Part shown: in pieces, positions 1 through 64,000 of the stretch
Layout of the letters: each line of letters opens with the position of its first letter
Position numbering within the stretch: the first letter of the stretch is position 1
Virus record (IMG/VR): IMGVR_UViG_3300020442_000017
Coordinates: 28,305 to 92,304 of that record
Source: a virus
Strand: one strand, 5' to 3'
DNA: 64,000 nt
Notes under the pieces: generated by a model
What the model was told of the DNA's origin: nothing
The model's database searches: none
The model's input: only the letters and a program-made list of their open reading frames with translations
Position numbers and translations under genes: made by a program

Positions 1-216
1 GCATACTTTGCTGAACGTGTTGGTCTTGGTGAGAAGATATACCTTCATGCTGAGATTGCTGCGTTGATCAAGTGTAAGCAAGAGTGTGATACAATTGTAG
101 TCGCACGTGTTAACTCACAAGATAGACTACGAATGGCAAAACCATGCCCAATTTGTGAACTTGCTCTTAAAGAAGCAGGTGTATCCAACATTTATTACAC
201 CACAAATGAACACTGA
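1..216 (+). CDS. Cytidine/deoxycytidylate deaminase-family protein (5' truncated by window start)
   Basis: Only the last 71 codons lie in the window; the frame is open from base 1 to the TGA at 214-216. A HAEIAAL segment gives the zinc-ligand His and catalytic Glu of the cytidine deaminase fold. A PCPIC segment further on gives the two zinc-binding cysteines. Both active-site motifs are therefore intact. In the family the enzyme removes the amino group from cytosine nucleosides or nucleotides, which would fit pyrimidine supply during infection and the pyrE gene nearby. The substrate (dCMP, cytidine or a modified RNA/DNA base) cannot be told from this fragment. The stop overlaps the next start by 11 bases. 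Confidence 0.75.
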   Translation, partial: AYFAERVGLGEKIYLHAEIAALIKCKQECDTIVVARVNSQDRLRMAKPCPICELALKEAGVSNIYYTTNEH

Positions 217-421
217 CTCTATCAATGCCGCACGTGATGATCTCACAACGTGGATAAACAATCGTTTCCGCTACTTGTATGGCAATAAAAGGCATGATGA
301 TGCTATTGAATTTGCAAACGAGTGGTTTGAATGGATGGATCCCAACAACTATATAAACGAGTCTACACTTTTTTACGACGAGAATGAACTCAGAGAACTA
401 TACGAGTCTATCAAAACATGA
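206..421 (+). CDS. Hypothetical small acidic protein (71 aa)
   Basis: I chose ATG 206 because it overlaps the deaminase stop in the usual phage manner. An in-frame start at 107 would put 33 codons inside the upstream gene. The product is rich in aromatic and acidic residues (WINNRFRYLYG, EWFEWMDP). I recognise no family, signal peptide or membrane segment. The end overlaps the following start by 38 bases. Confidence 0.6.
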   Translation: MNTDSINAARDDLTTWINNRFRYLYGNKRHDDAIEFANEWFEWMDPNNYINESTLFYDENELRELYESIKT

Positions 422-566
422 ACATCTTGATGAACAGTTGAAAGCACTCGCATTAGCGTACATTGAAGCACACAATAGAAAGGACTTCACTGTTGCTGAA
501 ATGATTCGTCATGACATTGATCAATTGAAAACCCTTTCCAAACATGGCAAGAAAGTCAAAGACTGA
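384..566 (+). CDS. Hypothetical protein (60 aa), mostly helical
   Basis: A short ORF with a predicted helical body (LDEQLKALALAYIEAHNRKDF) and a charged C-terminus. No recognised family. The start is not firm, because no clear Shine-Dalgarno sequence precedes ATG 384 and the gene begins inside the previous one. The ORF ends 23 bases inside the next gene. It reads as part of one compact + strand unit from 1 to about 1463. Confidence 0.5.
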   Translation: MNSENYTSLSKHEHLDEQLKALALAYIEAHNRKDFTVAEMIRHDIDQLKTLSKHGKKVKD

Positions 567-897
567 ACAGTCACTCACTAAAAACCTATCTAAACTCACT
601 ACTACGAGTAAGAAGAAGGTAAAGAGTGTTAAATCCACTCCCAAACCATCACGTAAGACTAGAATTGATAAGAAACCAGTCTTTATTGATGTAAAATCAG
701 ATGCTAAATGGGAACTATGCAATGGTAATGGTAACATAAAGAACACATCTCCGTGGTATCTACACCCAGTAAAGCAAAATCATTTTAATAGATCATGGTT
801 TAGAGACTATGATGACGCATGTAAACAAATTAAAAGGTTGAAACTACGACCTGAAGACTACACATTATGGCATTGGACGAATCAAAAATCATCGTAA
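544..897 (+). CDS. Hypothetical basic protein (117 aa)
   Basis: The first 45 residues are very rich in Lys, Ser and Thr (a TTTSKKKVKSVKS stretch), suggesting a disordered, possibly nucleic-acid-binding tail. The remainder contains several Trp and aromatic residues (SPWYLHPV, HFNRSWFRDY, LWHWTNQ) and looks like a small folded domain. No family recognised. The gene overlaps both neighbours (23 and 31 bases). Confidence 0.6.
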   Translation: MARKSKTEQSLTKNLSKLTTTSKKKVKSVKSTPKPSRKTRIDKKPVFIDVKSDAKWELCNGNGNIKNTSPWYLHPVKQNHFNRSWFRDYDDACKQIKRLKLRPEDYTLWHWTNQKSS

Positions 898-1463
898 GAG
901 ATGATTATCTACCACAACAGCAGTATGAACAACTAAAGGACTATTTCCTAGGTCCACGTTGTTATTGGTATTATTGTGGTAACTATAGTGGTGGATACCC
1001 ACAGATGGAGCATGTATTCTATAATGAATTTGTAGGCACACAGTGTTATGCTGGTGTGCCATTTCAAGCAGGTGAGGGTATGGCATTGATGAAACCATTG
1101 CTTAGTTCATTTAATCATTCAGCACTCCTTCGTATTCGTGCAATTTGTAATTGGAGGACTGGTACAATGACACAACGTGGATGGCATGTTGATGTACCAT
1201 TTGATTGTACCACTGCTATCTACTATCTACATGATAGTGATGCACTCACATTATTCAAAGATGGTGATGATGAACCATTGGAGTGTGAGACCAAGGGAAA
1301 TAGATTGGTTGAGTTTCCATCACAGTATGAGCATACGGTAACACCAATGACCACACCAGAGCGTAGGATACTAATCAACTTTAATTTCATACGAGCATTG
1401 CCTGTTAAAGATGGACAGACATTTGTCTCACATAGATTATCAACACAACATCCTATGTCTTGA
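867..1463 (+). CDS. 2OG-Fe(II) oxygenase superfamily protein (198 aa)
   Basis: The fold signature of 2-oxoglutarate/Fe(II) dioxygenases is present: an HxD pair (H107, D109 in RGWHVDVP), a distal His (H156 in QYEHTV) and a 2OG-binding Arg (R166 or R167 in PERRILINFNF), followed by a typical beta-strand. The length suits a single-domain enzyme. Such enzymes hydroxylate proteins, nucleobases or small molecules using 2OG and oxygen; the substrate here is unknown. It is one of four such genes in the window, and they differ enough to have different targets. Cyanomyoviruses commonly carry several. Confidence 0.85.
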   Translation: MALDESKIIVRDDYLPQQQYEQLKDYFLGPRCYWYYCGNYSGGYPQMEHVFYNEFVGTQCYAGVPFQAGEGMALMKPLLSSFNHSALLRIRAICNWRTGTMTQRGWHVDVPFDCTTAIYYLHDSDALTLFKDGDDEPLECETKGNRLVEFPSQYEHTVTPMTTPERRILINFNFIRALPVKDGQTFVSHRLSTQHPMS

Positions 1464-1508
1464 CATAGATCAAAGTATACAGTATTATTATTAAAGTCTA
1501 GGAGCATT

Positions 1509-1721
1509 ATGCCACTTTCAGATTCGGTACAGAACAGTCTAAACGAAGCAACAGGACACATTCGCAATGCATTGGCATTTGCTGCACGTCAAGAACGACC
1601 AGTAACAGTGAGTGCAATTGCAAAATTGTTAAGTGATCTTGAGCATGTAGAGGCATTTGATGGTATCCTAGATAAAATAGATCACACATTAGAAAAACAT
1701 TTAGATGATGATAACATCTAG
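1509..1721 (+). CDS. Conserved-looking hypothetical protein (70 aa)
   Basis: A soluble helical protein (NEATGHIRNALAFAARQERP, then TVSAIAKLLSDLEHVEAF). An AGGAG Shine-Dalgarno sequence sits just before ATG 1509. A separate promoter may lie upstream, because a TATTATTA run occurs at about 1483-1490. No function can be assigned. Confidence 0.65.
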   Translation: MPLSDSVQNSLNEATGHIRNALAFAARQERPVTVSAIAKLLSDLEHVEAFDGILDKIDHTLEKHLDDDNI

Positions 1722-1752
1722 TAAATACCTCGTATGTAATGGTGATGACATC

Positions 1753-1956
1753 ATGATGACAGAACATTATGAACTCATGTCCAAGCGTTCTCGTGCTGGC
1801 AAGAATGGAAAGAACATCAAATGTCCTCATTGTCAATCAGTACATAAAATCTATCATCTGTCATGGTCATCATTGACATGTCATAAATGTCAGAATGATA
1901 TTGACAAATATGATTGGTTGATTGATCAATTAGACACATGGAGAACACCTAAATGA
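1753..1956 (+). CDS. Small zinc-ribbon protein (67 aa)
   Basis: Two CxxC pairs (CPHC, then CHKC about 20 residues later) form a classic zinc-ribbon knuckle. The rest is basic at the N-terminus (KRSRAGKNGKN) and aromatic/acidic at the C-terminus. Zinc ribbons of this size bind nucleic acid or RNA polymerase parts, but nothing here decides which. The start is ambiguous: ATGs at 1753 and 1756 avoid the upstream gene, while 1705 would extend the protein by 16 residues and overlap it. The stop overlaps the next ATG. Confidence 0.65.
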   Translation: MMTEHYELMSKRSRAGKNGKNIKCPHCQSVHKIYHLSWSSLTCHKCQNDIDKYDWLIDQLDTWRTPK

Positions 1957-2081
1957 ATAAACTATTACAATGGGATAAGCGTTTAGCAATTAAATTTCAA
2001 CAGAAGTTTGATCTATCCAATTATCAAATGCTATGGGTAGCATTTCTTAAAGGTTTACTAATTGGTGCTATTATTCTATGA
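1953..2081 (+). CDS. Small single-pass membrane protein (42 aa)
   Basis: The reading frame begins at an ATG overlapping the zinc-ribbon stop (ATGA) and ends at a TGA overlapping the pyrE start (ATGA). This coupling is the main support for it being a gene. The N-terminal half is basic and the C-terminal half is hydrophobic (MLWVAFLKGLLIGAIIL), giving one likely membrane helix with the C-terminus at the membrane. No family recognised. Confidence 0.6.
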   Translation: MNKLLQWDKRLAIKFQQKFDLSNYQMLWVAFLKGLLIGAIIL

Positions 2082-2614
2082 GAGAACGTGTACTTGAACT
2101 ATTACGTGAAAGATCGTATAGACTTGGTAACTATACACTATCATCTGGTATAGAGACCGATCATTATGTCAATTGTAAACCTGTCACATTAAATGGTGAA
2201 GGTTTATATCTAATTGCAAATATGATGCTAGATCATATTCATAAAGATACAACAGCAGTAGCAGGTTTAACACTTGGTGCTGATCCTCTTGTATCTGCGG
2301 TGGCAATGGCATGTCATCAACAATGGCGTCCTCTTGATGCTCTTATTATTCGTAAACAACCTAAAGGTCATGGTACTACATCTCAAATAGAAGGTCACTT
2401 ACCACCAGAAGGTGCTACAATTACTGTATTGGAAGATGTGACCACAACTGGTCAATCAGCACTTAATGCAGTACAAGTACTACGAAATGCCAATTATAAC
2501 GTAGATAAAGTTGTTACAATCGTAGATAGACAAGATTGTGATACTCATGCTATAATGTTGAATGAAGGACTTGAGTTCTTCTCCCTATTTTCACTTTCAG
2601 AATTATGCGAATGA
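2078..2614 (+). CDS. pyrE: Orotate phosphoribosyltransferase
   Basis: This enzyme converts orotate and PRPP to OMP, the fifth step of de novo UMP synthesis. At 178 residues it matches the usual single-domain PyrE length. The catalytic flexible-loop signature is present (R92-K93, K96, H98, then QIEG at 103-106). The PRPP-binding loop follows (TVLEDVTTTGQS at about 115-126, with the conserved E119-D120 acidic pair). All key residues look intact, so the enzyme is probably active. The gene is translationally coupled to the membrane ORF upstream and overlaps the following ORF. It presumably boosts pyrimidine supply for phage DNA. A related purine or hypoxanthine transferase is unlikely given the loop. 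Confidence 0.88.
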   Translation: MRERVLELLRERSYRLGNYTLSSGIETDHYVNCKPVTLNGEGLYLIANMMLDHIHKDTTAVAGLTLGADPLVSAVAMACHQQWRPLDALIIRKQPKGHGTTSQIEGHLPPEGATITVLEDVTTTGQSALNAVQVLRNANYNVDKVVTIVDRQDCDTHAIMLNEGLEFFSLFSLSELCE

Positions 2615-2838
2615 ACGACCAAACGAAACTAGTATTTGCACTTGAGCACGTTGCACACTTGTATGATCTCATTGATGGGAATGAATGGCAACAATACTTG
2701 ACTGAACATCTGGTTCAATTTGAATCTGAACTAGAACGTCAACTCTCCCTAGAATTGAAGCGTAAATCTAATCAACCATGCCCTCCACGTAAGTCGGCAG
2801 TAGAAGCACGTAAGGAACAAGCAAATGTCAACCGATAA
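2611..2838 (+). CDS. Hypothetical charged helical protein (75 aa)
   Basis: ATG 2611 overlaps the pyrE stop as ATGA and is preferred over an ATG two codons earlier. The product is a largely helical acidic protein (YLTEHLVQFESELERQLSL) with a basic tail (KRKSNQPCPPRKSAVEAR). No recognised domain. The stop lies 14 bases into the next gene. Confidence 0.6.
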   Translation: MNDQTKLVFALEHVAHLYDLIDGNEWQQYLTEHLVQFESELERQLSLELKRKSNQPCPPRKSAVEARKEQANVNR

Positions 2839-3157
2839 ACATAATGATTGTATGGATGAATACTTTGAGTGTTCATCCTCATGCCCCCCTGATGATAATA
2901 CATGCCATACTGATTGCGTAGAAGAAATGAAAGAATGTCAAGTACCAGGAATTGATGTGTCTGATTATTATCATGGTCTTATTCCATATAAGTCATGGGA
3001 TAACTCTCATGGTGATCTCATCGCTGAATTACTACAAATTGCAGCACAACTAGGTGGCACTATGGAAAGATCAACTAGAGTGACATCACAAGGTACATCA
3101 TCACAAGTTATCACAATTGAATACAATGTACAAACTAACGATAAAAGAACACCTTAA
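2825..3157 (+). CDS. Hypothetical cysteine-rich N-terminus protein (110 aa)
   Basis: The first 40 residues hold seven cysteines in CxxxC-like spacing (NDCMDEYFECSSSCPPDD, then TCHTDCVEEMKEC). This could be a metal-binding or disulphide-stapled helical hairpin of CHCH or CX9C type. The C-terminal half contains a beta-like stretch (SQVITIEYNVQ). No family recognised, so function is unknown. Confidence 0.6.
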   Translation: MSTDKHNDCMDEYFECSSSCPPDDNTCHTDCVEEMKECQVPGIDVSDYYHGLIPYKSWDNSHGDLIAELLQIAAQLGGTMERSTRVTSQGTSSQVITIEYNVQTNDKRTP

Positions 3158-3239
3158 GTTCCTTAAACAACTCAAGAAAGATCTTAAAAAACCTGGTACA
3201 CCACTAAGGAAACGTGACAAAATCAAGAACATTCATTGA
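3126..3239 (+). CDS. Possible small basic protein (37 aa)
   Basis: An ATG-initiated frame of 37 codons bridging the cysteine-rich gene and the next oxygenase. The product is very lysine-rich (KEHLKFLKQLKKDLKKPG). It overlaps both neighbours (32 and 26 bases). Coding is plausible because phage genes here are tightly packed, but no Shine-Dalgarno sequence or family supports it. Confidence 0.3.
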   Translation: MYKLTIKEHLKFLKQLKKDLKKPGTPLRKRDKIKNIH

Positions 3240-3840
3240 ACAATACCCTAATACATTAACACAAGAACAGTGTAAAACCTTGATCTCCCTATACAAACAA
3301 GATGATAGGAAAGTTCCTGGTACTATTTCACGTGGTATTGTAGATAAACGTATTAAACATAGTATGGATTTGCAATGCACATTCTCTGATAAGAAGAACT
3401 GGGCACAATACTCATCCATACTATATCAACCATTGAATGATGCCATCTTCAAATATGTAAATGAATACGACTATCTAATGGATCTTCCTCCATTTGAAGT
3501 ACAAGACAACTATAATATTCAAGCATATAAAAATGGTGAAGGTTTTGGTAAACTACATTGTGAACTACAAGGTATGGGTAATAGACTACTTGCATGGATG
3601 ATCTATCTTAATGATGCAGCATCTGGTACTGATTTCCCATGGCAAGATACAATAACACAAGCAGTAGAAGGTACATGTGTTATATGGCCAGCAGGTTTCA
3701 CTCACCCACATAGAGGAGTAACACCTAATAAAGGATATAAAGTCATTGCTACTGGATGGTGTCAATACATACCCAGAGAAGAAGAATTACCACATCTCAT
3801 GAGCACATACAAGAAGGCATTTCCACATAAGTTTGCTTGA
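3214..3840 (+). CDS. 2OG-Fe(II) oxygenase superfamily protein (208 aa)
   Basis: It starts at GTG 3214 behind an AAGGA Shine-Dalgarno sequence at about 3206-3210. The likely iron ligands are H115 and E117 (KLHCEL, an HxE variant of HxD) and H164 or H166 (THPHRGV). K176 (GYKVIATGW) sits where the 2OG carboxylate-binding residue normally lies. The region between has the usual small-residue linker (YLNDAASGTDFPW). The substrate is unknown. Compared with the other three oxygenases here it has HxE rather than HxD and Lys in place of Arg, so it is a separate branch. It is the last gene before the gene-less region. Confidence 0.8.
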   Translation: MTKSRTFIEQYPNTLTQEQCKTLISLYKQDDRKVPGTISRGIVDKRIKHSMDLQCTFSDKKNWAQYSSILYQPLNDAIFKYVNEYDYLMDLPPFEVQDNYNIQAYKNGEGFGKLHCELQGMGNRLLAWMIYLNDAASGTDFPWQDTITQAVEGTCVIWPAGFTHPHRGVTPNKGYKVIATGWCQYIPREEELPHLMSTYKKAFPHKFA

Positions 3841-3910
3841 CACATCATACACATGGATACTATCCTTTCAACACATTTTACACACACCTCCGCACCTTGC
3901 AATGACTGGG

Positions 3911-3942
3911 TTTTCCACAGTTTTTGATGTGCTTGTGGAAAA
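3911..3942. repeat. Inverted pair of DnaA-box-like 9-mers (pair 1)
   Basis: TTTTCCACA at 3911-3919 and its exact reverse complement at 3934-3942, separated by 14 bases. The pair can form a 9-bp hairpin. No T-run follows, so it is not a typical terminator. An A+T-rich stretch (TTTTAAAATCATTAAAAAAA) follows directly. Confidence 0.7.
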
Positions 3943-4080
3943 CTTTTAAAATCATTAAAAAAATATAGGTAACGTGCGGTGGAGAAGGTGTCTTAGCCTA
4001 CCACCTAACGAAAGTCAAGTCAACCCTCAGAAACACTTTGAAACAATCACAGGGACACTTGGGGAACTGGCACACACCCC

Positions 4081-4109
4081 TTGACAATCCTCGGAAAACC
4101 GTGTATTAT
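4081..4109 (+). promoter_or_regulatory. Consensus sigma-70-type promoter
   Basis: TTGACA at 4081-4086, a 17-base spacer, and TATTAT at 4104-4109. This is the best match to the bacterial housekeeping promoter in the window. The predicted start near 4116 coincides with an ATG that opens only a 23-codon frame (4116-4187). The nearest convincing gene downstream begins at 4293. It would be read by host RNA polymerase, suggesting early expression or transcription through the candidate origin. Confidence 0.7.
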
Positions 4110-4149
4110 TAAAACATGGACAACCGAGGAATTTCAAAAACTTCAAAAA

Positions 4150-4196
4150 CTCACTTTTTTACTTTTTTAAGTTTTTTACTTTTTTAAAAAAGTGAG
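4150..4196. repeat. 12-bp perfect inverted repeat with T/A runs
   Basis: CTCACTTTTTTA at 4150-4161 is exactly complementary to TAAAAAAGTGAG at 4185-4196. The 23-base interval between is itself built from ACTTTTTT and AGTTTTTT direct repeats. The stem is weak in G+C and the sequence after it is not a clean T-run. It could be a cruciform or unwinding element, a protein-binding site or a weak terminator. Confidence 0.65.
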
Positions 4197-4228
4197 ATTT
4201 ATGACTTTTTTCGTTTAATTCAGAGGTA

Positions 4229-4251
4229 TTTTCCACAAACCCTGTGGAAAA
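4229..4251. repeat. Inverted pair of DnaA-box-like 9-mers (pair 2)
   Basis: TTTTCCACA at 4229-4237 and its exact reverse complement at 4243-4251, separated by five bases (AACCC). It is the same 9-mer arrangement as pair 1, about 310 bases downstream, and together they bracket the A+T-rich core. It lies 42 bases before the next start codon. Confidence 0.7.
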
Positions 4252-4292
4252 CTCCATATATTCAATATAAATCAACAAAATCATTACAAAAC

Positions 4293-4535
4293 ATGGCAAT
4301 TTACTCAAATTTTGAATCAACTGCTGTAAAATCTATTGAAACTACTCCAAATCAAGTAAAAGTAGTGTATAATAGTAATGAAAGTAAAGAATATGCATTT
4401 GATTGTGAAGATGTCCTAGAATTCGCCAACAATTTGTGTCAAGTTCTCATTGACGCTGAGTTGGATCGTCCCTCTGGAAGTGTCGGACGGTTTCTGTCAC
4501 AATCAATCAAGGATCGTGTCCTTATCGCTCAATAA
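4293..4535 (+). CDS. Hypothetical protein with a KTSC-like look (80 aa)
   Basis: A small protein with alternating beta-strands (TPNQVKVVYNSNESKEYAF) followed by helices. The strand arrangement around the Y-N-S turn recalls the small KTSC-type proteins seen in phages and bacteria, but I cannot confirm the family by eye. It is the first gene after the candidate origin region and ends just before a late-promoter-like ATAAATA. Confidence 0.6.
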   Translation: MAIYSNFESTAVKSIETTPNQVKVVYNSNESKEYAFDCEDVLEFANNLCQVLIDAELDRPSGSVGRFLSQSIKDRVLIAQ

Positions 4536-4538
4536 ATA
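4532..4538 (+). promoter_or_regulatory. Late-promoter-like element (ATAAATA)
   Basis: ATAAATA overlapping the stop of the previous gene, 35 bases before ATG 4573. It matches seven of the eight positions of the T4 late consensus TATAAATA. Confidence 0.4.
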
Positions 4539-4572
4539 ACTGAACGTTTAGTAAAACCACTGCACATTAATC

Positions 4573-4728
4573 ATGTCCAGGCGTAATAGCAACAATTCCT
4601 ACAAGGATGTGCCCCAAGATGAATACTTTGAAGACTATGGTTATGAAATCAAAAATGTAAAACGAAGTAAGAAGAAGAAGGTAGCAAAGTTTAAGCAGTA
4701 TGAGTCGTGGGAGGAGGACAGTTATTAA
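4573..4728 (+). CDS. Small basic/acidic hypothetical protein (51 aa)
   Basis: The frame from ATG 4573 to TAA 4728 is too short for standard gene calling but has clear structure: a Tyr- and Asp-rich middle (DEYFEDYGYEI), a lysine cluster (KRSKKKKVAKFK) and an acidic end (SWEEDSY). A late-promoter-like element lies upstream and a terminator hairpin downstream, so it appears to be its own unit. Function unknown. Confidence 0.55.
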   Translation: MSRRNSNNSYKDVPQDEYFEDYGYEIKNVKRSKKKKVAKFKQYESWEEDSY

Positions 4729-4755
4729 AGTGGCATAGTATTAATTGACTTAAAG

Positions 4756-4794
4756 ATCCTGTTCGTCTATTGTATAGATGTACAGGATTTTTTA
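4756..4794 (+). terminator. Rho-independent terminator
   Basis: ATCCTGT at 4756-4762 pairs with ACAGGAT at 4782-4788, with an inner TCTAT/ATAGA pairing, followed by a run of T (4788-4793). It ends the 4573-4728 unit. The next start lies only seven bases beyond the T-run. Confidence 0.65.
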
Positions 4795-4800
4795 TTGTCT

Positions 4801-4977
4801 ATGTTCTTCAAACACATTTCACTTCATGAATACGACCTCACTAACAAGGGCATCTCTCAAGCATGTTATGATGAACTTGTTGCCAGTGGTAACAATTCAA
4901 CCGAAGCACAGTTAAGAGTCCTAGCAGATAACATGCGTGAAGAGTTTAAAGACTACATGCGTCCATTATTTGCTTAG
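4801..4977 (+). CDS. Hypothetical protein (58 aa)
   Basis: A soluble helical protein (ISQACYDELVASGNNSTEAQ). I chose ATG 4801; a TTG two codons earlier would lie in the terminator T-run. No Shine-Dalgarno sequence is visible, and the gene starts directly after a terminator, as at gp13. No family recognised. Confidence 0.55.
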   Translation: MFFKHISLHEYDLTNKGISQACYDELVASGNNSTEAQLRVLADNMREEFKDYMRPLFA

Positions 4978-4988
4978 GAGGAGATAAC

Positions 4989-5156
4989 ATGATGGATAAA
5001 ATTGATTTCCTTACTATAGTCTACGAAGACTATTGCACCAAGCATAGTTTACCTTTTGTCAGTGCAGATGAGCAGGACACGGTAGACATGGATGAGAAAC
5101 ATGTATCATGGTTGCACACATTCAACGAAATGTGGGACATTGCACAGGACAGTTAA
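4989..5156 (+). CDS. Hypothetical acidic protein (55 aa)
   Basis: It begins at ATG 4989 (or 4992) after a strong AGGAGGAG Shine-Dalgarno sequence at about 4977-4983, the best in the window. The product is acidic with several aromatics (TIVYEDYCTKHSLPF, then SWLHTFNEMWDIAQD). It ends immediately before a terminator hairpin. Function unknown. Confidence 0.6.
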   Translation: MMDKIDFLTIVYEDYCTKHSLPFVSADEQDTVDMDEKHVSWLHTFNEMWDIAQDS

Positions 5157-5166
5157 GAAAGTGGCA

Positions 5167-5192
5167 CAGGGGGTATTGCATTCCCCCTTTTT
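5167..5192 (+). terminator. Rho-independent terminator
   Basis: GGGGG (5169-5173), a nine-base loop, CCCCC (5183-5187) and a five-T run. It closes the 4801-5156 unit, and a new promoter-like TATTAT follows at 5201. Confidence 0.8.
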
Positions 5193-5200
5193 CTGTGTCA

Positions 5201-5206
5201 TATTAT
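5201..5206 (+). promoter_or_regulatory. -10 element (TATTAT) for the 5233 gene
   Basis: TATTAT lies between the terminator at 5167-5192 and ATG 5233, placing a start near 5213 and a 20-base leader. No -35 match was seen, since the upstream position falls in the hairpin. Confidence 0.45.
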
Positions 5207-5232
5207 AAGAGTCAACCAATTCACAACATTTT

Positions 5233-5556
5233 ATGCGAAAGATTGAACAGCAAATGAACAACGCCATCTCTAACTGCAAAGACTGGAGATCTGGCAACAC
5301 TGAGGTAGTTAACTGCAACGGTGAATCTTTTGTTTATTTGCATGGCAATCACATCGCCACACTGGGTGATGATTTTGTGAGAATCTTTGATGGTGGATGG
5401 CAATCCAACACCACTAAATCTCGTCTCAATGCAATCATCAACGGTTTCTGTAATGCATTCACTGATGGTGTATTTCAGAAAGATTTTGTGTGGTATGTGA
5501 TGGACGGAGGTGTACAACACCAGTTCGTCAATGGTTATGAATTTCAAGGTGCATAA
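5233..5556 (+). CDS. Conserved-looking hypothetical phage protein (107 aa)
   Basis: A self-contained unit with its own -10 element upstream and terminator downstream. The protein has a helical start (RKIEQQMNNAISNCKDW) and then beta-rich segments (SFVYLHGNHIATLGDDFV, then RIFDGGWQS) ending in aromatic strands (KDFVWYVMDGG). The layout recalls small conserved proteins widespread in cyanophages that have no assigned function. I cannot name the family with certainty. Confidence 0.7.
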   Translation: MRKIEQQMNNAISNCKDWRSGNTEVVNCNGESFVYLHGNHIATLGDDFVRIFDGGWQSNTTKSRLNAIINGFCNAFTDGVFQKDFVWYVMDGGVQHQFVNGYEFQGA

Positions 5557-5575
5557 TATCGGTTGAACATATACA

Positions 5576-5606
5576 CCACCTGCTTCAATTGCAGGTGGAT
5601 TTTTAT
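5576..5606 (+). terminator. Rho-independent terminator
   Basis: CCACCTGC (5576-5583) and GCAGGTGG (5591-5598) form an 8-bp perfect stem with a seven-base loop, followed by ATTTTTATT. It ends the 5233-5556 transcript. Confidence 0.85.
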
Positions 5607-5669
5607 TACCCATAGAGTGAAAACAATTCCAACGAGTTGTAACGATGAACTCCTATTGTGGGGTTTATA

Positions 5670-5678
5670 TGTTATAAT
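5670..5678 (+). promoter_or_regulatory. Extended -10 promoter element (TGTTATAAT)
   Basis: TGT immediately before TATAAT (5673-5678) fits an extended -10 promoter, which can work without a good -35. It lies 33 bases before ATG 5712. Confidence 0.6.
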
Positions 5679-5711
5679 TACTTCTACGTTCTTTCGCACG
5701 AGGTCTCGCTC

Positions 5712-5837
5712 ATGACTTTCCAGGAGTATTTGGCAGAAGAATTAAAGTATTACGAGGAACACCCAGAGGAGCAAGATCCACTGGAGGCACACTCAAACTG
5801 TTCTACATTTGAAATAGATTACACAGTACAATCATGA
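5712..5837 (+). CDS. Small acidic hypothetical protein (41 aa)
   Basis: A short, strongly acidic frame (EYLAEELKYYEEHPEEQDP) behind an extended -10 element. It ends TGA 5837. Its length is too small for family recognition. The frame that follows could begin at an overlapping ATG 5834, but I place that gene's start downstream. Confidence 0.5.
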   Translation: MTFQEYLAEELKYYEEHPEEQDPLEAHSNCSTFEIDYTVQS

Positions 5838-5918
5838 TAGAAGATGTAACACATAGTCTACACGATTGGGAGGATTTTTGGTACAATTCAACCACTTCTA
5901 CAAGTGGCACAGTTGTGC

Positions 5919-5947
5919 TTGATTCTCCAGTTGATGTGTGCCATAGT
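5919..5947 (+). promoter_or_regulatory. Possible promoter for the 5954 gene
   Basis: TTGATT at 5919-5924, a 17-base spacer and CATAGT at 5942-5947 (each 4 of 6 to consensus). ATG 5954 follows after six bases, the same spacing as at 6341 and 7285. A CCACTT/AAGTGG hairpin and a GTGGCACA box lie just upstream. Confidence 0.35.
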
Positions 5948-5953
5948 AACAAC

Positions 5954-6250
5954 ATGGAAAACAACCCAATGATTTCCCTTCCAAATCCAACTAAGAAAAT
6001 TCTCATGGCAGACAACATTGTTGATCGTGATGAACTCCAACAGAATCTAATTGATCAGATTGTTGATGACATGGATCTGAAAACGTTGATGCAATTAGTT
6101 GCAGAACAGTTGGATCATAATTATGATTCGTATACAGTAGATGAACTGATTGCAGAAGCAGAGGAATACTATCCACATTTGCTAGAGAAGGAAGAACATA
6201 ATTTCTCTGAACTTGAGGCACAATGTAATGATTATGGTGTGGGCAAGTAA
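5954..6250 (+). CDS. Conserved-looking acidic phage protein (98 aa; start uncertain)
   Basis: The likely conserved core is the segment from DRDELQQNLIDQIVDDMDLK to EEYYPHLLE, an acidic helical domain of a kind common in cyanophages and without known function. The start could be 5834, 5954 or 6005. I prefer 5954: the 5834-5953 stretch carries a GTGGCACA box and a hairpin like those found between genes here, and a promoter-like pair ends six bases before 5954. The C-terminus is also acidic (EKEEHNFSELEAQ). Confidence 0.6.
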   Translation: MENNPMISLPNPTKKILMADNIVDRDELQQNLIDQIVDDMDLKTLMQLVAEQLDHNYDSYTVDELIAEAEEYYPHLLEKEEHNFSELEAQCNDYGVGK

Positions 6251-6268
6251 GTAACACAAACTGGTCAG

Positions 6269-6294
6269 CCGCTTCGCTCCAGTTGGCGAAGTGG
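6269..6294. repeat. 9-bp hairpin before the 6341 gene
   Basis: CCGCTTCGC (6269-6277) pairs with GCGAAGTGG (6286-6294) with one G-T wobble and an eight-base loop. No T-run follows. The right arm runs into a GTGGCACA box. Confidence 0.5.
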
Positions 6295-6328
6295 CACACC
6301 ATCGCCCCATTCTCCCCCCACCTGTGTC

Positions 6329-6334
6329 TATAAT
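6329..6334 (+). promoter_or_regulatory. -10 element TATAAT with leaderless spacing
   Basis: A perfect TATAAT at 6329-6334. The expected start, seven bases after its last T, is the A of ATG 6341. No -35 match is visible. Confidence 0.6.
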
Positions 6335-6340
6335 GTCTGT

Positions 6341-6529
6341 ATGACATACGAAATCTTCTGCCCCGCTCTGGGCGAAACAGAGCACACCACTGATCTAGAC
6401 CGTGCGATGGATCTGTGTTTCTCCATGCATGACGAGTCCAACTCCTATGCTTGCATCCGTGACGCCTTCGGTGATGTCGTTGGTGAATACGGTGACATCA
6501 TGGAGGCAGTCGCTGAGGGTTTAGTCTGA
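6341..6529 (+). CDS. Hypothetical protein (62 aa), likely leaderless
   Basis: It starts at ATG 6341, six bases after a perfect TATAAT, so the mRNA probably begins at the start codon and no Shine-Dalgarno sequence exists. The product is small and acidic, with cysteines (IFCPALGE, LCFSMHDE, YACIRDAF). Base composition is clearly richer in G+C than in the structural genes. The stop and the next start share a base (TGATG), so the two genes are coupled. No family recognised. Confidence 0.6.
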   Translation: MTYEIFCPALGETEHTTDLDRAMDLCFSMHDESNSYACIRDAFGDVVGEYGDIMEAVAEGLV

Positions 6530-6720
6530 TGCATTTCAACGTACACTACATTGATTTTGATTTTGACGATGAGCACATCAGTAAGGATGAGCGAATTGAA
6601 ATCACCCAAGACCACATCGGTACATGGGAGGCATGTGACGAGGACGACCTCATAGAAGAGATTACCACATCCAGTGGATGGTGCATCAAAAAAATTGATT
6701 ACGACATCCAGTTGAAGTAG
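6529..6720 (+). CDS. Hypothetical acidic protein (63 aa)
   Basis: Coupled to the previous gene through TGATG. The N-terminus is a beta-hairpin-like acidic segment (VHYIDFDFDDEHISKDE). The rest contains a GTWEACDEDDLIEEITTSSG stretch resembling short conserved phage domains that pack a strand-helix-strand. Function unknown. A GTGGCACA box and a G-rich hairpin follow the stop. Confidence 0.6.
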   Translation: MHFNVHYIDFDFDDEHISKDERIEITQDHIGTWEACDEDDLIEEITTSSGWCIKKIDYDIQLK

Positions 6721-6728
6721 TGGCACAC

Positions 6729-6752
6729 AAGGGGTCGCATTGGTCACCCCTT
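6729..6752. repeat. 7-bp hairpin between gene and promoter
   Basis: AAGGGGT (6729-6735) pairs with ACCCCTT (6746-6752) around a ten-base loop. Only two T follow, so it is at best a weak terminator. It directly abuts the -10 element at 6757. Confidence 0.5.
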
Positions 6753-6756
6753 GCCC

Positions 6757-6762
6757 TATAAT
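6757..6762 (+). promoter_or_regulatory. -10 element (TATAAT) for the 6788 gene
   Basis: CCCTATAATAA is followed by a short leader with GTATACACAACAAAGGAG and ATG 6788. The same promoter-leader arrangement occurs at 7757 before another gene. Confidence 0.65.
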
Positions 6763-6787
6763 AACTGTATACACAACAAAGGAGAAC

Positions 6788-7093
6788 ATGAAACGCCTTG
6801 AACTCATCATGGGTCGCAACATTCCAGACAATGGCATTGTGACCGATGCAATGATGAACGACTTCATCAAACGTGAAATCATGCCACATTTTGAGTATGG
6901 CACTTTCATTGATGGCGAAGGTCTCTGGAAAGGTGAACTAGAACAGACAAAGATTTTCTACCTTGAGGTGCCTGACTCTGAGGTTGATGATCACATGATC
7001 TCCCTTAATTGCATTGCTGCCATATATAAAAGGCAGTTCAGACAAGAGTCAGTTTTGATCTCTCAAGTGCAAACAAACGCCATTTTTAACTAA
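6788..7093 (+). CDS. Hypothetical protein, weakly DUF3574-like (101 aa)
   Basis: I chose ATG 6788 because it has a GGAG Shine-Dalgarno sequence and a promoter upstream; an earlier in-frame GTG at 6740 lies in the hairpin. The motif order (LELIMGRNIPDNGIV, DFIKREIMPHF, DGEGLWKGELEQTKI) recalls small beta-alpha proteins of the DUF3574 kind, in which a GR..P turn and a G.W strand recur. This family call is tentative. A second, polar half follows. Coupled to the next ORF by TAATG. Confidence 0.6.
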   Translation: MKRLELIMGRNIPDNGIVTDAMMNDFIKREIMPHFEYGTFIDGEGLWKGELEQTKIFYLEVPDSEVDDHMISLNCIAAIYKRQFRQESVLISQVQTNAIFN

Positions 7094-7263
7094 TGCCATC
7101 CATTCGCTATTGGGACGGGGTTGATCAACGTCACCCCCGTACAATTACATACAGAACAGACACCCAAGCAAGGGACGCCCATGCATACTATATCAGTTGT
7201 GGCATCCGATGCGAATTGATAGACAGTAGAGGAACTGTCACACGTGGTGTCGCCTTTGCTTGA
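7093..7263 (+). CDS. Small hypothetical protein (56 aa)
   Basis: The frame opens at ATG 7093, sharing a base with the previous stop (TAATG), and closes at TGA 7263. The sequence looks like a beta-rich mini-domain (SIRYWDGVDQRHPRTITYRT, then AYYISCGIRCELIDSRGTV). Coupling and composition support coding. No family recognised. Confidence 0.5.
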   Translation: MPSIRYWDGVDQRHPRTITYRTDTQARDAHAYYISCGIRCELIDSRGTVTRGVAFA

Positions 7264-7272
7264 TCGGTGCCC

Positions 7273-7278
7273 TATACT
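7273..7278 (+). promoter_or_regulatory. -10 element TATACT with leaderless spacing
   Basis: GCCCTATACTAAGAGC precedes ATG 7285. The six-base gap between hexamer and ATG puts the expected start at the A of ATG. The local sequence matches the CCCTATAATAA form at 6754 and 7754. Confidence 0.5.
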
Positions 7279-7284
7279 AAGAGC

Positions 7285-7509
7285 ATGAACACAAACGAAC
7301 TTCCCAAGCACATGCAAGACCGTTACGAAGTCAGAGACGGTTTCATCATCAACAAAGGATGCACAGACCCTGTGATCTTCGCCGCCATGGAATCCATTAA
7401 GGCAGACATGCTGAGAGAAGCACAGGAACGAAAGGAGATCCGTGAGGGTCGCCGTCCCCTCCCCCGATATGACAACTGGGGAGTCTGGAACATCAGCGAC
7501 CGCCACTGA
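7285..7509 (+). CDS. Hypothetical protein (74 aa), likely leaderless
   Basis: ATG 7285 is preferred over GTG 7267, which would lie upstream of the -10 element. The product is charged and helical in the middle (FAAMESIKADMLREAQERKE) with a polar, aromatic tail (PRYDNWGVWNISDRH). The sequence coding for the tail is unusually rich in C and G (38 of 60 bases at 7441-7500 by hand count). Function unknown. Confidence 0.55.
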   Translation: MNTNELPKHMQDRYEVRDGFIINKGCTDPVIFAAMESIKADMLREAQERKEIREGRRPLPRYDNWGVWNISDRH

Positions 7510-7528
7510 TACAAAACAACTACTCATC

Positions 7529-7750
7529 ATGATCAGCATTTCACCCATCTCCCCTACCGTCTCCCAGTCAGTATGGACGCTTAAGGTCAACCCCTTCACA
7601 GGGTCATGCCGTGTCCGTTGGTTTAAGGGGTGCTTGACTGAGTACACCTTCAAGACTCGCAAGCGTGACATCCTAGCACTGATGATGGCAGGCGACAGGT
7701 CACTGGGTCAGTGGGTAAACTGGCACATGCGTAATGGCATTGCTGCCTGA
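7529..7750 (+). CDS. Hypothetical protein (73 aa)
   Basis: I chose ATG 7529 because it begins after the previous gene; an earlier in-frame ATG at 7442 lies inside it. The product is a strand-rich small domain (VWTLKVNPFTGSCRVRWFKG), then a YTFKTRKRDILALM segment and a SLGQWVNWHMRNG end. It looks like a compact alpha/beta fold with a conserved Trp-Val-Asn. No family named with confidence. Confidence 0.55.
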   Translation: MISISPISPTVSQSVWTLKVNPFTGSCRVRWFKGCLTEYTFKTRKRDILALMMAGDRSLGQWVNWHMRNGIAA

Positions 7751-7756
7751 TACCCC

Positions 7757-7762
7757 TATAAT
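7757..7762 (+). promoter_or_regulatory. -10 element (TATAAT) for the 7790 gene
   Basis: CCCTATAATAA followed by GAGTACACAACACAGGACA before ATG 7790. Together with 6757 it forms a repeated promoter-plus-leader cassette. Confidence 0.65.
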
Positions 7763-7789
7763 AAGAGAGTACACAACACAGGACACAGC

Positions 7790-8041
7790 ATGAACGGTTG
7801 GGCAAACTACGAAACATGGAATGCATCACTTTGGATCAACAATGATGAATTTCTCTATAACACTGCCAAGGCATGTGTACGGTTTGCAGTCAACGAAGAA
7901 CCATGGACTAAGTTCGTTCGGTGCATGATGGATGGCGAAATCGGTCGCCATTTGTGTCAGACAGGCGACGGCGTTTCTTGGGATGATCCTAACATTGACG
8001 CTGACGAAATGAACGACATGATGCTAGAACTAGTCATGTGA
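7790..8041 (+). CDS. NGWANYETWN-type phage protein (83 aa), DUF7249-like
   Basis: The N-terminus (NGWANYETWNASLWINNDE) carries the Asn-Tyr-Glu-Thr-Trp-Asn signature of a small phage domain that I associate with DUF7249; its function is not known to me. The C-terminus is acidic with Asp-Asp pairs and Met. The gene has its own promoter and ends at a strong terminator, so it is a single-gene unit. A GGA Shine-Dalgarno-like stretch precedes the start. Confidence 0.7.
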   Translation: MNGWANYETWNASLWINNDEFLYNTAKACVRFAVNEEPWTKFVRCMMDGEIGRHLCQTGDGVSWDDPNIDADEMNDMMLELVM

Positions 8042-8052
8042 CAGTATACACA

Positions 8053-8079
8053 GGGGGCAGTTATTTGCCCCCTTATTTG
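8053..8079 (+). terminator. Rho-independent terminator
   Basis: GGGGGCA (8053-8059) and TGCCCCC (8066-8072) form a 7-bp perfect stem with a six-base loop, followed by TTATTTG. It closes the small-gene block. Confidence 0.8.
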
Positions 8080-8151
8080 TTACTAACGGGGTGCCGAGCG
8101 ATGATGGGACTCCTAACCCTTCTCTAACCTACAAAAGTATCCAAACGAGTG

Positions 8152-8158
8152 ATAAATA
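8152..8158 (+). promoter_or_regulatory. Late-promoter-like element (ATAAATA)
   Basis: GATAAATATT in the 170-base spacer before the 8248 gene. It matches the last seven positions of TATAAATA. The spacer also has a GGCG/CGCC mini-hairpin (about 8195-8210) and a TATAAT element. Confidence 0.35.
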
Positions 8159-8214
8159 TTCATCGTATATAAAAAAATTTCCTGGAAAATTTTAGGCGAA
8201 AAAAGTCGCCCATA

Positions 8215-8223
8215 TGCTATAAT
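8215..8223 (+). promoter_or_regulatory. Extended -10 promoter element (TGCTATAAT)
   Basis: TGC directly before TATAAT (8218-8223), 24 bases upstream of ATG 8248. It likely drives the 8248-8991 genes. Confidence 0.6.
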
Positions 8224-8247
8224 CAAAATACCTGAGAACACCACAGT

Positions 8248-8598
8248 ATGACACACGAAGAAATGCTTGAAGAAGCAGCACGTAGGGAAGGAACGCCCGA
8301 AGCACCCGACGCAAACGTGATTATTACTCCTGACCTCCATAAGGATAGTCTAGACTATGAGGACATGTATTACGAGACAGCACACAAGGAGTTGCTAGAG
8401 AATCCACGGTATGCCGTCCATGTACACGAGACACAAATCAATAGGTTGATTGAAGTACTGGATGAAGTTGCAAAACGACTCATCTCTTTGGAAGAGACTG
8501 TAAATCAAATGCAAGTTGAGATGCGATTCAGTAAACCAAAGAATGATGGTCCCCCAACACCACCATCAGAAGGTGCAGACGCATGGTCTTATGAGTAA
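8248..8598 (+). CDS. Hypothetical protein with C-terminal coiled coil (116 aa)
   Basis: An acidic N-terminal half (EEMLEEAARREGTPEAPDAN) precedes a leucine-rich heptad region (INRLIEVLDEVAKRLISLEE), then a proline-rich, flexible tail. It is probably an oligomeric protein. Its place between a promoter and the PAAR gene suggests a link to tail assembly, but that is inference. No family recognised. Confidence 0.6.
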   Translation: MTHEEMLEEAARREGTPEAPDANVIITPDLHKDSLDYEDMYYETAHKELLENPRYAVHVHETQINRLIEVLDEVAKRLISLEETVNQMQVEMRFSKPKNDGPPTPPSEGADAWSYE

Positions 8599-8603
8599 GA
8601 ACA

Positions 8604-8876
8604 ATGGAAAAGCGTAAACTAACAGATTCACTGAACGGTGAGTTTGAACCAGAGGATATTGATAATATTCTAGATAACTTTGACCAGTTTTGCGATGAAT
8701 TTGAAAATGCAGCCGCAAAGCGATTTGCAGGAAGAGATAATGACTCCCGAACACCAATCACACATAGCAGCGTTGAATCAGTCACTCCAGTCGTTGTCCG
8801 AGAGGTTGAACCACTTGGAGCAGAGGATCTTATCGCTGGAGAGTCCCCAATTGATGTACAAGCGTCCGAACTCTGA
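8604..8876 (+). CDS. Hypothetical protein (90 aa), overlaps next gene out of frame
   Basis: The N-terminal half looks like a genuine acidic helical protein (EDIDNILDNFDQFCDEFENA). The second half (after about residue 47) is of lower complexity and overlaps the next gene in another frame by 137 bases. Either the two genes truly overlap or the second half is a by-product and the two frames were once joined. Start ATG 8604 follows the previous stop closely. Confidence 0.5.
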   Translation: MEKRKLTDSLNGEFEPEDIDNILDNFDQFCDEFENAAAKRFAGRDNDSRTPITHSSVESVTPVVVREVEPLGAEDLIAGESPIDVQASEL

Positions 8877-8991
8877 GAAGTACGAGACTATTGCAACGAC
8901 ACTAGACTACCTACATAAACATGTGGAAGCACTAGAAAACGTTCATAAGTACAGACTAAGATGGCAGCAACCGTCAGAACAGGAGACCTAG
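8740..8991 (+). CDS. Hypothetical coiled-coil protein (83 aa)
   Basis: ATG 8740 follows a GGAAGAG Shine-Dalgarno-like sequence. The product has a strong heptad pattern (LNQSLQSLSERLNHLEQRIL) and a helical C-terminus (YLHKHVEALENVHKYRLRW). It probably oligomerises. It overlaps the PAAR start by 31 bases, so it may be made in step with the spike-tip protein. Confidence 0.6.
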   Translation: MTPEHQSHIAALNQSLQSLSERLNHLEQRILSLESPQLMYKRPNSEKYETIATTLDYLHKHVEALENVHKYRLRWQQPSEQET

Positions 8992-9308
8992 TAAAGACAA
9001 CCGAACCATGTCATGCACCTGGTACCATTCCAATAGCACCGAGACCTGAGGGTACAGTACTAATTAATGGTAAGGCAGCGGCAAGGTTGGGAGATCTCAC
9101 ATTGCCATATGGCGAAGGGTTTCCACCTGTCTGTGTATCCAACGCAGGCAGACCGATCACTGGACCATGTGTTCCAACAGTTCTCGTGGAAGGTAAACCA
9201 CTATCAGTGTTTGGTGATGTGGTTGATGGTAAGAATCCAATATTGGAATATTCTCCAAATGTTTTTGCGAATACAGCAGGAGATGACATTGAGGTTGCAG
9301 AAGAATAG
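8961..9308 (+). CDS. PAAR-repeat membrane-piercing spike tip protein (115 aa)
   Basis: PAAR proteins cap the needle of contractile tails and carry a zinc-bound sharp point. The sequence has the expected pattern: VRTGDLVKTTEPCHAPGTIP, VLINGKAAARLGDLTLPYG, then a second turn with RPITGPCVPTVLVEGKPLSV. Proline-rich loops with His and Cys are suitable for zinc. T4 has an equivalent small protein, gp5.4. Its place two genes before gp25 supports a baseplate hub role. The C-terminus is acidic and is probably the part that touches neither spike nor membrane. Confidence 0.8.
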   Translation: MAATVRTGDLVKTTEPCHAPGTIPIAPRPEGTVLINGKAAARLGDLTLPYGEGFPPVCVSNAGRPITGPCVPTVLVEGKPLSVFGDVVDGKNPILEYSPNVFANTAGDDIEVAEE

Positions 9309-9314
9309 TCTGCA

Positions 9315-9323
9315 TGTTATAAT
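9315..9323 (+). promoter_or_regulatory. Extended -10 promoter element (TGTTATAAT)
   Basis: TGT directly before TATAAT (9318-9323), 26 bases before ATG 9350. It falls just after the PAAR stop. Confidence 0.6.
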
Positions 9324-9349
9324 AGTATTAAACCAACTGGTATTGAATT

Positions 9350-9481
9350 ATGATGATGAAAGGTGGAACCTATGTTCCTTCAACCCCTAAGACGACACGT
9401 CAGGGTAACTCAAAGAATACGAAACTATCTGCGACTAGTCGTAACGGTAAGAAGAAGCGTTACAGAGGTCAAGGCAAGTAA
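9350..9481 (+). CDS. Small basic protein (43 aa)
   Basis: The frame opens with three Met codons and encodes a Gly-, Lys- and Thr-rich basic peptide (KGGTYVPSTPKTTRQGNSKN, ending GKKKRYRGQGK). I believe near-identical small basic proteins are common in cyanomyoviruses, but no function is known to me. It has its own extended -10 promoter, and the stop shares a base with the next start (TAATGG). Confidence 0.6.
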   Translation: MMMKGGTYVPSTPKTTRQGNSKNTKLSATSRNGKKKRYRGQGK

Positions 9482-9657
9482 TGGAATGGATTTACAAGAT
9501 TTGGATGGACATCGGATATTGGGAAGGTGCCGTCCTTACACTATGGCTTGTCGGTCTGTACTGGGGTAAGAAGAGACTAGATTTTCATTTTGCCCGACGT
9601 ACTCAACGTGTTATGGAGAAAAGTATCTACAAGGTGAAACTTGTAGAGGACATTTAG
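9481..9657 (+). CDS. Small membrane-associated protein (58 aa)
   Basis: Starts at ATG 9481, coupled through TAATG. The first 28 residues form an amphipathic/hydrophobic segment rich in Trp (EWIYKIWMDIGYWEGAVLTL, then WLVGLYWG), consistent with one membrane helix. A basic tail follows (KKRLDFHFARRTQRV). No family recognised. Confidence 0.55.
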   Translation: MEWIYKIWMDIGYWEGAVLTLWLVGLYWGKKRLDFHFARRTQRVMEKSIYKVKLVEDI

Positions 9658-9701
9658 GAGCGTGGTCTCCGAGCGAAAACACCGAAAAACTCTAAAGGAT
9701 T

Positions 9702-10424
9702 ATGAAAATCAATAAGATTGACGTAGATGAAGATAGAAGTATTACTATTATAGATGATGCTTTTACCGCTGGCGAGATGGATGCATTGTATTCGTATTGC
9801 ATTAGTTTGCAGTACAAGGTATGTAATGTAAGTAATTTTGATATTCAAAATATTACTGATCGTCGTCTACGTGCCGATCTCCCACAAATTAATATGACTA
9901 AGTTAATTGCACAGGATCAGGAGGGTGCAGCACTCCGAAGATCTTTGTGTCCTGATTGTGGAAGGAAAGAAACTCTTGATACAGAAGGAGTAGCAAATAT
10001 TCCTGATGATAATATCTTGAAGTGTATTTTTCATGATAATGATCGTGTAGCAAACTTCAATCAAATCATTGATCCTGAAGAGCATGAATTTGATAATGCA
10101 TATGTTAACCTAGGACTAGTTAATGATTCCCATGAGATCCACGTGGATGGTCCTAGACCAAAGCAAGTGGTCACCATGCTAGTTTATCCCAATCGTCATT
10201 GGGAACCCAACTGGGGCGGCGAGACAGCGTTCTACGAAGAGGATCAATCTGAACTGGTATACTTGAATCCATATGTACCTGGTCGTATTTGTATTTTTGA
10301 TGGAAGTATTCCTCATTGTGCAAAACCACAGGCATTGATTGGAGACAAGTATCGTTATACAGTTGCAGTTAAGTTTTCACGTATTGAAGCAGGAACTAAC
10401 GATTTAGATTATTTTAGTAATTGA
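9702..10424 (+). CDS. Prolyl-4-hydroxylase-like 2OG-Fe(II) oxygenase (240 aa)
   Basis: The core has H147 and D149 (EIHVDG), H205 (IPHCAKP) and R218 (YRYTVAVKF), with the WGGET element (171-175) typical of 2OG oxygenases that act on peptides or side chains. An extra cysteine pair (CPDC, 83-86) in the N-terminal half may bind zinc. Shine-Dalgarno AAAGGA precedes ATG 9702. The gene is followed after one base by the SET-domain gene, so the two probably form one unit. The target is unknown; a virion protein or a host translation factor would be plausible. Confidence 0.85.
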   Translation: MKINKIDVDEDRSITIIDDAFTAGEMDALYSYCISLQYKVCNVSNFDIQNITDRRLRADLPQINMTKLIAQDQEGAALRRSLCPDCGRKETLDTEGVANIPDDNILKCIFHDNDRVANFNQIIDPEEHEFDNAYVNLGLVNDSHEIHVDGPRPKQVVTMLVYPNRHWEPNWGGETAFYEEDQSELVYLNPYVPGRICIFDGSIPHCAKPQALIGDKYRYTVAVKFSRIEAGTNDLDYFSN

Positions 10425-10425
10425 A

Positions 10426-10710
10426 ATGTATCAAGCATTACCAAGTAGACTACATGTAAAAGATAGTATGGTTGCAGGGCAGGGTATTTTCGCTAAAGAG
10501 AATATCCCTGCTGGTGATGTACTGGGTATGTCACATGTAATTGTAGATGAAGTGATCTATAGAACTCCTCTAGGTGGGTTCCTTAATCACTCAGATGATC
10601 CAAATTGCGTGAAATATTGCGAGGAGAACTTTTACTTTGTGAAGACAACACGTCCTATTCGCAAGGGAGAAGAGTTATTCTTAAAGTACACGTTCTATTC
10701 AGTTAAGTAA
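10426..10710 (+). CDS. Mini SET-domain protein, putative protein methyltransferase (94 aa)
   Basis: SET domains transfer methyl groups from S-adenosylmethionine to lysine side chains. The hallmarks are visible: a G-x-G turn (G18-Q-G20-IFA), the NHS.xPN knot strand (N54-H55-S56, then P59-N60-C61), and the C-terminal PIRKGEELFLKYTF, with Y88 as the likely catalytic tyrosine. At 94 residues it is shorter than usual SET domains (about 120-130), and the variable inner insert is nearly missing. It lies immediately after an oxygenase and before the gp25 gene, with no obvious host-genome context. A substrate cannot be guessed. Confidence 0.8.
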   Translation: MYQALPSRLHVKDSMVAGQGIFAKENIPAGDVLGMSHVIVDEVIYRTPLGGFLNHSDDPNCVKYCEENFYFVKTTRPIRKGEELFLKYTFYSVK

Positions 10711-10750
10711 AAGACGCTAAATAACTACTGACTTCGTATATTGTCGGTAA

Positions 10751-11143
10751 ATGGCGAGCAGATTGTCTTTCAAAGACATTAATATTAATTTCAAGAAGCA
10801 TCCTGTTACTAATGACTTAGTTGTTAGTAGGGATGCTTCTGCTGTTAAGCAAGCAATTATTAATCTTTTACTGACAAATAAAGGAGAGCGTCTGTTTCAA
10901 CCAGACTATGGTTCTGATATTAGAAGTCAATTATTTGAACCTTTAGATTTTGCAACGTGTGCTGTCATCAAGAACTCAATTCTATATACATTGAATACAT
11001 TTGAACCACGTATTGCAGTATCTAAACTTGATGTAAAACCAAATTTTCAAGATAATGGTTTCATGGTAACCATGGAATATGGAATCACAGGTTCTGATGT
11101 ATTACCCACCAACATAGAATTCTTCCTTGCAAGGACGAGATAA
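10751..11143 (+). CDS. 25: Baseplate wedge subunit gp25 (130 aa)
   Basis: The length is close to T4 gp25 (132). The core LTNKGERLFQPDYGSDIRSQ matches the gp25/lysozyme-like fold of baseplate wedge proteins, in which a G-E-R-xx-xP-x-(F/Y)-G element is nearly invariant. Gp25 sits at the wedge centre and touches the sheath in the assembled baseplate. It opens the baseplate gene block, and the stop overlaps the gp6 start by one base (TAATG). Confidence 0.88.
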   Translation: MASRLSFKDININFKKHPVTNDLVVSRDASAVKQAIINLLLTNKGERLFQPDYGSDIRSQLFEPLDFATCAVIKNSILYTLNTFEPRIAVSKLDVKPNFQDNGFMVTMEYGITGSDVLPTNIEFFLARTR

Positions 11144-12945
11144 TGCCATATACCCAAGTAAATAACTTAGACTTCGCTGATATTAAAACTGCTCTCAAAG
11201 AATACATGAGGGCAGAGACAGAATTTACTGACTATGACTTTGAAGGATCGGTCATCAGTCAATTAATTGATGTATTGGCATATAATACGTACTACACGGC
11301 GTTTAACGCCAACATGGTAGTCAATGAACTGTTTCTAGATTCATCCACATTACGAGACAATGTGGTAGCACTAGCGAAACAGTTAGGATATGCACCAAAA
11401 TCAATAACCTCTCCAAAAGCAGAAGTTGATTTACAGTTATTTTTTCCTAATAATTCACCTAGTAATGTAATTATTAAGAGAGGTGGTGGTTTTGTTACAA
11501 ATTATGATGGTTCTCTGTATCAATACGTAGTAAAAGAAGATTATAAACAACCAGTTGTCAACGGCACTGCTACTTTTGAGGATCTTCCCATCTATGAGGG
11601 TACTCTTATTACTACAAAAACACTTGTAGATACCTCACTTAAGAATCAAAGATTTATTATTGAGAACAATGGTGCTGATACTAGCACACTTACTGTTAAG
11701 GTATTTGAAAATGCAAATTCCACAGCAGAGACTATTTTTAGTAAAGCAGAAAATATCTTAGAAGTAGGTGCAGATGATACTGTATACTTCATCAGTGAAA
11801 TTGAAGATGAGAGATATGAGATCTTTTTTGGTGATGGCGTACTAGGAAAGAAACTTGGCAATCAAAATATAGTAGAAATTTCATATGTTGCTACTAATGG
11901 ACCTGTTACTAATGGTGCTAACAACTTCATTTTTAATGGATCTGTTGTAGATGGTGATGGAAATTCACTAGGAGTTCCGTTTTCCGTATCAGATTTAACA
12001 ACATCTTCCGCAGCAAGCGGAGGTGCAACTATAGAATCAGTCTCTAAAATTAAATATAATGCACCAAAATACTTTGGATCACAAAATAGAGCAGTTACAA
12101 GTAATGATTATTCTGCAATTGTGCGGAAGATCTATCCTGCTATTAGCGATATTATTGTATTTGGAGGAGAAGATCAAGAACCACCTGCATATGGTAAAGT
12201 CTTTATTTCAGTAAAACCATCAGAAGCGGCAGCTCTTTCAACTTTTACAAAGAATCAACTAAAAACTGAACTTAAGAAGTACACTGTTGCCTCTATTAGA
12301 CCAGAATTTGTTGATCCTTCTATTCTTTACGTAGAATTGAATACAAGTGTATACTTTGATGGCACTAAAACTCAGTTACTATCTACAGATATTGCTTCAA
12401 AGGTATCAACTGCTGTACAAAATTATTTGACTACCTCAGGAACAGAAAAGTTCAATGGTAAGTTTAGATATTCAAAATTTGTTGGTGTCATTGATGGTTC
12501 CGAACGTGCTATCAATTCAAATGATACCACTGTTACTATGAGGAAAGATTTTATTGCACAAATAAATGCATCCACATACTATGAAATTTGTTATAAGAAT
12601 GCATTCCTAAAAGATTGTGATGATCCTGTAGTTTCATCTACTGGTATGACTGTCTTTGAGCATCCTACTTATACTTCATATCTTGAAGATAGAAGTGGCA
12701 AATTAGTCCTATATAGACTAGATTCTATCACTGGCGACAAAATTGTCTTAAATGATTCTGTTGGTGATGTTAATTATGACACAGGTGAAATTAAAATTTA
12801 TGACTTTACTATCCTAAAAGGTAGTTTTACTGACAATCGTATTGAATTGCGTGTAAAACCTGCTAATAAGGATATTGAAGTAAAGCGTGAGATGTATCTA
12901 TCTGTAGATGTATCAAACAGTAAATTCGTTGCGTATAAAGAGTAG
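11143..12945 (+). CDS. 6: Baseplate wedge subunit gp6 (600 aa)
   Basis: The N-terminus matches the gp6/gpJ family: LKEYMRAETEFTDYDFEGS, then QLIDVLAYNTYYTAFNANM. A conserved core follows (YEIFFGDGVLGKKL, then NRAVTSNDYSAIVRKIYP). The length is near T4 gp6 (660). Gp6 dimers form the inner ring linking wedges. Its position directly after gp25 is typical. The C-terminal 120 residues hold a short beta-rich domain. The stop overlaps the GTG start of the following giant gene. Confidence 0.88.
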   Translation: MPYTQVNNLDFADIKTALKEYMRAETEFTDYDFEGSVISQLIDVLAYNTYYTAFNANMVVNELFLDSSTLRDNVVALAKQLGYAPKSITSPKAEVDLQLFFPNNSPSNVIIKRGGGFVTNYDGSLYQYVVKEDYKQPVVNGTATFEDLPIYEGTLITTKTLVDTSLKNQRFIIENNGADTSTLTVKVFENANSTAETIFSKAENILEVGADDTVYFISEIEDERYEIFFGDGVLGKKLGNQNIVEISYVATNGPVTNGANNFIFNGSVVDGDGNSLGVPFSVSDLTTSSAASGGATIESVSKIKYNAPKYFGSQNRAVTSNDYSAIVRKIYPAISDIIVFGGEDQEPPAYGKVFISVKPSEAAALSTFTKNQLKTELKKYTVASIRPEFVDPSILYVELNTSVYFDGTKTQLLSTDIASKVSTAVQNYLTTSGTEKFNGKFRYSKFVGVIDGSERAINSNDTTVTMRKDFIAQINASTYYEICYKNAFLKDCDDPVVSSTGMTVFEHPTYTSYLEDRSGKLVLYRLDSITGDKIVLNDSVGDVNYDTGEIKIYDFTILKGSFTDNRIELRVKPANKDIEVKREMYLSVDVSNSKFVAYKE

Positions 12946-15900
12946 TGCCTAAAACTGCGAATAAAATCTCATTCTTAATTGAGTCACAATTACCTGATTT
13001 CATCAACGAAGAGTATGAACTTTTTACTAAGTTCATACAAAAGTACTATGAGCAGATTGAAATTCAAGGTCAACCGTTGGATATTATCAGTAATCTCCAA
13101 CAGTATCGTGATATTGATTTTTATGAGAAGAATGTATTACAACAGTCAACTACTACATCTGCATATGTCCAAAATGTAGACACTACAATTAGTGTTGTTG
13201 ATGCGACTTCATTCCCCAAGAATGGTGGTTATATCAAAATTGATGATGAGATTTGTTTTTATAGAGAAAGAACTGATAATCAGTTTTTAGAAGTAAGTCG
13301 TGGTGTTAGTGGAAACACGACCATTGGTGATTTATACGAGAAGAGTACTTTTGTAACTACTCAAGCAGACAATCATATTTCTGGTTCTACTGTACAGAAT
13401 ATCAGTAATCTTTTCTTATATTCTCTAGTAAAAAGTTTTGAAAAGGAATATCTAGATAATTTTCCTGAAGAGTATTTAAAAAATGATGTTGATAAGAGAA
13501 CACTTATCAAAAACATTACTTCTTTCTATAAAGCGAAAGGTACTGATCAATCAATTAAGTTCTTATTCAAATGTCTTGTTGACAATGATCCAGAACCACA
13601 AGTTTTATATCCAAGAGAACATACCTTAAAACCATCAGATTCTAATTGGATTAGTAACTATTCAATCAAGGCAAAAGTTTTATCAGGTAACGTTAACGAT
13701 CTCATTGGTAGAAAGATCACACAAACTACTGGTGAATATGCTTCTGCTATTGTAGATAACGTTCAGTATTCTGGTAAGTTTGATGGTGAAGATTTATATG
13801 AACTAATTTTAGCAGAAGGAAGTATTAATGGTTCATTTTCAGTTGCTGCTAGAACTAAATTAACCAAAAATATTTCACCAGGATTAGGTGTTGGTGATAG
13901 AGTTGATGTGTTTTCCACAATGGGTTGGGAAAATGAAGGTACGTTTACTGTTGGTAATGAAGTATTTTCTTATGAAGACAAGAATGTAAATCAATTTGTT
14001 ATTAAATCTAGGACTAGTAATGGTGTATACAGTGATGGAGATCCTGTATTCTTTGGTTCTAATGTAAGTGGTAATGGTGTAGAGTTATTAGTATACGGTA
14101 TTGTATACAACCTAGAAGCAGAAACTAAGTTTCCATATTCATCTACAGGTGATTCTGTAGATATTTCTGATGCAGGATTCCTCACAGATGATATTAGAAT
14201 CTTTGATTCTCAAAATAATCTTAGATGGACTATTGGTGGACTTCCACCTGCTGTAAGTGATTTAGTTTCTAATGTATCTGCAATCTTTGAGGATGCTGAC
14301 ACTTATTACATTGCTTCTTCAGGATTCCCATCTCATAGTATTGGCACACTCCCTGCTGATGCGGCAGATCAAAAGCATCTTAAGATCTTAAGAAAAAGAC
14401 CTATCTCAACTACTGAGTCTTATGAGACTCAATTTAGAGACGTTGGTATTGCCACAAATGGAGTTCCTTTCCTAAGTTACAAAGATGAAGATGTGATTCT
14501 CAATGGACCTCTTCAAAATATTGTTGTTAACAAGAGAGGTAATGGTTATAAGAAACCACCATTCATTCTTGTTAATGGTGTTGCTAATCAAGCAATTGCA
14601 AATCTTGCTGGTGAAGTAGTTGAATCAATTAGTATTACTACAGCAGGAAGTTATATTGATACACCTATAGTTGAAGTTGTATCTGGCAGAAATGGCACAG
14701 TAACTCCAATTGTTACTAATGGTGAGGTTACCAGTATTAGTATTGATAATGCTGGTGAATATTATTCTTCACCACCAGAAGTAAGGATTGCTGATCTTGC
14801 AGGCAAAGGACAATTTGCTGTGTTTAAAGCAGAAGTGTCAACTGCTGGTGAATTGACTGGTTTTGTTAAAGTAAATGGTGGTAAAGGATACACTCAAGGA
14901 AATATACTAGTAGATATCATTCCTGTTGGATCTGGTGCTGTTGCTACTGCCAATATCAAAGAATGGAGAAAAGACAGATTTGTAAAGACAAACGTAGATT
15001 CTGAGAATGGTACATTCTTTACCAATTACGTAAGTTCTAATGGTCAGGGATATGCATATCTAGCATCTCCTGCTACTTTGAGAGCAAATGATAATGGAGT
15101 AAATCATTCTCCTATTCTTGGATTTGCTTATGACGGAAATCCCATTTATGGTCCATATGGATACAGAGATAAATTAGATGCAAATTCACCAATCATTAGA
15201 ATGACATCTAGTTATGGTCCATCATCTACAAGAGTTGATGGTCCTGATGTAACTACATATCCAATCGGAACGTTCATTCAAGATTGGAATTATATCCATG
15301 AAAGAGGAACATTAGATAAAAATAATGGTCGTTATTGTGTCACACCAGAATTCCCAGAAGGTACATATGCATACTTCATCACGGTGGATGATCAGAATGC
15401 TCCTGTATTCCCTTATGTTATCGGCAAGTGTTATTATTCATTACCTGTTGACTCCAACTACAACTCTGAATTAAATCAGTATGATTTACCAAAGAGTGCA
15501 AGAAGATTAAGAACTAGTGATATTGAAAATAATGGTGGTGGTACATCATTACTAATAAAAGATGTAATTAGTGGAAATATTTCATCTGCAACTGTAGAAT
15601 CTTCTTCTGACAACTTTAGAGTTGGTTCTAAGTTAGTTATTGATAATAGTGGAACTGATGGAACTGGTATTGATGCGGAAGTTGAATCTGTAACAGGAAA
15701 GTCGGTACTCTCAATTGAGTCTCAAACTGATAAAGTATTATTTGTATCTCTAAAAGAATCTGCATATCTATTTGATGGTGATAGAGTCACACAAGGAGCA
15801 GCAACAGGTCGTGTTGTGGGTAATGTGTTCTCTGGTACTACATTTGCAATTAAGTCGGTCACAGGGTCTTGGAGTGCTTCTGGAACGCTAACTTCCGATA

Positions 15901-18900
15901 CATCAGTACTAACACTACTGCTTGATCGTAATGCATCATACACAAAAGGTGCAATTTTATCTTTAGGTGATGGTGTTGCACTTCCTGTTGCCAAAGGTGA
16001 GGTGTTAGAAGCTACTGCTTCACAAAATAGTGTAAAAGTAAAAGTTACTCAAGCAGGTTTTACAGTTTCCTCTTCTCTATTCATTTCTAGTTCTGATTTA
16101 CTTAACACACCAGGTGCACAAATTATCTCAATTAAGTCTTTAAGTGAGAATTTGTCTATTTCTAATATTCAAGACAATGTTGCTCTTGTTACTACAGGAA
16201 CAAATCACGGTGTAGCAGAAGGAGAAAAAATTGTAGTTGATATTAATCCTGATGACAGCACAACTACTACTACCTTTAGTGTAAAATCTGCTGTATATCA
16301 AGAAGTAATCATTGAAACCCCAGTCATAGCAACGACTCTCAATGACACTGGTATCGGAAGAATTGAAATTTTAAATGGTGGTAATAACTACACAGTCGGA
16401 CAGTATAATGATATTGCTTTATCTGGTGGCAAAGGATCTGGTGCTAAAGCATCTATTAAGGTAGAGCAAATTGGTAATAATAAACCTGTAACAGAAATTG
16501 TTATTACTGATAGAGGAACTGGTTATGAAAAGTTTGATATTCTTACTGTTGGTGACAGTGATTTAAATAAAACTGACAATCTTGAACCAAGATTGCAAGT
16601 TCGTGTTGATCATGCTGGATTCTCTAGTGATAGAACAGATCTTATTGTAACAAGTGCTTCTAATTTTAGTGTAAACGATCAACTTACTCTTGGTAGCGAA
16701 ACATTAACAGTATCAAATATTAGTGGCAACACTATTACTGTTGTAAGAGGATCAAATCCTGTAGATCATTTCAGTGGATCTACTGTTAGCGTAAAAGACG
16801 CAGGATTTACTCTGAATAGTGGATATCAAATTAATCAAGAAACTAATGATCCTGCACAACCATATGTTGTGTCTTATGATTCAAATACCCAAAAAGTTGT
16901 ATTTAAATATGGATATGGAGTAACACCAACATATCTTACACTAAGTTCTGTTTTCAGAGATCAGAGTCAACCATCTACTAGACTAGTTAATGTTTTTAGT
17001 GTTGGTGATCCATTTACTGCTTTTGAAATTGATGGAGAAAGAAACAAAGTAATTGATATTAAAAAATCCTATAAGTACGTATTTGATATTAGTCATACAT
17101 CAATGACTGGTACAAAATTTGATATATCACCAAGTAGTAATTTTAATCTTATTGCTGGTGAGGTAGATAAACCTAATCTTTTTGAAGTTAATATCAAGAC
17201 TGGTTTTGGACCTAGACTTGCAACAAATGCATATGATACTAGGGTAGATAGTCCATACAATAAGTATTACTATTTTGATCATAACAATGTAGTAAATGCA
17301 GAAGGTGCATATCTGAATGTCATTGATGATCCTTTACAAGGTGAAAAGGATGTGTTGTATGTTACACCTACTGAGATTGTTTATTCTACTGGGAATGTTG
17401 CCAGTCATGATGGAACAGGATCAATTTCATATACAACAAAGTCTTCTTTTGCTGTTGGTGCAATTAATTCAATTGCAATTAAGAACACAGGAGATGACTA
17501 TAAAAAACTTCCTATCGTAACTGGTATTATTGATGCCGATGGTGAAGTTGATAATACTGTAAAGTGTTATCTACAAAGTAATAATATTGGTTCACCTAAA
17601 AATATTAAAATTATTAATAATGGTGGAGCATTTCATAACGATACAACGTTACAGTCTACATTCAGATCAAATTACATATTTACATTATCAAACTTCAATA
17701 TTAAACCTTTTAGTGTAGGTGAAACTATCATTCAAAAGTCTGGTTCTGTGGAGGTTGCTAGAGCAAGAGTGACTTCTTGGACAGAAGGGACAAATATTCT
17801 TGTAGTTGATAGAGTAACTGGTATTTTCAGAAAAGGACAAGATATCATTGGTCTTTCTAGAAATCAAAAGGCAAAATTAGAAAATATTAATTTTACTGAG
17901 TTTTCTCCTGTAATTCAAACTAACTTTGATAACATTGGTTCTTATTCATCTGATTCTGGAAAAGTCAGTGATGCCAATCAGAGAATTCATGATTCTTATT
18001 ATTACCAAGATTATTCTTATACTATTAAATCAAAGACTCCAATAGAAACTTGGAGAAAACTCATCAAGGACACAACCCACCCAGCTGGTTTCCAGTTATT
18101 TGGTGAAGTCTTAATTGAGTCTAATATTGATTCACGAATGACAGAGAATACTTCTGTCAGTAGAGTTAGTGTAATCCAAGCATGGGATTCAACTAAGAAT
18201 AAAATTACTGTTGAAAGTGTAACTAAACAGATCAGGCAGAATATTGTCCTAATGGATAATATGAATGTAGAAAGTGGTGTTGGTGCAATTTCACTTGATA
18301 CAACAAATACCAGTGAAATTGTTGCTCAAGATGTAAAACTAAATGATGTATTTAATGGTGCATTTGGAAATAAAGGCAATCGTGAGGGTAAGAAACAATT
18401 TACTCTAGTAGATAAAAATAACAATGCTATTACTCCAGTTAATGAACAAGCATTGATTATTACTTTAGATGGTATTTTACAAGAACCAGGTAAAGCATAT
18501 ACTGTTAGTGGTGATAACATTGTATTTGCAGAAGCACCATTAGAAGGTGTTTCTTTCTCAGGAAGGAAGTTCCAATTCAAGACAAGTGCTTTAAATAATT
18601 ACTACCTTAAAAAAATTAGAAATATTTTCCAGCGTAATGGTAGGTGGTTAGACGCTGCAAATCAAATTGAAAGAAATAAAGAGTTTATTCAAGAGTCAAC
18701 TCTAGAGCATATTCAAACGGTCCATCCTACTCTAGCATGGAATCGTTTAAGTAATAAATGTTTTAGAGACATTGGATTTATTGTTGATGCATTAGCACAT
18801 GACATCAGATTTGGTGGCAATGAAAAAACAAAGGTTTCTTTAGAGAAATATTTTAACAATGGTATTTTGGATTACATTGATGGTGAACTAGAACCAACCA

Positions 18901-21353
18901 TTGAAGCATTCCAGTATGCTGTTACTCTTGCAAAGAAAGCAATTAATAATGAACTATCAGGTGGATTTGTTGATCCTGACATTTTAACTGACAGTGGACC
19001 TGTTAAATGTGAGGATGTTCTTGCTGCATTAGATACTCTATCTGAAGTTATAAGAGTTATCCTAACTACAGGTCCAGGTTCTGTTGCTGTTGGATATCCA
19101 GACTATTTCAATGGCAAGAATACTATTTTTGATTTGTATTATACTGATGGTACACCAGTTGATACAGAAGAAAATGAAGATCTATGGATTGCCTTAAGTG
19201 GAGTATTGCAAGTTGGTGATGCTTATACTATTGATAGAACAACTATTCCTAATAAAGTTGTATTTGCAGAACCTCCTATTTGGGGTCAGTCAGAAAACAC
19301 AAAAACTGTGTATGAACCATTAGCAGTTGAAAGATTCTTCGGTCAAGGGATTGGATCATACAAAAAATATACTATCAGTATCAATACTGCTGGCACAGGA
19401 CCATTCTTGATTATTGATGAAGAGAATAAGATCAAATCTATTGACAATAGCAATTTTGCTTATGTTTTTGTAGATGGTGTTTTACAGAAAGAATATAAGT
19501 CATATACAATTAGTGGTTCTACTATTAAATTCCACACCAAGATTTCTCCTGAAAACAAAATTAATATTATTAGTCTTTACGGTAGAGAAACTGATACAAC
19601 AGTAACACTATATGATTATGAGAGAAATCAATATTACAACGAACTTAAATTAAGTTGTGATGCAGGTTCTCCAAATGATTTTATTGATTGGATCTCTTGG
19701 TATAACCTATCTTATAATGATCATCAAGTTGCATATCAAAAAGTTGGTGGTGTTAAAAAGTTTATTGGTAATGTAAAAGTATATAATGCCTCTCCAAACG
19801 TATTGACTATCACAATTGCTGGTGGTAACTATGTTTTAGATAATTCTAGTATTTTCTTTGCTGGTAAAGCAGATTATAGTGATGAGTATGAATTAAGTGG
19901 TACAACAAATACACTATCTTCAGTAAAAGATGCATTCCTTGAAAATCAAATGCAAAGAAATGCAACTAGATGGTTGTATGGTTCACCCAAAGGTGATAGT
20001 GCATTCTTTGAAAGAAATAGATTGGGTGCTAATATATCCAATGGTGATCTTATCAAAATTGATGGTGAGGATGAATTTAGAACTATTAATGAACTACCAC
20101 GTTATGTAACGCCAAAAAATTATAATGCAGATGCTGATGTATCAAATGATTTCCGTGGCAATGTATTAGTAACTAAGTATTCAGGTGAAACACGTGGAAC
20201 TGGTCTTAGTGTTGAATGTTCTGTAACGAATGGTAAAGTAACTTCTATCACTTGGAATAAAAATTCTGGTGGTTACGATGGTACACCTGTACTACAATTC
20301 ATTCCAATTGATCAGAAAGGTGGTGGAGCAAGAGCAGAAGTGCTTATGCAAAATGGTTCTGTTGTTGATATTGTAATTACTGATGGTGGTTCTGGATATG
20401 ATACTGCTCCTGAAGTGGTTGTCTCCAGACAATTCAAAGTAATTAAAAAGAATGGCAGAAAGATTGATAGTCTAATTAAATTAGGTTTTGAGAATAAAGT
20501 TCTAGTTGACAACATTAATGTTGTCACTAGTACCTCAAGGTTCTCTGGTAAGGAATTTGGTTCTACTCTTTCAGAACCTCTTGGTCCTGTAATGCCAGAT
20601 GCTCCTGTTGATCCATATACTATGATCACAAAGAATATTGATTTGACATTTACTTTGCCAGCACCAGTTGGAATCCCACAAGAATTGATGAGATATTATC
20701 CAACTGTTATTGATTCCGTAAGTATGCCTGATGCTATCATGCCTACATCAGCGGCAATGAGTATTATAGAGTTGGCAACTCAAGTAACTACTGTATCAAC
20801 AGCAGAAGGAGAATCTTCTACTACCTATCAGACAGGATTTGTTGATCATCGTTTCTGGAATGCATCTTACAACTCCGCTCCTCCTTCACTACATAATATG
20901 ACGATGAGACCATCGTTCCTCCAGTGGGAAGGTGCTAAATTTATGAATACAGGTACTATTACGTCTGCTTCTGGACTAACTGTATCAGAGTACACCATTG
21001 AGGAGTTTGCAAGGTATGGATTTACATTAAGTGATTTCAGTGACTTTGCTGGATCTGGATGGTCAAGTAGTGGTTATTCCATGAATGTTGGATATCCAAC
21101 CATTAATAATTATCTAAGTCAACTAGATACTACAGATCTACCTGATGAAAATGGGGCAGGTTATCTTGCTACTGGTGCAGTTGTTTATTGCAACACTACC
21201 AATTTCCCAGCATCTGGAAAGATTTTAATTGGTAAAGAAACTATTTCTTATACCAGTAAATTGAGTGATCGTTTCATTGGATGTACACGTGGTGTAGATG
21301 GTTCACCTATAGAGCAACACACCATTGGAGCATTCCTAAGGAACGCACAATAA
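12945..21353 (+). CDS. Giant baseplate/tail structural protein in the gp7 position (2802 aa)
   Basis: It starts at GTG 12945, sharing a base with the gp6 stop. The N-terminal 200 residues look like a wedge-attachment part (PDFINEEYELFTKFIQKYYE). Beyond it lie: a gel-like T-x-FP-x-xG-x-I module (near residue 85, repeated at the C-terminus); G-x-GY-x-x-x-P beta-modules (about residues 530-680 and 2420-2490); a YHYH-related domain (about 695-830, HSPILGFAYDGNPIYGPYGY); NG-I-x-Q-P-x-x-Y-T-V-S-G modules (about 1845, 2090 and 2175); and a helical FGGNEK domain (about 1900-2000). At 2802 residues it far exceeds T4 gp7 (1032). I infer it builds the baseplate periphery; homology to T4 gp7 is not shown. 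Confidence 0.75.
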   Translation: MPKTANKISFLIESQLPDFINEEYELFTKFIQKYYEQIEIQGQPLDIISNLQQYRDIDFYEKNVLQQSTTTSAYVQNVDTTISVVDATSFPKNGGYIKIDDEICFYRERTDNQFLEVSRGVSGNTTIGDLYEKSTFVTTQADNHISGSTVQNISNLFLYSLVKSFEKEYLDNFPEEYLKNDVDKRTLIKNITSFYKAKGTDQSIKFLFKCLVDNDPEPQVLYPREHTLKPSDSNWISNYSIKAKVLSGNVNDLIGRKITQTTGEYASAIVDNVQYSGKFDGEDLYELILAEGSINGSFSVAARTKLTKNISPGLGVGDRVDVFSTMGWENEGTFTVGNEVFSYEDKNVNQFVIKSRTSNGVYSDGDPVFFGSNVSGNGVELLVYGIVYNLEAETKFPYSSTGDSVDISDAGFLTDDIRIFDSQNNLRWTIGGLPPAVSDLVSNVSAIFEDADTYYIASSGFPSHSIGTLPADAADQKHLKILRKRPISTTESYETQFRDVGIATNGVPFLSYKDEDVILNGPLQNIVVNKRGNGYKKPPFILVNGVANQAIANLAGEVVESISITTAGSYIDTPIVEVVSGRNGTVTPIVTNGEVTSISIDNAGEYYSSPPEVRIADLAGKGQFAVFKAEVSTAGELTGFVKVNGGKGYTQGNILVDIIPVGSGAVATANIKEWRKDRFVKTNVDSENGTFFTNYVSSNGQGYAYLASPATLRANDNGVNHSPILGFAYDGNPIYGPYGYRDKLDANSPIIRMTSSYGPSSTRVDGPDVTTYPIGTFIQDWNYIHERGTLDKNNGRYCVTPEFPEGTYAYFITVDDQNAPVFPYVIGKCYYSLPVDSNYNSELNQYDLPKSARRLRTSDIENNGGGTSLLIKDVISGNISSATVESSSDNFRVGSKLVIDNSGTDGTGIDAEVESVTGKSVLSIESQTDKVLFVSLKESAYLFDGDRVTQGAATGRVVGNVFSGTTFAIKSVTGSWSASGTLTSDTSVLTLLLDRNASYTKGAILSLGDGVALPVAKGEVLEATASQNSVKVKVTQAGFTVSSSLFISSSDLLNTPGAQIISIKSLSENLSISNIQDNVALVTTGTNHGVAEGEKIVVDINPDDSTTTTTFSVKSAVYQEVIIETPVIATTLNDTGIGRIEILNGGNNYTVGQYNDIALSGGKGSGAKASIKVEQIGNNKPVTEIVITDRGTGYEKFDILTVGDSDLNKTDNLEPRLQVRVDHAGFSSDRTDLIVTSASNFSVNDQLTLGSETLTVSNISGNTITVVRGSNPVDHFSGSTVSVKDAGFTLNSGYQINQETNDPAQPYVVSYDSNTQKVVFKYGYGVTPTYLTLSSVFRDQSQPSTRLVNVFSVGDPFTAFEIDGERNKVIDIKKSYKYVFDISHTSMTGTKFDISPSSNFNLIAGEVDKPNLFEVNIKTGFGPRLATNAYDTRVDSPYNKYYYFDHNNVVNAEGAYLNVIDDPLQGEKDVLYVTPTEIVYSTGNVASHDGTGSISYTTKSSFAVGAINSIAIKNTGDDYKKLPIVTGIIDADGEVDNTVKCYLQSNNIGSPKNIKIINNGGAFHNDTTLQSTFRSNYIFTLSNFNIKPFSVGETIIQKSGSVEVARARVTSWTEGTNILVVDRVTGIFRKGQDIIGLSRNQKAKLENINFTEFSPVIQTNFDNIGSYSSDSGKVSDANQRIHDSYYYQDYSYTIKSKTPIETWRKLIKDTTHPAGFQLFGEVLIESNIDSRMTENTSVSRVSVIQAWDSTKNKITVESVTKQIRQNIVLMDNMNVESGVGAISLDTTNTSEIVAQDVKLNDVFNGAFGNKGNREGKKQFTLVDKNNNAITPVNEQALIITLDGILQEPGKAYTVSGDNIVFAEAPLEGVSFSGRKFQFKTSALNNYYLKKIRNIFQRNGRWLDAANQIERNKEFIQESTLEHIQTVHPTLAWNRLSNKCFRDIGFIVDALAHDIRFGGNEKTKVSLEKYFNNGILDYIDGELEPTIEAFQYAVTLAKKAINNELSGGFVDPDILTDSGPVKCEDVLAALDTLSEVIRVILTTGPGSVAVGYPDYFNGKNTIFDLYYTDGTPVDTEENEDLWIALSGVLQVGDAYTIDRTTIPNKVVFAEPPIWGQSENTKTVYEPLAVERFFGQGIGSYKKYTISINTAGTGPFLIIDEENKIKSIDNSNFAYVFVDGVLQKEYKSYTISGSTIKFHTKISPENKINIISLYGRETDTTVTLYDYERNQYYNELKLSCDAGSPNDFIDWISWYNLSYNDHQVAYQKVGGVKKFIGNVKVYNASPNVLTITIAGGNYVLDNSSIFFAGKADYSDEYELSGTTNTLSSVKDAFLENQMQRNATRWLYGSPKGDSAFFERNRLGANISNGDLIKIDGEDEFRTINELPRYVTPKNYNADADVSNDFRGNVLVTKYSGETRGTGLSVECSVTNGKVTSITWNKNSGGYDGTPVLQFIPIDQKGGGARAEVLMQNGSVVDIVITDGGSGYDTAPEVVVSRQFKVIKKNGRKIDSLIKLGFENKVLVDNINVVTSTSRFSGKEFGSTLSEPLGPVMPDAPVDPYTMITKNIDLTFTLPAPVGIPQELMRYYPTVIDSVSMPDAIMPTSAAMSIIELATQVTTVSTAEGESSTTYQTGFVDHRFWNASYNSAPPSLHNMTMRPSFLQWEGAKFMNTGTITSASGLTVSEYTIEEFARYGFTLSDFSDFAGSGWSSSGYSMNVGYPTINNYLSQLDTTDLPDENGAGYLATGAVVYCNTTNFPASGKILIGKETISYTSKLSDRFIGCTRGVDGSPIEQHTIGAFLRNAQ

Positions 21354-21358
21354 ATAAG

Positions 21359-21366
21359 TATAAATA
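21359..21366 (+). promoter_or_regulatory. Late promoter TATAAATA for gp8
   Basis: Exact T4-type late consensus 45 bases before ATG 21412. A second ATAAATA lies just upstream at 21350-21356. Confidence 0.75.
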
Positions 21367-21411
21367 GACCAGATTCGTCTATAATTAAAGAACTAAACGA
21401 GACTCAGTGCT

Positions 21412-23205
21412 ATGGCAGCTATTATTTCAGAAAAATTTAGAATCTTCAATGCGAAGCAATTTCTAGAGTCGTTAGGTGAAGGTGCAAATGATGCCTCCGC
21501 TGATCGTACTAGAATGTATTTCTTCGTTGGAAGATCAGCAAAATGGAACGGTTACCTTGAAATTTTCAATGTAAGCGGAACTTTTGCAGTAAACGACGTT
21601 GTATACGAAGGCAACGATCCTAACACCGCAACCTTTAAAGGAACTGTAGAGGCAGTTTACCCTAACAGTCTCCTTCTCAATACCATTCTCCCCACGGCAT
21701 CTGCCACACCTTCCTTTGGTACATCCATTACTAATGGTACTGCTACTGCAAAGACAGGTGTATATAGATATGCCAACGAGGAAGTTCCCCCTATTCCTCT
21801 AGACAACGCTGAAGAAAAGGGTGAAGTATATAATGAAATTATTGCTGCCAAGCGTATTCTAAGTGACAATGCTCGTTTAGTTGTTCCTCGTTATAACTGG
21901 AATACTCAGACGAATCCAAAGTTTGACATGTATCGTCCTAACTACTCACCCACACCAGGTGGCGGTGGTGCTATCGGTACACAGACTGCTCTAGGTTCAA
22001 GTTCTCTATCTGGATCTAAGTATTATGTAATGAATAGCAGCTATGAAGTCTTCAAGTGCATTTACAACGGACAAGATCCTGTAAACACTGCTGGTCAAAA
22101 CGCAACTTACGAACCAAAATCACAACCTAGTGCTGGTCAAGGAACATTTGATTCTGCTACAGGTGTGTATACAGAACCTGCTGGCACTGCTGGTTACATT
22201 TGGAAGCATATTTTCACCCTACCTACTGGTGATGTGCTTGCGTTCCTATCCACAGACTTTATGCCTGTTGTAGCAAAAACAGAGGCATCTAGAGTAGCAG
22301 TAGAAGCACTAGCAGTTGATGGTGCTATTCATGTTGCTGTAGTTAGAGATGCTGGAAGCAATCTCCCTGCTTCTGCCACACTATACACTCCAGTTAAGGG
22401 TGATGGTACAGGTGCCATCGTTAAGTTTGAAACCAATGCTTCTGGTGAAGTATCTTCTGCTTCTATGGAGGCAGTTGGTTCTGGTTACACTTATGGCAAC
22501 CTTATCCTATCTACAACCACTGTATTTACAGATTCTGCACTAACAACTAATCCTGGTGCATTCACTGGTTCCGCATATATTGAAACCGTTATTTCACCTG
22601 AAGGTGGTCATGGTTCCAATGCTGACGTAGAACTCTTTGCCAAGAGAGTAATGACTAACGTCCGTTTAACATATGCAGAAGGACAGGGTGATTTCCCTGT
22701 AGACAACGACTTCCGTCGTATTGGTATTATCCAAGATCCATATCAGTATGGTACTACAACATATGCTTCTGATAGCACATTGCGTGGTACACATGCACTA
22801 AAAGTAAATGGAACTGGTGCTGATTATGTTGTTGATGAATTAATCTCACAGACTGTTACAGGTGGTACTGCTAAAGGAACCGTCGTTTCTTGGGACTCAA
22901 CTAATCAAATTCTTAAGTACTATCAGTCTCCTGCTGTACACACTGATGGTGGTGTTGTACTTGCATTTGAATCTAATGCTTCAAATGCTGTTGCTGGTGC
23001 TCTTACTGGTGCTTCAAGAAATGTTGTTACCACAGAAGGTACTTCAGGTACACCTTCAGTAGTTGCAGACGTTTCTTTCGTAGAAGGTCTTGCTTCTGCT
23101 GAACTTGAACCTAACTCTGGAGATATCGTATACATAGAGAACAGAAGACAAATTACAAGAGCTGCTGACCAAATTGAGGACATTAAGCTCGTAATTGAAT
23201 TCTGA
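21412..23205 (+). CDS. 8: Baseplate wedge subunit gp8 (597 aa)
   Basis: The N-terminus (EKFRIFNAKQFLESLGEG, then DRTRMYFFVGRSAKWNG) matches cyanomyovirus gp8. Gp8 dimers bridge gp6 and gp10 in T4. At 597 residues it is much longer than T4 gp8 (334). The extra mass includes a G-x-GY-type beta-module (GDGTGAIVKFETNASGEVSS, then AVGSGYTYGN), seen also in three other virion proteins here. A late promoter sits upstream. The stop is 31 bases before the next large gene. Confidence 0.82.
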   Translation: MAAIISEKFRIFNAKQFLESLGEGANDASADRTRMYFFVGRSAKWNGYLEIFNVSGTFAVNDVVYEGNDPNTATFKGTVEAVYPNSLLLNTILPTASATPSFGTSITNGTATAKTGVYRYANEEVPPIPLDNAEEKGEVYNEIIAAKRILSDNARLVVPRYNWNTQTNPKFDMYRPNYSPTPGGGGAIGTQTALGSSSLSGSKYYVMNSSYEVFKCIYNGQDPVNTAGQNATYEPKSQPSAGQGTFDSATGVYTEPAGTAGYIWKHIFTLPTGDVLAFLSTDFMPVVAKTEASRVAVEALAVDGAIHVAVVRDAGSNLPASATLYTPVKGDGTGAIVKFETNASGEVSSASMEAVGSGYTYGNLILSTTTVFTDSALTTNPGAFTGSAYIETVISPEGGHGSNADVELFAKRVMTNVRLTYAEGQGDFPVDNDFRRIGIIQDPYQYGTTTYASDSTLRGTHALKVNGTGADYVVDELISQTVTGGTAKGTVVSWDSTNQILKYYQSPAVHTDGGVVLAFESNASNAVAGALTGASRNVVTTEGTSGTPSVVADVSFVEGLASAELEPNSGDIVYIENRRQITRAADQIEDIKLVIEF

Positions 23206-23236
23206 TTGATCCAATCCAAAGTTAGAGAAACGTGAG

Positions 23237-26200
23237 ATGCCTCAGAAGACGAACCTTAATGTAACTCCATATTACGACGATTTTTCGCAAACTAAAAACT
23301 TCTATAAAGTACTCTTTCGTCCTGGATATTCTATTCAGGCGAGAGAGTTAACTCAGTTACAGTCTGTTCTTCAGAATCAGATTGAAAGTTTTGGTAAGTA
23401 TGCGTTCAAACAAGGAGAACTAGTTATTCCTGGCGAGGTTGGGATTAACACTAAACTCCCCTACGTTAAATTATCTTCGGTATCTGAGATTCCTATTAAT
23501 GTAGATGGTAAGATCGTATATAAAAAATATGATATTACTCAACTGAGAGGATTGGTTCTTAGAGGTAATACTTCTGGAGTAACAGCAACAGTTATTGATG
23601 CTAATGTAGCAACAGATACTGCTTCTGATGTTTTGTATGTAAACTACACTAACAGTGGTGATGCATCAAATGAAGTAACTTTTCGTCAAGGTGAAACCCT
23701 AGAGGTAGTTGATGGTGTAAATACACCATTAATGGTTGTTGGAACTGATGGTAGCGTACTTCCTACTTCTATTTCTATTACTGATCCTGACACAGGTGCA
23801 TCGTCAACCTTAGAAAGTACAGCGATGGGGTTTGCTTCTGCTGTTAAGGTAGAAGAAGGTATTTACTTTGTTAATGGATATTTTGTAAGGAATGCAGAAC
23901 AACTATTAATTATTGATCCATATTATAACAAACCATCAGCAAAAGTTGGTTTTAAAATTATTGAAAGTGTCGTAACAGCAGAGGAAGATAATTCTCTATA
24001 CGACAATGCTATTGGATCTAGTAATTTTTCTGCACCTGGTGCAAATAGATTAAGTATCACTCTTGATCTAGTAAAATATAATTTAGATGTAAGCACTGAT
24101 AAGAATTTTATTCAGATTCTTACTGTTAGAAAAGGTGCTGTACAAAGTCAAATTGTACAAACAGATTATAATCTATTAGAGCAGACTCTTGCTAGAAGAA
24201 CTTATGATGAGTCTGGAGATTATGTTGTTGAAGATTTTTCATTAGATGTTAGAGAATATTATCAAGAAGATGGCAATCTTGGTGTTTATGGACAAGATGA
24301 ATTTGGTTTAGTTAACGGTTTATCTGTTAGTGATGCAAAAGATAAATTGATTGCAAGCGTAAGTTCTGGTAAGGCTTATGTAAAAGGATTTGAAATTGTA
24401 AATAAAGAGACAAAATATCTTCCTGTATCCAAAGCAAGAGAAACACTTGATAGAGAAGACATCAGAAAGAAAACAACAGGTCTTCCTACTTATAGAATTA
24501 CAAATACATATGGAAGTACACCATTGAATGCAGATGGTGGAGATCTAACTGCATATCCAAATGTATTTCTTTCTTCCGTTTTCAATGATGGAAGTGTTGG
24601 TCTGAATGGATCAGAAGCAGATAATGACAGTAAGCAAACTACATCACGTAGAGGTCATTTCTTTGATCAAAATCAAGGTATTAAAACAGTTTATGTACAA
24701 AAAGAACCTAACATAAATCTTAGCACATTGAATGGTGCTTCAAGTGGAGTTGGTACTTTTGCTAACAATGGTGTTGCTGATTCTAGCAGAACTGCTGGAA
24801 CTTACACCAACGTTACTACAACCACAGCACAGAATGGAACTGGTGCAACATTTGATATTGTTGTAGCTGCTGATGGAACGCCTACAATCACGCTAAATCA
24901 AGCAGGTACAGGTTATGCATCAACTGATACTTTAAGCATCATTGACGGCAATCTAGGTGGCGGTGGTGGTGCTGACATCACTATTACAGTATCTACTATC
25001 TCTGGTGTAGATGCTACTGATACCTTTGATGAGAGATTGACAGCATTATCTACTTTATATTGGGTGCAGGGTAGAAACGTTTCTGGTGTACCAAATACAA
25101 TCAGTCCTATTGATGTTATTGCTTATTCAGAAGTTTCTAGACCTGAACTTGATGATCCTGCAAGCACACCAGAAACATACTTAGAATTGACACTTGCTGG
25201 TGACAAGAATCTTCTTGATAAATTCTTTACAGAGTATGATGCAGAAAATTCTGGTGACAATGGTATTAGAGAACTCTTCAGAACTAAAGTAGATGGAGAG
25301 AATGACCAAAATAGATTTGGTATCATACGAGACTACAATGAGACTATTACACCAGTTATTGGTATTGCAAAACCTAGTAACTTTACATTAGTAGAGAAAG
25401 GAACAGGATTTAATACTGATACAGATATTATCCTTTCTAAGGGTAAACTTTCTGATGGAACGTCTGTTTATAATAGCATTTTTGGTCTATCTTACTTTGA
25501 TCCCCAATTCTTCACTAAATTGCTCCTAGACGATTCAACTGAGACTACAGGAGGATTTACACCAGGTCAATATGTATACGGTGTTACAAGCGGTGCTTAC
25601 GGTGTTGTAGAAGGTTCTTCAACTGGATCATTCAGTAAGAATAAAGTTTTGATGGTAAAAACTTTATTTGGAACATTTAAGTCAGGTGAGATTATTAGAG
25701 ATGAGAATAACAATTCAGTAAGAATTGCACAAGACAATACTATTTCACATTTTATTGTTACTTTCCAAGGTGTTGGATACGAATCAACTGGATGTTCTTT
25801 AAAAATTGATGGTGTTGATTATGATTCATCCAAGATTGAATTGGATATTTCTACTAGTAAAAAGGTTCTACAAGCAAATATCATTAGTAGAGAATTTGTA
25901 AATGTAGAGTATTCAAAACCACCTACTGTTTTAGTAAATCAAAAAGCAGGTAATGCAGCACCATCAAAGGCAGCAAAAATTACACCAGTTCTTGTTAGAA
26001 ATGCTGTAACGACATTCACACCACAGAATGTGAAGTCATTCTATGCTGAATTTGGTTCAGGAAACAGTAACGTATTTACTTCTGATATTGAAATTAATAA
26101 TGATCAATATGTGGAGTCTATTCCTGTAACAAACTTTACATTTGGTGGAGAGAAGGGAAATAAATTTATTGAGTGTAATGGATTTGGTGGTGATAGTACA

Positions 26201-29200
26201 CGTGTACTACAACAGGGAGATATTGTACAATTCTCTGATACCGATGAAAATATTGTTCGCTGTATTGTTCAGTATCCAACAAAACCATCTGGTGTATTGA
26301 AGTCAAGAATTTATTTTGACAGAGCACTTCCACAAAATGTCAGTAATACTAGTGTAGTTAGAATTCGTCCTAACATTAAAAACTTTAACCAAGGAACTTT
26401 ACTTTATAAGACAGGAACTAAACAAGTTTCTTCTATTGTAGCAACTAGTGAAGATTCTAAAATTACACATTATGTAAGAAGAGATTTTGTAAGCACTGGT
26501 AGTTCTAGTGGTGGTAGTATTACATTTACCGCTCAACTTCCTTTTGGTACACAGAGATTTGTCTCCTTTAGTGAAAGTAATTTCCTAGTTACTATTCTAG
26601 AAAAAGGTAGTGCAACATCTATTGAAAAGGGAGATATCATTTACTTGACATCAGATCAAGTTAGTATTTCTGCATCTACTGATGCTGCGAGTGGATTGAC
26701 ATCTGGTAGTGTTGTTTTAAGTCTCCCACAGACATTCTTTGGTGGAGATGCATCTAATTACACAGAGTTCCCTAAACTAAAATTAAGTGCCACACTTGAA
26801 GTATCAAAAGCAAAACCAAGACTTAAGACAGCAAAACTAAACACTAGAATTGTTATTGAATCTCCTGGCGATAGGGTTATTCCTTTCCGTGGAAAAAATT
26901 ATGACACACAGAGTGTTGAGACATTTACATATGCTGATGCATTTAAGTTGAGATATGTATATGAAGGAACCACACAAGATCCACCAACTGTAGATGCAGG
27001 TGGTAATCTCGTCAGTGGAACTGATGTAACCAATAGATATACTTTTGACGATGGTCAAAGAGACACTGTATATGATGTTTCTAGAATTATCTTAAAGCCA
27101 GGCTTTGATGCACCTGTTGGTCAATTACTAATCGCATTTGATTATTTTGACCACACAACTGGTGATTTCTGTACTGTAGATTCTTATCTACATGAAGCAG
27201 GTGTTGGTGCTGATGAAATTCCATCATATAATTCACCTGCACTTGGTAAAGTATCTTTAGGTGATGTCTTAGACTTTAGACCTAAAGTAGATAATGATGC
27301 TATTATTTCTGGTTATCAAGATAGTTCTCTACTAGGTTCAGTTAATACCAGATCATTTGCTGGTGGTGGTGGTATTGTTTCCAGCACCCCTGCACCTGAT
27401 TCTAACCTAGAGTTTACATTCTCATTCTCTCAGACTCAATATCTCAGCAGAATTGATGGTCTTTTCTTAGATAAGAAAGGTAAGTTTTATGTTAAGGAAG
27501 GCAATTCTTCATTAAATCCAACTAGACCTGAATCTATTGAAGATTCAATTGCATTGTACTACATGTACATTCCTGCATTTACACAGAGTAGTAAAGATGT
27601 AAGAATTGTACCAGTAGATCATAAACGCTATACAATGCGTGATATTGGTAAACTAGAGAAGAGAATTGAAAGATTAGAGTACTATACAACACTTAGTATT
27701 CTAGAGCAGCAAGCCTTGAATATGCAAGTTATTGATGGCAATGGTAATAATAGATTCAAGAGTGGTTTCATTGTAGACAATTATGAGACACACAAGATTG
27801 GTAATCTAAAATCCATTGACTATAAGTGCTCTGTTGATACTCAACAGTCTGTAATGAGACCTCAGTCAAAAGAAGATTCTTTCATGTTGGAAGAGATCAA
27901 TACAAGAAATGATCAAAGAACTTCTGCTGGTTATGTTAGGAATGGTGATCGTGTTACATTACCATTTACTGAATTGGAAATGGTTAAGAATGAGTTTGCT
28001 ACCAAGACAATTAATCCCAACCCATTTGTAGTTCTACAATATGCTGGTGATTCATTTATTGGACCCAATGTAGATTCTTGGTATGATACTAGTGTTGAAC
28101 CACTAGTTACAGATAATAACACCAATCTATATTCTATCTTTATTGCAAAAGATAATATTAAAGATGCATTTTCAAGTCTTTACAATTCATATAAAGTAAA
28201 TTGGTTGGGTGCAAATAGATCATTCTTTAACATTGAGTCTTTTGCGGATACAAATTCTGATCTATCAGGATCAAATGTTACTAGTGCTTCTGTTTCTAGT
28301 TCTTCTAACGTAAGTCCTGACAACAATGAGATTGGTAAGGGTATTTCAACTAAGGGTGTTGGTTCTAATGTTGTTGCAACATCACTATCATTCTTTGCTA
28401 GAAGTATTCCTCTTAAATTTGTAATCAATCGTTTAAAACCAAATACAACTGTATATCCTTTCATGGAAGGTCAGGATATCTCTCGTTGGGTCAATTCTGA
28501 TTCTAAGTATACAGGTATTGCTGGCAATTCTTTGTCATCTTTCAATACTCCTATTAAAACTGATGCAAATGGTAATGCTAGTGGAATTATTCTAGTTCCT
28601 GCTGGTCAACCACCAAGAGAAAACAGTGTTTGGGGTGGTAGTGCTGAGAATTTAGATTACGATACAGATTCAGTTGAAGTTAGATTTACAACTGGTGTAA
28701 AAACTATTAGATTTACTTCTAGTAAAACTGATGCTCCCAAAGAGGATGTAGAGACATACGCAGAAGTTAAATTCTATGCAACTGGTCTTCTTCCTGAGAA
28801 TCCTGCATCTATCGTTTCCACTGCACCTGCTTTCTTCAAAGCAAATGAGGGAACACAGACAACTGATAGCAATACAGAAAATCCAATCAAACCAAATCCA
28901 CTTGCTCAGACATTTACTGTTGATGGATTTGATGGTGGTATTTTTGCAACTAGTGTTGATCTATTCTTCTCAACTAAGAGTGAAAATATTCCAATTAGAG
29001 TATACCTAACAGATATTCAAAATGGTAAACCAGGTAAAAATATTCTACCTGGCACACAGAAAGTTCTTAATCCAGACACCTATCTAAGAGTTCTTGCCAG
29101 TGACACGCTTGAAGTAACTAAGGGAGAAAAAGTTACTGGTCAATCATCAAATGCTTCTGGTCCTATTTCAAAAGTATTTGATAAGAATAATATTGAACTA

Positions 29201-31696
29201 ACACCAACATCTACTGGTGTGTTCTCACTATCAAATGATCAGGTATTTACTTTAGTTCTTGATAATCATACTGGAACATCTTTTAAACAGGATGAAACAT
29301 TAACAATTCCTTCTGTTACTGCTGCTAATAATGCAAACAATACATCTTTATCACTAAAGATTGTTAAAGATTCTGGTAGAGTTACAGGTTTAACTGTCAA
29401 AGACACAGGAACTTCATATAATTCTGCAATTATTACTTTGGAAAGTCCACAGTTACCTGGTGGCGGTGGTGCTACTGCTACTGTTAGAGTTTCTAATGGT
29501 AAAGTATATCATTCAGATATTGTCTTATCAGGTTCTGAGTATACAGAACCACCAGCAGTTATTATTAGAGGAACTGGAACAGGTAATTCTGGTGCTGTAA
29601 TTGAGTCTTCAATTACTATTGATACACCAGCAGTTCGCATGGGTATTTCTATTGACCAAGATGGAACAACCAATTCTACAGTTCCAACTAACTTTAAATT
29701 TGATTACCCTGTATATCTACAAAATGACACTGAGTATGCTCTAGTTCTTGAAACAGATTCTATTGATTACAAAGTATGGGCATCTAAACTAAGTGAAACA
29801 GATGTTGCAACGAGTAAAACTGTTGCTGCTCAACCTGCACTAGGTTCTCTATTTAAGTCTCAGAATACTAATTCTTGGACTGAAGATCTCTTTGAGGATC
29901 TTAAGTTTACATTACACCGTGCTAAGTTTGATGTTTCTAGAACAGCAGAACTTCTACTCACAAATGAAGATCTTGGTTATGAATTGCTAGATGTCAATCC
30001 TATTGAGACTAATTCAAATTCTCAATCTGGTGCAACATCTAATCTATTTAAAAATAACAGATCTGTTATTAAGGTTAATCATTTCAACAATGGATTTAGT
30101 GCTGATGGAGAATCTTACGTATTCTTTAAGGGCGGTCTTGATGTTGGTGGTATTGTTAAGTCTGAACTAAATGATACTTTATATCAAGTTACTAATGTTG
30201 GTATTGATAGTTACAATATTATCTCTGTAAATAAAGCAACTAGCAGTGCATTTGGCGGTGGTTCTTCACTATTCGCTTCTTATAATAGAAAGTTTGAAAA
30301 ATTACATGCTATTGTTCCTACATTAGAATTCGCTGATACAAAGATTGAGAGTTTTGTTAAGACAACTAACATTAAACCTATTGACGATAATGTAGGAACA
30401 TTCGCTACATATAGTCAACCTGATTATGAGAAGACATTCTTGAATGAAGATTTCTTCTTTATTAATCAAAAGGTATTGGCATCTAGAGTTAATGAAAGTC
30501 TTAATAATGTTGATAGATCATTAACTTATAAAATTATGATTTCAAGTGAGCAAGATACTCTTTCTCCACTAGTTGATTTAAGTAGAGCATCACTAAAAAC
30601 TATTAGTAATAGAATTGAGAATGCTGAGGGCAAAGAATCTAGATATGGTCGCAGAGATCAAGTACTAGAATTCTTCCCTGTTTGGAGTTTTGTTGTCACT
30701 AATACTTCAGGAGTTGCTATTACTGAAAATCAAAGAGTTTCAGGTTTAACTACAAATGCTTCTGGAACAATTCTAAAAGTAGATGGTTCTACTTTAATTG
30801 TAAGAGTTGATACAGTCAATACTTTTGTACAAGGTGAAGGACTTAAATTTGCAGATTCTGCTTTAAATCCTGACACATCTGGTGCAAATGCAGGTATTCC
30901 AAAAGTAACAGTAACACCATCTCAAGGTAATGTAACTGAAGTTGTCCCTGTCATTCCTAATGAGTCTTCTCCACAATCAACAGTGTTTGTTAGAGATGCA
31001 TCTCAGTTGAATGAAAATTACGATAATAAGATTAGTGGTACAGTTGTACTATGGAATCAGAATAATAAAATTCTAACTATTATCAATAATAAAAAACCAC
31101 TTGGTGATGACTACACATCTGCTAGTGGATCTGGACAGTTCTCCAGAGTTGCTGTTGGTGTATCACCAGCTCAAGAAAGTGATATCATTCGTGTTGGTGA
31201 TATTATTGGTTGGACAAATCAAACTGCTGGTGAAGAAAATTATCTAATGGTTTCTAATGTATCTTATACTGATGGTATTGATTTTGTTTCTGATATTCAA
31301 TCTAAAGGAACTAGTAGTGCTGCTTCTTATGTTACCAAAGAAGTTTCTATCACAAATCCTGCAACAGGAATTGATGTTAGAATGACTGCTAACACTGTTG
31401 ATATTGAAAATATTGAAGTTCTTTACAGGGTTAAAAAATCATCCTCTGAAGATAATTTTGAAGATCTTGAATGGGTATACTTCAACGAAACTGGTTTGCC
31501 AGATGTTGATCTAATTGCAACTGCTGAAAATTCAATCAGTGGTATCACTGAGAAACAAGAAGAATATCAAGAACTTTCTTATAGTGTTGATAACTTACCT
31601 GAATTCTCATCGTTTGCTGTCAAAGTTGTTATGAAGACAAGCAATCCAGCGTTTGTACCAAAAGTACAAGATCTACGTGCAGTAGCATCATACTAA
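23237..31696 (+). CDS. Giant DUF4815-type virion protein (2819 aa)
   Basis: The N-terminus (LNVTPYYDDFSQTKNFYKVL, FRPGYSIQARELTQLQSVLQ) is the hallmark start of the DUF4815 domain found in myovirus baseplate-to-fibre proteins. It continues to about residue 400-500 (GKAYVKGFEI, then ETKYLPVSKARETLDREDIR). Further on are G-x-GY beta-modules (about 540-590, and 2050-2110 with GGGGATATVRVSNGKVYHSD), long beta-rich stretches and a mixed C-terminus ending PAFVPKVQDLRAVASY. The position after gp8 suggests gp9/gp10-like socket function. In T4 terms no single homolog is visible. The gene shares a base with the next start (TAATG). Confidence 0.78.
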   Translation: MPQKTNLNVTPYYDDFSQTKNFYKVLFRPGYSIQARELTQLQSVLQNQIESFGKYAFKQGELVIPGEVGINTKLPYVKLSSVSEIPINVDGKIVYKKYDITQLRGLVLRGNTSGVTATVIDANVATDTASDVLYVNYTNSGDASNEVTFRQGETLEVVDGVNTPLMVVGTDGSVLPTSISITDPDTGASSTLESTAMGFASAVKVEEGIYFVNGYFVRNAEQLLIIDPYYNKPSAKVGFKIIESVVTAEEDNSLYDNAIGSSNFSAPGANRLSITLDLVKYNLDVSTDKNFIQILTVRKGAVQSQIVQTDYNLLEQTLARRTYDESGDYVVEDFSLDVREYYQEDGNLGVYGQDEFGLVNGLSVSDAKDKLIASVSSGKAYVKGFEIVNKETKYLPVSKARETLDREDIRKKTTGLPTYRITNTYGSTPLNADGGDLTAYPNVFLSSVFNDGSVGLNGSEADNDSKQTTSRRGHFFDQNQGIKTVYVQKEPNINLSTLNGASSGVGTFANNGVADSSRTAGTYTNVTTTTAQNGTGATFDIVVAADGTPTITLNQAGTGYASTDTLSIIDGNLGGGGGADITITVSTISGVDATDTFDERLTALSTLYWVQGRNVSGVPNTISPIDVIAYSEVSRPELDDPASTPETYLELTLAGDKNLLDKFFTEYDAENSGDNGIRELFRTKVDGENDQNRFGIIRDYNETITPVIGIAKPSNFTLVEKGTGFNTDTDIILSKGKLSDGTSVYNSIFGLSYFDPQFFTKLLLDDSTETTGGFTPGQYVYGVTSGAYGVVEGSSTGSFSKNKVLMVKTLFGTFKSGEIIRDENNNSVRIAQDNTISHFIVTFQGVGYESTGCSLKIDGVDYDSSKIELDISTSKKVLQANIISREFVNVEYSKPPTVLVNQKAGNAAPSKAAKITPVLVRNAVTTFTPQNVKSFYAEFGSGNSNVFTSDIEINNDQYVESIPVTNFTFGGEKGNKFIECNGFGGDSTRVLQQGDIVQFSDTDENIVRCIVQYPTKPSGVLKSRIYFDRALPQNVSNTSVVRIRPNIKNFNQGTLLYKTGTKQVSSIVATSEDSKITHYVRRDFVSTGSSSGGSITFTAQLPFGTQRFVSFSESNFLVTILEKGSATSIEKGDIIYLTSDQVSISASTDAASGLTSGSVVLSLPQTFFGGDASNYTEFPKLKLSATLEVSKAKPRLKTAKLNTRIVIESPGDRVIPFRGKNYDTQSVETFTYADAFKLRYVYEGTTQDPPTVDAGGNLVSGTDVTNRYTFDDGQRDTVYDVSRIILKPGFDAPVGQLLIAFDYFDHTTGDFCTVDSYLHEAGVGADEIPSYNSPALGKVSLGDVLDFRPKVDNDAIISGYQDSSLLGSVNTRSFAGGGGIVSSTPAPDSNLEFTFSFSQTQYLSRIDGLFLDKKGKFYVKEGNSSLNPTRPESIEDSIALYYMYIPAFTQSSKDVRIVPVDHKRYTMRDIGKLEKRIERLEYYTTLSILEQQALNMQVIDGNGNNRFKSGFIVDNYETHKIGNLKSIDYKCSVDTQQSVMRPQSKEDSFMLEEINTRNDQRTSAGYVRNGDRVTLPFTELEMVKNEFATKTINPNPFVVLQYAGDSFIGPNVDSWYDTSVEPLVTDNNTNLYSIFIAKDNIKDAFSSLYNSYKVNWLGANRSFFNIESFADTNSDLSGSNVTSASVSSSSNVSPDNNEIGKGISTKGVGSNVVATSLSFFARSIPLKFVINRLKPNTTVYPFMEGQDISRWVNSDSKYTGIAGNSLSSFNTPIKTDANGNASGIILVPAGQPPRENSVWGGSAENLDYDTDSVEVRFTTGVKTIRFTSSKTDAPKEDVETYAEVKFYATGLLPENPASIVSTAPAFFKANEGTQTTDSNTENPIKPNPLAQTFTVDGFDGGIFATSVDLFFSTKSENIPIRVYLTDIQNGKPGKNILPGTQKVLNPDTYLRVLASDTLEVTKGEKVTGQSSNASGPISKVFDKNNIELTPTSTGVFSLSNDQVFTLVLDNHTGTSFKQDETLTIPSVTAANNANNTSLSLKIVKDSGRVTGLTVKDTGTSYNSAIITLESPQLPGGGGATATVRVSNGKVYHSDIVLSGSEYTEPPAVIIRGTGTGNSGAVIESSITIDTPAVRMGISIDQDGTTNSTVPTNFKFDYPVYLQNDTEYALVLETDSIDYKVWASKLSETDVATSKTVAAQPALGSLFKSQNTNSWTEDLFEDLKFTLHRAKFDVSRTAELLLTNEDLGYELLDVNPIETNSNSQSGATSNLFKNNRSVIKVNHFNNGFSADGESYVFFKGGLDVGGIVKSELNDTLYQVTNVGIDSYNIISVNKATSSAFGGGSSLFASYNRKFEKLHAIVPTLEFADTKIESFVKTTNIKPIDDNVGTFATYSQPDYEKTFLNEDFFFINQKVLASRVNESLNNVDRSLTYKIMISSEQDTLSPLVDLSRASLKTISNRIENAEGKESRYGRRDQVLEFFPVWSFVVTNTSGVAITENQRVSGLTTNASGTILKVDGSTLIVRVDTVNTFVQGEGLKFADSALNPDTSGANAGIPKVTVTPSQGNVTEVVPVIPNESSPQSTVFVRDASQLNENYDNKISGTVVLWNQNNKILTIINNKKPLGDDYTSASGSGQFSRVAVGVSPAQESDIIRVGDIIGWTNQTAGEENYLMVSNVSYTDGIDFVSDIQSKGTSSAASYVTKEVSITNPATGIDVRMTANTVDIENIEVLYRVKKSSSEDNFEDLEWVYFNETGLPDVDLIATAENSISGITEKQEEYQELSYSVDNLPEFSSFAVKVVMKTSNPAFVPKVQDLRAVASY

Positions 31697-31905
31697 TGAA
31701 ACATATAAAAGTGAAGAATGAAAACCACCTGTATCGTGATAGTGATACAGGTGCAATCATAAATACCGATAGGTCTTCGTTTGAGAAGTATAAGAGATCT
31801 AAATTAAAGTTTCAAAGTATGGAACAAGAATTAGATCATCTTAAAAGTGAGATAAGCGAGATTAAATCACTATTAAAAGAGATAGTAAAGTCCAATGGTA
31901 CTTAG
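31696..31905 (+). CDS. Small coiled-coil protein (69 aa)
   Basis: Coupled to the giant upstream gene (TAATG). The N-terminus (NENHLYRDSDTGAIINTDRS) contains a beta-turn motif. The C-terminus is a heptad coiled coil (FQSMEQELDHLKSEISEIKS, then LLKEIV). It lies between DUF4815 and two fibre genes, so a small fibre adaptor is plausible. It overlaps the next start by 11 bases. Confidence 0.65.
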   Translation: MKHIKVKNENHLYRDSDTGAIINTDRSSFEKYKRSKLKFQSMEQELDHLKSEISEIKSLLKEIVKSNGT

Positions 31906-33496
31906 AAATGTAGCCAAATCATTCTCATTTGAGGAACAGAGGCAAGAAATTAATTTACTTGCTGTAGATGTTGATAGCATCGCAACTAATATTGCTTCCA
32001 TGACCTTGGTTAATGAGAGTAATCCTAAGTTGGGTGCAAATCTAGATCTCAATAATAATAGTATCACAGGTACTGGTGATATTAATCATAATGGACAGTT
32101 AACTACTGGTAGCATCTTAACTTCTGCATCTCTCAATAATAAAGGATCCATTCAGTTTGGAACTGCGGATGCTTATTCTCTTGGGCACATGCCTAACAAT
32201 AGCAACTTTGCATTTTCACAACTACATGGCGGTAGTTACTTATTCTATACTAATGCTAGTACGATTCCACTTCAGATTGATCCAACATTAGTTGATGTCA
32301 ATGTAAACCTAGATGTTACTGGAACCATAACTGCATCTGGAACCATAACTGCATTGGGTGGTAATTCTACTTACTGGAATAATGCACATAGTTGGGGAGA
32401 TCATTCTTTAGCAGGATATTTAACATCAGAAACTCAATCTGATTGGAATGAATCTGATACTAGCAATCCAGCACATATTTTAAATAAACCAAATCTCTTT
32501 GATGGTACTTGGGGATCACTTTCTGGTAAACCAACATTTGCAACTGTTGCTACTAGTGGAGATTATAACGATTTATCCAATACACCTACACAAGCTAGTC
32601 AAGTTCAATCTAATTGGGGAGAAACAGATTCTAATAACGTTGCATTTATTAAGAACAAACCTACTATCCCAACTATCCCATCAAATGTTAGTGCCTTTAA
32701 TAATGATGTAGGATACAAAACCACAGATAACAACACAACATATACTTTAGATGCTGGAACGCATGGTGCTTCTGATGCAAAGTTAACGTTGCTTGGAAGT
32801 ACTTCTACTATTGATAATGTTATCTTAACTGCTGGAACTGGTATTGCTTTTAGCTCAATTGGCAGTGGTGGATTTACAATTTCAACTTCTTTAAGTATTG
32901 GAAATCTAACCGACGTTAATGTTTCTGGTGTCACCACAGGACAAGTATTGAAGTGGAGTGGAACTCAATGGGCTCCTGCTGATGACACTCAAGGATCTGG
33001 GGGAGGTGGTTTCTCTGGAGATTATAACGATCTAACTAACAAACCTACACTTTATACTAATAGTGATGTTAATGCTCATTTAAACACATCTACTGCTGGT
33101 ACAGGACAAATTTTAAGTTGGAATGGTAGTGATTATGACTGGGTAAATGATCAGCAAGGTGGTAGTGGTAGTGGTTCTAATTTAGAAAGTTTAAACGATG
33201 TTGCTTGGAGTGGTTTAAATCCCAATCCTCAAAATGGTCAAGTATTACAACACAATGGATCTAACTGGACAAATAACACATTAGATTTACCAGATAAGAT
33301 TGAAGATTTAAGTGATGTATCTAATGCAGCACCGCAGGATGGTCATATTTTGAGATGGGATGCTGGAAATAATGTTTGGTTACCAGGATCTGATGATATT
33401 GATTCTCTCTACACAAAGTTAAACGCAATAGGAAATGATGCCAGCATTACTACTGTTGCTGGGCTTAAGTCTGCTCTTGCAGCATTGAGTCGTTAA
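31895..33496 (+). CDS. Tail fibre-like protein (533 aa)
   Basis: The first 20 residues (VLRNVAKSFSFEEQRQEINL) match the start of the next gene (VLRNVPKTFSFEEQRIEINE), so both probably attach to the same socket. The body contains fibre modules: LNNNSITGTGDINHNGQL, SWGDHSLAGYLTS, SGDYNDLSNTPTQ, FSGDYNDLTNKPT and repeated GQVLKW/GQILSW beta-units. No lectin or collar domain is seen at its C-terminus. It is likely a proximal or medium fibre part. The DNA of the SGDYNDL unit is nearly identical to the copies in the next gene. Confidence 0.75.
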   Translation: MVLRNVAKSFSFEEQRQEINLLAVDVDSIATNIASMTLVNESNPKLGANLDLNNNSITGTGDINHNGQLTTGSILTSASLNNKGSIQFGTADAYSLGHMPNNSNFAFSQLHGGSYLFYTNASTIPLQIDPTLVDVNVNLDVTGTITASGTITALGGNSTYWNNAHSWGDHSLAGYLTSETQSDWNESDTSNPAHILNKPNLFDGTWGSLSGKPTFATVATSGDYNDLSNTPTQASQVQSNWGETDSNNVAFIKNKPTIPTIPSNVSAFNNDVGYKTTDNNTTYTLDAGTHGASDAKLTLLGSTSTIDNVILTAGTGIAFSSIGSGGFTISTSLSIGNLTDVNVSGVTTGQVLKWSGTQWAPADDTQGSGGGGFSGDYNDLTNKPTLYTNSDVNAHLNTSTAGTGQILSWNGSDYDWVNDQQGGSGSGSNLESLNDVAWSGLNPNPQNGQVLQHNGSNWTNNTLDLPDKIEDLSDVSNAAPQDGHILRWDAGNNVWLPGSDDIDSLYTKLNAIGNDASITTVAGLKSALAALSR

Positions 33497-33530
33497 AACT
33501 AAATATAATGATAGGATGATATAGTATCAA

Positions 33531-36500
33531 ATGGCAGTACTCAGAAATGTACCAAAGACGTTTTCTTTTGAAGAACAACGCATAGAAATTAATGAGATTG
33601 CACAAGATCTCTATTCACTTAGTAGTGGTAATTTAACACAGTTTTCTGTTACTGTTAGTGCTGCCAGTGGCAATGGTAATTTAACCTATGATAATACTAC
33701 TGGGGTATTTGATTACACGCCACCAAATATTTCATCTACTTTTTCTGGAGATTATAACGATCTAAGTAACAAACCTACACTATTCTCTGGAGATTATAAC
33801 GATCTAAGTAATAAACCTACACTATTCTCTGGATCCTATAATGATTTAAGTAACAAACCTACAATATTCTCTGGATCCTATAATGATTTAAGTAACAAAC
33901 CTACTATACCAATAACTTTAAATGATCTTAGTGATGTAGATGCAACAACTGGAGTAGCAAACGGTAAGATACTTAAGTATAATGGAAGTGGTTGGGAAGT
34001 AGCAGATGATCAATCAGGTGGTGGAGGATCTTCTTATACTAATTCTAATGTAGATACTCATCTGAATGTTAGTGGTGCTTCTTCAGGTCAAATCCTCAGT
34101 TGGAATGGATCTGACTATGTTTGGGTAGCAGATCAGACTGGTGGAGGTGGTAGTAGCAACGTATCAGCTATTAATGATCTAAGCGATGTTGTTATTAGCA
34201 ATAGTCCCACTGCTGGTCATGTAATTAAATGGGATCAAACTACTAGTAAGTGGACCAACCAACCAGATATGACTGGGCAAGGTGGATCTGATTATCAAAT
34301 TTATAATTTTACTGTAGATGTATCAAACTCATCATATTTTACGATAAGTGGTCATGATAGAGTGGGTGGTGTTAGTGGTAACAATCCTACTATCACTATG
34401 AATGAAGGTGATAGAATCAGATTTGCTGTATACAATAGTGGAACAAATCACACATTTGAGATTAGAGTAAGTGCTGGTGGTGCCGAAGTTAGCAATTCAG
34501 CTCCAACTAAAACTACTCATGGTGGGGGAGATTATATTGAATGGGCACCACAAGTTGCTAGTGGAGGATCTGCTGGATCATATGTTTATGAATGTGATAA
34601 CCACAGCAGTATGGTTGGGGTAATTACAGTTCGTCCTAGAAATACTATTAATGAATTTGATACTCTGCAAACTGTAACTGCGAGAGGTAGTACTACAACT
34701 AATGGAATAACACTTAGTACAAGTAATCTTATTCTAGATTCTGCTAATGATCAACGTGTTCAACATAATGTTAGTGGAGTAGAAAAATCTAAGATCATTT
34801 GGAGAAGCACTGGTGCTGTAGATTTCTATGCTTCAAATGGCATGAGTTTCTTTGCCACTAGTAATACATCTCCTAACAATAGAAGATTACAACTCCTTAC
34901 TGGTGGTGGTGTAATACTTGAATGGCAGAATAATACACGACTTGAAACTACTTCTACTGGTGTAACTATTAGTGGTGTTCTAACTGCTGGTGGTCTTACC
35001 TATCCAAACTCCAACGGAACTAGCGGCCAGGTCTTGTCTAGTGATGGCACAGGAAATGTAGCATGGTCTACGGTGTCTATTCCTGCTGCACAAGTTAATT
35101 CTGACTGGAGTGCTACATCAGGTCTTGCTGAAATTCTTAACAAACCATACCTTCCTACATTTTCAACTACCAATCCCTCTGATGGTCAGATTCTAACATG
35201 GAATGCAACCAGCAGTGAATGGCAACCTGATAATGTAAGTTCTGGTTCAGTCACTTCAATTAATGATATTGGTGATGTCAATGTTCCCAATCCTACAGAT
35301 GGACATGTTTTAAAGTGGAACGCTTCTACTAGTAAGTGGATTGCATCTGCTGATTTAACTGCAACTGGTGGTGCTGGTATTGCATTAGCAGATCTTTCTG
35401 TAACTACTAACTCAGCAGGTACAGCAGCATTAACATACAGTAATACAACTGGTGTATTCAGTTACACACCACCAGACCTTAGTGGATACTTAACATCACT
35501 TGGAGACGCTGCTGGTGTTACTACTGCTAAAATTTCTAATTGGGATGATGCGTACAGTTGGGGTGATCATAGTTTATCTGGATATGCAACACAAACCTTT
35601 GTCAACACTGCACTAACCAATTTAAACAATTGGGATACTGCATATGGTTGGGGTGATCATAGTGCTGCTGGATATCTAACATCATACACCGAAAATGATA
35701 CACTTTCTTCAGTAGTTGGTCGTGGAAATACAGCAACTGGTCCTATTACTATTGGTGGCAATGGATCTAGCGGTGGTGTAACTCTTAAGGATGGTAAGAT
35801 TGAAGTAAGAACAGGAACTGGAAATGTAGCAGCAATTGATCTTTATTGTGAGGTTAATAATGTACATAAGATTAGTATAAAAGCACCACCACATAGTAAC
35901 TTTAGTGGTAATATTGATTTTGTTTTACCTCCAAACGCAGGTACATCAGGAAAAGTTTTAAGCACTGACGGAACTGGAGTTACAAGTTGGGTAGACAGAT
36001 CAACGTTCTCTGGATCTTATAATGATCTAACTAATAAACCAACAATTCCATCTACTTTAGATCAATTAACTGATGTTAGTGTTGGAAGTGTTTCTGAAGG
36101 TGATTACTTAAAATATACTTCTTCTGGATGGACTCATGGAACTATTACTGAGTTTTCTGGTAACTATAATGATCTTTCAAATAAACCAACAATTCCAACC
36201 AATATTGGAGATCTATCAGATGTAGATTTTAGTGGTAGCACTACTGTTGGTTATGTTTTAAAATGGGATGGATCAGAGTGGTCACCTGCTCAGGATACAA
36301 ATTATCCAACTGGTGGTATTGCAGGATTAACTGATGTTGATTTTGATGGAGGTTCACCTAGTAATGATCAAGTATTAGTATATGATTCATCTACAAATAA
36401 ATGGAAGAATGAATCTCCAAGTTCTGGTGTACCATCTGGAACTATTGTTATGTACAATAGTGGTTCTGCCCCTTCTGGATGGGCTGTGTGCGATGGTACT

Positions 36501-37142
36501 AATGGAACGCCAGATTTAAGGGGTAGATTTGTCCTTGGTTCTGGTGGAAGTTATAGTGGAACTGGTGGTAGTGCTGATGCGGTAGTAGTATCACACTCAC
36601 ATAATAATAATGCTAGTTCTTCAACTCACAATGGTCACTCGCATGGTCAGGGAAATCTATCCACGTCTAATGAAGGAGGTCATTCACATAATGTGAATGC
36701 ATCTGGTGGTAGCAACACTGGAAATCAAAGTAATAATCATTACCATACTATCTCAGAAAACATAACAATCGGTGGTGGAAGTCACTCTCACAATATATCA
36801 ACTGGTGATGGAACAGATGATCAAGGTAATTCTGGTCCTAAAGATACTTCCGATTGGGAACCTGGATATAATAGGAGTACTAGTAATGTTGGCCATAATC
36901 ACAATTTCAACTTAACTGTGCCAACGCAGGGTATTAGTCAAAACCATACACATGCATTTAATGTTACTGTAAATGGTAATACAGATAATCAAGGTTCTCA
37001 TTCTCACAATGTAACTGGTAGTACTGGAAGTGATGGTAGTCATGACCACTCAATTAATGTTACTATTGGAAGTCAAGGAGAGAGTGGTACAGGTAAGAAT
37101 CTACCCCCATATTATGTACTTACGTATATCATGAAGTTGTGA
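33531..37142 (+). CDS. Tail fibre with embedded cupredoxin-like domain and collar/HxH tip (1203 aa)
   Basis: Order from the N-terminus: an attachment segment shared with the previous gene; four tandem 14-residue FSG(D/S)YNDLSNKPT(L/I) units (about 71-126); repeated GQILSWNGSDYVW beta-units; a cupredoxin-like domain (about 254-370) with H307, C355, H358 and M361; fibre modules with SWGDHSLSGYATQ; two further YNDL units; a phage tail collar domain (GTIVMYNSGSAPSGWAVCDG, then TPDLRGRFVLGSG, about 968-1005); and a His-rich C-terminus with nine HxH motifs resembling iron-threaded fibre tips of T4 gp37. Probably the receptor-binding or short tail fibre. Confidence 0.82.
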   Translation: MAVLRNVPKTFSFEEQRIEINEIAQDLYSLSSGNLTQFSVTVSAASGNGNLTYDNTTGVFDYTPPNISSTFSGDYNDLSNKPTLFSGDYNDLSNKPTLFSGSYNDLSNKPTIFSGSYNDLSNKPTIPITLNDLSDVDATTGVANGKILKYNGSGWEVADDQSGGGGSSYTNSNVDTHLNVSGASSGQILSWNGSDYVWVADQTGGGGSSNVSAINDLSDVVISNSPTAGHVIKWDQTTSKWTNQPDMTGQGGSDYQIYNFTVDVSNSSYFTISGHDRVGGVSGNNPTITMNEGDRIRFAVYNSGTNHTFEIRVSAGGAEVSNSAPTKTTHGGGDYIEWAPQVASGGSAGSYVYECDNHSSMVGVITVRPRNTINEFDTLQTVTARGSTTTNGITLSTSNLILDSANDQRVQHNVSGVEKSKIIWRSTGAVDFYASNGMSFFATSNTSPNNRRLQLLTGGGVILEWQNNTRLETTSTGVTISGVLTAGGLTYPNSNGTSGQVLSSDGTGNVAWSTVSIPAAQVNSDWSATSGLAEILNKPYLPTFSTTNPSDGQILTWNATSSEWQPDNVSSGSVTSINDIGDVNVPNPTDGHVLKWNASTSKWIASADLTATGGAGIALADLSVTTNSAGTAALTYSNTTGVFSYTPPDLSGYLTSLGDAAGVTTAKISNWDDAYSWGDHSLSGYATQTFVNTALTNLNNWDTAYGWGDHSAAGYLTSYTENDTLSSVVGRGNTATGPITIGGNGSSGGVTLKDGKIEVRTGTGNVAAIDLYCEVNNVHKISIKAPPHSNFSGNIDFVLPPNAGTSGKVLSTDGTGVTSWVDRSTFSGSYNDLTNKPTIPSTLDQLTDVSVGSVSEGDYLKYTSSGWTHGTITEFSGNYNDLSNKPTIPTNIGDLSDVDFSGSTTVGYVLKWDGSEWSPAQDTNYPTGGIAGLTDVDFDGGSPSNDQVLVYDSSTNKWKNESPSSGVPSGTIVMYNSGSAPSGWAVCDGTNGTPDLRGRFVLGSGGSYSGTGGSADAVVVSHSHNNNASSSTHNGHSHGQGNLSTSNEGGHSHNVNASGGSNTGNQSNNHYHTISENITIGGGSHSHNISTGDGTDDQGNSGPKDTSDWEPGYNRSTSNVGHNHNFNLTVPTQGISQNHTHAFNVTVNGNTDNQGSHSHNVTGSTGSDGSHDHSINVTIGSQGESGTGKNLPPYYVLTYIMKL
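33741..33908 (+). repeat. Four tandem 42-bp repeats within the fibre gene
   Basis: Each 42-bp unit encodes FSG(D/S)YNDLSNKPT(L/I). The first two and last two copies form near-identical pairs. Related units occur at about 32560 and 33010 in the neighbouring gene and at about 36008 and 36157 in this gene. Confidence 0.85.
34290..34638 (+). other. Cupredoxin-like domain inside the fibre gene
   Basis: The segment of about 116 residues has a beta-sandwich pattern starting YNFTVDVSNSSYFTISGHD. It ends with YVYECDNHSSMVGVITV, the classic loop of blue copper proteins with Cys, His and Met ligands (C355-x2-H358-x2-M361, the spacing of amicyanin). The upstream His is H307 (TNHTFEIR), 48 residues before the Cys, close to the plastocyanin separation. 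It is in frame with the fibre on both sides. Confidence 0.8.
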
Positions 37143-37190
37143 TTGATCTAAATATGTTCACAACTATACACTAAACTGGATACTGCATTT

Positions 37191-37415
37191 ATGACTGATT
37201 CAGCTTTTAGTAATGGTGGAGATGACTATACAGAATTCCATCTTACTATTAACATCCACGATGTTAGATTATTACATTATAGTGTTACCGAGGCAATAAA
37301 AATCTGGCCAGGTTCTCCTGCACGTCCTGCTGAAGAACAAGAACAACTTTGGCACGTAAGGGACGAATTAGTAAAAATGTTACTGGAGCATCAATTTATG
37401 ATTGCTGAAGACTAG
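37191..37415 (+). CDS. Hypothetical protein (74 aa)
   Basis: A small alpha/beta protein (DDYTEFHLTINIHDVRLLHY, then AIKIWPG) with an acidic C-terminus (DELVKMLLEHQF). It is placed between the fibre and a set of small adaptor genes, so possibly virion-related. No family recognised. The stop is one base ahead of a late promoter. Confidence 0.6.
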   Translation: MTDSAFSNGGDDYTEFHLTINIHDVRLLHYSVTEAIKIWPGSPARPAEEQEQLWHVRDELVKMLLEHQFMIAED

Positions 37416-37423
37416 TATAAATA
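37416..37423 (+). promoter_or_regulatory. Late promoter TATAAATA
   Basis: Exact late consensus, 28 bases before ATG 37452. Confidence 0.75.
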
Positions 37424-37451
37424 TTAGTACACATTATTCTTATTGATAATT

Positions 37452-37649
37452 ATGGACGCAGCAAGTCTGAGAAAAGAATTTGAAAAACAAATTGAAGAAG
37501 CAGATCAAAAAATTGAAGCTGCTGAAAGGAGTTTGACACAACTCAAAGAATATAGAATTAAATTAGCTGGTGGAATGGAAACTCTTGAATTGCTTGCAAG
37601 TAATGAAGAGCAAAAAGCACCAGAACCTCCAGCACCTCCAGCTGAATAA
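37452..37649 (+). CDS. Small coiled-coil protein with proline-rich tail (65 aa)
   Basis: I chose ATG 37452 over an upstream in-frame TTG (37443). The protein is one long amphipathic helix (LRKEFEKQIEEADQKIEAAE, then LTQLKEYRIKLAGGMETLEL) ending EPPAPPAE. It is probably an oligomeric structural or scaffolding peptide. A late promoter lies immediately upstream. Confidence 0.65.
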   Translation: MDAASLRKEFEKQIEEADQKIEAAERSLTQLKEYRIKLAGGMETLELLASNEEQKAPEPPAPPAE

Positions 37650-37652
37650 ATA
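37645..37652 (+). promoter_or_regulatory. Late-promoter-like element (AATAAATA)
   Basis: Seven of eight positions match TATAAATA; it overlaps the previous stop, 22 bases before ATG 37675. Confidence 0.4.
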
Positions 37653-37674
37653 AAAAATAGTCTAGGTTATATAA

Positions 37675-38010
37675 ATGGCAGCAATCCCCTTAAATCTATT
37701 GATGGAAAAAGGAACGGATTTTGATGCCACCTTTAATATCCAGAATGAAGATAACACAACTCCATTAAATTTGACTGGTTATTCAGCGGCGGCAAAGATG
37801 CGTCGTAGTTATTACGCTACGACTGCGACAGATTTTGTTGTTGAGTTTGTTGATCGGTATAATGGTATTTTGAAGATTAGTCTAAGTAACGCAAATACTG
37901 CTGGATTAGATCCAAGACGATATGTGTATGATATTGTTCTTACTTCTCCTCAGGATATAAAGACGAGAGTTATAGAAGGTATTATTGAAGTAACGCCAGG
38001 AGTTACATAA
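37675..38010 (+). CDS. Virion structural protein, Ig-like/baseplate adaptor type (111 aa)
   Basis: The pattern (LLMEKGTDFDATFNIQNEDN, LNLTGYSAAAKMRRSYYATT, RYVYDIVLTSPQDIKTRVIE) is that of small beta-sandwich phage proteins in which an LxGYxAxxxMR strand recurs in tail adaptors of many Caudoviricetes. The stop shares a base with the following start (TAATG). A minor baseplate or fibre adaptor role is inferred; direct function is unknown. Confidence 0.65.
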   Translation: MAAIPLNLLMEKGTDFDATFNIQNEDNTTPLNLTGYSAAAKMRRSYYATTATDFVVEFVDRYNGILKISLSNANTAGLDPRRYVYDIVLTSPQDIKTRVIEGIIEVTPGVT

Positions 38011-38735
38011 TGCCAAAGTATAACGTATCTGTAAAGTCTTCTAATTATCAGGTTCTTTCAGAACCTCAGAAGAAGTATAATGTGGGAGTCAATTATGAGA
38101 TTCCCAGTAAATACCTTCAATATGGTAATGAGATACTTAATGTATCCAGTTGGGTATTCAATGGAACCAATGTAGGATTTCCCCTAATTGATCCTGATGG
38201 AGATCCATACACACCAGCAAATGATCAACAATTAATTGTTGCGATTAATGGTTTAATTCAAGTACCTGGAATTGATTATACGGTAAGTGGAACAGATATT
38301 ATTTTTACAACTGCTCCAAATGCTGGCGATACTGTATATGTTGTAGGTCTTTCTACAACTGCTGATCTCACAAGAACAATTAACTTTGTTGTTGATGCTG
38401 GATCAGCTCCTATGTCTTCTGGTATTAAAGGGGACATGACACTAGACGTGACTGGAAAGATTGAGTCATGGACAGTTATTGCAGATCAAGAAGGTCAAAT
38501 TCAATTTGATATTAAAAAAGTTGATTATGCAAATTTTCCAAATTTCTCATCTATCTGTGGAACAGAACGTCCTACTTTAGGAAACATTTCAGCAGGTACA
38601 GAACAGAGGATAAATAGAAATACTACAATTACAACATGGAATTCAGCATTGAATGCTGGAGACATTTTACAGTTTGAAATTGTGTATGCACTAAATATAC
38701 AAAGGTGCGTAGTATCATTGAAACTCGCACTCTAA
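38010..38735 (+). CDS. Fibre-like structural protein (241 aa)
   Basis: It is coupled to the previous gene. An internal element (LIVAINGLIQVPGIDYTVSG, then DIIFTTAPNAGDTVYVVGL) is the repeated beta-unit of phage fibre and tail-spike N-termini, and appears three times in the 2802-residue protein. The C-terminal half (about residues 125-241) is another beta domain with SWTVIADQEGQIQFDIKK. It is probably a small fibre or head/tail decoration protein. Confidence 0.65.
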   Translation: MPKYNVSVKSSNYQVLSEPQKKYNVGVNYEIPSKYLQYGNEILNVSSWVFNGTNVGFPLIDPDGDPYTPANDQQLIVAINGLIQVPGIDYTVSGTDIIFTTAPNAGDTVYVVGLSTTADLTRTINFVVDAGSAPMSSGIKGDMTLDVTGKIESWTVIADQEGQIQFDIKKVDYANFPNFSSICGTERPTLGNISAGTEQRINRNTTITTWNSALNAGDILQFEIVYALNIQRCVVSLKLAL

Positions 38736-38741
38736 CAATAT

Positions 38742-38749
38742 TATAAATA
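38742..38749 (+). promoter_or_regulatory. Late promoter TATAAATA
   Basis: Exact late consensus, 37 bases before ATG 38787. Confidence 0.75.
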
Positions 38750-38786
38750 AGTTCATATAGGAAGAAAACACGAGGAGATACTTTAG

Positions 38787-40199
38787 ATGGCACTTCTAGT
38801 CACAGACCAGGGTGAAATTGATTCACTCCGTACTTTATTGAATTCAACGCATACCATTCCAAGGAATTTGGTGTTGAAGTTATACACTAGTAATACTACT
38901 CCTGGCGAGTCAGATGTTCCCTCATCTGCCAATTACTACGAACCATATAATGCAACTAACGCAAGCGGATATGGATCAGCAGCTACTACTGGATACCCAG
39001 AGGTAATTAATAATCGCACAGAGGAAAACCAAGACTTTACTAATCAGTATGGTATCCTCTTAAATGGTAACCGTTGGACTGTATCTACTACAGTTTCTGC
39101 TGTTGCTACTACAAATGCCACTGGTACTGCTGGCACTTATCAGATTGCTGTTGATGATACTGCCGACATCAAAAAAGGTGACTATGCCGAAGGTGCTGGT
39201 ATCCCTGCAAACACTTATGTTGTTGATATCCAAGGTCTGGATCTAGAACTAAGTCAGCAGTTGACTGCTGATATGACTTCTGTCGCAACAAACTTTGGTA
39301 GAGGACGTTCTACCGCTTCCTATCCTGAACAAGTATTCACCTTTGACGATGCTGCTGGTAACGTATATGGTTACTATCTGTCACGTGCAAACAACATGCC
39401 TGTTACATTACAGGGTGTTGCTGATGGTGGATCAGTTGCTGCTGGTACTACAATCAATAAGACAGGTTGTAAAGGAGTTATCGGTAACAACTACATCAAT
39501 CTCCTTGACATTACTCTAAGTAGAACTGCTACTGGTACAAGTGGCACCTTTGAGATGACCGTTAACGATGCTGCTGATGTTGTAAAAGGTCAGCGTGTTA
39601 CTGGTACAGGTGTTGCTGCTGAAACACGTGTTGTTGGCGTTGCTGGTACACAAGTTTACATTGATAAAGCACTAACTGGTGCTCTATCTACAACTGCTGT
39701 TGAGTTTAAAGTTAATGTTGCAGAGAATCTAACCGCTGGTATGGCAGTTTCTCAGACAGCAACTCCAAATGGTGTTGCTGCAAGCACAACTATCGTTGGT
39801 ATTGACTATAAGACACTCACTGGTGAGATTGGTCCTCGTGTCTATCTCAGCGAATCTTTGATTGATAACATTCAGGTATCTAATGGTAACGATCAAGTCA
39901 AGTTTGATTTCTCTGTTGTAACAACAGATCCTGGTGGTACTGCTGTTGATCACGAACTCAATCCTGGCGATGTTATCTACATTGCTGGCGGTACAACCAA
40001 TTCCATTACTGACGCACATTACACTGTGTTTGAAACACCAACTTCAAGCACATTCACCACAACTCCTGCTCTACAGGGTACTGGTGATGCGACTCTCTAT
40101 TCCAGCATCTTCTTTGCTGAGAGATTTACAAATGGTCCATACGCTATTCAAAACAAGGGTGACCAAATTAAGGTTACACTAAACGTCAGCCTAGACTGA
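38787..40199 (+). CDS. Virion structural protein with internal repeats (470 aa)
   Basis: The N-terminal 110 residues (LLVTDQGEIDSLRTLLNSTH, then NLVLKLYTSNTTPGESDV) look like a folded head common to cyanophage virion proteins. Then come at least three repeats of about 60-70 residues of the form T(Y/F)xxxVxDxADxxKGxxxxGxGxxxxTxVVxxxG (near residues 112, 254 and 313). A C-terminal domain follows. A late promoter lies upstream and a terminator downstream, so it forms a single-gene late unit, as expected for an abundant particle protein. Confidence 0.7.
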   Translation: MALLVTDQGEIDSLRTLLNSTHTIPRNLVLKLYTSNTTPGESDVPSSANYYEPYNATNASGYGSAATTGYPEVINNRTEENQDFTNQYGILLNGNRWTVSTTVSAVATTNATGTAGTYQIAVDDTADIKKGDYAEGAGIPANTYVVDIQGLDLELSQQLTADMTSVATNFGRGRSTASYPEQVFTFDDAAGNVYGYYLSRANNMPVTLQGVADGGSVAAGTTINKTGCKGVIGNNYINLLDITLSRTATGTSGTFEMTVNDAADVVKGQRVTGTGVAAETRVVGVAGTQVYIDKALTGALSTTAVEFKVNVAENLTAGMAVSQTATPNGVAASTTIVGIDYKTLTGEIGPRVYLSESLIDNIQVSNGNDQVKFDFSVVTTDPGGTAVDHELNPGDVIYIAGGTTNSITDAHYTVFETPTSSTFTTTPALQGTGDATLYSSIFFAERFTNGPYAIQNKGDQIKVTLNVSLD

Positions 40200-40239
40200 T
40201 CATATATATTAGAGACCCAATCTTTAATTGTCGTTTTGT

Positions 40240-40267
40240 GGGGGTTGCGTTTTGCAATCCCCTTTTT
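40240..40267 (+). terminator. Rho-independent terminator
   Basis: GGGGGTTGC (40240-40248) pairs with GCAATCCCC (40254-40262) with one G-T wobble, then a five-T run. It separates two large structural units and ends 12 bases before ATG 40279. Confidence 0.75.
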
Positions 40268-40278
40268 AATGCTGCGTT

Positions 40279-43200
40279 ATGACCGTTTATTCCTACAACA
40301 CAATAGGAGTATTTCCATCAATCATTCGCACTGCGAGTGGCGGTTTAGGCAGCTTTTCATATGTTTATGAACCAAGCATTATTGATCTCTTTATTGAGAT
40401 TGATTATGGCACTTTAGCATTTGATACTACTCCAGTAACTACAACTACAACTGTACTGGTAGATGATCTAAATGCTACTCTAACAAATACTATCCTGTCG
40501 GATACTGGAACAGGGACAGGAACAACTGGTGGATTTAATATTGGTAGACATATTAGATTCAACAGCACAAATAAACCTAGAACGGTAGAGTTCAGTTTAC
40601 CAAACAATATTGATTCTTCACTAACTTTTGAAGTAATTAGAGGTAATGACGCCAACGGTGGTGAAGATCCAGATACTTTAGCAGAAAGTTTAAACTTAGA
40701 GTATTATGATGGAAGTTCATGGACTTCTATTGATACTGTAGTAGCATATAATGATGCTACATTTAACACGTTAAAATCTGTAGAGATTACAATTCCTTCT
40801 GTAGCGAGAGCAGCAGGTACACAATTTAGATTAATACAACCAGACCATAGTGGAAACAATTGGGATAACTATGGATTAAAATCAGTAGCATATACGCATA
40901 CGTCAACTCCAGTATTACCAACGAAAGATCTTGGTAATATTACAGATCTCAACGCTACGATAGAAGATCGTGGACGTATATTCTATGTTACAAATGTAGA
41001 ATCCTTTGGATTCGCTAAAACACTTAACGCTGCTTCTTGGAAAGCAACTAGTGCATGGGTCGGTGAAGGAAGTCTTATCTCCTTTGGTAGACAGACATCT
41101 CCTGCTGTATATGGTTACATCGCTGATGGTAAGGTCCGAAGTCTTCAAGGTACTGCGGATGTTGAGTTCACTGCCGTTGATGGCGGCAGTGGATTCTTCC
41201 CACTACAAGGAAGTGCTATTATTGGAATCACCGCTGATATTATCGGCAGTGGAAGATTTACAACGCTTTCAGGTTCTGCTGAATCTGTTGCAGTCAATCC
41301 AGACGAGAGGCAAATACTATTCTCGTTTACAGGTCAACGCAGTTCTGAAAGAACAACCAATATTTACAATGGTGTTGGAACACTAAGTAATCTCGCAAGT
41401 CTTGAGGAAGACAGAGGTTTTGCTTGGTATGGTTCTGGTGTCATTACCCTACAGTCAAATAATGACGAAAGGAAGACAGATAATTATAATCACACTTCTA
41501 TAGTTCCATGGTCTACGAGAGACTTTGGAAACATTACTCAATGTAATGCAGAAGAAATTGTTTCTGGTGATCTATCTGGTCAAGCAGCGACTGGATGCAC
41601 CATTGTTGTTGAACCTAATACAACAGCGAGAGTTGTACTTGGTCAAACATATCAAACTGCTCAAGACGTTAATTATCCATCAACGTTTATTGATTGGGGA
41701 ACTATCACATTCCCAGCAGCAATGTCTCAGGATTGGGGTAATATCCTTGATCGTGAGTTGCGTCCACAAGGACTCATCAGAATTGATGTAGAGAAAGGTG
41801 CTGCATCTATATTCCAACCCAATTGGGTTGGTCGTGGTGGATTGCGTCTCAGAGGCAAAGCAACACTACCTGTATTTGCTAACGAAAAAGGTACTGGTAT
41901 TCTCCACAAAATTCGTGGTGTTGCAATTACAAACTTCAGTCTACTGCAACCTGGCGACGGTCTATTCAAGTTTGTTAGTGATGCATCTTCTAGCACTGGA
42001 GTTGAAGCATTTGGTTCTGGATCCTTCAAGAAATTTGGTGGTGCAGCAGAATCTTCTACCTTCAATCCACTTGAAGAACAGATTCTATTCTCCTTTGGTG
42101 GAGCATATAGTAACCTCAAGTTTACCCACGGTACTTGGATCGGATCTGGAAGAATTAATAATATTGCATCTCTGGAAGCAGAGAAGGGATCATTTGATTA
42201 TGTTGGTTCTGGTGAAATTAATATTATTTCCAGAAAACCAGTATGGCCTGAAGATTCCGATGAGAAACATACAGAAGCTTACAACTTCAGTGCATTTGTC
42301 CCATCAATTGATCTTGACTACGGTCTAATTGTTGATATTACAAATGTTGTTGTTACTGAACTAACAACACAAACAATATCTACAGATACAACAGCACCAA
42401 GTGGTGTTATAAGAGTTGGTCTAAACGAAACTGTAACGTTAAGTGCAGTATACAATGTTCCTAACACAACATCTGTACCAACAATTACAGATGATTATGG
42501 TTTAGTATCTGAAGTTCATGATCCAACAACTGATTATGGTTGGATACTTGGAACTCATGCTCACGGTATTCCATTCGGCACAGTTGCCGATATTACTGGT
42601 ACTTCTGAAAATCCAAGAACTCGTACATACATTGCCAGTGGCGATGGACTATTCAAGATTACAGGTAAGGCAAGACTTCCTCTATTCGCCAGTGTATTTG
42701 GTGGAGGTCTATTCAAACCTCAAGGTGCATCTGTCACCAACTTTAGTCTACTTGCTCCAGGTGATGGACACATCAATGGAATGTATGGCGAAGGTGCAGA
42801 AAGCACTGTTACTGAATACTATGGTGATGGTGCATTTAGAAAACTCAGTGGTGCAGCAGAATCTGCTTCCTTCAATCCATTGGAGAGGCAGATGCTCTTC
42901 TCCTTCAATGGTGCAGTACAAAATCTTGCTTTCGCTCACGGAACATTTGGTGGCGACGGTGTACTGTTTACATTTGAAGGTGGTGGAGAGAGAACATCAT
43001 ATGATTATGTTGGTTCTGGTTCTATCCTCACATTCAACAAACTTGAGGAAGCAAGAACTTACTTCTACAACTGTAGTTCTATTGTTCCATTCTTGGATAT
43101 TGACTACGGTCTCATTGTTGATCAAGCAAATGCTGCTGTTACCGATCTCACAACACAGACTATTTCTTCCGATGAAATCGCTGCAACTGGATCGGTCAGA

Positions 43201-46200
43201 ATTGGTCTCAATGAGGTAGTAACTCTTGGTGCAGTATACACTGTTCCCAATCAAGTTACAACTCCAACCACATTCATTGATTACAATATTGTCAATGAAA
43301 CTGAAGATGAACTTCTTGATCATGGACACATTCTTGACAGTGTTCAGGTTGGAATGCCTGGCTGCATCTATGGAACTGTTGAAGTTCGTGGTGTTGCTGA
43401 TATTGCATTCACCCCCAATAATATTTCTAGGGGTGAATTGCAACTTAGAGGTGAAGCAAGAATCTTCAGCATTCTTAGAAATATTGGAGAAGGTACTCTA
43501 TTTGCAATTTCTGGTGCATCCAGTTCTTCTGGTGCTGCTTACGAATCAACAGGTCTATTCCAGACACTTGGATTTGCAGAGGTTGCTTTTGTCACAGAAT
43601 ATGCTGGATCTGGTGCATTCAGAAAACTCAGTGGTGTAGCGGAGTCTATTACCTTCAATCCACTGGAGAAGCAAATGCTCTTCTCCTTTACTGGTACTGC
43701 TGGAATTCCATCCATCACACTCAGTCATATTGGAGATGGCAATCTATTCACGTTTGATGGAACTACTGATAGCACCACATTTGCACATTATGGTTCTGGT
43801 GTTATCAGTCTCAGGTCCAAGAAACCAAGACCTGATGTTGACTCTGAAGAGAAGCATACCGAAGTATACGATCTTAACATTGATTGTATTCAACCAGAGT
43901 ATGATTATGGTTCACTTATTGACGCAGCACTTTCACAGTGTACGCCTACAAGTGGTCTAATAAATGCAACAACAACTGCACCTACTGGTTGTATTACTCT
44001 AGACGGTACACTTGGAATATATCCAAATGTAACTTATACAGTACCAGTTGCAGTTAACTCTCCAACTACTCTGTTTGATTACGGTACTGTTCCTGATCCA
44101 GAAGATGGAACGGATGATTATGGTTGGATTCTTGATCCAACTGGTAAGCATTGTCCATTCGGACAAATCCATCATATCAGAGGAAGTTCTGGTCCTAACT
44201 CCAGAACCTTCCGTGAAGTATTCACTGGTGAAAGTGAGCATAAGGTATACGGCATCAATATTTCTGGTGATGCAGAAATTGTTGTACCACCTCAGTGGTA
44301 TGGTTACGGTGTACTTGATGTCACATCACGTCCTATCTCCATCACTGGATTTAGTTTACGCACATTTGGTGGCGGTAATCTATTTGGTATTGGTGGTGGT
44401 GCAGAATCTGTTACGTTCGTTCCATCTGGTGGTCAGGTTCTATTCAAGTTTGTTCCTGGTCCGTTTGATAGATGGACAACATACGATTGGCAACCTTCTT
44501 GGCAAGGTAGAGGTGCGATTACGCTTCCTGACGGTGAAGCAGTTACACGTTATGTACCTCATGTTACTGGTACTGGTAACATTCCAGTATTCAGTGGTGC
44601 TGCTGAATCTCTCACTGTTAATCCAGAAGAAAGACAACTTCTATTCTCATTTACAGGAGAAGTTCAAGAAGCATTTGTTGCGAACCCACCAGAAAGAACT
44701 CTACAGATCAGTTTCAACAATCGTGGATTCACCACTGGTATATTCTTCGTTCCACATTATCCAGGCGATGGTCTTATCTCTGTTTCTGGAGATGCCAATA
44801 TTCATTATGTACCTCATGTTATTGGTACTGGATCTATTCCAGTATTCAATGGTGCAGCAGAATCTCTTACTGTCAATCCAGACGAAAGACAGATGCTATT
44901 CTCCTTTATCGGGGAACGTCTGTCAGAGAAGAAATCTGTTGCAGAGATTGGATTTGGAGATATTCTCTTCAGTGGTACATCTGGAGATCCATTACTTACA
45001 TTTGCAGAACAACCATTTGGTACAGTTCCTGTATCTGGAGAAGCACACATTGTTGCATCTCTACTCCATGTTGGTTCTGGTACATTCAGAAAACTCAGTG
45101 GTGCAGCGGAATCTGCAACATTCAACCCACAAGAAAGAGATCTTCTATTCTCCTTTACTGGAGAAAGAATTGCAGAATCTACAAGCTTCAGCGAAGTTGC
45201 TTCTGGAACTCTGTTTGGATTCAGTGGAGCATCAGAGACATTTGCGTTTGCTTACGAAACTCAAGGTCTATTCAGAGTTGCAGACGAAGCTCTGGTTGTT
45301 GCATCTCTACTCCATGTCGGTTCTGGTACTATCAGAAAGTTTGCTGGAGCAGCAGAATCTCTTACCGTCAATCCAGACGAAAGACAACTTCTATTCTCTT
45401 TCACTGGAGAAGGATCACAGTCTCTCACTGTTGCTGAGACCAAACAGGTTGAAATTGATATTACTGGTAAGGCAGATCCAGTTCTTAGAACTCAAGCATT
45501 CCATGGTTCTGGAACCTTTACTGTCACTGGTGAAGTTGGTGTTAAATATGTACCCAACAACGTTGGATTTGGTAATATCTTTGCTATCAATGGTGCAGCA
45601 GAGTCTATCACTGTCAATCCAGACGAGAAGCAAATGCTCTTCTCGTTCCTTGGAGAAGTTGCAGACAGCGTTACTGTCAGAGAAATCAGCAAAGGTGGAA
45701 CTCTTACATTCACTGGTACATCTGGAGATCCATTACTCTCATTTGCAGAGAGTGGATTTGGTCAGACAAAACTTCGTGGAAAGGTTCGCTTTACTACACA
45801 TCGCAGTATCTTTGGTACTGGTTCCTTCAGGAAGTTTGGTGGATCTGCGGAAGCAGTTGCATTCAATCCAGTGGAAAGGGATGCACTGTTCAGATTCGTT
45901 GGAGATGCTACGCACAAAATTACCAGTGTTTACATTGGTTCTGGTTCTCTCAGAAAACTCAGTGGTGCAGCAGAGGCAGTTGCCTTCAATCCAGACGAAA
46001 GACAAATGCTCTTCTCCTTCGCTGGAGATGGTGCAGATTCCAGAACAGCGAGAGAAGTCAGTCAGGGTGGAACTCTCAAAACATCTGGAACAGCAAAAGT
46101 TCTTGTCAGTTTTGCACACGCTGGCGAAGGTACAATTCCTCTCAGTGGCGATGCTCGCACTACAAGAGCAAGAGACTTTGTTGGATTTGGATCTATTCCA

Positions 46201-46584
46201 GTATTCAGAGGTGCAGCAGAATCTCTCACCTTCAATCCAACAGAAAGAGAAATTCTCTTCTCCTTCAATGGAGAGCGTATATCAGAGAAGACTACCGCAA
46301 GAGAACTCAGTCAAGGTGGCACTCTTCTTGTTGGTAGTGAACTTGAAGCAATACGACTCACATTCAGTGAGCAACCTCATGTTGAGATTGCAGTTAATGG
46401 CGACAGTGTTGACCTACGTGCCTTTGCATATCAAGGATCTGGAAGAATTTCCAATGTCAATAATGTTGAGGATTCATTTGTACGTGCTCCATGGCAGGCT
46501 AGCGGCACAGTCAAGATTACAGGTGATGCACTCATTCAAGTACAACTCTTCCAGCCAGAGTTCGTACAGGTTTGGATTATCTAA
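40279..46584 (+). CDS. Giant repeat-rich virion protein (2101 aa)
   Basis: At least 13 degenerate repeats carry a core G-(A/S)-AES-x-x-x-NP-x-E-(R/K)-Q-x-LFSF, for example GAAESLTVNPDERQLLFSFT, between about residues 335 and 2000. In the C-terminal half they recur roughly every 60-85 residues. Between cores lie GSGTFRKLSG and SFAESGFGQTKLRG type beta-turns. The N-terminal half also has recurring DLDYGLIVD, DYGWILGTHAHGIPFG and TVTLSAVYNVPN units. The protein may be an extended beta-repeat filament such as a long tail fibre. It ends EFVQVWII. No enzymatic domain was seen. A second + strand frame is open for 847 codons over the C-terminal part, but I treat it as a shadow. Confidence 0.75.
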   Translation: MTVYSYNTIGVFPSIIRTASGGLGSFSYVYEPSIIDLFIEIDYGTLAFDTTPVTTTTTVLVDDLNATLTNTILSDTGTGTGTTGGFNIGRHIRFNSTNKPRTVEFSLPNNIDSSLTFEVIRGNDANGGEDPDTLAESLNLEYYDGSSWTSIDTVVAYNDATFNTLKSVEITIPSVARAAGTQFRLIQPDHSGNNWDNYGLKSVAYTHTSTPVLPTKDLGNITDLNATIEDRGRIFYVTNVESFGFAKTLNAASWKATSAWVGEGSLISFGRQTSPAVYGYIADGKVRSLQGTADVEFTAVDGGSGFFPLQGSAIIGITADIIGSGRFTTLSGSAESVAVNPDERQILFSFTGQRSSERTTNIYNGVGTLSNLASLEEDRGFAWYGSGVITLQSNNDERKTDNYNHTSIVPWSTRDFGNITQCNAEEIVSGDLSGQAATGCTIVVEPNTTARVVLGQTYQTAQDVNYPSTFIDWGTITFPAAMSQDWGNILDRELRPQGLIRIDVEKGAASIFQPNWVGRGGLRLRGKATLPVFANEKGTGILHKIRGVAITNFSLLQPGDGLFKFVSDASSSTGVEAFGSGSFKKFGGAAESSTFNPLEEQILFSFGGAYSNLKFTHGTWIGSGRINNIASLEAEKGSFDYVGSGEINIISRKPVWPEDSDEKHTEAYNFSAFVPSIDLDYGLIVDITNVVVTELTTQTISTDTTAPSGVIRVGLNETVTLSAVYNVPNTTSVPTITDDYGLVSEVHDPTTDYGWILGTHAHGIPFGTVADITGTSENPRTRTYIASGDGLFKITGKARLPLFASVFGGGLFKPQGASVTNFSLLAPGDGHINGMYGEGAESTVTEYYGDGAFRKLSGAAESASFNPLERQMLFSFNGAVQNLAFAHGTFGGDGVLFTFEGGGERTSYDYVGSGSILTFNKLEEARTYFYNCSSIVPFLDIDYGLIVDQANAAVTDLTTQTISSDEIAATGSVRIGLNEVVTLGAVYTVPNQVTTPTTFIDYNIVNETEDELLDHGHILDSVQVGMPGCIYGTVEVRGVADIAFTPNNISRGELQLRGEARIFSILRNIGEGTLFAISGASSSSGAAYESTGLFQTLGFAEVAFVTEYAGSGAFRKLSGVAESITFNPLEKQMLFSFTGTAGIPSITLSHIGDGNLFTFDGTTDSTTFAHYGSGVISLRSKKPRPDVDSEEKHTEVYDLNIDCIQPEYDYGSLIDAALSQCTPTSGLINATTTAPTGCITLDGTLGIYPNVTYTVPVAVNSPTTLFDYGTVPDPEDGTDDYGWILDPTGKHCPFGQIHHIRGSSGPNSRTFREVFTGESEHKVYGINISGDAEIVVPPQWYGYGVLDVTSRPISITGFSLRTFGGGNLFGIGGGAESVTFVPSGGQVLFKFVPGPFDRWTTYDWQPSWQGRGAITLPDGEAVTRYVPHVTGTGNIPVFSGAAESLTVNPEERQLLFSFTGEVQEAFVANPPERTLQISFNNRGFTTGIFFVPHYPGDGLISVSGDANIHYVPHVIGTGSIPVFNGAAESLTVNPDERQMLFSFIGERLSEKKSVAEIGFGDILFSGTSGDPLLTFAEQPFGTVPVSGEAHIVASLLHVGSGTFRKLSGAAESATFNPQERDLLFSFTGERIAESTSFSEVASGTLFGFSGASETFAFAYETQGLFRVADEALVVASLLHVGSGTIRKFAGAAESLTVNPDERQLLFSFTGEGSQSLTVAETKQVEIDITGKADPVLRTQAFHGSGTFTVTGEVGVKYVPNNVGFGNIFAINGAAESITVNPDEKQMLFSFLGEVADSVTVREISKGGTLTFTGTSGDPLLSFAESGFGQTKLRGKVRFTTHRSIFGTGSFRKFGGSAEAVAFNPVERDALFRFVGDATHKITSVYIGSGSLRKLSGAAEAVAFNPDERQMLFSFAGDGADSRTAREVSQGGTLKTSGTAKVLVSFAHAGEGTIPLSGDARTTRARDFVGFGSIPVFRGAAESLTFNPTEREILFSFNGERISEKTTARELSQGGTLLVGSELEAIRLTFSEQPHVEIAVNGDSVDLRAFAYQGSGRISNVNNVEDSFVRAPWQASGTVKITGDALIQVQLFQPEFVQVWII

Positions 46585-46586
46585 AA

Positions 46587-46594
46587 TATAAATA
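46587..46594 (+). promoter_or_regulatory. Late promoter TATAAATA
   Basis: Exact late consensus, 27 bases before ATG 46622. Confidence 0.75.
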
Positions 46595-46621
46595 TACTTG
46601 AGAAGAAAGTGTACGTAAATA

Positions 46622-47083
46622 ATGACCACTCAGGTACAATTTAGAAAAGGTACAACTTCAGAACACGCCATTTTCACTGGTGCTAATGCAGAGATAACAG
46701 TTGATACTGAAAAGAAAACAGCTGTTGTACATGATGGAAGTGATGTTGGTGGTTTTGAATTACAACGTGCTCGCTGGGAAGTAGTTGACACATCAGGAGA
46801 TTTATCCTGTGGTGTTAAATATCTTCTTGACACAAGCAGTGGTGCTTTAACATTGCAAATGCCATATGAATCAAATGGGGTAGTACCTCATGTAGGTGAT
46901 ATGCTTGAAATGACTGACTTTAAAGCAACATGGGCTATAAATAATGTTACTTTAACAACAACTGGTAACAGTCAGTTATTCTTAAACAAATTTGGAAACA
47001 CTGATTCAACCTTTGTATTAGATGTCGCTGGACTTTATGTTCAGTTTGTTTGGGACGGAACTTACTGGAGGATCTTAGCATGA
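46622..47083 (+). CDS. Fibre N-terminal domain protein (153 aa)
   Basis: The start (VQFRKGTTSEHAIFTGANAE, then ITVDTEKKTAVVHDGSDVGG) is the well-known phage-fibre head in which R-x-G-T, F-T-G-A and T-x-x-K-x-x-V-V-H-D-G recur. Related heads begin Mtd-type and gp37-like receptor proteins. The rest is beta-rich (NNVTLTTTGNSQLFLNKFGN, then YVQFVWDGTYWRIL). It is too short for a full fibre and probably acts as an adaptor for the following large fibre protein. The stop overlaps the next ATG. Confidence 0.7.
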   Translation: MTTQVQFRKGTTSEHAIFTGANAEITVDTEKKTAVVHDGSDVGGFELQRARWEVVDTSGDLSCGVKYLLDTSSGALTLQMPYESNGVVPHVGDMLEMTDFKATWAINNVTLTTTGNSQLFLNKFGNTDSTFVLDVAGLYVQFVWDGTYWRILA

Positions 47084-47445
47084 GTTTATATCTCAGTGCA
47101 AGCACCGCAACACAAGAACAAAATGTTGCAAATTCAAATGATTTTACCGTACATGCTCTAAGGAGAGACAAGGACGGTATGCTTCATTACACAAAGGCAA
47201 GATCTACAGAAGATGAAGTCTTTGATTTTCACCGCACAGATGGTGAAGAATATACAGATTTTCTTCAAGGAACAGAATATGTTCTTGCAGATACAGGTGA
47301 AAAGAAGTATTCAAATGATACTGATGATAAATACCAACAGTTCAGGTTTGACTTCAGACGCTTGACATATTTCATTGATAGTGATGGTTACTTAGTCGCA
47401 AGACTAAATAAAGATTATGATCATAACGCAAACGGCCCTAAGTAG
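47080..47445 (+). CDS. Virion-associated hypothetical protein (121 aa)
   Basis: I chose ATG 47080 because it overlaps the previous stop (ATGA). The protein is polar, with a beta-rich N-terminus (SLYLSASTATQEQNVANSND), then FTVHALRRDKDGMLHYTKAR, and a second half containing FRFDFRRLTYFIDSDGYLVA. It is sandwiched between fibre genes, so probably part of the same fibre complex. Confidence 0.65.
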   Translation: MSLYLSASTATQEQNVANSNDFTVHALRRDKDGMLHYTKARSTEDEVFDFHRTDGEEYTDFLQGTEYVLADTGEKKYSNDTDDKYQQFRFDFRRLTYFIDSDGYLVARLNKDYDHNANGPK

Positions 47446-47457
47446 GAATTATAACAA

Positions 47458-50400
47458 ATGGCAGATTTTAGACTCGGTAGACTAAAGTTTAAGTGGAGAG
47501 GAGCATGGGCTGCCTCCACTGCTTTCGTCATTGACGATATCGTCAAGTATGGTGGCAACACATATGTGTGTACAACCAACCACACTTCATCAGGCACAAC
47601 CTCTTTTTACTCAAGTGACTTAAGTAATTGGGATCTTCATGTTGAAGGTATTGAAAATAGAGGTGACTGGTCTAGTGGATCTTGGTATAGACTTAATGAT
47701 GTAGTTAAGTACGGTAATACTCAGTACAGAACTACTACTGCTCATACTTCTACTGCCAATTTTGATTCCACCAAATTTGAAGTATACCTAGAGGGTCTTA
47801 ATTTTGAAGATTCTTGGGTATCTGGTACTGAGTACCAAAAGGGTGACGTTGTAACTTTCAGAGGTTATAGTTACGTTGCTAAAACAATTCATACCAGTGC
47901 AACCTCACCTAATGCTGATTCAACCAATTGGGAAGTATTAACAACTGGTTTTGAAGCACGTGGTGAATATGATGCTGCTACAGCATATGCTTTAGGTGAC
48001 GTTGTACGTTATGGTGGTAATTCCTACGTAAACAAACTATCTTCTACTGGTGTTGCTCCTACAGCCACTGCTAACTGGACTCTAATTACTGAGGGTCTTA
48101 ACTGGTTGGGTGCATGGGATTCTGCAACAGTTTACCAGAAGGGTGATGTTGTTAACAGAAACTCAAACTCTTATGTTTGTATCACTGATAACACTACTGG
48201 TGCTGGTAATGCTCCTGAATTAGATCCTAGCGGAAACTATTGGAACTACCTAGCACAGGGTGGTAACGCTGCTCAGGTTCTACAAGAGACTGGAGACCTT
48301 CTCTATCAGGCAGCAAGTGGTGTTAATAGAATCGCACTACCAACTGGGTCTACAGGCACCGCAGCAGAGCAAGCACAGGCATCTGGTCAAGTTCTAACAG
48401 TTGGTGGTTCTCCACTACTCCCAAGATGGGAAAAGAACAATACAACAGGTTCTGTATTCTACGTAACTAAGGAAGGTTCTGATACTAATAACGGTCTAAG
48501 CATCTCTAGAGGTTTTGCTTCACTAAGATATGCTTGTGATTATATCAGTGCTTTAACAGGTGCTGATGCTCCTTCTGCAACCAACCCAATCACAATTTTT
48601 GTTAAGGCAGGTACTTACGAAGAAGTTAACCCAATCGTTGTTCCTGAATTCGTTTCAATTATTGGTGACAACCTAAGAACTTCTGTTGTCAAACCAGCGG
48701 CTGGCGATTCTAACATGCAGTCTTTGACGTTGGGTGCGTCACTCACTCATATTCAATATGGTGAGATCATCTCCAACGCTGCTGGAACCAAAACTGCCAT
48801 GGTTCTAGATACAGATTATGGTTCTGCTGTTCATCTACTAAACTTAACTGGTGGTGTATGGAATTCTGGTGACAAGTATCTAGATATTGTTTCTAACAAA
48901 AATGCAGATGCTCGTAATCTAATCTTCAAAAACGCTAAGTTTATTGCATGGGAAGCATATCATCGCCATGCAGCAAATGAAGGTGCTGTAAATGGAACAG
49001 AAGCAGACGTTAAGAACACACTCCAATCTTACATTGAAGCAATTGCTTTCAATATCAGAGCAGGTGGTAACAATAAAGTCTATGATTATGCTGCTGCTTA
49101 TGTTGGTGGTACTGCAATCACAGGTAACACTACTCAAGATACTACACTAAACGGTTATATTGAGACTATTGCCGATCAATGTCTACGTGGTATTACTGTT
49201 AGTACTTCCGCTGGAAATACTGAAACACAGTATGTGGATAATACGATCACAAATGACTCTAATGATCCTGCTTGTCCTACAGTTACTGCTGCACTATCAA
49301 CACTCGCTGCTATTCTAGGCAATGCTATTAGTAGCAACAGCATGAGTGGTGCTACATCTACAGATACTTCTATCCAAGTTTCTTCAGTAGATACTCGTAG
49401 CAATGCTGAGTCTACAATGTGCTTACTTGGTTCTCATACTACCATTAAGGAAATGGTATTTGAGGGCATGAGTGGATTCGTTCCTTCTACAAGTGACGAT
49501 AAGGATATGGACACCGCTACAGTTAAGGGTGTCTTCTTCCGACTCAATCCTAACTCTGCAATCACCAAATCTCCTTACATTCAAAACTGTACTCTATTCT
49601 CTGGAGCAGCAGTTGGTATTCTACTTGATGGTGGTGTACACGCACATTATGATAATTCTTCAACACCATCTAACAAGTCAATGGTGTTTGACTCCTTCAC
49701 TCAAGTTATTGACGGTGGTGTTGGTTTCTATGTAACAAGAGGTGCTGCAACTGAGATTGTATCATCCTTCACATACTACGCACACATCTCTTACACTGCT
49801 ACACGTGGTGGTAGAATTCGTGCTGTTACTGGTAACTCATCTTACGGTAAGTATGGTGCGATTGCTAGAGGATTTAAATCTGATGAAGTTACCATTGATG
49901 GTAAAGTCAAGGGTAAGCGTCTCACAATTGATGTTTCAACTCCTCTAGGTGCAACATTCACTGTTGGTGAAAGAATTACAGGTGGAACTTCAGGTGCTAT
50001 TGGTGAACTGATTAACGATCAGTCTACCTCTGGATTCTTGTATTACTTCCCCATTAAAGGAACCTTTGTACAGGGTGAAACAATTACAGGTGGGACTTCC
50101 AACCTCACAGCAAATCTTGTAAACAATACAGATGCTGTTACTGGACAGAAAGGATTTATTCTTACTGTTGTAGATCTACAGAATGCTCCAGATGCTGGTG
50201 GTTCAGTTGAACTTCAAGACAATGGTGTTAACGATGACAGTGGTTCATATGTTATCTCCAATGCTAGTTACATCGCTCCTGATGGAAGAGGTTCATTGAC
50301 TGTAAATCGTGGTCAGTTTGGCACAACTGCTGCTGATCATGATGGTACAACCGCTATTGCTCTATTCCCAGACTCAGGAAGTTCTGCTACTTTGTCTGCT

Positions 50401-51867
50401 GATGTTCTAGTTGGTGCTTCATCTCCTGTAACCATGCAGGTTTCTAGCGTGACTGGCATGACCATTAATGGTTTCATTGCTATCGGTAACGAGTTGTTTA
50501 AGGTGGTATCATTCCCATCAGCAACATCCGTACAAGCATCACGTGCTGAAGAAGGTACTGCTGCTGAAGGTCACTCAACTAATGATGCTATTACCATCCT
50601 AAATGCAAAGATTGCATCTCAAGATGAACTAATTGAGGATGTTGCTGCTGCTGATGTTTCAATTCGTGTGAAGCAAGCAAGTGTTGGTCTTGATGCTGGT
50701 GACTATATTCTAATCGGTAGTGAGTTCATGAAACTCGCTGCTGTTGCTCCTGATACCAAAGGTATTACAACACTACAGTTTGCTGATGAGAAAGTTATTG
50801 AGGCAGGTGATGGACAGGACTTCAAGATCCGTTTCCAGTATTCACAAGTACGTCTAACTGCTCACGACTTCCTAGATGTTGGTACAGGCAGTAAAGCAAA
50901 TACTAACTGGCCTGGTCTACCCAACTCACCTAACGTTCCTTCATACGAAATTGATGAAGATCGTCCAGGTCGTGTTTACTACGTATCTACTGACCAAGAT
51001 GGTAACTTCTCTGTTGGTAAGTACTTCAGAGTTGAACAGGCAACTGGTAAGGCAACACTAGACGCTTCTGCGTTTGACCTATCTGGTCTATCAAGTTTGA
51101 GACTTGGTTCTATCGGTGCTCAGTTGGGTGCTGCTATTAACGAATTCTCAACTGATGGCACATTGTCTCAGAATAGCGACAATAAAGTTGCTACACAGAA
51201 GGCAGTTAAAACTTATGTTGACAACCTATCTTCTGTTGATGGTAACTTCCTCGTTGGTGGAAACCTCACAGTTAAGGGTACAACAACATCAATTAACTCT
51301 GTTACTTTAACATCCAAGGATCGTAATATTGAATTGGGTAAAGTTGCTGTTGCTACCTTCACTGGTGATATCACTGAAGGTTCAGCAGACATCACCAATT
51401 GTAGCGATATGGATAATATCGCACCTGGCGTAGCAATTACGCTAGATGCTGGTGGTGGTACAGTTACACTCGCTTCTGGCGGTGTTGTAACTGCTGTTTC
51501 TGGAACAACTGTAACACTTGATCAAGTGTTTGGTGGATCTGGATCTGCTACAGGTGCTACCTTCTCTACAGGGGGTGCTACAGATACAACAGCCGATACA
51601 GGTGGTATTACAATCAAGGGAACTACCGACAAGACAATCCAATGGTTGTCTTCTAATGGTAAGTTCAACTTTAGTAATGGTATTGAACTTGCTTCTGGTT
51701 TAGGAGTGACTATCAATGCAACTGATGTCTTAACAGAAACTACTATTTTTGGTAAGACAATTGCAACAACCTTAGGTACGGACGACACAACAATTCCAAC
51801 CTCAGGTGCTGTTGATGCAGCGGTGAAAGGTGTGTCTGCGACTGCATATTATATCTCAGCGGTCTAA
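47458..51867 (+). CDS. Large fibre/spike protein with five carbohydrate-binding-like repeats and a beta-helix (1469 aa)
   Basis: Residues about 10-270 contain five tandem W-x(7-9)-Y-x-x-x-D-V-V-x-x-x-x-x-x-Y units resembling CBM5/12 chitin-binding modules (for example AWDSATVYQKGDVVNRNSNS). Then comes a parallel-beta-helix segment (YVTKEGSDTNNGLSISRGFA, IFVKAGTYEEVNPIVVPEFV). A helical FGGN.K-like module follows (about 480-580, NIRAGGNNKVYD), also found in the 2802-residue protein. The C-terminus has fibre repeats (NFLVGGNLTVKGTTTSINSV). The layout suggests a host surface polysaccharide adhesin. A pectate-lyase-like catalytic site is not evident. Confidence 0.72.
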   Translation: MADFRLGRLKFKWRGAWAASTAFVIDDIVKYGGNTYVCTTNHTSSGTTSFYSSDLSNWDLHVEGIENRGDWSSGSWYRLNDVVKYGNTQYRTTTAHTSTANFDSTKFEVYLEGLNFEDSWVSGTEYQKGDVVTFRGYSYVAKTIHTSATSPNADSTNWEVLTTGFEARGEYDAATAYALGDVVRYGGNSYVNKLSSTGVAPTATANWTLITEGLNWLGAWDSATVYQKGDVVNRNSNSYVCITDNTTGAGNAPELDPSGNYWNYLAQGGNAAQVLQETGDLLYQAASGVNRIALPTGSTGTAAEQAQASGQVLTVGGSPLLPRWEKNNTTGSVFYVTKEGSDTNNGLSISRGFASLRYACDYISALTGADAPSATNPITIFVKAGTYEEVNPIVVPEFVSIIGDNLRTSVVKPAAGDSNMQSLTLGASLTHIQYGEIISNAAGTKTAMVLDTDYGSAVHLLNLTGGVWNSGDKYLDIVSNKNADARNLIFKNAKFIAWEAYHRHAANEGAVNGTEADVKNTLQSYIEAIAFNIRAGGNNKVYDYAAAYVGGTAITGNTTQDTTLNGYIETIADQCLRGITVSTSAGNTETQYVDNTITNDSNDPACPTVTAALSTLAAILGNAISSNSMSGATSTDTSIQVSSVDTRSNAESTMCLLGSHTTIKEMVFEGMSGFVPSTSDDKDMDTATVKGVFFRLNPNSAITKSPYIQNCTLFSGAAVGILLDGGVHAHYDNSSTPSNKSMVFDSFTQVIDGGVGFYVTRGAATEIVSSFTYYAHISYTATRGGRIRAVTGNSSYGKYGAIARGFKSDEVTIDGKVKGKRLTIDVSTPLGATFTVGERITGGTSGAIGELINDQSTSGFLYYFPIKGTFVQGETITGGTSNLTANLVNNTDAVTGQKGFILTVVDLQNAPDAGGSVELQDNGVNDDSGSYVISNASYIAPDGRGSLTVNRGQFGTTAADHDGTTAIALFPDSGSSATLSADVLVGASSPVTMQVSSVTGMTINGFIAIGNELFKVVSFPSATSVQASRAEEGTAAEGHSTNDAITILNAKIASQDELIEDVAAADVSIRVKQASVGLDAGDYILIGSEFMKLAAVAPDTKGITTLQFADEKVIEAGDGQDFKIRFQYSQVRLTAHDFLDVGTGSKANTNWPGLPNSPNVPSYEIDEDRPGRVYYVSTDQDGNFSVGKYFRVEQATGKATLDASAFDLSGLSSLRLGSIGAQLGAAINEFSTDGTLSQNSDNKVATQKAVKTYVDNLSSVDGNFLVGGNLTVKGTTTSINSVTLTSKDRNIELGKVAVATFTGDITEGSADITNCSDMDNIAPGVAITLDAGGGTVTLASGGVVTAVSGTTVTLDQVFGGSGSATGATFSTGGATDTTADTGGITIKGTTDKTIQWLSSNGKFNFSNGIELASGLGVTINATDVLTETTIFGKTIATTLGTDDTTIPTSGAVDAAVKGVSATAYYISAV

Positions 51868-51873
51868 GTATTT

Positions 51874-51881
51874 TATAAATA
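51874..51881 (+). promoter_or_regulatory. Late promoter TATAAATA
   Basis: Exact late consensus, 51 bases before ATG 51933. Confidence 0.75.
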
Positions 51882-51932
51882 AATTAACAACACTAAACTG
51901 GTAAATTTTTAAATTAAACGGAGTAACCTAAC

Positions 51933-52244
51933 ATGGCTTCTGGAGTATACGGAAAAGTAGATGTCTCAAGTGCAAGCACTTGGACTGAAGTTGTATCTGC
52001 CGCAGCAGGTACAAGGGTAGCGACCCTAAATATCGCCAACCGCCAGGGTAGTGCAACCACTGTTAGGGTTGCTCTACGTGACGCAACAGGTAACATTACA
52101 GATGCTGATTGCATTGAGTATGATGTTAGTCTTCCTGCAAATGGCGTTCTAGAGAGAACAGGCATCGTTTTAGACGCCAACAACGGATTGCATGTCTATG
52201 CATCAGCAGCAGTCACAGCTGTTGCTTATGGCATTGATGGCTGA
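51933..52244 (+). CDS. Small virion structural protein (103 aa)
   Basis: A compact beta-sandwich protein (YGKVDVSSASTWTEVVSAAA, then TLNIANRQGSATTVRVALRD) of the kind used as fibre connectors or decoration proteins in cyanophages. A late promoter precedes it. No Cys pair or enzymatic motif. Its C-terminus (VYASAAVTAVAYGIDG) is a final strand. Confidence 0.65.
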   Translation: MASGVYGKVDVSSASTWTEVVSAAAGTRVATLNIANRQGSATTVRVALRDATGNITDADCIEYDVSLPANGVLERTGIVLDANNGLHVYASAAVTAVAYGIDG

Positions 52245-52281
52245 ATCTGACAAACATTAACCAAGGAATAGGAATAAAAAA

Positions 52282-53766
52282 ATGGGAAGAAGAATTACAA
52301 TCCAAGAAAGTGGTGGAGGCGGCGGCACAGGCAACGCACATAAGGAAGATCCGTTTGATCAACCTTGTTTTAGTGCCTATAACGGTAGCTATAACTACTC
52401 AACTGGTTGGTTCACATGGGACCACAACCTAAACGTTCATAACTGGATCATTGGTGATAACAATGGTTACTCCCAGTATCGTTCTGATAACTCATCTCAG
52501 AACACTGAATTCATTAACGAACAAGGTTCTGACAACTGGTTCAACACTTGGAGTGAACCAAGCAGTTCTACTGATCGTGTAAACCTACTTTGTTATTCTG
52601 GATATCTAGGTCACCAGAACTTCCTCAATGGTTCCTGCCGAGGCAGTGCCACTCCTTGGTTCGTTCATACAAATGGTTCTAGTTACCGTTCATACGGTTT
52701 CAGAGACGTTTGTACTCTTCCTGGTGAAACTCATCAAGACTACGCTGTGTTCGTTCAATGGGGCGGCACGATGCGTATGTGTCAAAGATCCTCTAGTGAA
52801 TACTGGATGGGTTATAACTATGGTAAACTTCCTACAATTGATGTTCCAGATGGTTGGTCTAACCAAATGTATGGTGCTGGTTCCTACAACAGAAAGACCA
52901 AGAAAATGGTCTTCATGGAAACCAACGACAGTTATACATATCAACCATGGTTGTGGGAGAATGTCCCCAACCTAAGAGCTGTTGCCAACAACGGTGGTAA
53001 CTTTGAATATGATCACGCTGATCAGTATAATGCTTACGGCACCAGCAGTCTTCAGGCTTACTTCAACCAGACTTCTAACAGAAAGACTGGTAGTTATCCC
53101 AATAGTGGTTACTATGACTACGCAAGTGGCAAACCAACTAACCAGACTACAGAAGATCAACGGAGATGTATTACTGTTCTCTGTGATAACGATAGAATCG
53201 TTATGTTCCAAATGATTCCTAGCTACGGTGCTTGGGCATGTAGATGGAATTCTCCAACTGTAGATGGTAATGGTAATTCTCAAAACATTTACACTTGGAA
53301 CGGTACTACATCTTATGGTATTGACCAAGGTGAAAGATATGGTGCTAGATGGACAATGACCAGTGATGGTAGATACATCGCAATGTACTGCCCTTACTAC
53401 TATTATGGTTCTGGTATCTTTATTGCTATTACCAGAGTATCTGATGGTAAGACATTACGTAGTTCTTGGACAACTTCAAGTGAATCTGTAATTCCTGTAC
53501 CATTTGGTAAGTCTAACTTCCTGATGGTATCCAGTAGAAACACTGACGGCGGTCAAGGTATTAGATTTACCCAGTTCAACTGTGACTTCAGATTCGGTAC
53601 TAACAACGACGTTGGGGATCCAGATATGACTGGAGCAATTGACGCTTCTAGTTATCAGTTTGATAGTACTTATTACACTACATCTTATCCAGGTATTATT
53701 CCATCAATCTATAATACTTCTCTGTTTAACACAGAACTTGATACTGATTATACAAACGCAGGATAA
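52282..53766 (+). CDS. Tyr/Asn/Ser-rich virion structural protein (494 aa)
   Basis: Preceded by a good AAGGAATAGGA Shine-Dalgarno stretch. Composition is unusual: many Tyr, Trp, Asn, Ser and Gly, with repeated hydrophilic beta-hairpins (AYNGSYNYSTGWFTWDHNLN, MSSRNTDGGQ-like turns and YNAYGTSSLQAYFNQ). After a glycine-rich start (ESGGGGGTGNAHKED), it looks like one large multi-bladed beta domain. Probably a fibre tip or adhesin distinct from the repeat fibres. No family named. Confidence 0.65.
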   Translation: MGRRITIQESGGGGGTGNAHKEDPFDQPCFSAYNGSYNYSTGWFTWDHNLNVHNWIIGDNNGYSQYRSDNSSQNTEFINEQGSDNWFNTWSEPSSSTDRVNLLCYSGYLGHQNFLNGSCRGSATPWFVHTNGSSYRSYGFRDVCTLPGETHQDYAVFVQWGGTMRMCQRSSSEYWMGYNYGKLPTIDVPDGWSNQMYGAGSYNRKTKKMVFMETNDSYTYQPWLWENVPNLRAVANNGGNFEYDHADQYNAYGTSSLQAYFNQTSNRKTGSYPNSGYYDYASGKPTNQTTEDQRRCITVLCDNDRIVMFQMIPSYGAWACRWNSPTVDGNGNSQNIYTWNGTTSYGIDQGERYGARWTMTSDGRYIAMYCPYYYYGSGIFIAITRVSDGKTLRSSWTTSSESVIPVPFGKSNFLMVSSRNTDGGQGIRFTQFNCDFRFGTNNDVGDPDMTGAIDASSYQFDSTYYTTSYPGIIPSIYNTSLFNTELDTDYTNAG

Positions 53767-53777
53767 TCATAATCCAT

Positions 53778-53800
53778 GGGTCACTCTACTAGGGTGACCC
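53778..53800. repeat. 7-bp hairpin after the 52282 gene
   Basis: GGGTCAC (53778-53784) and GTGACCC (53794-53800), nine-base loop, no T-run. It may stabilise the mRNA end or act as a weak terminator. Confidence 0.5.
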
Positions 53801-53805
53801 AAACT

Positions 53806-53813
53806 AATAAATA
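53806..53813 (+). promoter_or_regulatory. Late-promoter-like element (AATAAATA)
   Basis: Seven of eight match to TATAAATA, 27 bases before ATG 53841. Confidence 0.45.
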
Positions 53814-53840
53814 TATTTACAGGAAAGGTAATTAATTCAA

Positions 53841-54356
53841 ATGGCGTACTTAATTTACGATACAATCTCTGGGGAAACTGTTACACAGTTTGATTACGAC
53901 CCCACTGAAGGTGGTTCTAAACCACTGATGGATGGGTTCCTTATGTTTGAAGGAGAAATTGACGGTAGTAAAAATCTTCAGATGGCATATCGCCCAAATG
54001 CAGAAGGAACTGCTTTGGTAAATCCTTTTGAGGGAATGTCAATTGAAGACCAAACCAAAGAACATGCCAAAGAAATTTTGGTTAGAACTGCTAAAGATAT
54101 GAAAGCAGCTAAACTAAAACTTATCAAAACAAATTGTAGGAAGAAACTAGAAGATGAATTTGGCAGATCATCTTGGAAAGTGGAAAAAGCACAAGAACAA
54201 GATCTCATTAATGGCAACACTGATGCCATGAGAGCACTTGCTTTAGAGAAGCAAGCGATTCGTGATGGTAATAATGCTCTAGAAGTAAAACTTCAAGCAC
54301 TAGATCCTGCCACTGATGCACAAGCAATCGTTGATTTTGATCCTGATGATTTCTGA
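53841..54356 (+). CDS. Putative tail fibre assembly chaperone (171 aa)
   Basis: An N-terminal half with short strands (YLIYDTISGETVTQFDYDPT) is followed by a long charged coiled coil (KEHAKEILVRTAKDMKAAKL, then DEFGRSSWKVEKAQEQDL). This layout of N-terminal beta domain plus helical rod, placed directly after fibre genes, is typical of phage fibre-assembly proteins. Direct homology is not shown. It has a good AGGAAAGG Shine-Dalgarno sequence. Confidence 0.5.
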   Translation: MAYLIYDTISGETVTQFDYDPTEGGSKPLMDGFLMFEGEIDGSKNLQMAYRPNAEGTALVNPFEGMSIEDQTKEHAKEILVRTAKDMKAAKLKLIKTNCRKKLEDEFGRSSWKVEKAQEQDLINGNTDAMRALALEKQAIRDGNNALEVKLQALDPATDAQAIVDFDPDDF

Positions 54357-54378
54357 TTTCCAAAGTAACATTTGAATT

Positions 54379-54386
54379 TATAAATA
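54379..54386 (+). promoter_or_regulatory. Late promoter TATAAATA overlapping a terminator
   Basis: Exact late consensus whose last base is the first base of the hairpin arm below. Expected start is about 54392, inside that arm. Confidence 0.75.
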
Positions 54387-54414
54387 CCCCTAGGAAACAC
54401 TAGGGGTATTTTTT
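54386..54414 (+). terminator. Rho-independent terminator/SD-sequestering hairpin at gp13
   Basis: ACCCCTAG (54386-54393) and CTAGGGGT (54400-54407) form an 8-bp stem with a six-base loop and a six-T run directly before ATG 54415. Transcripts starting upstream should end here, or keep AGGGG hidden. Those started at the late promoter lack the left arm. Confidence 0.8.
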
Positions 54415-55218
54415 ATGGCTGAACCCACCAGTAGGGCAGAATTAAAAGATTACTGTCTAAGGAAGTTAGGGTTCCCTGTACTAGAAGTCAATGTAGACGA
54501 CGATCAGATAGAGGACTCAATTGATGATGCTTTGCAATACTATCGTATGAGACATTACGATGGTGTTGAACTTGCATATATGAAGCACATCTTTACCGCT
54601 GACGACAAAACACAATTCCAGTCACAAGATACCACAACTACTATTGGTACAACTGAATGGAAAACTAGAGACAGGTATATTCAATTACCAACAGATGTTG
54701 TTGGTGTATCTAAAGTATTTGGTCTTGCTAGTAATGCTGTAAGAAATAATCTATTTGGTATTGAGTATCAAATCTTTTTGAATGACTTATATGCCGTAGG
54801 TTCTCTTGACTTTCTTAACTATTATATGGTTAAGCAGTGGATGGAAACTATGGATATGGTATTGAACAATGGTTCTTTTGTTCAATTTAGATTTAATATG
54901 AGACAAGATAGATTATATCTTGATGTTGGCGAGGACATGTTAGCAGAAGATATTCACGTCATTGTTGAATGTCATAGAGCATTAGATCCTGAAACATACC
55001 CTCAAGTTTATAGTGATATCTTTTTGAAGAAATATACCACTGCTCTTATTAAAAGACAGTGGGGTCAGAACCTAATTAAGTTTAATGGTGTGCAACTTCC
55101 TGGTGGAGTTAGCATGAATGGTAGACAACTATTTGACGATGCAGAAAAAGAAATTGAAGAACTAATGACTGCTTCTTCAAGCACATATGAATTACCACCG
55201 CTGGATATGATCGGATGA
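54415..55218 (+). CDS. 13: Neck protein gp13 (267 aa)
   Basis: Similar in length to T4 gp13 (309). The start (TSRAELKDYCLRKLGFPVLE, then VNVDDDQIEDSIDDALQYYR) and the middle (RYIQLPTDVVGVSKVFGL) are characteristic of the myovirus gp13 neck protein, which forms a ring that closes the head and joins the tail. The only Shine-Dalgarno candidate, AGGGG, lies inside the hairpin above, which suggests late-specific translation. The stop overlaps the gp14 start (ATGA). Confidence 0.88.
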   Translation: MAEPTSRAELKDYCLRKLGFPVLEVNVDDDQIEDSIDDALQYYRMRHYDGVELAYMKHIFTADDKTQFQSQDTTTTIGTTEWKTRDRYIQLPTDVVGVSKVFGLASNAVRNNLFGIEYQIFLNDLYAVGSLDFLNYYMVKQWMETMDMVLNNGSFVQFRFNMRQDRLYLDVGEDMLAEDIHVIVECHRALDPETYPQVYSDIFLKKYTTALIKRQWGQNLIKFNGVQLPGGVSMNGRQLFDDAEKEIEELMTASSSTYELPPLDMIG

Positions 55219-56633
55219 AGAAAGTATATTTTCCTCAACATGGTGGGATTACCACCGAACAAAATCTGGTACAAGACTTGGTTGATGAACAAATCAAGTT
55301 GTTTGGATCAGATGTGTTTTATATTCCTAGAGTACACTTAAAGGATAAAACTCTAGGGGAAGTCATACAGTCTGAATTTAATCAGAGCTATATGATTGAA
55401 ATGTTCTTAGTGAATGTTGAGGGATTTGGTGCTGGTAGTGAATTTGTAAGTAAGTTTGGTTTAAGGATTACAGATGAAATTACCTTTGTTGTATCACGTA
55501 GAAGGTGGGAACAATCAGCTAATCCTGCATTAAATCTTGCTGTAGATGGTAGACCCAATGAAGGAGATTTAATCTACTTCCCTTTGACAGAGGATTTATA
55601 TGAAATTAAATATGTTGAGAGAGAAAATCCTTTCTTTCAATTAGGAAAACAATACTTCTATACACTCACCGCTGAACTATACGAGCAAGGTGCGGATAAA
55701 TTTGATACTGGTATTGATGAGATTGATGAGATTGAAAGAGATTTCAGCAATATTACAACATTGAATCTATCAATTTCTACAAGATATCAAGCAACAGGAA
55801 CGTTGCAGGTAGATTCTTCTGGACAACTTACAGGAGCATCCGTAGGTATTGCAGGTACTGGATATAGTACAGTGCCTTCAGTAAGTATTGATGGAGCAAA
55901 CGGATCAGGTGGTATTGTTCAGGCAGAAATTGCTGATGGTGGAGTTGTCACATTAAGCATTTTAAATAGTGGAACTGGATACGTATCTGATACCACTAGT
56001 GCAGATTTTCCAAAACTTATTATTGATGCACCACCCAACCCTGTAGATTTTATTGCAGATGAACATGTTGTTATTGGTGGATTCACTCAACAGGGTGGTG
56101 GTAGATCATGGAGTTCTGAAAATGGTGTAGTTACTGTTACTGCTCTAGGTGGATTTGATCCTACATTCGCACCAAATACACAGAAAAAATATTTTTATTG
56201 GAAGTTTGAAGACAAACGTATATGTTATGTCTACACATACAATGGAACTACTGCAACAACAGAAACAGGTCATTTTTATTATGATGCTGCAAATGTCAAA
56301 TACATTATTAATACTTATATGGAAACTACTACAAGTGGTTCCCAAGCGACAATGTATGACTTAGATAGTGGAACAATAGCAGAAGTAGCAGATTGGAACG
56401 GGGTAACATATACACTTGAAGTTATGAATCGTACAGGTAACTTCCTTGATGGTGATACTATTAGAGGGGTTGAATCTAATGCCCTATATACATTAGGAGC
56501 ATTCTCTACTATTGATAATGAAAGTATTGAATATGATCAGAATCAAGCAATTGAAGATGGTGCTGACGATATAATTGATTGGGGTGAAGGAAACCCATTT
56601 GGTGAAATTGGTAATTATACAGGTAGCTTCTGA
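55215..56633 (+). CDS. 14: Neck protein gp14 with large insertion (472 aa)
   Basis: The first 175 residues (YFPQHGGITTEQNLVQDLVD, IKLFGSDVFYIPRVHLKDKT, then GRPNEGDLIYFPLTEDLYEI) correspond to gp14, the neck whisker-attachment ring. The protein is nearly twice T4 gp14 (256). An insertion of about 240 residues after position 185 begins with a G-x-GY-type beta-module (SVGIAGTGYSTVPSVSIDG, then SILNSGTGYV). The conserved gp14 C-terminus (IIDWGEGNPFGEIGNY) is retained at the end. The stop overlaps the gp15 start (TGATG). Confidence 0.85.
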   Translation: MKKVYFPQHGGITTEQNLVQDLVDEQIKLFGSDVFYIPRVHLKDKTLGEVIQSEFNQSYMIEMFLVNVEGFGAGSEFVSKFGLRITDEITFVVSRRRWEQSANPALNLAVDGRPNEGDLIYFPLTEDLYEIKYVERENPFFQLGKQYFYTLTAELYEQGADKFDTGIDEIDEIERDFSNITTLNLSISTRYQATGTLQVDSSGQLTGASVGIAGTGYSTVPSVSIDGANGSGGIVQAEIADGGVVTLSILNSGTGYVSDTTSADFPKLIIDAPPNPVDFIADEHVVIGGFTQQGGGRSWSSENGVVTVTALGGFDPTFAPNTQKKYFYWKFEDKRICYVYTYNGTTATTETGHFYYDAANVKYIINTYMETTTSGSQATMYDLDSGTIAEVADWNGVTYTLEVMNRTGNFLDGDTIRGVESNALYTLGAFSTIDNESIEYDQNQAIEDGADDIIDWGEGNPFGEIGNYTGSF

Positions 56634-57445
56634 TGTTAGGAACACAATTTTATAACGAGGCAGTAAGAAAGACTGTCATTTCTTTCGGTACTTTATTCAA
56701 TAATATTGAATTAAAAAAGATCGTTAATGGACAAGTAATGGAAGTTGAAAAAGTTCCACTTGCTTATGGTCCTAAAAATAAATTTTTATATAGACTACAA
56801 GGGAATCCTACGGATGGTAGAAAGGTAGCAATTACTTTACCACGTCTCTATTTTGAGATGACAGGTATTGAGTATGATTCTGCAAGGAAAACTCCTGCAA
56901 TAACCAGAACTAAAGCAGTTCTACCTGTTGATGGGGAGTCAACAAATGCAACGCAAGTAATGACTCAATATGTACCTGTTCCATATAACATAGGATTTGA
57001 AGTAGGTATAATTGCAAAATCACAAGATGATGGACTACAAATTCTAGAACAAATTTTACCATTCTTTCAACCAAACTTTAACATGAGTGTTAAGTTTATT
57101 CCTGATATGAATGAAGTAAGAGATGTTGCTATCGTCTTAAACAGTGTTGACTTTGATGATGATTGGGAAGATGATTTCAACACACGACGTAGTTTAATTT
57201 ATACGTTGAGATTTACTGCTAAATCTTACATCTACGGACCTTACAGCAAGGCAGATGTTATTCGTAAGTCTCGCATCATTGAAACTATTGGAGATAAGGA
57301 AGTTAGTAAGAGACACGTTGAAAGATCATATACACCTAAAGCAAAGACTGATCTTAATAACGACGGACAGGTTACTGCCGCAGATGATGCATTTGTAACT
57401 GCTGCTGACGACTTTGGATTTAATGAAGGAATTGAATTCTTATGA
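56633..57445 (+). CDS. 15: Tail sheath stabiliser/terminator gp15 (270 aa)
   Basis: Length matches T4 gp15 (272). FYNEAVRKTVISFGTLFNNI, VPLAYGPKNKFLYRLQ and LPRLYFEMTGIEYDS are gp15 signatures, and FDDDWEDDFNTRRSLIYTLR is the conserved C-terminal core. Gp15 is the hexameric ring at the tail end that binds the neck. After the normal end (about residue 235) there is an extra tail with DLNNDGQVTAAD (residues 240-251), a calcium-binding EF-hand/dockerin loop pattern. The stop overlaps the gp16 start (ATGA). Confidence 0.88.
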   Translation: MLGTQFYNEAVRKTVISFGTLFNNIELKKIVNGQVMEVEKVPLAYGPKNKFLYRLQGNPTDGRKVAITLPRLYFEMTGIEYDSARKTPAITRTKAVLPVDGESTNATQVMTQYVPVPYNIGFEVGIIAKSQDDGLQILEQILPFFQPNFNMSVKFIPDMNEVRDVAIVLNSVDFDDDWEDDFNTRRSLIYTLRFTAKSYIYGPYSKADVIRKSRIIETIGDKEVSKRHVERSYTPKAKTDLNNDGQVTAADDAFVTAADDFGFNEGIEFL

Positions 57446-57852
57446 GTAGCCTAGAAGACAACATGGAAAACATCCTCAACATTGATACTGAGGTTGTAGA
57501 AAGCAAACCAAGTAAACCTGTTCCACCTAAGGTTGACAAGGATGATCGTAAAAAAGATTATGAATATACTCGTGGTGAACTATACTCTCTCATAGATAAG
57601 GGTCAGGAGGCGGTACAAGGTGCCTTAGAGGTTGCTCAGGAGTCAGGGCACCCAAGAGCGTATGAAGTCGCTGTAGCGGCGATGAAGCACGTTGCTGATA
57701 TGACTGAGAAACTTCAAGACCTACATAAGAAGATGAAGGATCTAGATGAAGAAAAATCTGGTCCAAAAAATGTTACTAATAATGCAATGTTTGTTGGTAG
57801 TACAACTGAACTTCAGAAGATGCTTAAGCAAATGAAGGGGGGAAAGCGATGA
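57442..57852 (+). CDS. 16: Terminase small subunit gp16 (136 aa)
   Basis: The helical centre (YTRGELYSLIDKGQEAVQGA, then EVAVAAMKHVADMTEKLQDL) matches cyanomyovirus gp16, which forms a ring that helps the large terminase cut and load DNA. T4 gp16 is 164. It is followed by a small basic ORF rather than by the large terminase gp17, which is not found in the remaining 6 kb. The stop overlaps the next start (ATGA). Confidence 0.8.
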   Translation: MSSLEDNMENILNIDTEVVESKPSKPVPPKVDKDDRKKDYEYTRGELYSLIDKGQEAVQGALEVAQESGHPRAYEVAVAAMKHVADMTEKLQDLHKKMKDLDEEKSGPKNVTNNAMFVGSTTELQKMLKQMKGGKR

Positions 57853-58127
57853 AAGATTTTAAACAATTTAAAGAAATTTCTGAAGCTGCATGGACAAAAA
57901 AAGCAGGACAAAATAAAGAAGGTGGACTAAATGAAAAAGGAAGAAAGAGCTACGAGAGAGAAAATCCAGGAAGCGATCTTAAGAGACCTTCAAAAAAAGT
58001 TGGGAACCCTCGTAGAAAAAGCTTTTGTGCGAGAATGAAAGGGATGAAAAAGAAGTTAACTTCTAAAAAAACTGCTAACGATAAAGATAGTAGAATCAAC
58101 AAATCTTTACGTGCTTGGAATTGCTAA
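57849..58127 (+). CDS. Small basic protein with SFCARM motif (92 aa)
   Basis: Very lysine- and arginine-rich. A WTKKAGQNKEGGLNEKGRKS start is followed by NPGSDLKRPSKK, then SFCARMKGMKKKL (the SFCARM hexamer at residues 58-63). This pattern is recurrent in cyanophage and marine-phage small proteins of unknown function (DUF6321-like, from memory). It may bind nucleic acid. Coupled to gp16 by an ATGA overlap. Confidence 0.7.
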   Translation: MKDFKQFKEISEAAWTKKAGQNKEGGLNEKGRKSYERENPGSDLKRPSKKVGNPRRKSFCARMKGMKKKLTSKKTANDKDSRINKSLRAWNC

Positions 58128-58128
58128 G

Positions 58129-58137
58129 TGCTATAAT
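58129..58137 (+). promoter_or_regulatory. Extended -10 promoter element (TGCTATAAT)
   Basis: TGC before TATAAT (58132-58137), 20 bases before ATG 58158. It gives the cargo region its own promoter, independent of the structural unit. Confidence 0.6.
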
Positions 58138-58157
58138 ACTATTACTGAATTTTTATT

Positions 58158-59138
58158 ATGACTAAAATTAGAAGAGGATTTCAAAAGATTGAACCAATCT
58201 CTGCACCGCCAGAAAATAAAGGATTTGGTATTAAGAAACCAAGTTTAATCCTACCAAAAGGAGTTCAATCAACAGAACCAGAACCAGAACTACCTGAGGA
58301 TCTTGATCTAAGTGCAATGGGGAAACCAGATCCCAAAGCAGTTCCAGAACAATTTGCTAGAGCATTCCCCCCTCTATCAATGCCACCATGGAGATCTGAT
58401 CAGAATCCATCGGTAAAATGTCCTGAAACTAATGGAGATGAATTAGTTGATATTAATCCATTCCCATACTTATTCAAAGCAAAATATGATTTTAACTTTG
58501 AAAATATTCAGGAAAAAATTGAAACAGATATTAAAAGATCTAAAACACTTGTACAACAAAATAGTATTTCAACACCAGAAAAAGATGGTGGTACTACAAC
58601 TGTTTTATTGATTGGTTCTGAAATTAATGGCGAAAGATACACAGCACCACATGAGTGGCCAGAGTTAGAGCACTTTATTAATGAGTGGGTTCCAGCAAAT
58701 ATTAAAAAGATTTGGAAAGCGTGGAATTTTTGTTCTATGTCAGTTCCATATATTTCAGAGTCTTGGGTAAATGAACATCCATATGCTTCCTTCACAGAAG
58801 GTCATACCCATCGTCGTAGTCAAATTTCTTTATCTTGTTATCTAAAAGTTCCAGAGGATAGTGGAAGATTTATGGTTAGAGATCCTATGGATGCATATAC
58901 TTACAGTCAACCTGTTGCATATGATTATCATCCAACAGGAAAAGAGTGGAGATATATTGATGTAGAGGATGGAGATGTTTTATTTTTTCCTGGCTATTTA
59001 CATCACATGACAGAAAGATCTCTTTCTAAAGAAAACAGATATATTATGTCAATTAATATTTCTTCGTTAGACATTAATACACCTCAAGGTTTTGACAGAG
59101 GCATCTATAAACCAATGTGGGTGCCAGACCAAAGTTGA
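58158..59138 (+). CDS. 2OG-Fe(II) oxygenase, TIGR02466-like (326 aa)
   Basis: The catalytic part occupies the second half: FTEGHTHRRSQISLSCYLKV carries the first metal site (H216 and H218), followed by DSGRFMVRDPMDAY. Then VLFFPGYLHHMTERSLSKEN holds the distal His (H282 or H283) and an Arg partner in NRYIMSINI. The order fits the TIGR02466 group of 2OG oxygenases. The N-terminal 90 residues are low in structure and rich in Pro and Glu (PEPELPEDLDLS). It is the fourth oxygenase of the window and the only one in the cargo region. Substrate unknown. Confidence 0.8.
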   Translation: MTKIRRGFQKIEPISAPPENKGFGIKKPSLILPKGVQSTEPEPELPEDLDLSAMGKPDPKAVPEQFARAFPPLSMPPWRSDQNPSVKCPETNGDELVDINPFPYLFKAKYDFNFENIQEKIETDIKRSKTLVQQNSISTPEKDGGTTTVLLIGSEINGERYTAPHEWPELEHFINEWVPANIKKIWKAWNFCSMSVPYISESWVNEHPYASFTEGHTHRRSQISLSCYLKVPEDSGRFMVRDPMDAYTYSQPVAYDYHPTGKEWRYIDVEDGDVLFFPGYLHHMTERSLSKENRYIMSINISSLDINTPQGFDRGIYKPMWVPDQS

Positions 59139-59163
59139 CAAACGCTGACATTTCAATTAGAAT
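59135..59163 (+). promoter_or_regulatory. Sigma-70-type promoter for the PTOX/petE cluster
   Basis: TTGACA at 59135-59140, 17-base spacer, TAGAAT at 59158-59163 (5 of 6). A second TTGACA (59166-59171) and a TATAAT (59179-59184) lie just downstream. This is the second consensus -35 in the window after 4081. Confidence 0.65.
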
Positions 59164-59198
59164 ACTTGACAGAGTTATTATAATTAATACGTGATGCA

Positions 59199-59369
59199 AT
59201 GTCAAACATGAGATTAAACGAAGTGGACGTAAGTCGTCTGATCAAAGCATGTAACTTAGCGAAAGAAGTTTCTGGATCTGAGTACATGTGGGATGAGTAT
59301 GAAAAACTCACAGAAAAGCTACGGCAACTATGTGAGCAAGGGTACTGTTCTATTACGGAGGAAGGATGA
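59199..59369 (+). CDS. Small helical protein (56 aa)
   Basis: Starts at ATG 59199 or 59208 after the promoter. Mostly charged helix (VDVSRLIKACNLAKEVSGSE, then YEKLTEKLRQLCEQ). No family recognised. The stop overlaps the next start (ATGA). Confidence 0.6.
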   Translation: MSNMRLNEVDVSRLIKACNLAKEVSGSEYMWDEYEKLTEKLRQLCEQGYCSITEEG

Positions 59370-59578
59370 CTGAAGATTGGCGTTACAGTGACGACAAAAT
59401 GTTCGTTAGAGAATCTGTACTAAAGATTCTATTACATAAGTTTGGCAGTAAACTAAAATCAGATGGTTCTTCTGATAAAACAAATCAGTCCATATACCAA
59501 TGTGCTCATGATTGGGTATCCCAAGGAAATATGAGATCTGATGGTGTTGTTGCATATTACAAAGCATATTATGGATAG
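59366..59578 (+). CDS. Hypothetical protein (70 aa)
   Basis: Coupled to the previous ORF by ATGA, with a GGAGGAAGG Shine-Dalgarno stretch. A helical, polar product (FVRESVLKILLHKFGSKLKS, then YQCAHDWVSQGNMRSDG). It may be a small regulator, but nothing identifies it. It overlaps the next start by eight bases. Confidence 0.6.
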   Translation: MTEDWRYSDDKMFVRESVLKILLHKFGSKLKSDGSSDKTNQSIYQCAHDWVSQGNMRSDGVVAYYKAYYG

Positions 59579-59855
59579 ACATGATATACCATGGTTGGGC
59601 AACTTCTATACAAAGAAAGAAGTAGACGCTTTAATCGCTAGAGCACTTGAAGAAGCAAGAGCAATTGATGAAGCGTCTATGGCCAAACATAATCGTGAAG
59701 CTACAATCATTAGTATGATCTTAGGTTTCACATGTCTTGCATTATTTGTGGATGGATTGTTAAGGATTTTAGGAATTATTCCTCCATTCATGCACATTGA
59801 TGTAAATATCATTGATGACATTATAGATAATGTAAAAAGTGAAATGCTGAAATGA
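59571..59855 (+). CDS. Single-pass membrane protein upstream of PTOX (94 aa)
   Basis: I chose ATG 59571 because an earlier ATG (59541) lies inside the previous gene. The first 48 residues are amphipathic and acidic (VDALIARALEEARAIDEASM). Residues about 52-75 form a clear transmembrane helix (ATIISMILGFTCLALFVDGL). A short acidic helix follows (INIIDDIIDN-like). Its stop overlaps the PTOX start (ATGA), so it may assist or anchor the oxidase in the thylakoid membrane; this is inference. Confidence 0.6.
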   Translation: MDRHDIPWLGNFYTKKEVDALIARALEEARAIDEASMAKHNREATIISMILGFTCLALFVDGLLRILGIIPPFMHIDVNIIDDIIDNVKSEMLK

Positions 59856-60364
59856 AACAACTAAATTCGTTTGTTTTAGATAATACAGTATCAATTATTG
59901 ACTACCTTTATAGAGGTAGACACTTTCAAAGATTTTGGGTGCTTGAGGAAATAGCTCGGGCACCCTATTTTGCTTTTTTGAGTGTCTTACATTTAAGAGA
60001 ATCTATGGGGTTACGTGGTCCAGAACACATCTATCTAATGGAGGAACATTTTGCTCAAACACTTAACGAAACAGAACATTTGGAATACATGGAATCTAGG
60101 GGCGGTAATACTTATTGGGTGGATCGCTTTGTCGCCAGACACCTGGTACTTATCTACTATTGGATCAATGTGGTTTATTACTGGTTGGCTCCTAGGTCTG
60201 CTTACGATCTCTCCTACAAAATAGAACTTCATGCTGAGGAGACATATGCAAAATATCTCAAGTATGAAGATTGTAATGATAAAGATATTGAGAGAATTAT
60301 GAATGATGAAAAACATCATGCAGAGGAACTAAAGGCAGCGATGGAATTAGTACTGAGATCCTGA
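59852..60364 (+). CDS. ptox: Plastoquinol terminal oxidase (PTOX)
   Basis: PTOX takes electrons from plastoquinol and reduces oxygen to water at the thylakoid membrane, using a di-iron site. All six iron ligands align with plant PTOX: E32 (LEEIARAPYFAF), E73 and H76 (LNETEHLEYM), E130 (HAEETYAKYL), E153 and H156 (NDEKHHAEEL). The hydrophobic membrane-dipping segment (YYWINVVYYWLAP) is present. At 170 residues it is a compact form without any transit peptide. In an infected cell it could relieve an over-reduced plastoquinone pool. It follows the membrane ORF and precedes petE. Confidence 0.9.
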   Translation: MKQLNSFVLDNTVSIIDYLYRGRHFQRFWVLEEIARAPYFAFLSVLHLRESMGLRGPEHIYLMEEHFAQTLNETEHLEYMESRGGNTYWVDRFVARHLVLIYYWINVVYYWLAPRSAYDLSYKIELHAEETYAKYLKYEDCNDKDIERIMNDEKHHAEELKAAMELVLRS

Positions 60365-60422
60365 CACAATTTTTTTCAATTTTGTAGAAAATACCTAGAT
60401 AGTACAGTCAAATAACTTTTAT

Positions 60423-60788
60423 ATGAAGTTACTACCATTACGCAAGTTTATTATCCGTACAGTTATTCTTAGTCTAGCATTTTTATCAATTGCACTTTTA
60501 CCAGGTCTGGCATATGCAGTTGACATTGAAATGGGTTCAGGTGGCAATCTAGTATTCAATCCATCTGAAGTAACAATCTCTGCTGGTGAGACAGTCAAAT
60601 TTGTTAATAATGATCTACCTCCTCACAATGTAGTTTTTATTAATGGTCATGAGGAATTATCACGCCCCGACCTTAACTTTATGAAAGGAGATACTGTAGA
60701 AATTGCTTTTGATGATCCTGGTGAATATGAATTTCAATGTGAACCCCATGCTGGTGCTGGTATGAAGGGAGTCATTCATGTTGAATGA
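60423..60788 (+). CDS. petE: Plastocyanin
   Basis: Plastocyanin carries electrons from cytochrome f to photosystem I in the thylakoid lumen. The copper ligands H68 (LPPHNVVF), C106, H109 and M114 (CEPHAGAGMKG) are all present. A signal peptide occupies residues 1-32 (basic start, hydrophobic run, AYA before VDIEM). The mature part is about 89 residues, and the His-to-Cys separation is 38, against about 47 in typical plastocyanins, so a loop is shortened. It overlaps the following ORF by 11 bases. With PTOX it would keep electrons flowing through the host chain. Confidence 0.92.
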   Translation: MKLLPLRKFIIRTVILSLAFLSIALLPGLAYAVDIEMGSGGNLVFNPSEVTISAGETVKFVNNDLPPHNVVFINGHEELSRPDLNFMKGDTVEIAFDDPGEYEFQCEPHAGAGMKGVIHVE

Positions 60789-60993
60789 TAGAGAATGGAA
60801 GATCATTAAAGTATGTTTAGAGAATGCTCCGACACCATATGATGTTGGAGATACAAAAAAAGAAGTAGAGAATTTACTAAAGAAAGTAGATTCTTATGCA
60901 ACAGTTGAATGTTTTATTGATGATGATCCAGTAGATTGTTATTCAATGGATCATGAATTGGATGAAGATCTTATGGAGTACCCTCCTTTATAA
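60778..60993 (+). CDS. Hypothetical acidic protein (71 aa)
   Basis: Starts ATG 60778 inside the end of petE. A basic helical start (DREWKIIKVCLENAP) turns into a strongly acidic end (CFIDDDPVDCYSMDHELDED). No family. Close coupling to petE suggests co-expression. Confidence 0.6.
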   Translation: MLNDREWKIIKVCLENAPTPYDVGDTKKEVENLLKKVDSYATVECFIDDDPVDCYSMDHELDEDLMEYPPL

Positions 60994-61024
60994 GATTAAA
61001 TAATAATAACCATAGTTTGATTTT

Positions 61025-61324
61025 ATGTTATCAACAAAGTATCGTTTACGCTTGGAAGCAATTTGTAAAAAGATTGCTGCCGAAGAAGAAGTGCCTCTAG
61101 AAGATATGATTTGGGCAAACAAATTATCAAAAGCAAACACTAGTGCTAGAGACATGTTAAACCGAGCAAGGAGGGCGGCAATTAATCCAGGAGATGATTT
61201 TTTTAATGGGTTGAATTTGGGGGATCCTGATCCTACAAATCATAAAACAAAATTTGAGAGTGTTGATGAAATCGTGGATTGGTTCAAACAAGAAAAATGC
61301 GACGATTGGAGGCAACGAGATTAA
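61025..61324 (+). CDS. Hypothetical protein (99 aa), helical
   Basis: A helical protein rich in Lys, Arg and Ala (YRLRLEAICKKIAAEEEVPL, then MLNRARRAAINPG) with a polar linker and an acidic C-terminus (DEIVDWFKQEKCDDW). I think similar small proteins occur in many cyanophages, but function is unknown to me. The stop overlaps the following ATG. Confidence 0.65.
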   Translation: MLSTKYRLRLEAICKKIAAEEEVPLEDMIWANKLSKANTSARDMLNRARRAAINPGDDFFNGLNLGDPDPTNHKTKFESVDEIVDWFKQEKCDDWRQRD

Positions 61325-61456
61325 ATGATTCATAAAGTTTTAACGTCAATAGATCCTGCATTGGTAGGTTCTATCATGGGAACTTTTTTATTAGTTCCAT
61401 TTGCATACTTTACGTATGACGTTAAAAAACATCCAAAAAACTATCAAGAACATTGA
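61325..61456 (+). CDS. Small single-pass membrane protein (43 aa)
   Basis: The frame from ATG 61325, one base after the previous stop, to TGA 61456 encodes a hydrophobic helix (ALVGSIMGTFLLVPFAYFTY) and a short basic tail (DVKKHPKNYQEH). It resembles in size the 42- and 43-residue membrane ORFs at 1953 and 62744. Function unknown. Confidence 0.55.
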   Translation: MIHKVLTSIDPALVGSIMGTFLLVPFAYFTYDVKKHPKNYQEH

Positions 61457-61464
61457 AATAAATA
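61457..61464 (+). promoter_or_regulatory. Late-promoter-like element (AATAAATA)
   Basis: Seven of eight match to TATAAATA, 21 bases before the gnd start. A TTGGAG Shine-Dalgarno-like stretch follows. Confidence 0.4.
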
Positions 61465-61485
61465 ATTTATATTGGAGTCATCTAT

Positions 61486-62520
61486 ATGAAAGTTGGTATT
61501 ATCGGTCTTGGCCGAATGGGTGAAGGCATGTCTCGCCGCATGATGAAGAATGGTATTGAGACATGGGGGTATAGAAGAAACACTAAAAAAGCAGAAGAAG
61601 CATACGAAGCAGGATATGTTTCAGGTATTGCTTATAGCTTAGAACATTTATCAGAAGCAGTACATAGTAATAAAACAACGGGAGAAACGCCTGGCATTTT
61701 TATGTTAGTAGTCCCAGCAGAAACTGTGGAGGACACGATCAATGAGTTATTACCATTTTGTGTGGAAGGTGATATTATTATTGATCATGGCAATTCCAAT
61801 TTTAAGGATTCAAGGAGGAGAGCATGTAACCTTGAGAAATTGGGCATCCAGTATCTTGACTGTGGCACTAGTGGTGGTGTGTATGGTTTGGACCGTGGAT
61901 ACTGTCTTATGGTTGGTGGTGCAAATTATGCAGTACAAACCTGCTCTCCAATCTTTAGGGCACTCTCCCCAGACATTGCATCAGTTCCACGAACAGATGA
62001 ACGGAGTCATGTAACTTCTGCTGAGCAGGGATGGTTGCATTGCGGACCACCTGGAGCAGGTCACTTCGTAAAGATGGTACATAACGGAGTAGAGTATGGC
62101 ATCATGCAAGCGTATGCCGAAGGGTTTAACATTTTACATTCTGGTGATCTTGGTTCCCAATATGTTAAAGAAGGAGATGCTGAAGTTGCTCCAATGTCAG
62201 ATCCAGAAAATTATCAATATGATATTGATGTTGCTGAAGTGGCTGAGTTATGGCGTCGTGGTAGCGTGGTTGGGTCTTGGTTACTTGACCTTGCTGCATC
62301 TGTATTACGTAACGATAACGAACTCAGTAAATTTGACGGGGGTGTATCTGATAGTGGTGAAGGTCGTTGGACTGTTAACGCCGCTGTGGATCTTGGCGTA
62401 CCCGCTCCTGTTATTACTACGGCATTATATGAAAGATTCAATTCAAGAAACTTAGGAGGTTTTGGTAATAGAGTTTTAAATGGAATGCGTTTTATGTTTG
62501 GAGGACACAACGTAAGATAA
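61486..62520 (+). CDS. gnd: 6-phosphogluconate dehydrogenase, decarboxylating
   Basis: Makes ribulose-5-phosphate and NAD(P)H from 6-phosphogluconate. The dinucleotide-binding GxGxxG is G7-L-G9-R-M-G12. The substrate region CGTSGGVYGLDRGYCLMVGG, the catalytic-lysine segment GPPGAGHFVKMVHNGVEYG and a downstream EGFNIL helix follow. The length (344) fits the short bacterial and cyanophage form rather than the 470-residue long form. The second-strand end (GYRRNTKK) has Arg residues consistent with NADP preference, but that is inference. It is closely followed by two small ORFs and zwf, so both oxidative pentose-phosphate enzymes are together. Confidence 0.9.
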   Translation: MKVGIIGLGRMGEGMSRRMMKNGIETWGYRRNTKKAEEAYEAGYVSGIAYSLEHLSEAVHSNKTTGETPGIFMLVVPAETVEDTINELLPFCVEGDIIIDHGNSNFKDSRRRACNLEKLGIQYLDCGTSGGVYGLDRGYCLMVGGANYAVQTCSPIFRALSPDIASVPRTDERSHVTSAEQGWLHCGPPGAGHFVKMVHNGVEYGIMQAYAEGFNILHSGDLGSQYVKEGDAEVAPMSDPENYQYDIDVAEVAELWRRGSVVGSWLLDLAASVLRNDNELSKFDGGVSDSGEGRWTVNAAVDLGVPAPVITTALYERFNSRNLGGFGNRVLNGMRFMFGGHNVR

Positions 62521-62744
62521 TGGGAAATTCAAGAACAGATAAAAGTAAAGATTTTATAGATTCTGGTATGACACTTATTACACAAGTTGAATCTGACAAA
62601 TATCTTAAACAGCATTCGCAGGATAAAGTTTCTGATCCTAGAAACGAAGATGATTATGATACGTGGGAGTATGGTACTGAACCACTCCCCGATGATCATA
62701 CTTGGGGATATCCTATTCCTGATGATGAAACGTGGACAGCTTAA
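62520..62744 (+). CDS. Hypothetical protein (74 aa)
   Basis: Coupled to gnd (TAATGG). A basic start (GNSRTDKSKDFIDSG), then a very acidic, Asp/Trp/Pro-rich tail (TWEYGTEPLPDDHTWGYPIP) that looks disordered. Coupled to the next ORF by TAATG. Function unknown. Confidence 0.6.
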   Translation: MGNSRTDKSKDFIDSGMTLITQVESDKYLKQHSQDKVSDPRNEDDYDTWEYGTEPLPDDHTWGYPIPDDETWTA

Positions 62745-62875
62745 TGACTTTCGGTAATGTCCTTGCAATCCTGGCAATACCCTTTGTATGTGCCACCCTC
62801 GCACTTGGAAGATATAAAGGTGAAATATCGTATTATGAATCAGAAGACTATGATGGAAACGGAACCGCTCACTAG
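62744..62875 (+). CDS. Small single-pass membrane protein (43 aa)
   Basis: From ATG 62744, coupled to the previous gene. A hydrophobic helix (NVLAILAIPFVCATLAL) is followed by a polar, acidic tail (YYESEDYDGNG). It overlaps the zwf start by 41 bases. Function unknown. Confidence 0.5.
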   Translation: MTFGNVLAILAIPFVCATLALGRYKGEISYYESEDYDGNGTAH

Positions 62876-64000
62876 ACGCATTGTTATTTTTGGTGCAACT
62901 GGTGACCTTGCTAAAAGAAAACTTATTCCAGCACTCTATAAATTATGGCAGAAAAAATTACTGCCACATAACATACTGATTGTTGGTGCTTCTCGTAGAG
63001 AGCATACTAAAGAGTCTTGGTTGAGACATCTTGGAGATTATCCTGAAGACTTTTGTCACTGGTTAGATTTTGTGTCATGCGACTTATCGTGTGAAGAGAG
63101 TTTGAATAAACTTCACGATGCGAGTGCAGATACTACTTACTTTTTATCAGTGCCACCACACACATATGCAGATGCTGTAGTTAATTTAAAGAAGGCAGGA
63201 TTCTTAGATGATCCGCAACGCAGTCGTGTTGTTATTGAAAAACCCTTTGGTAGTGATTCTAAATCTGCTCAGAAATTACAAGATACTATTTCAGATTATA
63301 TTCGTGAATCACAAATATATCGTATAGATCATTATCTTGGTAAAGATACTGTAAACAATATACTTGCTACACGATTCTCTAACACACTACTAGAACCTCT
63401 GTGGAATCGTAATTATATTGATGAGGTTCAAATATATGCGACTGAGACCATCGGGTGTGATGGTAGATCTCAGTACTACGAAACCGCTGGAGCAGTCCGT
63501 GACATGCTTCAGAACCACATGATGCAGTTGATTGCACTAATTGCAATGGAAGCACCGTGTAGGTTGTGTGCGAAAGAGATTCGTAGAGAGAAGATTAAAG
63601 TGCTCTCTGCTGCTCGTTTAGGAGAAAAACTTATTACTGGTCAATACGAGGGATATCGTGCAGAGCATGGTGTAGGACCAGAGTCAGAAACTCCTACTTT
63701 TGTTGCTGGTGATCTTTATATTGATAACTGGAGATGGCAGGGTGTTCCTTTCCATTTTATGACAGGAAAATCTATGCCATATCAATGTGCAGAAGTTGTC
63801 ATTAAATTGAAAGCACCTCCATTGAATCTATTTGAAGGTCATGAATATAATGATCGCATCGTAATGAGATTCCAACCAAACCCTCACCTTGATATTCGTA
63901 TTGATATGAAGGCACCAGGATTAAAAGATGATGTAGAAACTGCTACATTGACTCATCCATATCCAGATGCTGCTGTAGATGGTTACGAAAAACTTTTATA
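62835..64000 (+). CDS. zwf: Glucose-6-phosphate 1-dehydrogenase (3' truncated by window end)
   Basis: First enzyme of the oxidative pentose-phosphate route: glucose-6-phosphate to 6-phosphogluconolactone with NADPH formation. The N-terminal GATGDLAK nucleotide loop (20-27), the VIEKPFGSD element (about 133-141) and the active-site RIDHYLGKD (163-171) are intact. The 388 codons in the window represent roughly three quarters of a normal enzyme. ATGs at 62850 and 62853 are alternative starts, because 62835 overlaps the small membrane ORF. It lies after gnd, so the phage has both NADPH-producing steps. Confidence 0.9.
   Translation, partial: MNQKTMMETEPLTRRIVIFGATGDLAKRKLIPALYKLWQKKLLPHNILIVGASRREHTKESWLRHLGDYPEDFCHWLDFVSCDLSCEESLNKLHDASADTTYFLSVPPHTYADAVVNLKKAGFLDDPQRSRVVIEKPFGSDSKSAQKLQDTISDYIRESQIYRIDHYLGKDTVNNILATRFSNTLLEPLWNRNYIDEVQIYATETIGCDGRSQYYETAGAVRDMLQNHMMQLIALIAMEAPCRLCAKEIRREKIKVLSAARLGEKLITGQYEGYRAEHGVGPESETPTFVAGDLYIDNWRWQGVPFHFMTGKSMPYQCAEVVIKLKAPPLNLFEGHEYNDRIVMRFQPNPHLDIRIDMKAPGLKDDVETATLTHPYPDAAVDGYEKLL

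Follow-up and report, generated by a model that had tools for sequence, protein, structure and literature searches.

A cupredoxin domain with a complete set of type-1 copper ligands is embedded in a tail fibre protein of a T4-like cyanomyophage, and relatives of this domain recur in the baseplates and tails of marine cyanophages. On balance, we think that the type-1 copper cupredoxin is an exchangeable module of the adsorption apparatus of these viruses, that it is probably loaded with copper, and that the copper would serve in stabilisation or docking. The fold, the ligands, selection on the ligands, the location on tail proteins and the modularity are supported by sequence or prediction, while the presence of copper in the virion is what we infer.

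Results

A type-1 ligand set within a tail fibre

The window analysed here is a stretch of 64,000 nucleotides, positions 28,305 to 92,304 of the 92,304 bp IMG/VR record IMGVR_UViG_3300020442_000017. Genes for gp6-, gp7- and gp8-like baseplate proteins, neck and sheath mark it as coming from a T4-like cyanomyophage, as do those for PTOX, plastocyanin and a 6-phosphogluconate-dehydrogenase-like protein. No PHROG match was obtained for an ORF of 494 aa within the structural region (52282-53766). The features that concern us, in window coordinates, are as follows.

33531..37142, + strand: tail fibre gene bearing the domain (ORF of 1203 aa; phrog_9729 tail fibre, E 1e-71; weak collar domain match)
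33531..33725, + strand: N-terminal anchor region of the fibre, residues 1-65 (phmmer against retrieved loci; common to fibres mostly without a cupredoxin)
34278..34640, + strand: cupredoxin domain, fibre residues 250-370 (AlphaFold2, Foldseek, family alignment)
34449..34451, + strand: codon of ligand H307 (sequence; column invariant in 43/43 non-redundant ligand-bearing copies)
34593..34595, + strand: codon of ligand C355 (sequence; invariant in 43/43 such copies)
34602..34604, + strand: codon of ligand H358 (sequence; invariant in 43/43 such copies)
34611..34613, + strand: codon of axial ligand M361 (Met in 42/43 non-redundant copies, Gln in 1/43)
36594..37049, + strand: C-terminal stretch of the fibre, residues 1022-1173, with nine HxH motifs (motif count)
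60423..60788, + strand: plastocyanin (PetE) gene of the phage (PHROG PetE, E 2e-42; PF00127, E 1.2e-22)

The first-pass annotation had placed a blue-copper domain in frame between the repeats of a structural tail protein, with all four type-1 ligands and C-x2-H-x2-M spacing, and on each of these points it proved accurate. The carrier is the phrog_9729 fibre ORF; repeats (YNDLSNKPT, LSDV, GQILSW) precede the cupredoxin, which is followed by a linker and then, from about residue 550, by repeats again. H307, C355, H358 and M361 lie in a single open frame in the type-1 copper order of His, Cys, His and axial Met, the loop spacing is exact, and C355 follows H307 at a distance of 48 residues. The fibre holds a single instance of the motif H-x(41-66)-C-x2-H-x2-M, and 8 of 20,000 shuffles of the fibre contained it; this, together with the conservation of the ligands across the family described below, rules out a chance motif. 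The domain has no second Cys, and a disulphide role for C355 is unlikely given that the fibre sequence reaches its next Cys only at residue 773.

The HxH motifs of the C-terminal stretch (HSH, HYH, HNH, HTH and HDH) resemble those of the iron-binding T4 gp37. One fibre may thus combine two metal sites, one of iron type and one of copper type.

The domain is predicted to adopt a cupredoxin fold

Taken alone, the fibre domain matched Pfam Copper-bind (PF00127) with an E value of 0.0067 and 17.3 bits, short of the curated cut-off of 21.2. Its PHROG matches were phrog_27200 (E 2e-21) and the gp9 family phrog_677 (E 7.5e-12), to which it aligned at positions 306-409 of 412. A family alignment of 55 members (A3) was used for profile comparison, Pfam comparison and AlphaFold2. 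Against the PDB, the best matches of its profile, from E 1.5e-6, were cupredoxin-fold proteins, namely nitrite reductases, plastocyanins, rusticyanins, auracyanins and amicyanins, and 48 of the 55 members matched Copper-bind at E<=0.1.

A structure prediction had been proposed as a check, and the AlphaFold2 model does show a cupredoxin fold: nine strands were predicted with a pLDDT of 85.4 and a pTM of 0.81, the stretch 70-90 being of low confidence. Foldseek returned 187 PDB matches at E<=0.001 (best E 3.4e-6), and all 50 of the 50 matches listed were type-1 copper proteins, although TM-scores of the model to solved cupredoxins were modest, at about 0.5-0.55. Model and Foldseek matches agree on the Greek-key beta-sandwich that characterises the cupredoxin superfamily. 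A CUB or Ig-like domain, CUB having been Pfam's top weak match, was ruled out because the Foldseek matches listed were all cupredoxins. We are confident that the fibre segment is a cupredoxin fold with a full type-1 ligand set.

Cupredoxin sites take up zinc when the proteins are made in Escherichia coli, and the site could in principle hold zinc, some other metal or a mixture of metals. We regard this as improbable, because His-Cys-His-Met/Gln is the type-1 copper set and the relatives of known structure are copper proteins.

The ligands are kept or lost together

Across 43 non-redundant copies (ligand-bearing, <60% mutual identity), no other column among about 120 is as conserved as those of the four ligands. 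The two His and the Cys never vary, and Met stands in 98% of the copies, the sole exchange being of the axial Met for Gln; the C-x2-H-x2-M spacing is constant, and the His-Cys distance ranges from 42 to 65. Entry to this set required H, C and H, with Met, Gln or Leu allowed at the fourth place, and the unconditioned tally of viral copies is the fairer measure. Among 467 unique viral copies, 390 have all four ligands, 68 have none and nine, several of them truncated, fall in between; the collection relied in part on resemblance to ligand-bearing queries, a bias that raises the share with ligands and affects the two-peaked shape less. A search for the same ligand set in other cyanophage fibres had also been suggested, and its outcome is that homologues largely retain the ligands. 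Two outcomes named in advance as refuting, a model lacking the cupredoxin fold and homologues lacking the ligands, did not come about.

Most ligand-free copies come from the wedge protein whose gene is adjacent to that of gp9, where they form the second domain of a tandem pair. Their persistence there favours a metal-free alternative, in which the domain is a rigid beta-sandwich spacer, its ligand residues are kept for packing and the site is empty in the virion; assembly of virions in a copper-poor cytoplasm, as is generally known, fits this too. The presence of ligand-free paralogues in the same particles also counts against the copper-site view, since it means that the fold can serve without copper. 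Nevertheless, the ligands outrank all other columns in conservation and are lost together or kept together, as expected of a metal site, for which loss should be all-or-none, and the exchange of Met for Gln preserves a metal ligand, Gln being a known type-1 axial ligand, as in stellacyanin. We therefore hold an empty scaffold to be unlikely, and the pattern supports the view that the ligand set has been maintained by selection.

In the wedge proteins downstream of gp9 (loci L016-L021 and L026-L105), the first of the tandem cupredoxins has the ligands and the second has none. Axial-Gln copies (C-x2-H-x2-Q) occur in long structural proteins at loci L117, L119, L121, L133, L139, L140, L144, L151, L160, L161 and L077. 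The second domain encoded at L437:4353-6920 has a different ligand loop, CGIVSHAGM, that is, C-x4-H-x2-M.

Relatives in marine cyanophages

Searches of INPHARED with tblastn matched 41 records with the window domain, 316 with the C-terminal domain of S-WAM1 gp9 (all cyanophage or marine virus by name), 59 with the P-HM1 copy, 87 with the ACG-2014 copy and 217 with the copy in the baseplate wedge protein, counts that are redundant in that they include GenBank and RefSeq twins. By name the matches were to cyanophages or marine viruses throughout, save for DSL-LC01, a freshwater phage of Actinomycetia. By way of scale, the gp6-like protein of the window matched 2310 T4-like records, including 434 of Synechococcus phage or Cyanophage and 625 of Escherichia phage; the gp9-type query matched 289 records in the Synechococcus phage and Cyanophage name groups and zero enterobacterial phages. 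In 21 phage records picked from the matches, together with the window's own record, there were one to five matches each, plastocyanin genes counted. Used as a single-sequence query against viral contigs, the window domain gave no match, whereas its relatives as queries did find copies.

The proteins bearing relatives are gp9, the adjacent baseplate wedge protein, spikes and fibres. In the cyanopodoviruses P-SCSP2 and P-GSP1, the domain lies near the N-terminus of a tail-region protein. By this comparison, the cupredoxin domain is not a one-off: the tails and baseplates of marine cyanophages share it as a conserved module.

All ligands are kept at the P-SCSP2 and P-GSP1 loci (L386:3962-5275 and L387:3950-5950). 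The DSL-LC01 locus (L388:3146-4516) likewise encodes a domain with all ligands, beside collagen-like genes. Two MAG contigs labelled Euryarchaeota and Gammaproteobacteria (L265, L266) carry domain-bearing ORFs that resemble phage fibres, and are probably viral contigs binned into MAGs.

Position in the particle and modularity

The N-terminus of gp9, in an alignment of that family (A4), matches T4 gp10 (E 1.4e-8) and T4 gp9 (E 2.1e-6), which places the C-terminal cupredoxin on a baseplate protein; in the full-length gp9 model the N-terminal part is poor (mean pLDDT 62.7) and only the C-terminal domain is good. As background, 41 proteins were detected by virion proteomics of phage S-SM1 (PMC3037559).

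The window fibre matches phrog_677 only across the cupredoxin and has no T4 gp9/gp10-like N-terminal baseplate part. Fibres that share its own N-terminal anchor are mostly without a cupredoxin; a single one of about eight carries it (L406), some of these fibres ending at contig edges. Conversely, a fibre with a different N-terminus (L437) carries a close orthologue of the window domain, with some 70% identity judged from the alignment, which keeps the ligands and an unusual NHTF and is followed by the same linker as in the window fibre. The rarity of the domain among anchor-sharing fibres, and the occurrence of its orthologue on a different N-terminus, indicate that the domain moves as a module. 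Directly upstream of the fibre gene lies another (31895-33496) with a related N-terminal anchor and no cupredoxin; the two are possibly alternative fibres.

This distribution bears on a copper-dependent contact with the host, in which a copper face made of a surface His and a hydrophobic patch would dock to a partner on the host surface or in the periplasm, or in which the domain would respond to copper or redox state at the cell surface and so trigger adsorption. The domain does sit on proteins of the baseplate-fibre junction and on fibres, and the T4-like phage records that have it all bear names of cyanophages or marine viruses. No partner is known, however, and the positions of the domain are diverse, N-terminal regions of podovirus fibres next to the tail among them, which is unlike a single receptor-contact function. 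We give this reading some weight but consider it unlikely.

Relation to plastocyanin and to bacterial cupredoxins

The first-pass annotation had remarked that the genome also encodes a plastocyanin with different loop spacing, and this is so: the petE product has C-x2-H-x4-M where the fibre domain has C-x2-H-x2-M, and the two are 26% identical over 92 columns. The low identity, the different loop and the closer similarity of the fibre domain to other phage and bacterial domains rule out that it was copied from the phage's own plastocyanin.

Electron transfer, for instance to or from a host electron carrier, is the usual job of type-1 copper proteins, and the phage has genes for plastocyanin and PTOX. 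Plastocyanin is nevertheless a separate and divergent gene, the fibre domain holds one copper site without an evident electron path, and a Pfam search of the fibre recognised no second redox centre. That negative result makes electron transfer, in our view, the least likely explanation and a very remote one.

In GTDB species genomes, the family was found at 47 loci, mainly in marine Bacteroidetes, in OCS116, PS1 and Rhodobiaceae alphaproteobacteria and in Myxococcales; a first scan of GTDB genome contigs gave no match and a second did. All ligands are present in 58 of 62 bacterial copies. Several of the carriers are short proteins consisting of a signal-peptide-like or lipobox-like start and a single domain. 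We conclude from these sequence comparisons that the fibre domain is related to bacterial surface cupredoxins and not to the phage's own plastocyanin; the most economical reading would be that secreted cupredoxin modules of bacteria and viruses form a common pool. The bacterial carriers of about 130-150 aa, mostly from marine Bacteroidetes (L282, L285, L288, L301, L304 and L309), are little-studied surface copper proteins.

Discussion

If the proposed copper module operates as we envisage, each copy of the domain would bind one copper ion. Virions are assembled in a host cytoplasm that holds little free copper; loading would then take place at or after lysis. The bound copper could lock a small, disulphide-free beta-sandwich, and the locked domain would either stiffen the fibre or provide a surface at which baseplate, fibre and host dock. 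Given trimeric tail proteins, this would amount to tens of copper ions per particle. The evidence found here favours neither sensing nor electron transfer over a structural or docking role, and we consider stabilisation or docking likelier than either.

Were copper bound, a baseplate component widespread among marine cyanophages would count as a copper protein, a large unannotated domain of gp9-type proteins would be explained, infectivity would be tied to the copper chemistry of seawater, and a simple assay of metal content or blue colour would be possible. Rough arithmetic, taking ~10^9 particles per litre and ~50 sites each, gives a pool near 0.1 picomolar, which is trivial against total dissolved copper. 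The usually quoted levels of free copper ion in the surface ocean are comparable with this pool. The recurrence of the domain, its ligands kept, in tail and baseplate proteins of hundreds of related viruses suggests that copper is part of the infection machinery of many abundant ocean viruses. More speculatively, the virions of marine T4-like cyanophages could as a class be copper proteins, with a conserved type-1 site, located in fibres and where they join the baseplate, that is loaded after release and helps in attachment or triggering, which would make infection by major ocean viruses copper-dependent; we hold this stronger proposal only tentatively.

The cupredoxin superfamily has long been familiar, and database entries for the viral proteins exist under the labels gp9, tail fibre or hypothetical protein. 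What appears to be new is a self-contained copper-type site in virion proteins, a surprising location. In the literature searched, with subscription papers and preprints outside it, we found no paper that identifies a cupredoxin or a copper site within phage tails and no report of copper measured in a cyanophage virion. Iron in phage tails, on the other hand, is an established idea (PMC11705849).

With the plastocyanin/azurin family (PF00127 Copper-bind; PF13473 Cupredoxin_1), the fibre domain shares the fold, the four type-1 ligands and their order; it differs in sitting within a 1203-aa viral fibre, in its short C-x2-H-x2-M loop and in falling below the Pfam cut-off when taken alone. Amicyanin has the same C-x2-H-x2-M loop, and PDB profile matches to it range from E ~4e-5 to 0.01, but the phage domain is longer and stands in a structural context. 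Amicyanin is a free periplasmic electron carrier that serves methylamine dehydrogenase, and the tail-fibre context makes such a role very unlikely for the fibre domain. The single-domain cupredoxins that bacteria secrete, marine Bacteroidetes among them, belong to the same sequence family, yet they are short surface proteins or lipoproteins, unlike parts of a phage fibre.

Closer to hand, the product of the cyanophage plastocyanin gene petE (60423-60788; PMC3037559) is a cupredoxin of the same genome, yet it is an intracellular photosynthesis protein. Cyanophage gp9, the baseplate wedge tail fibre connector (phrog_677), ends in a copy of this domain that retains every ligand, whereas in the window fibre the cupredoxin is internal and the N-terminal anchor comes from another fibre group. 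A further parallel is iron in phage tail fibres, with the HxH motifs of T4 gp37 and the Ferrojan horse hypothesis (PMC11705849). There too a phage tail fibre has metal, as proposed here, but the metal is iron held by HxH motifs, whereas the window fibre has, besides its HxH motifs, a self-contained site of the type-1 copper kind.
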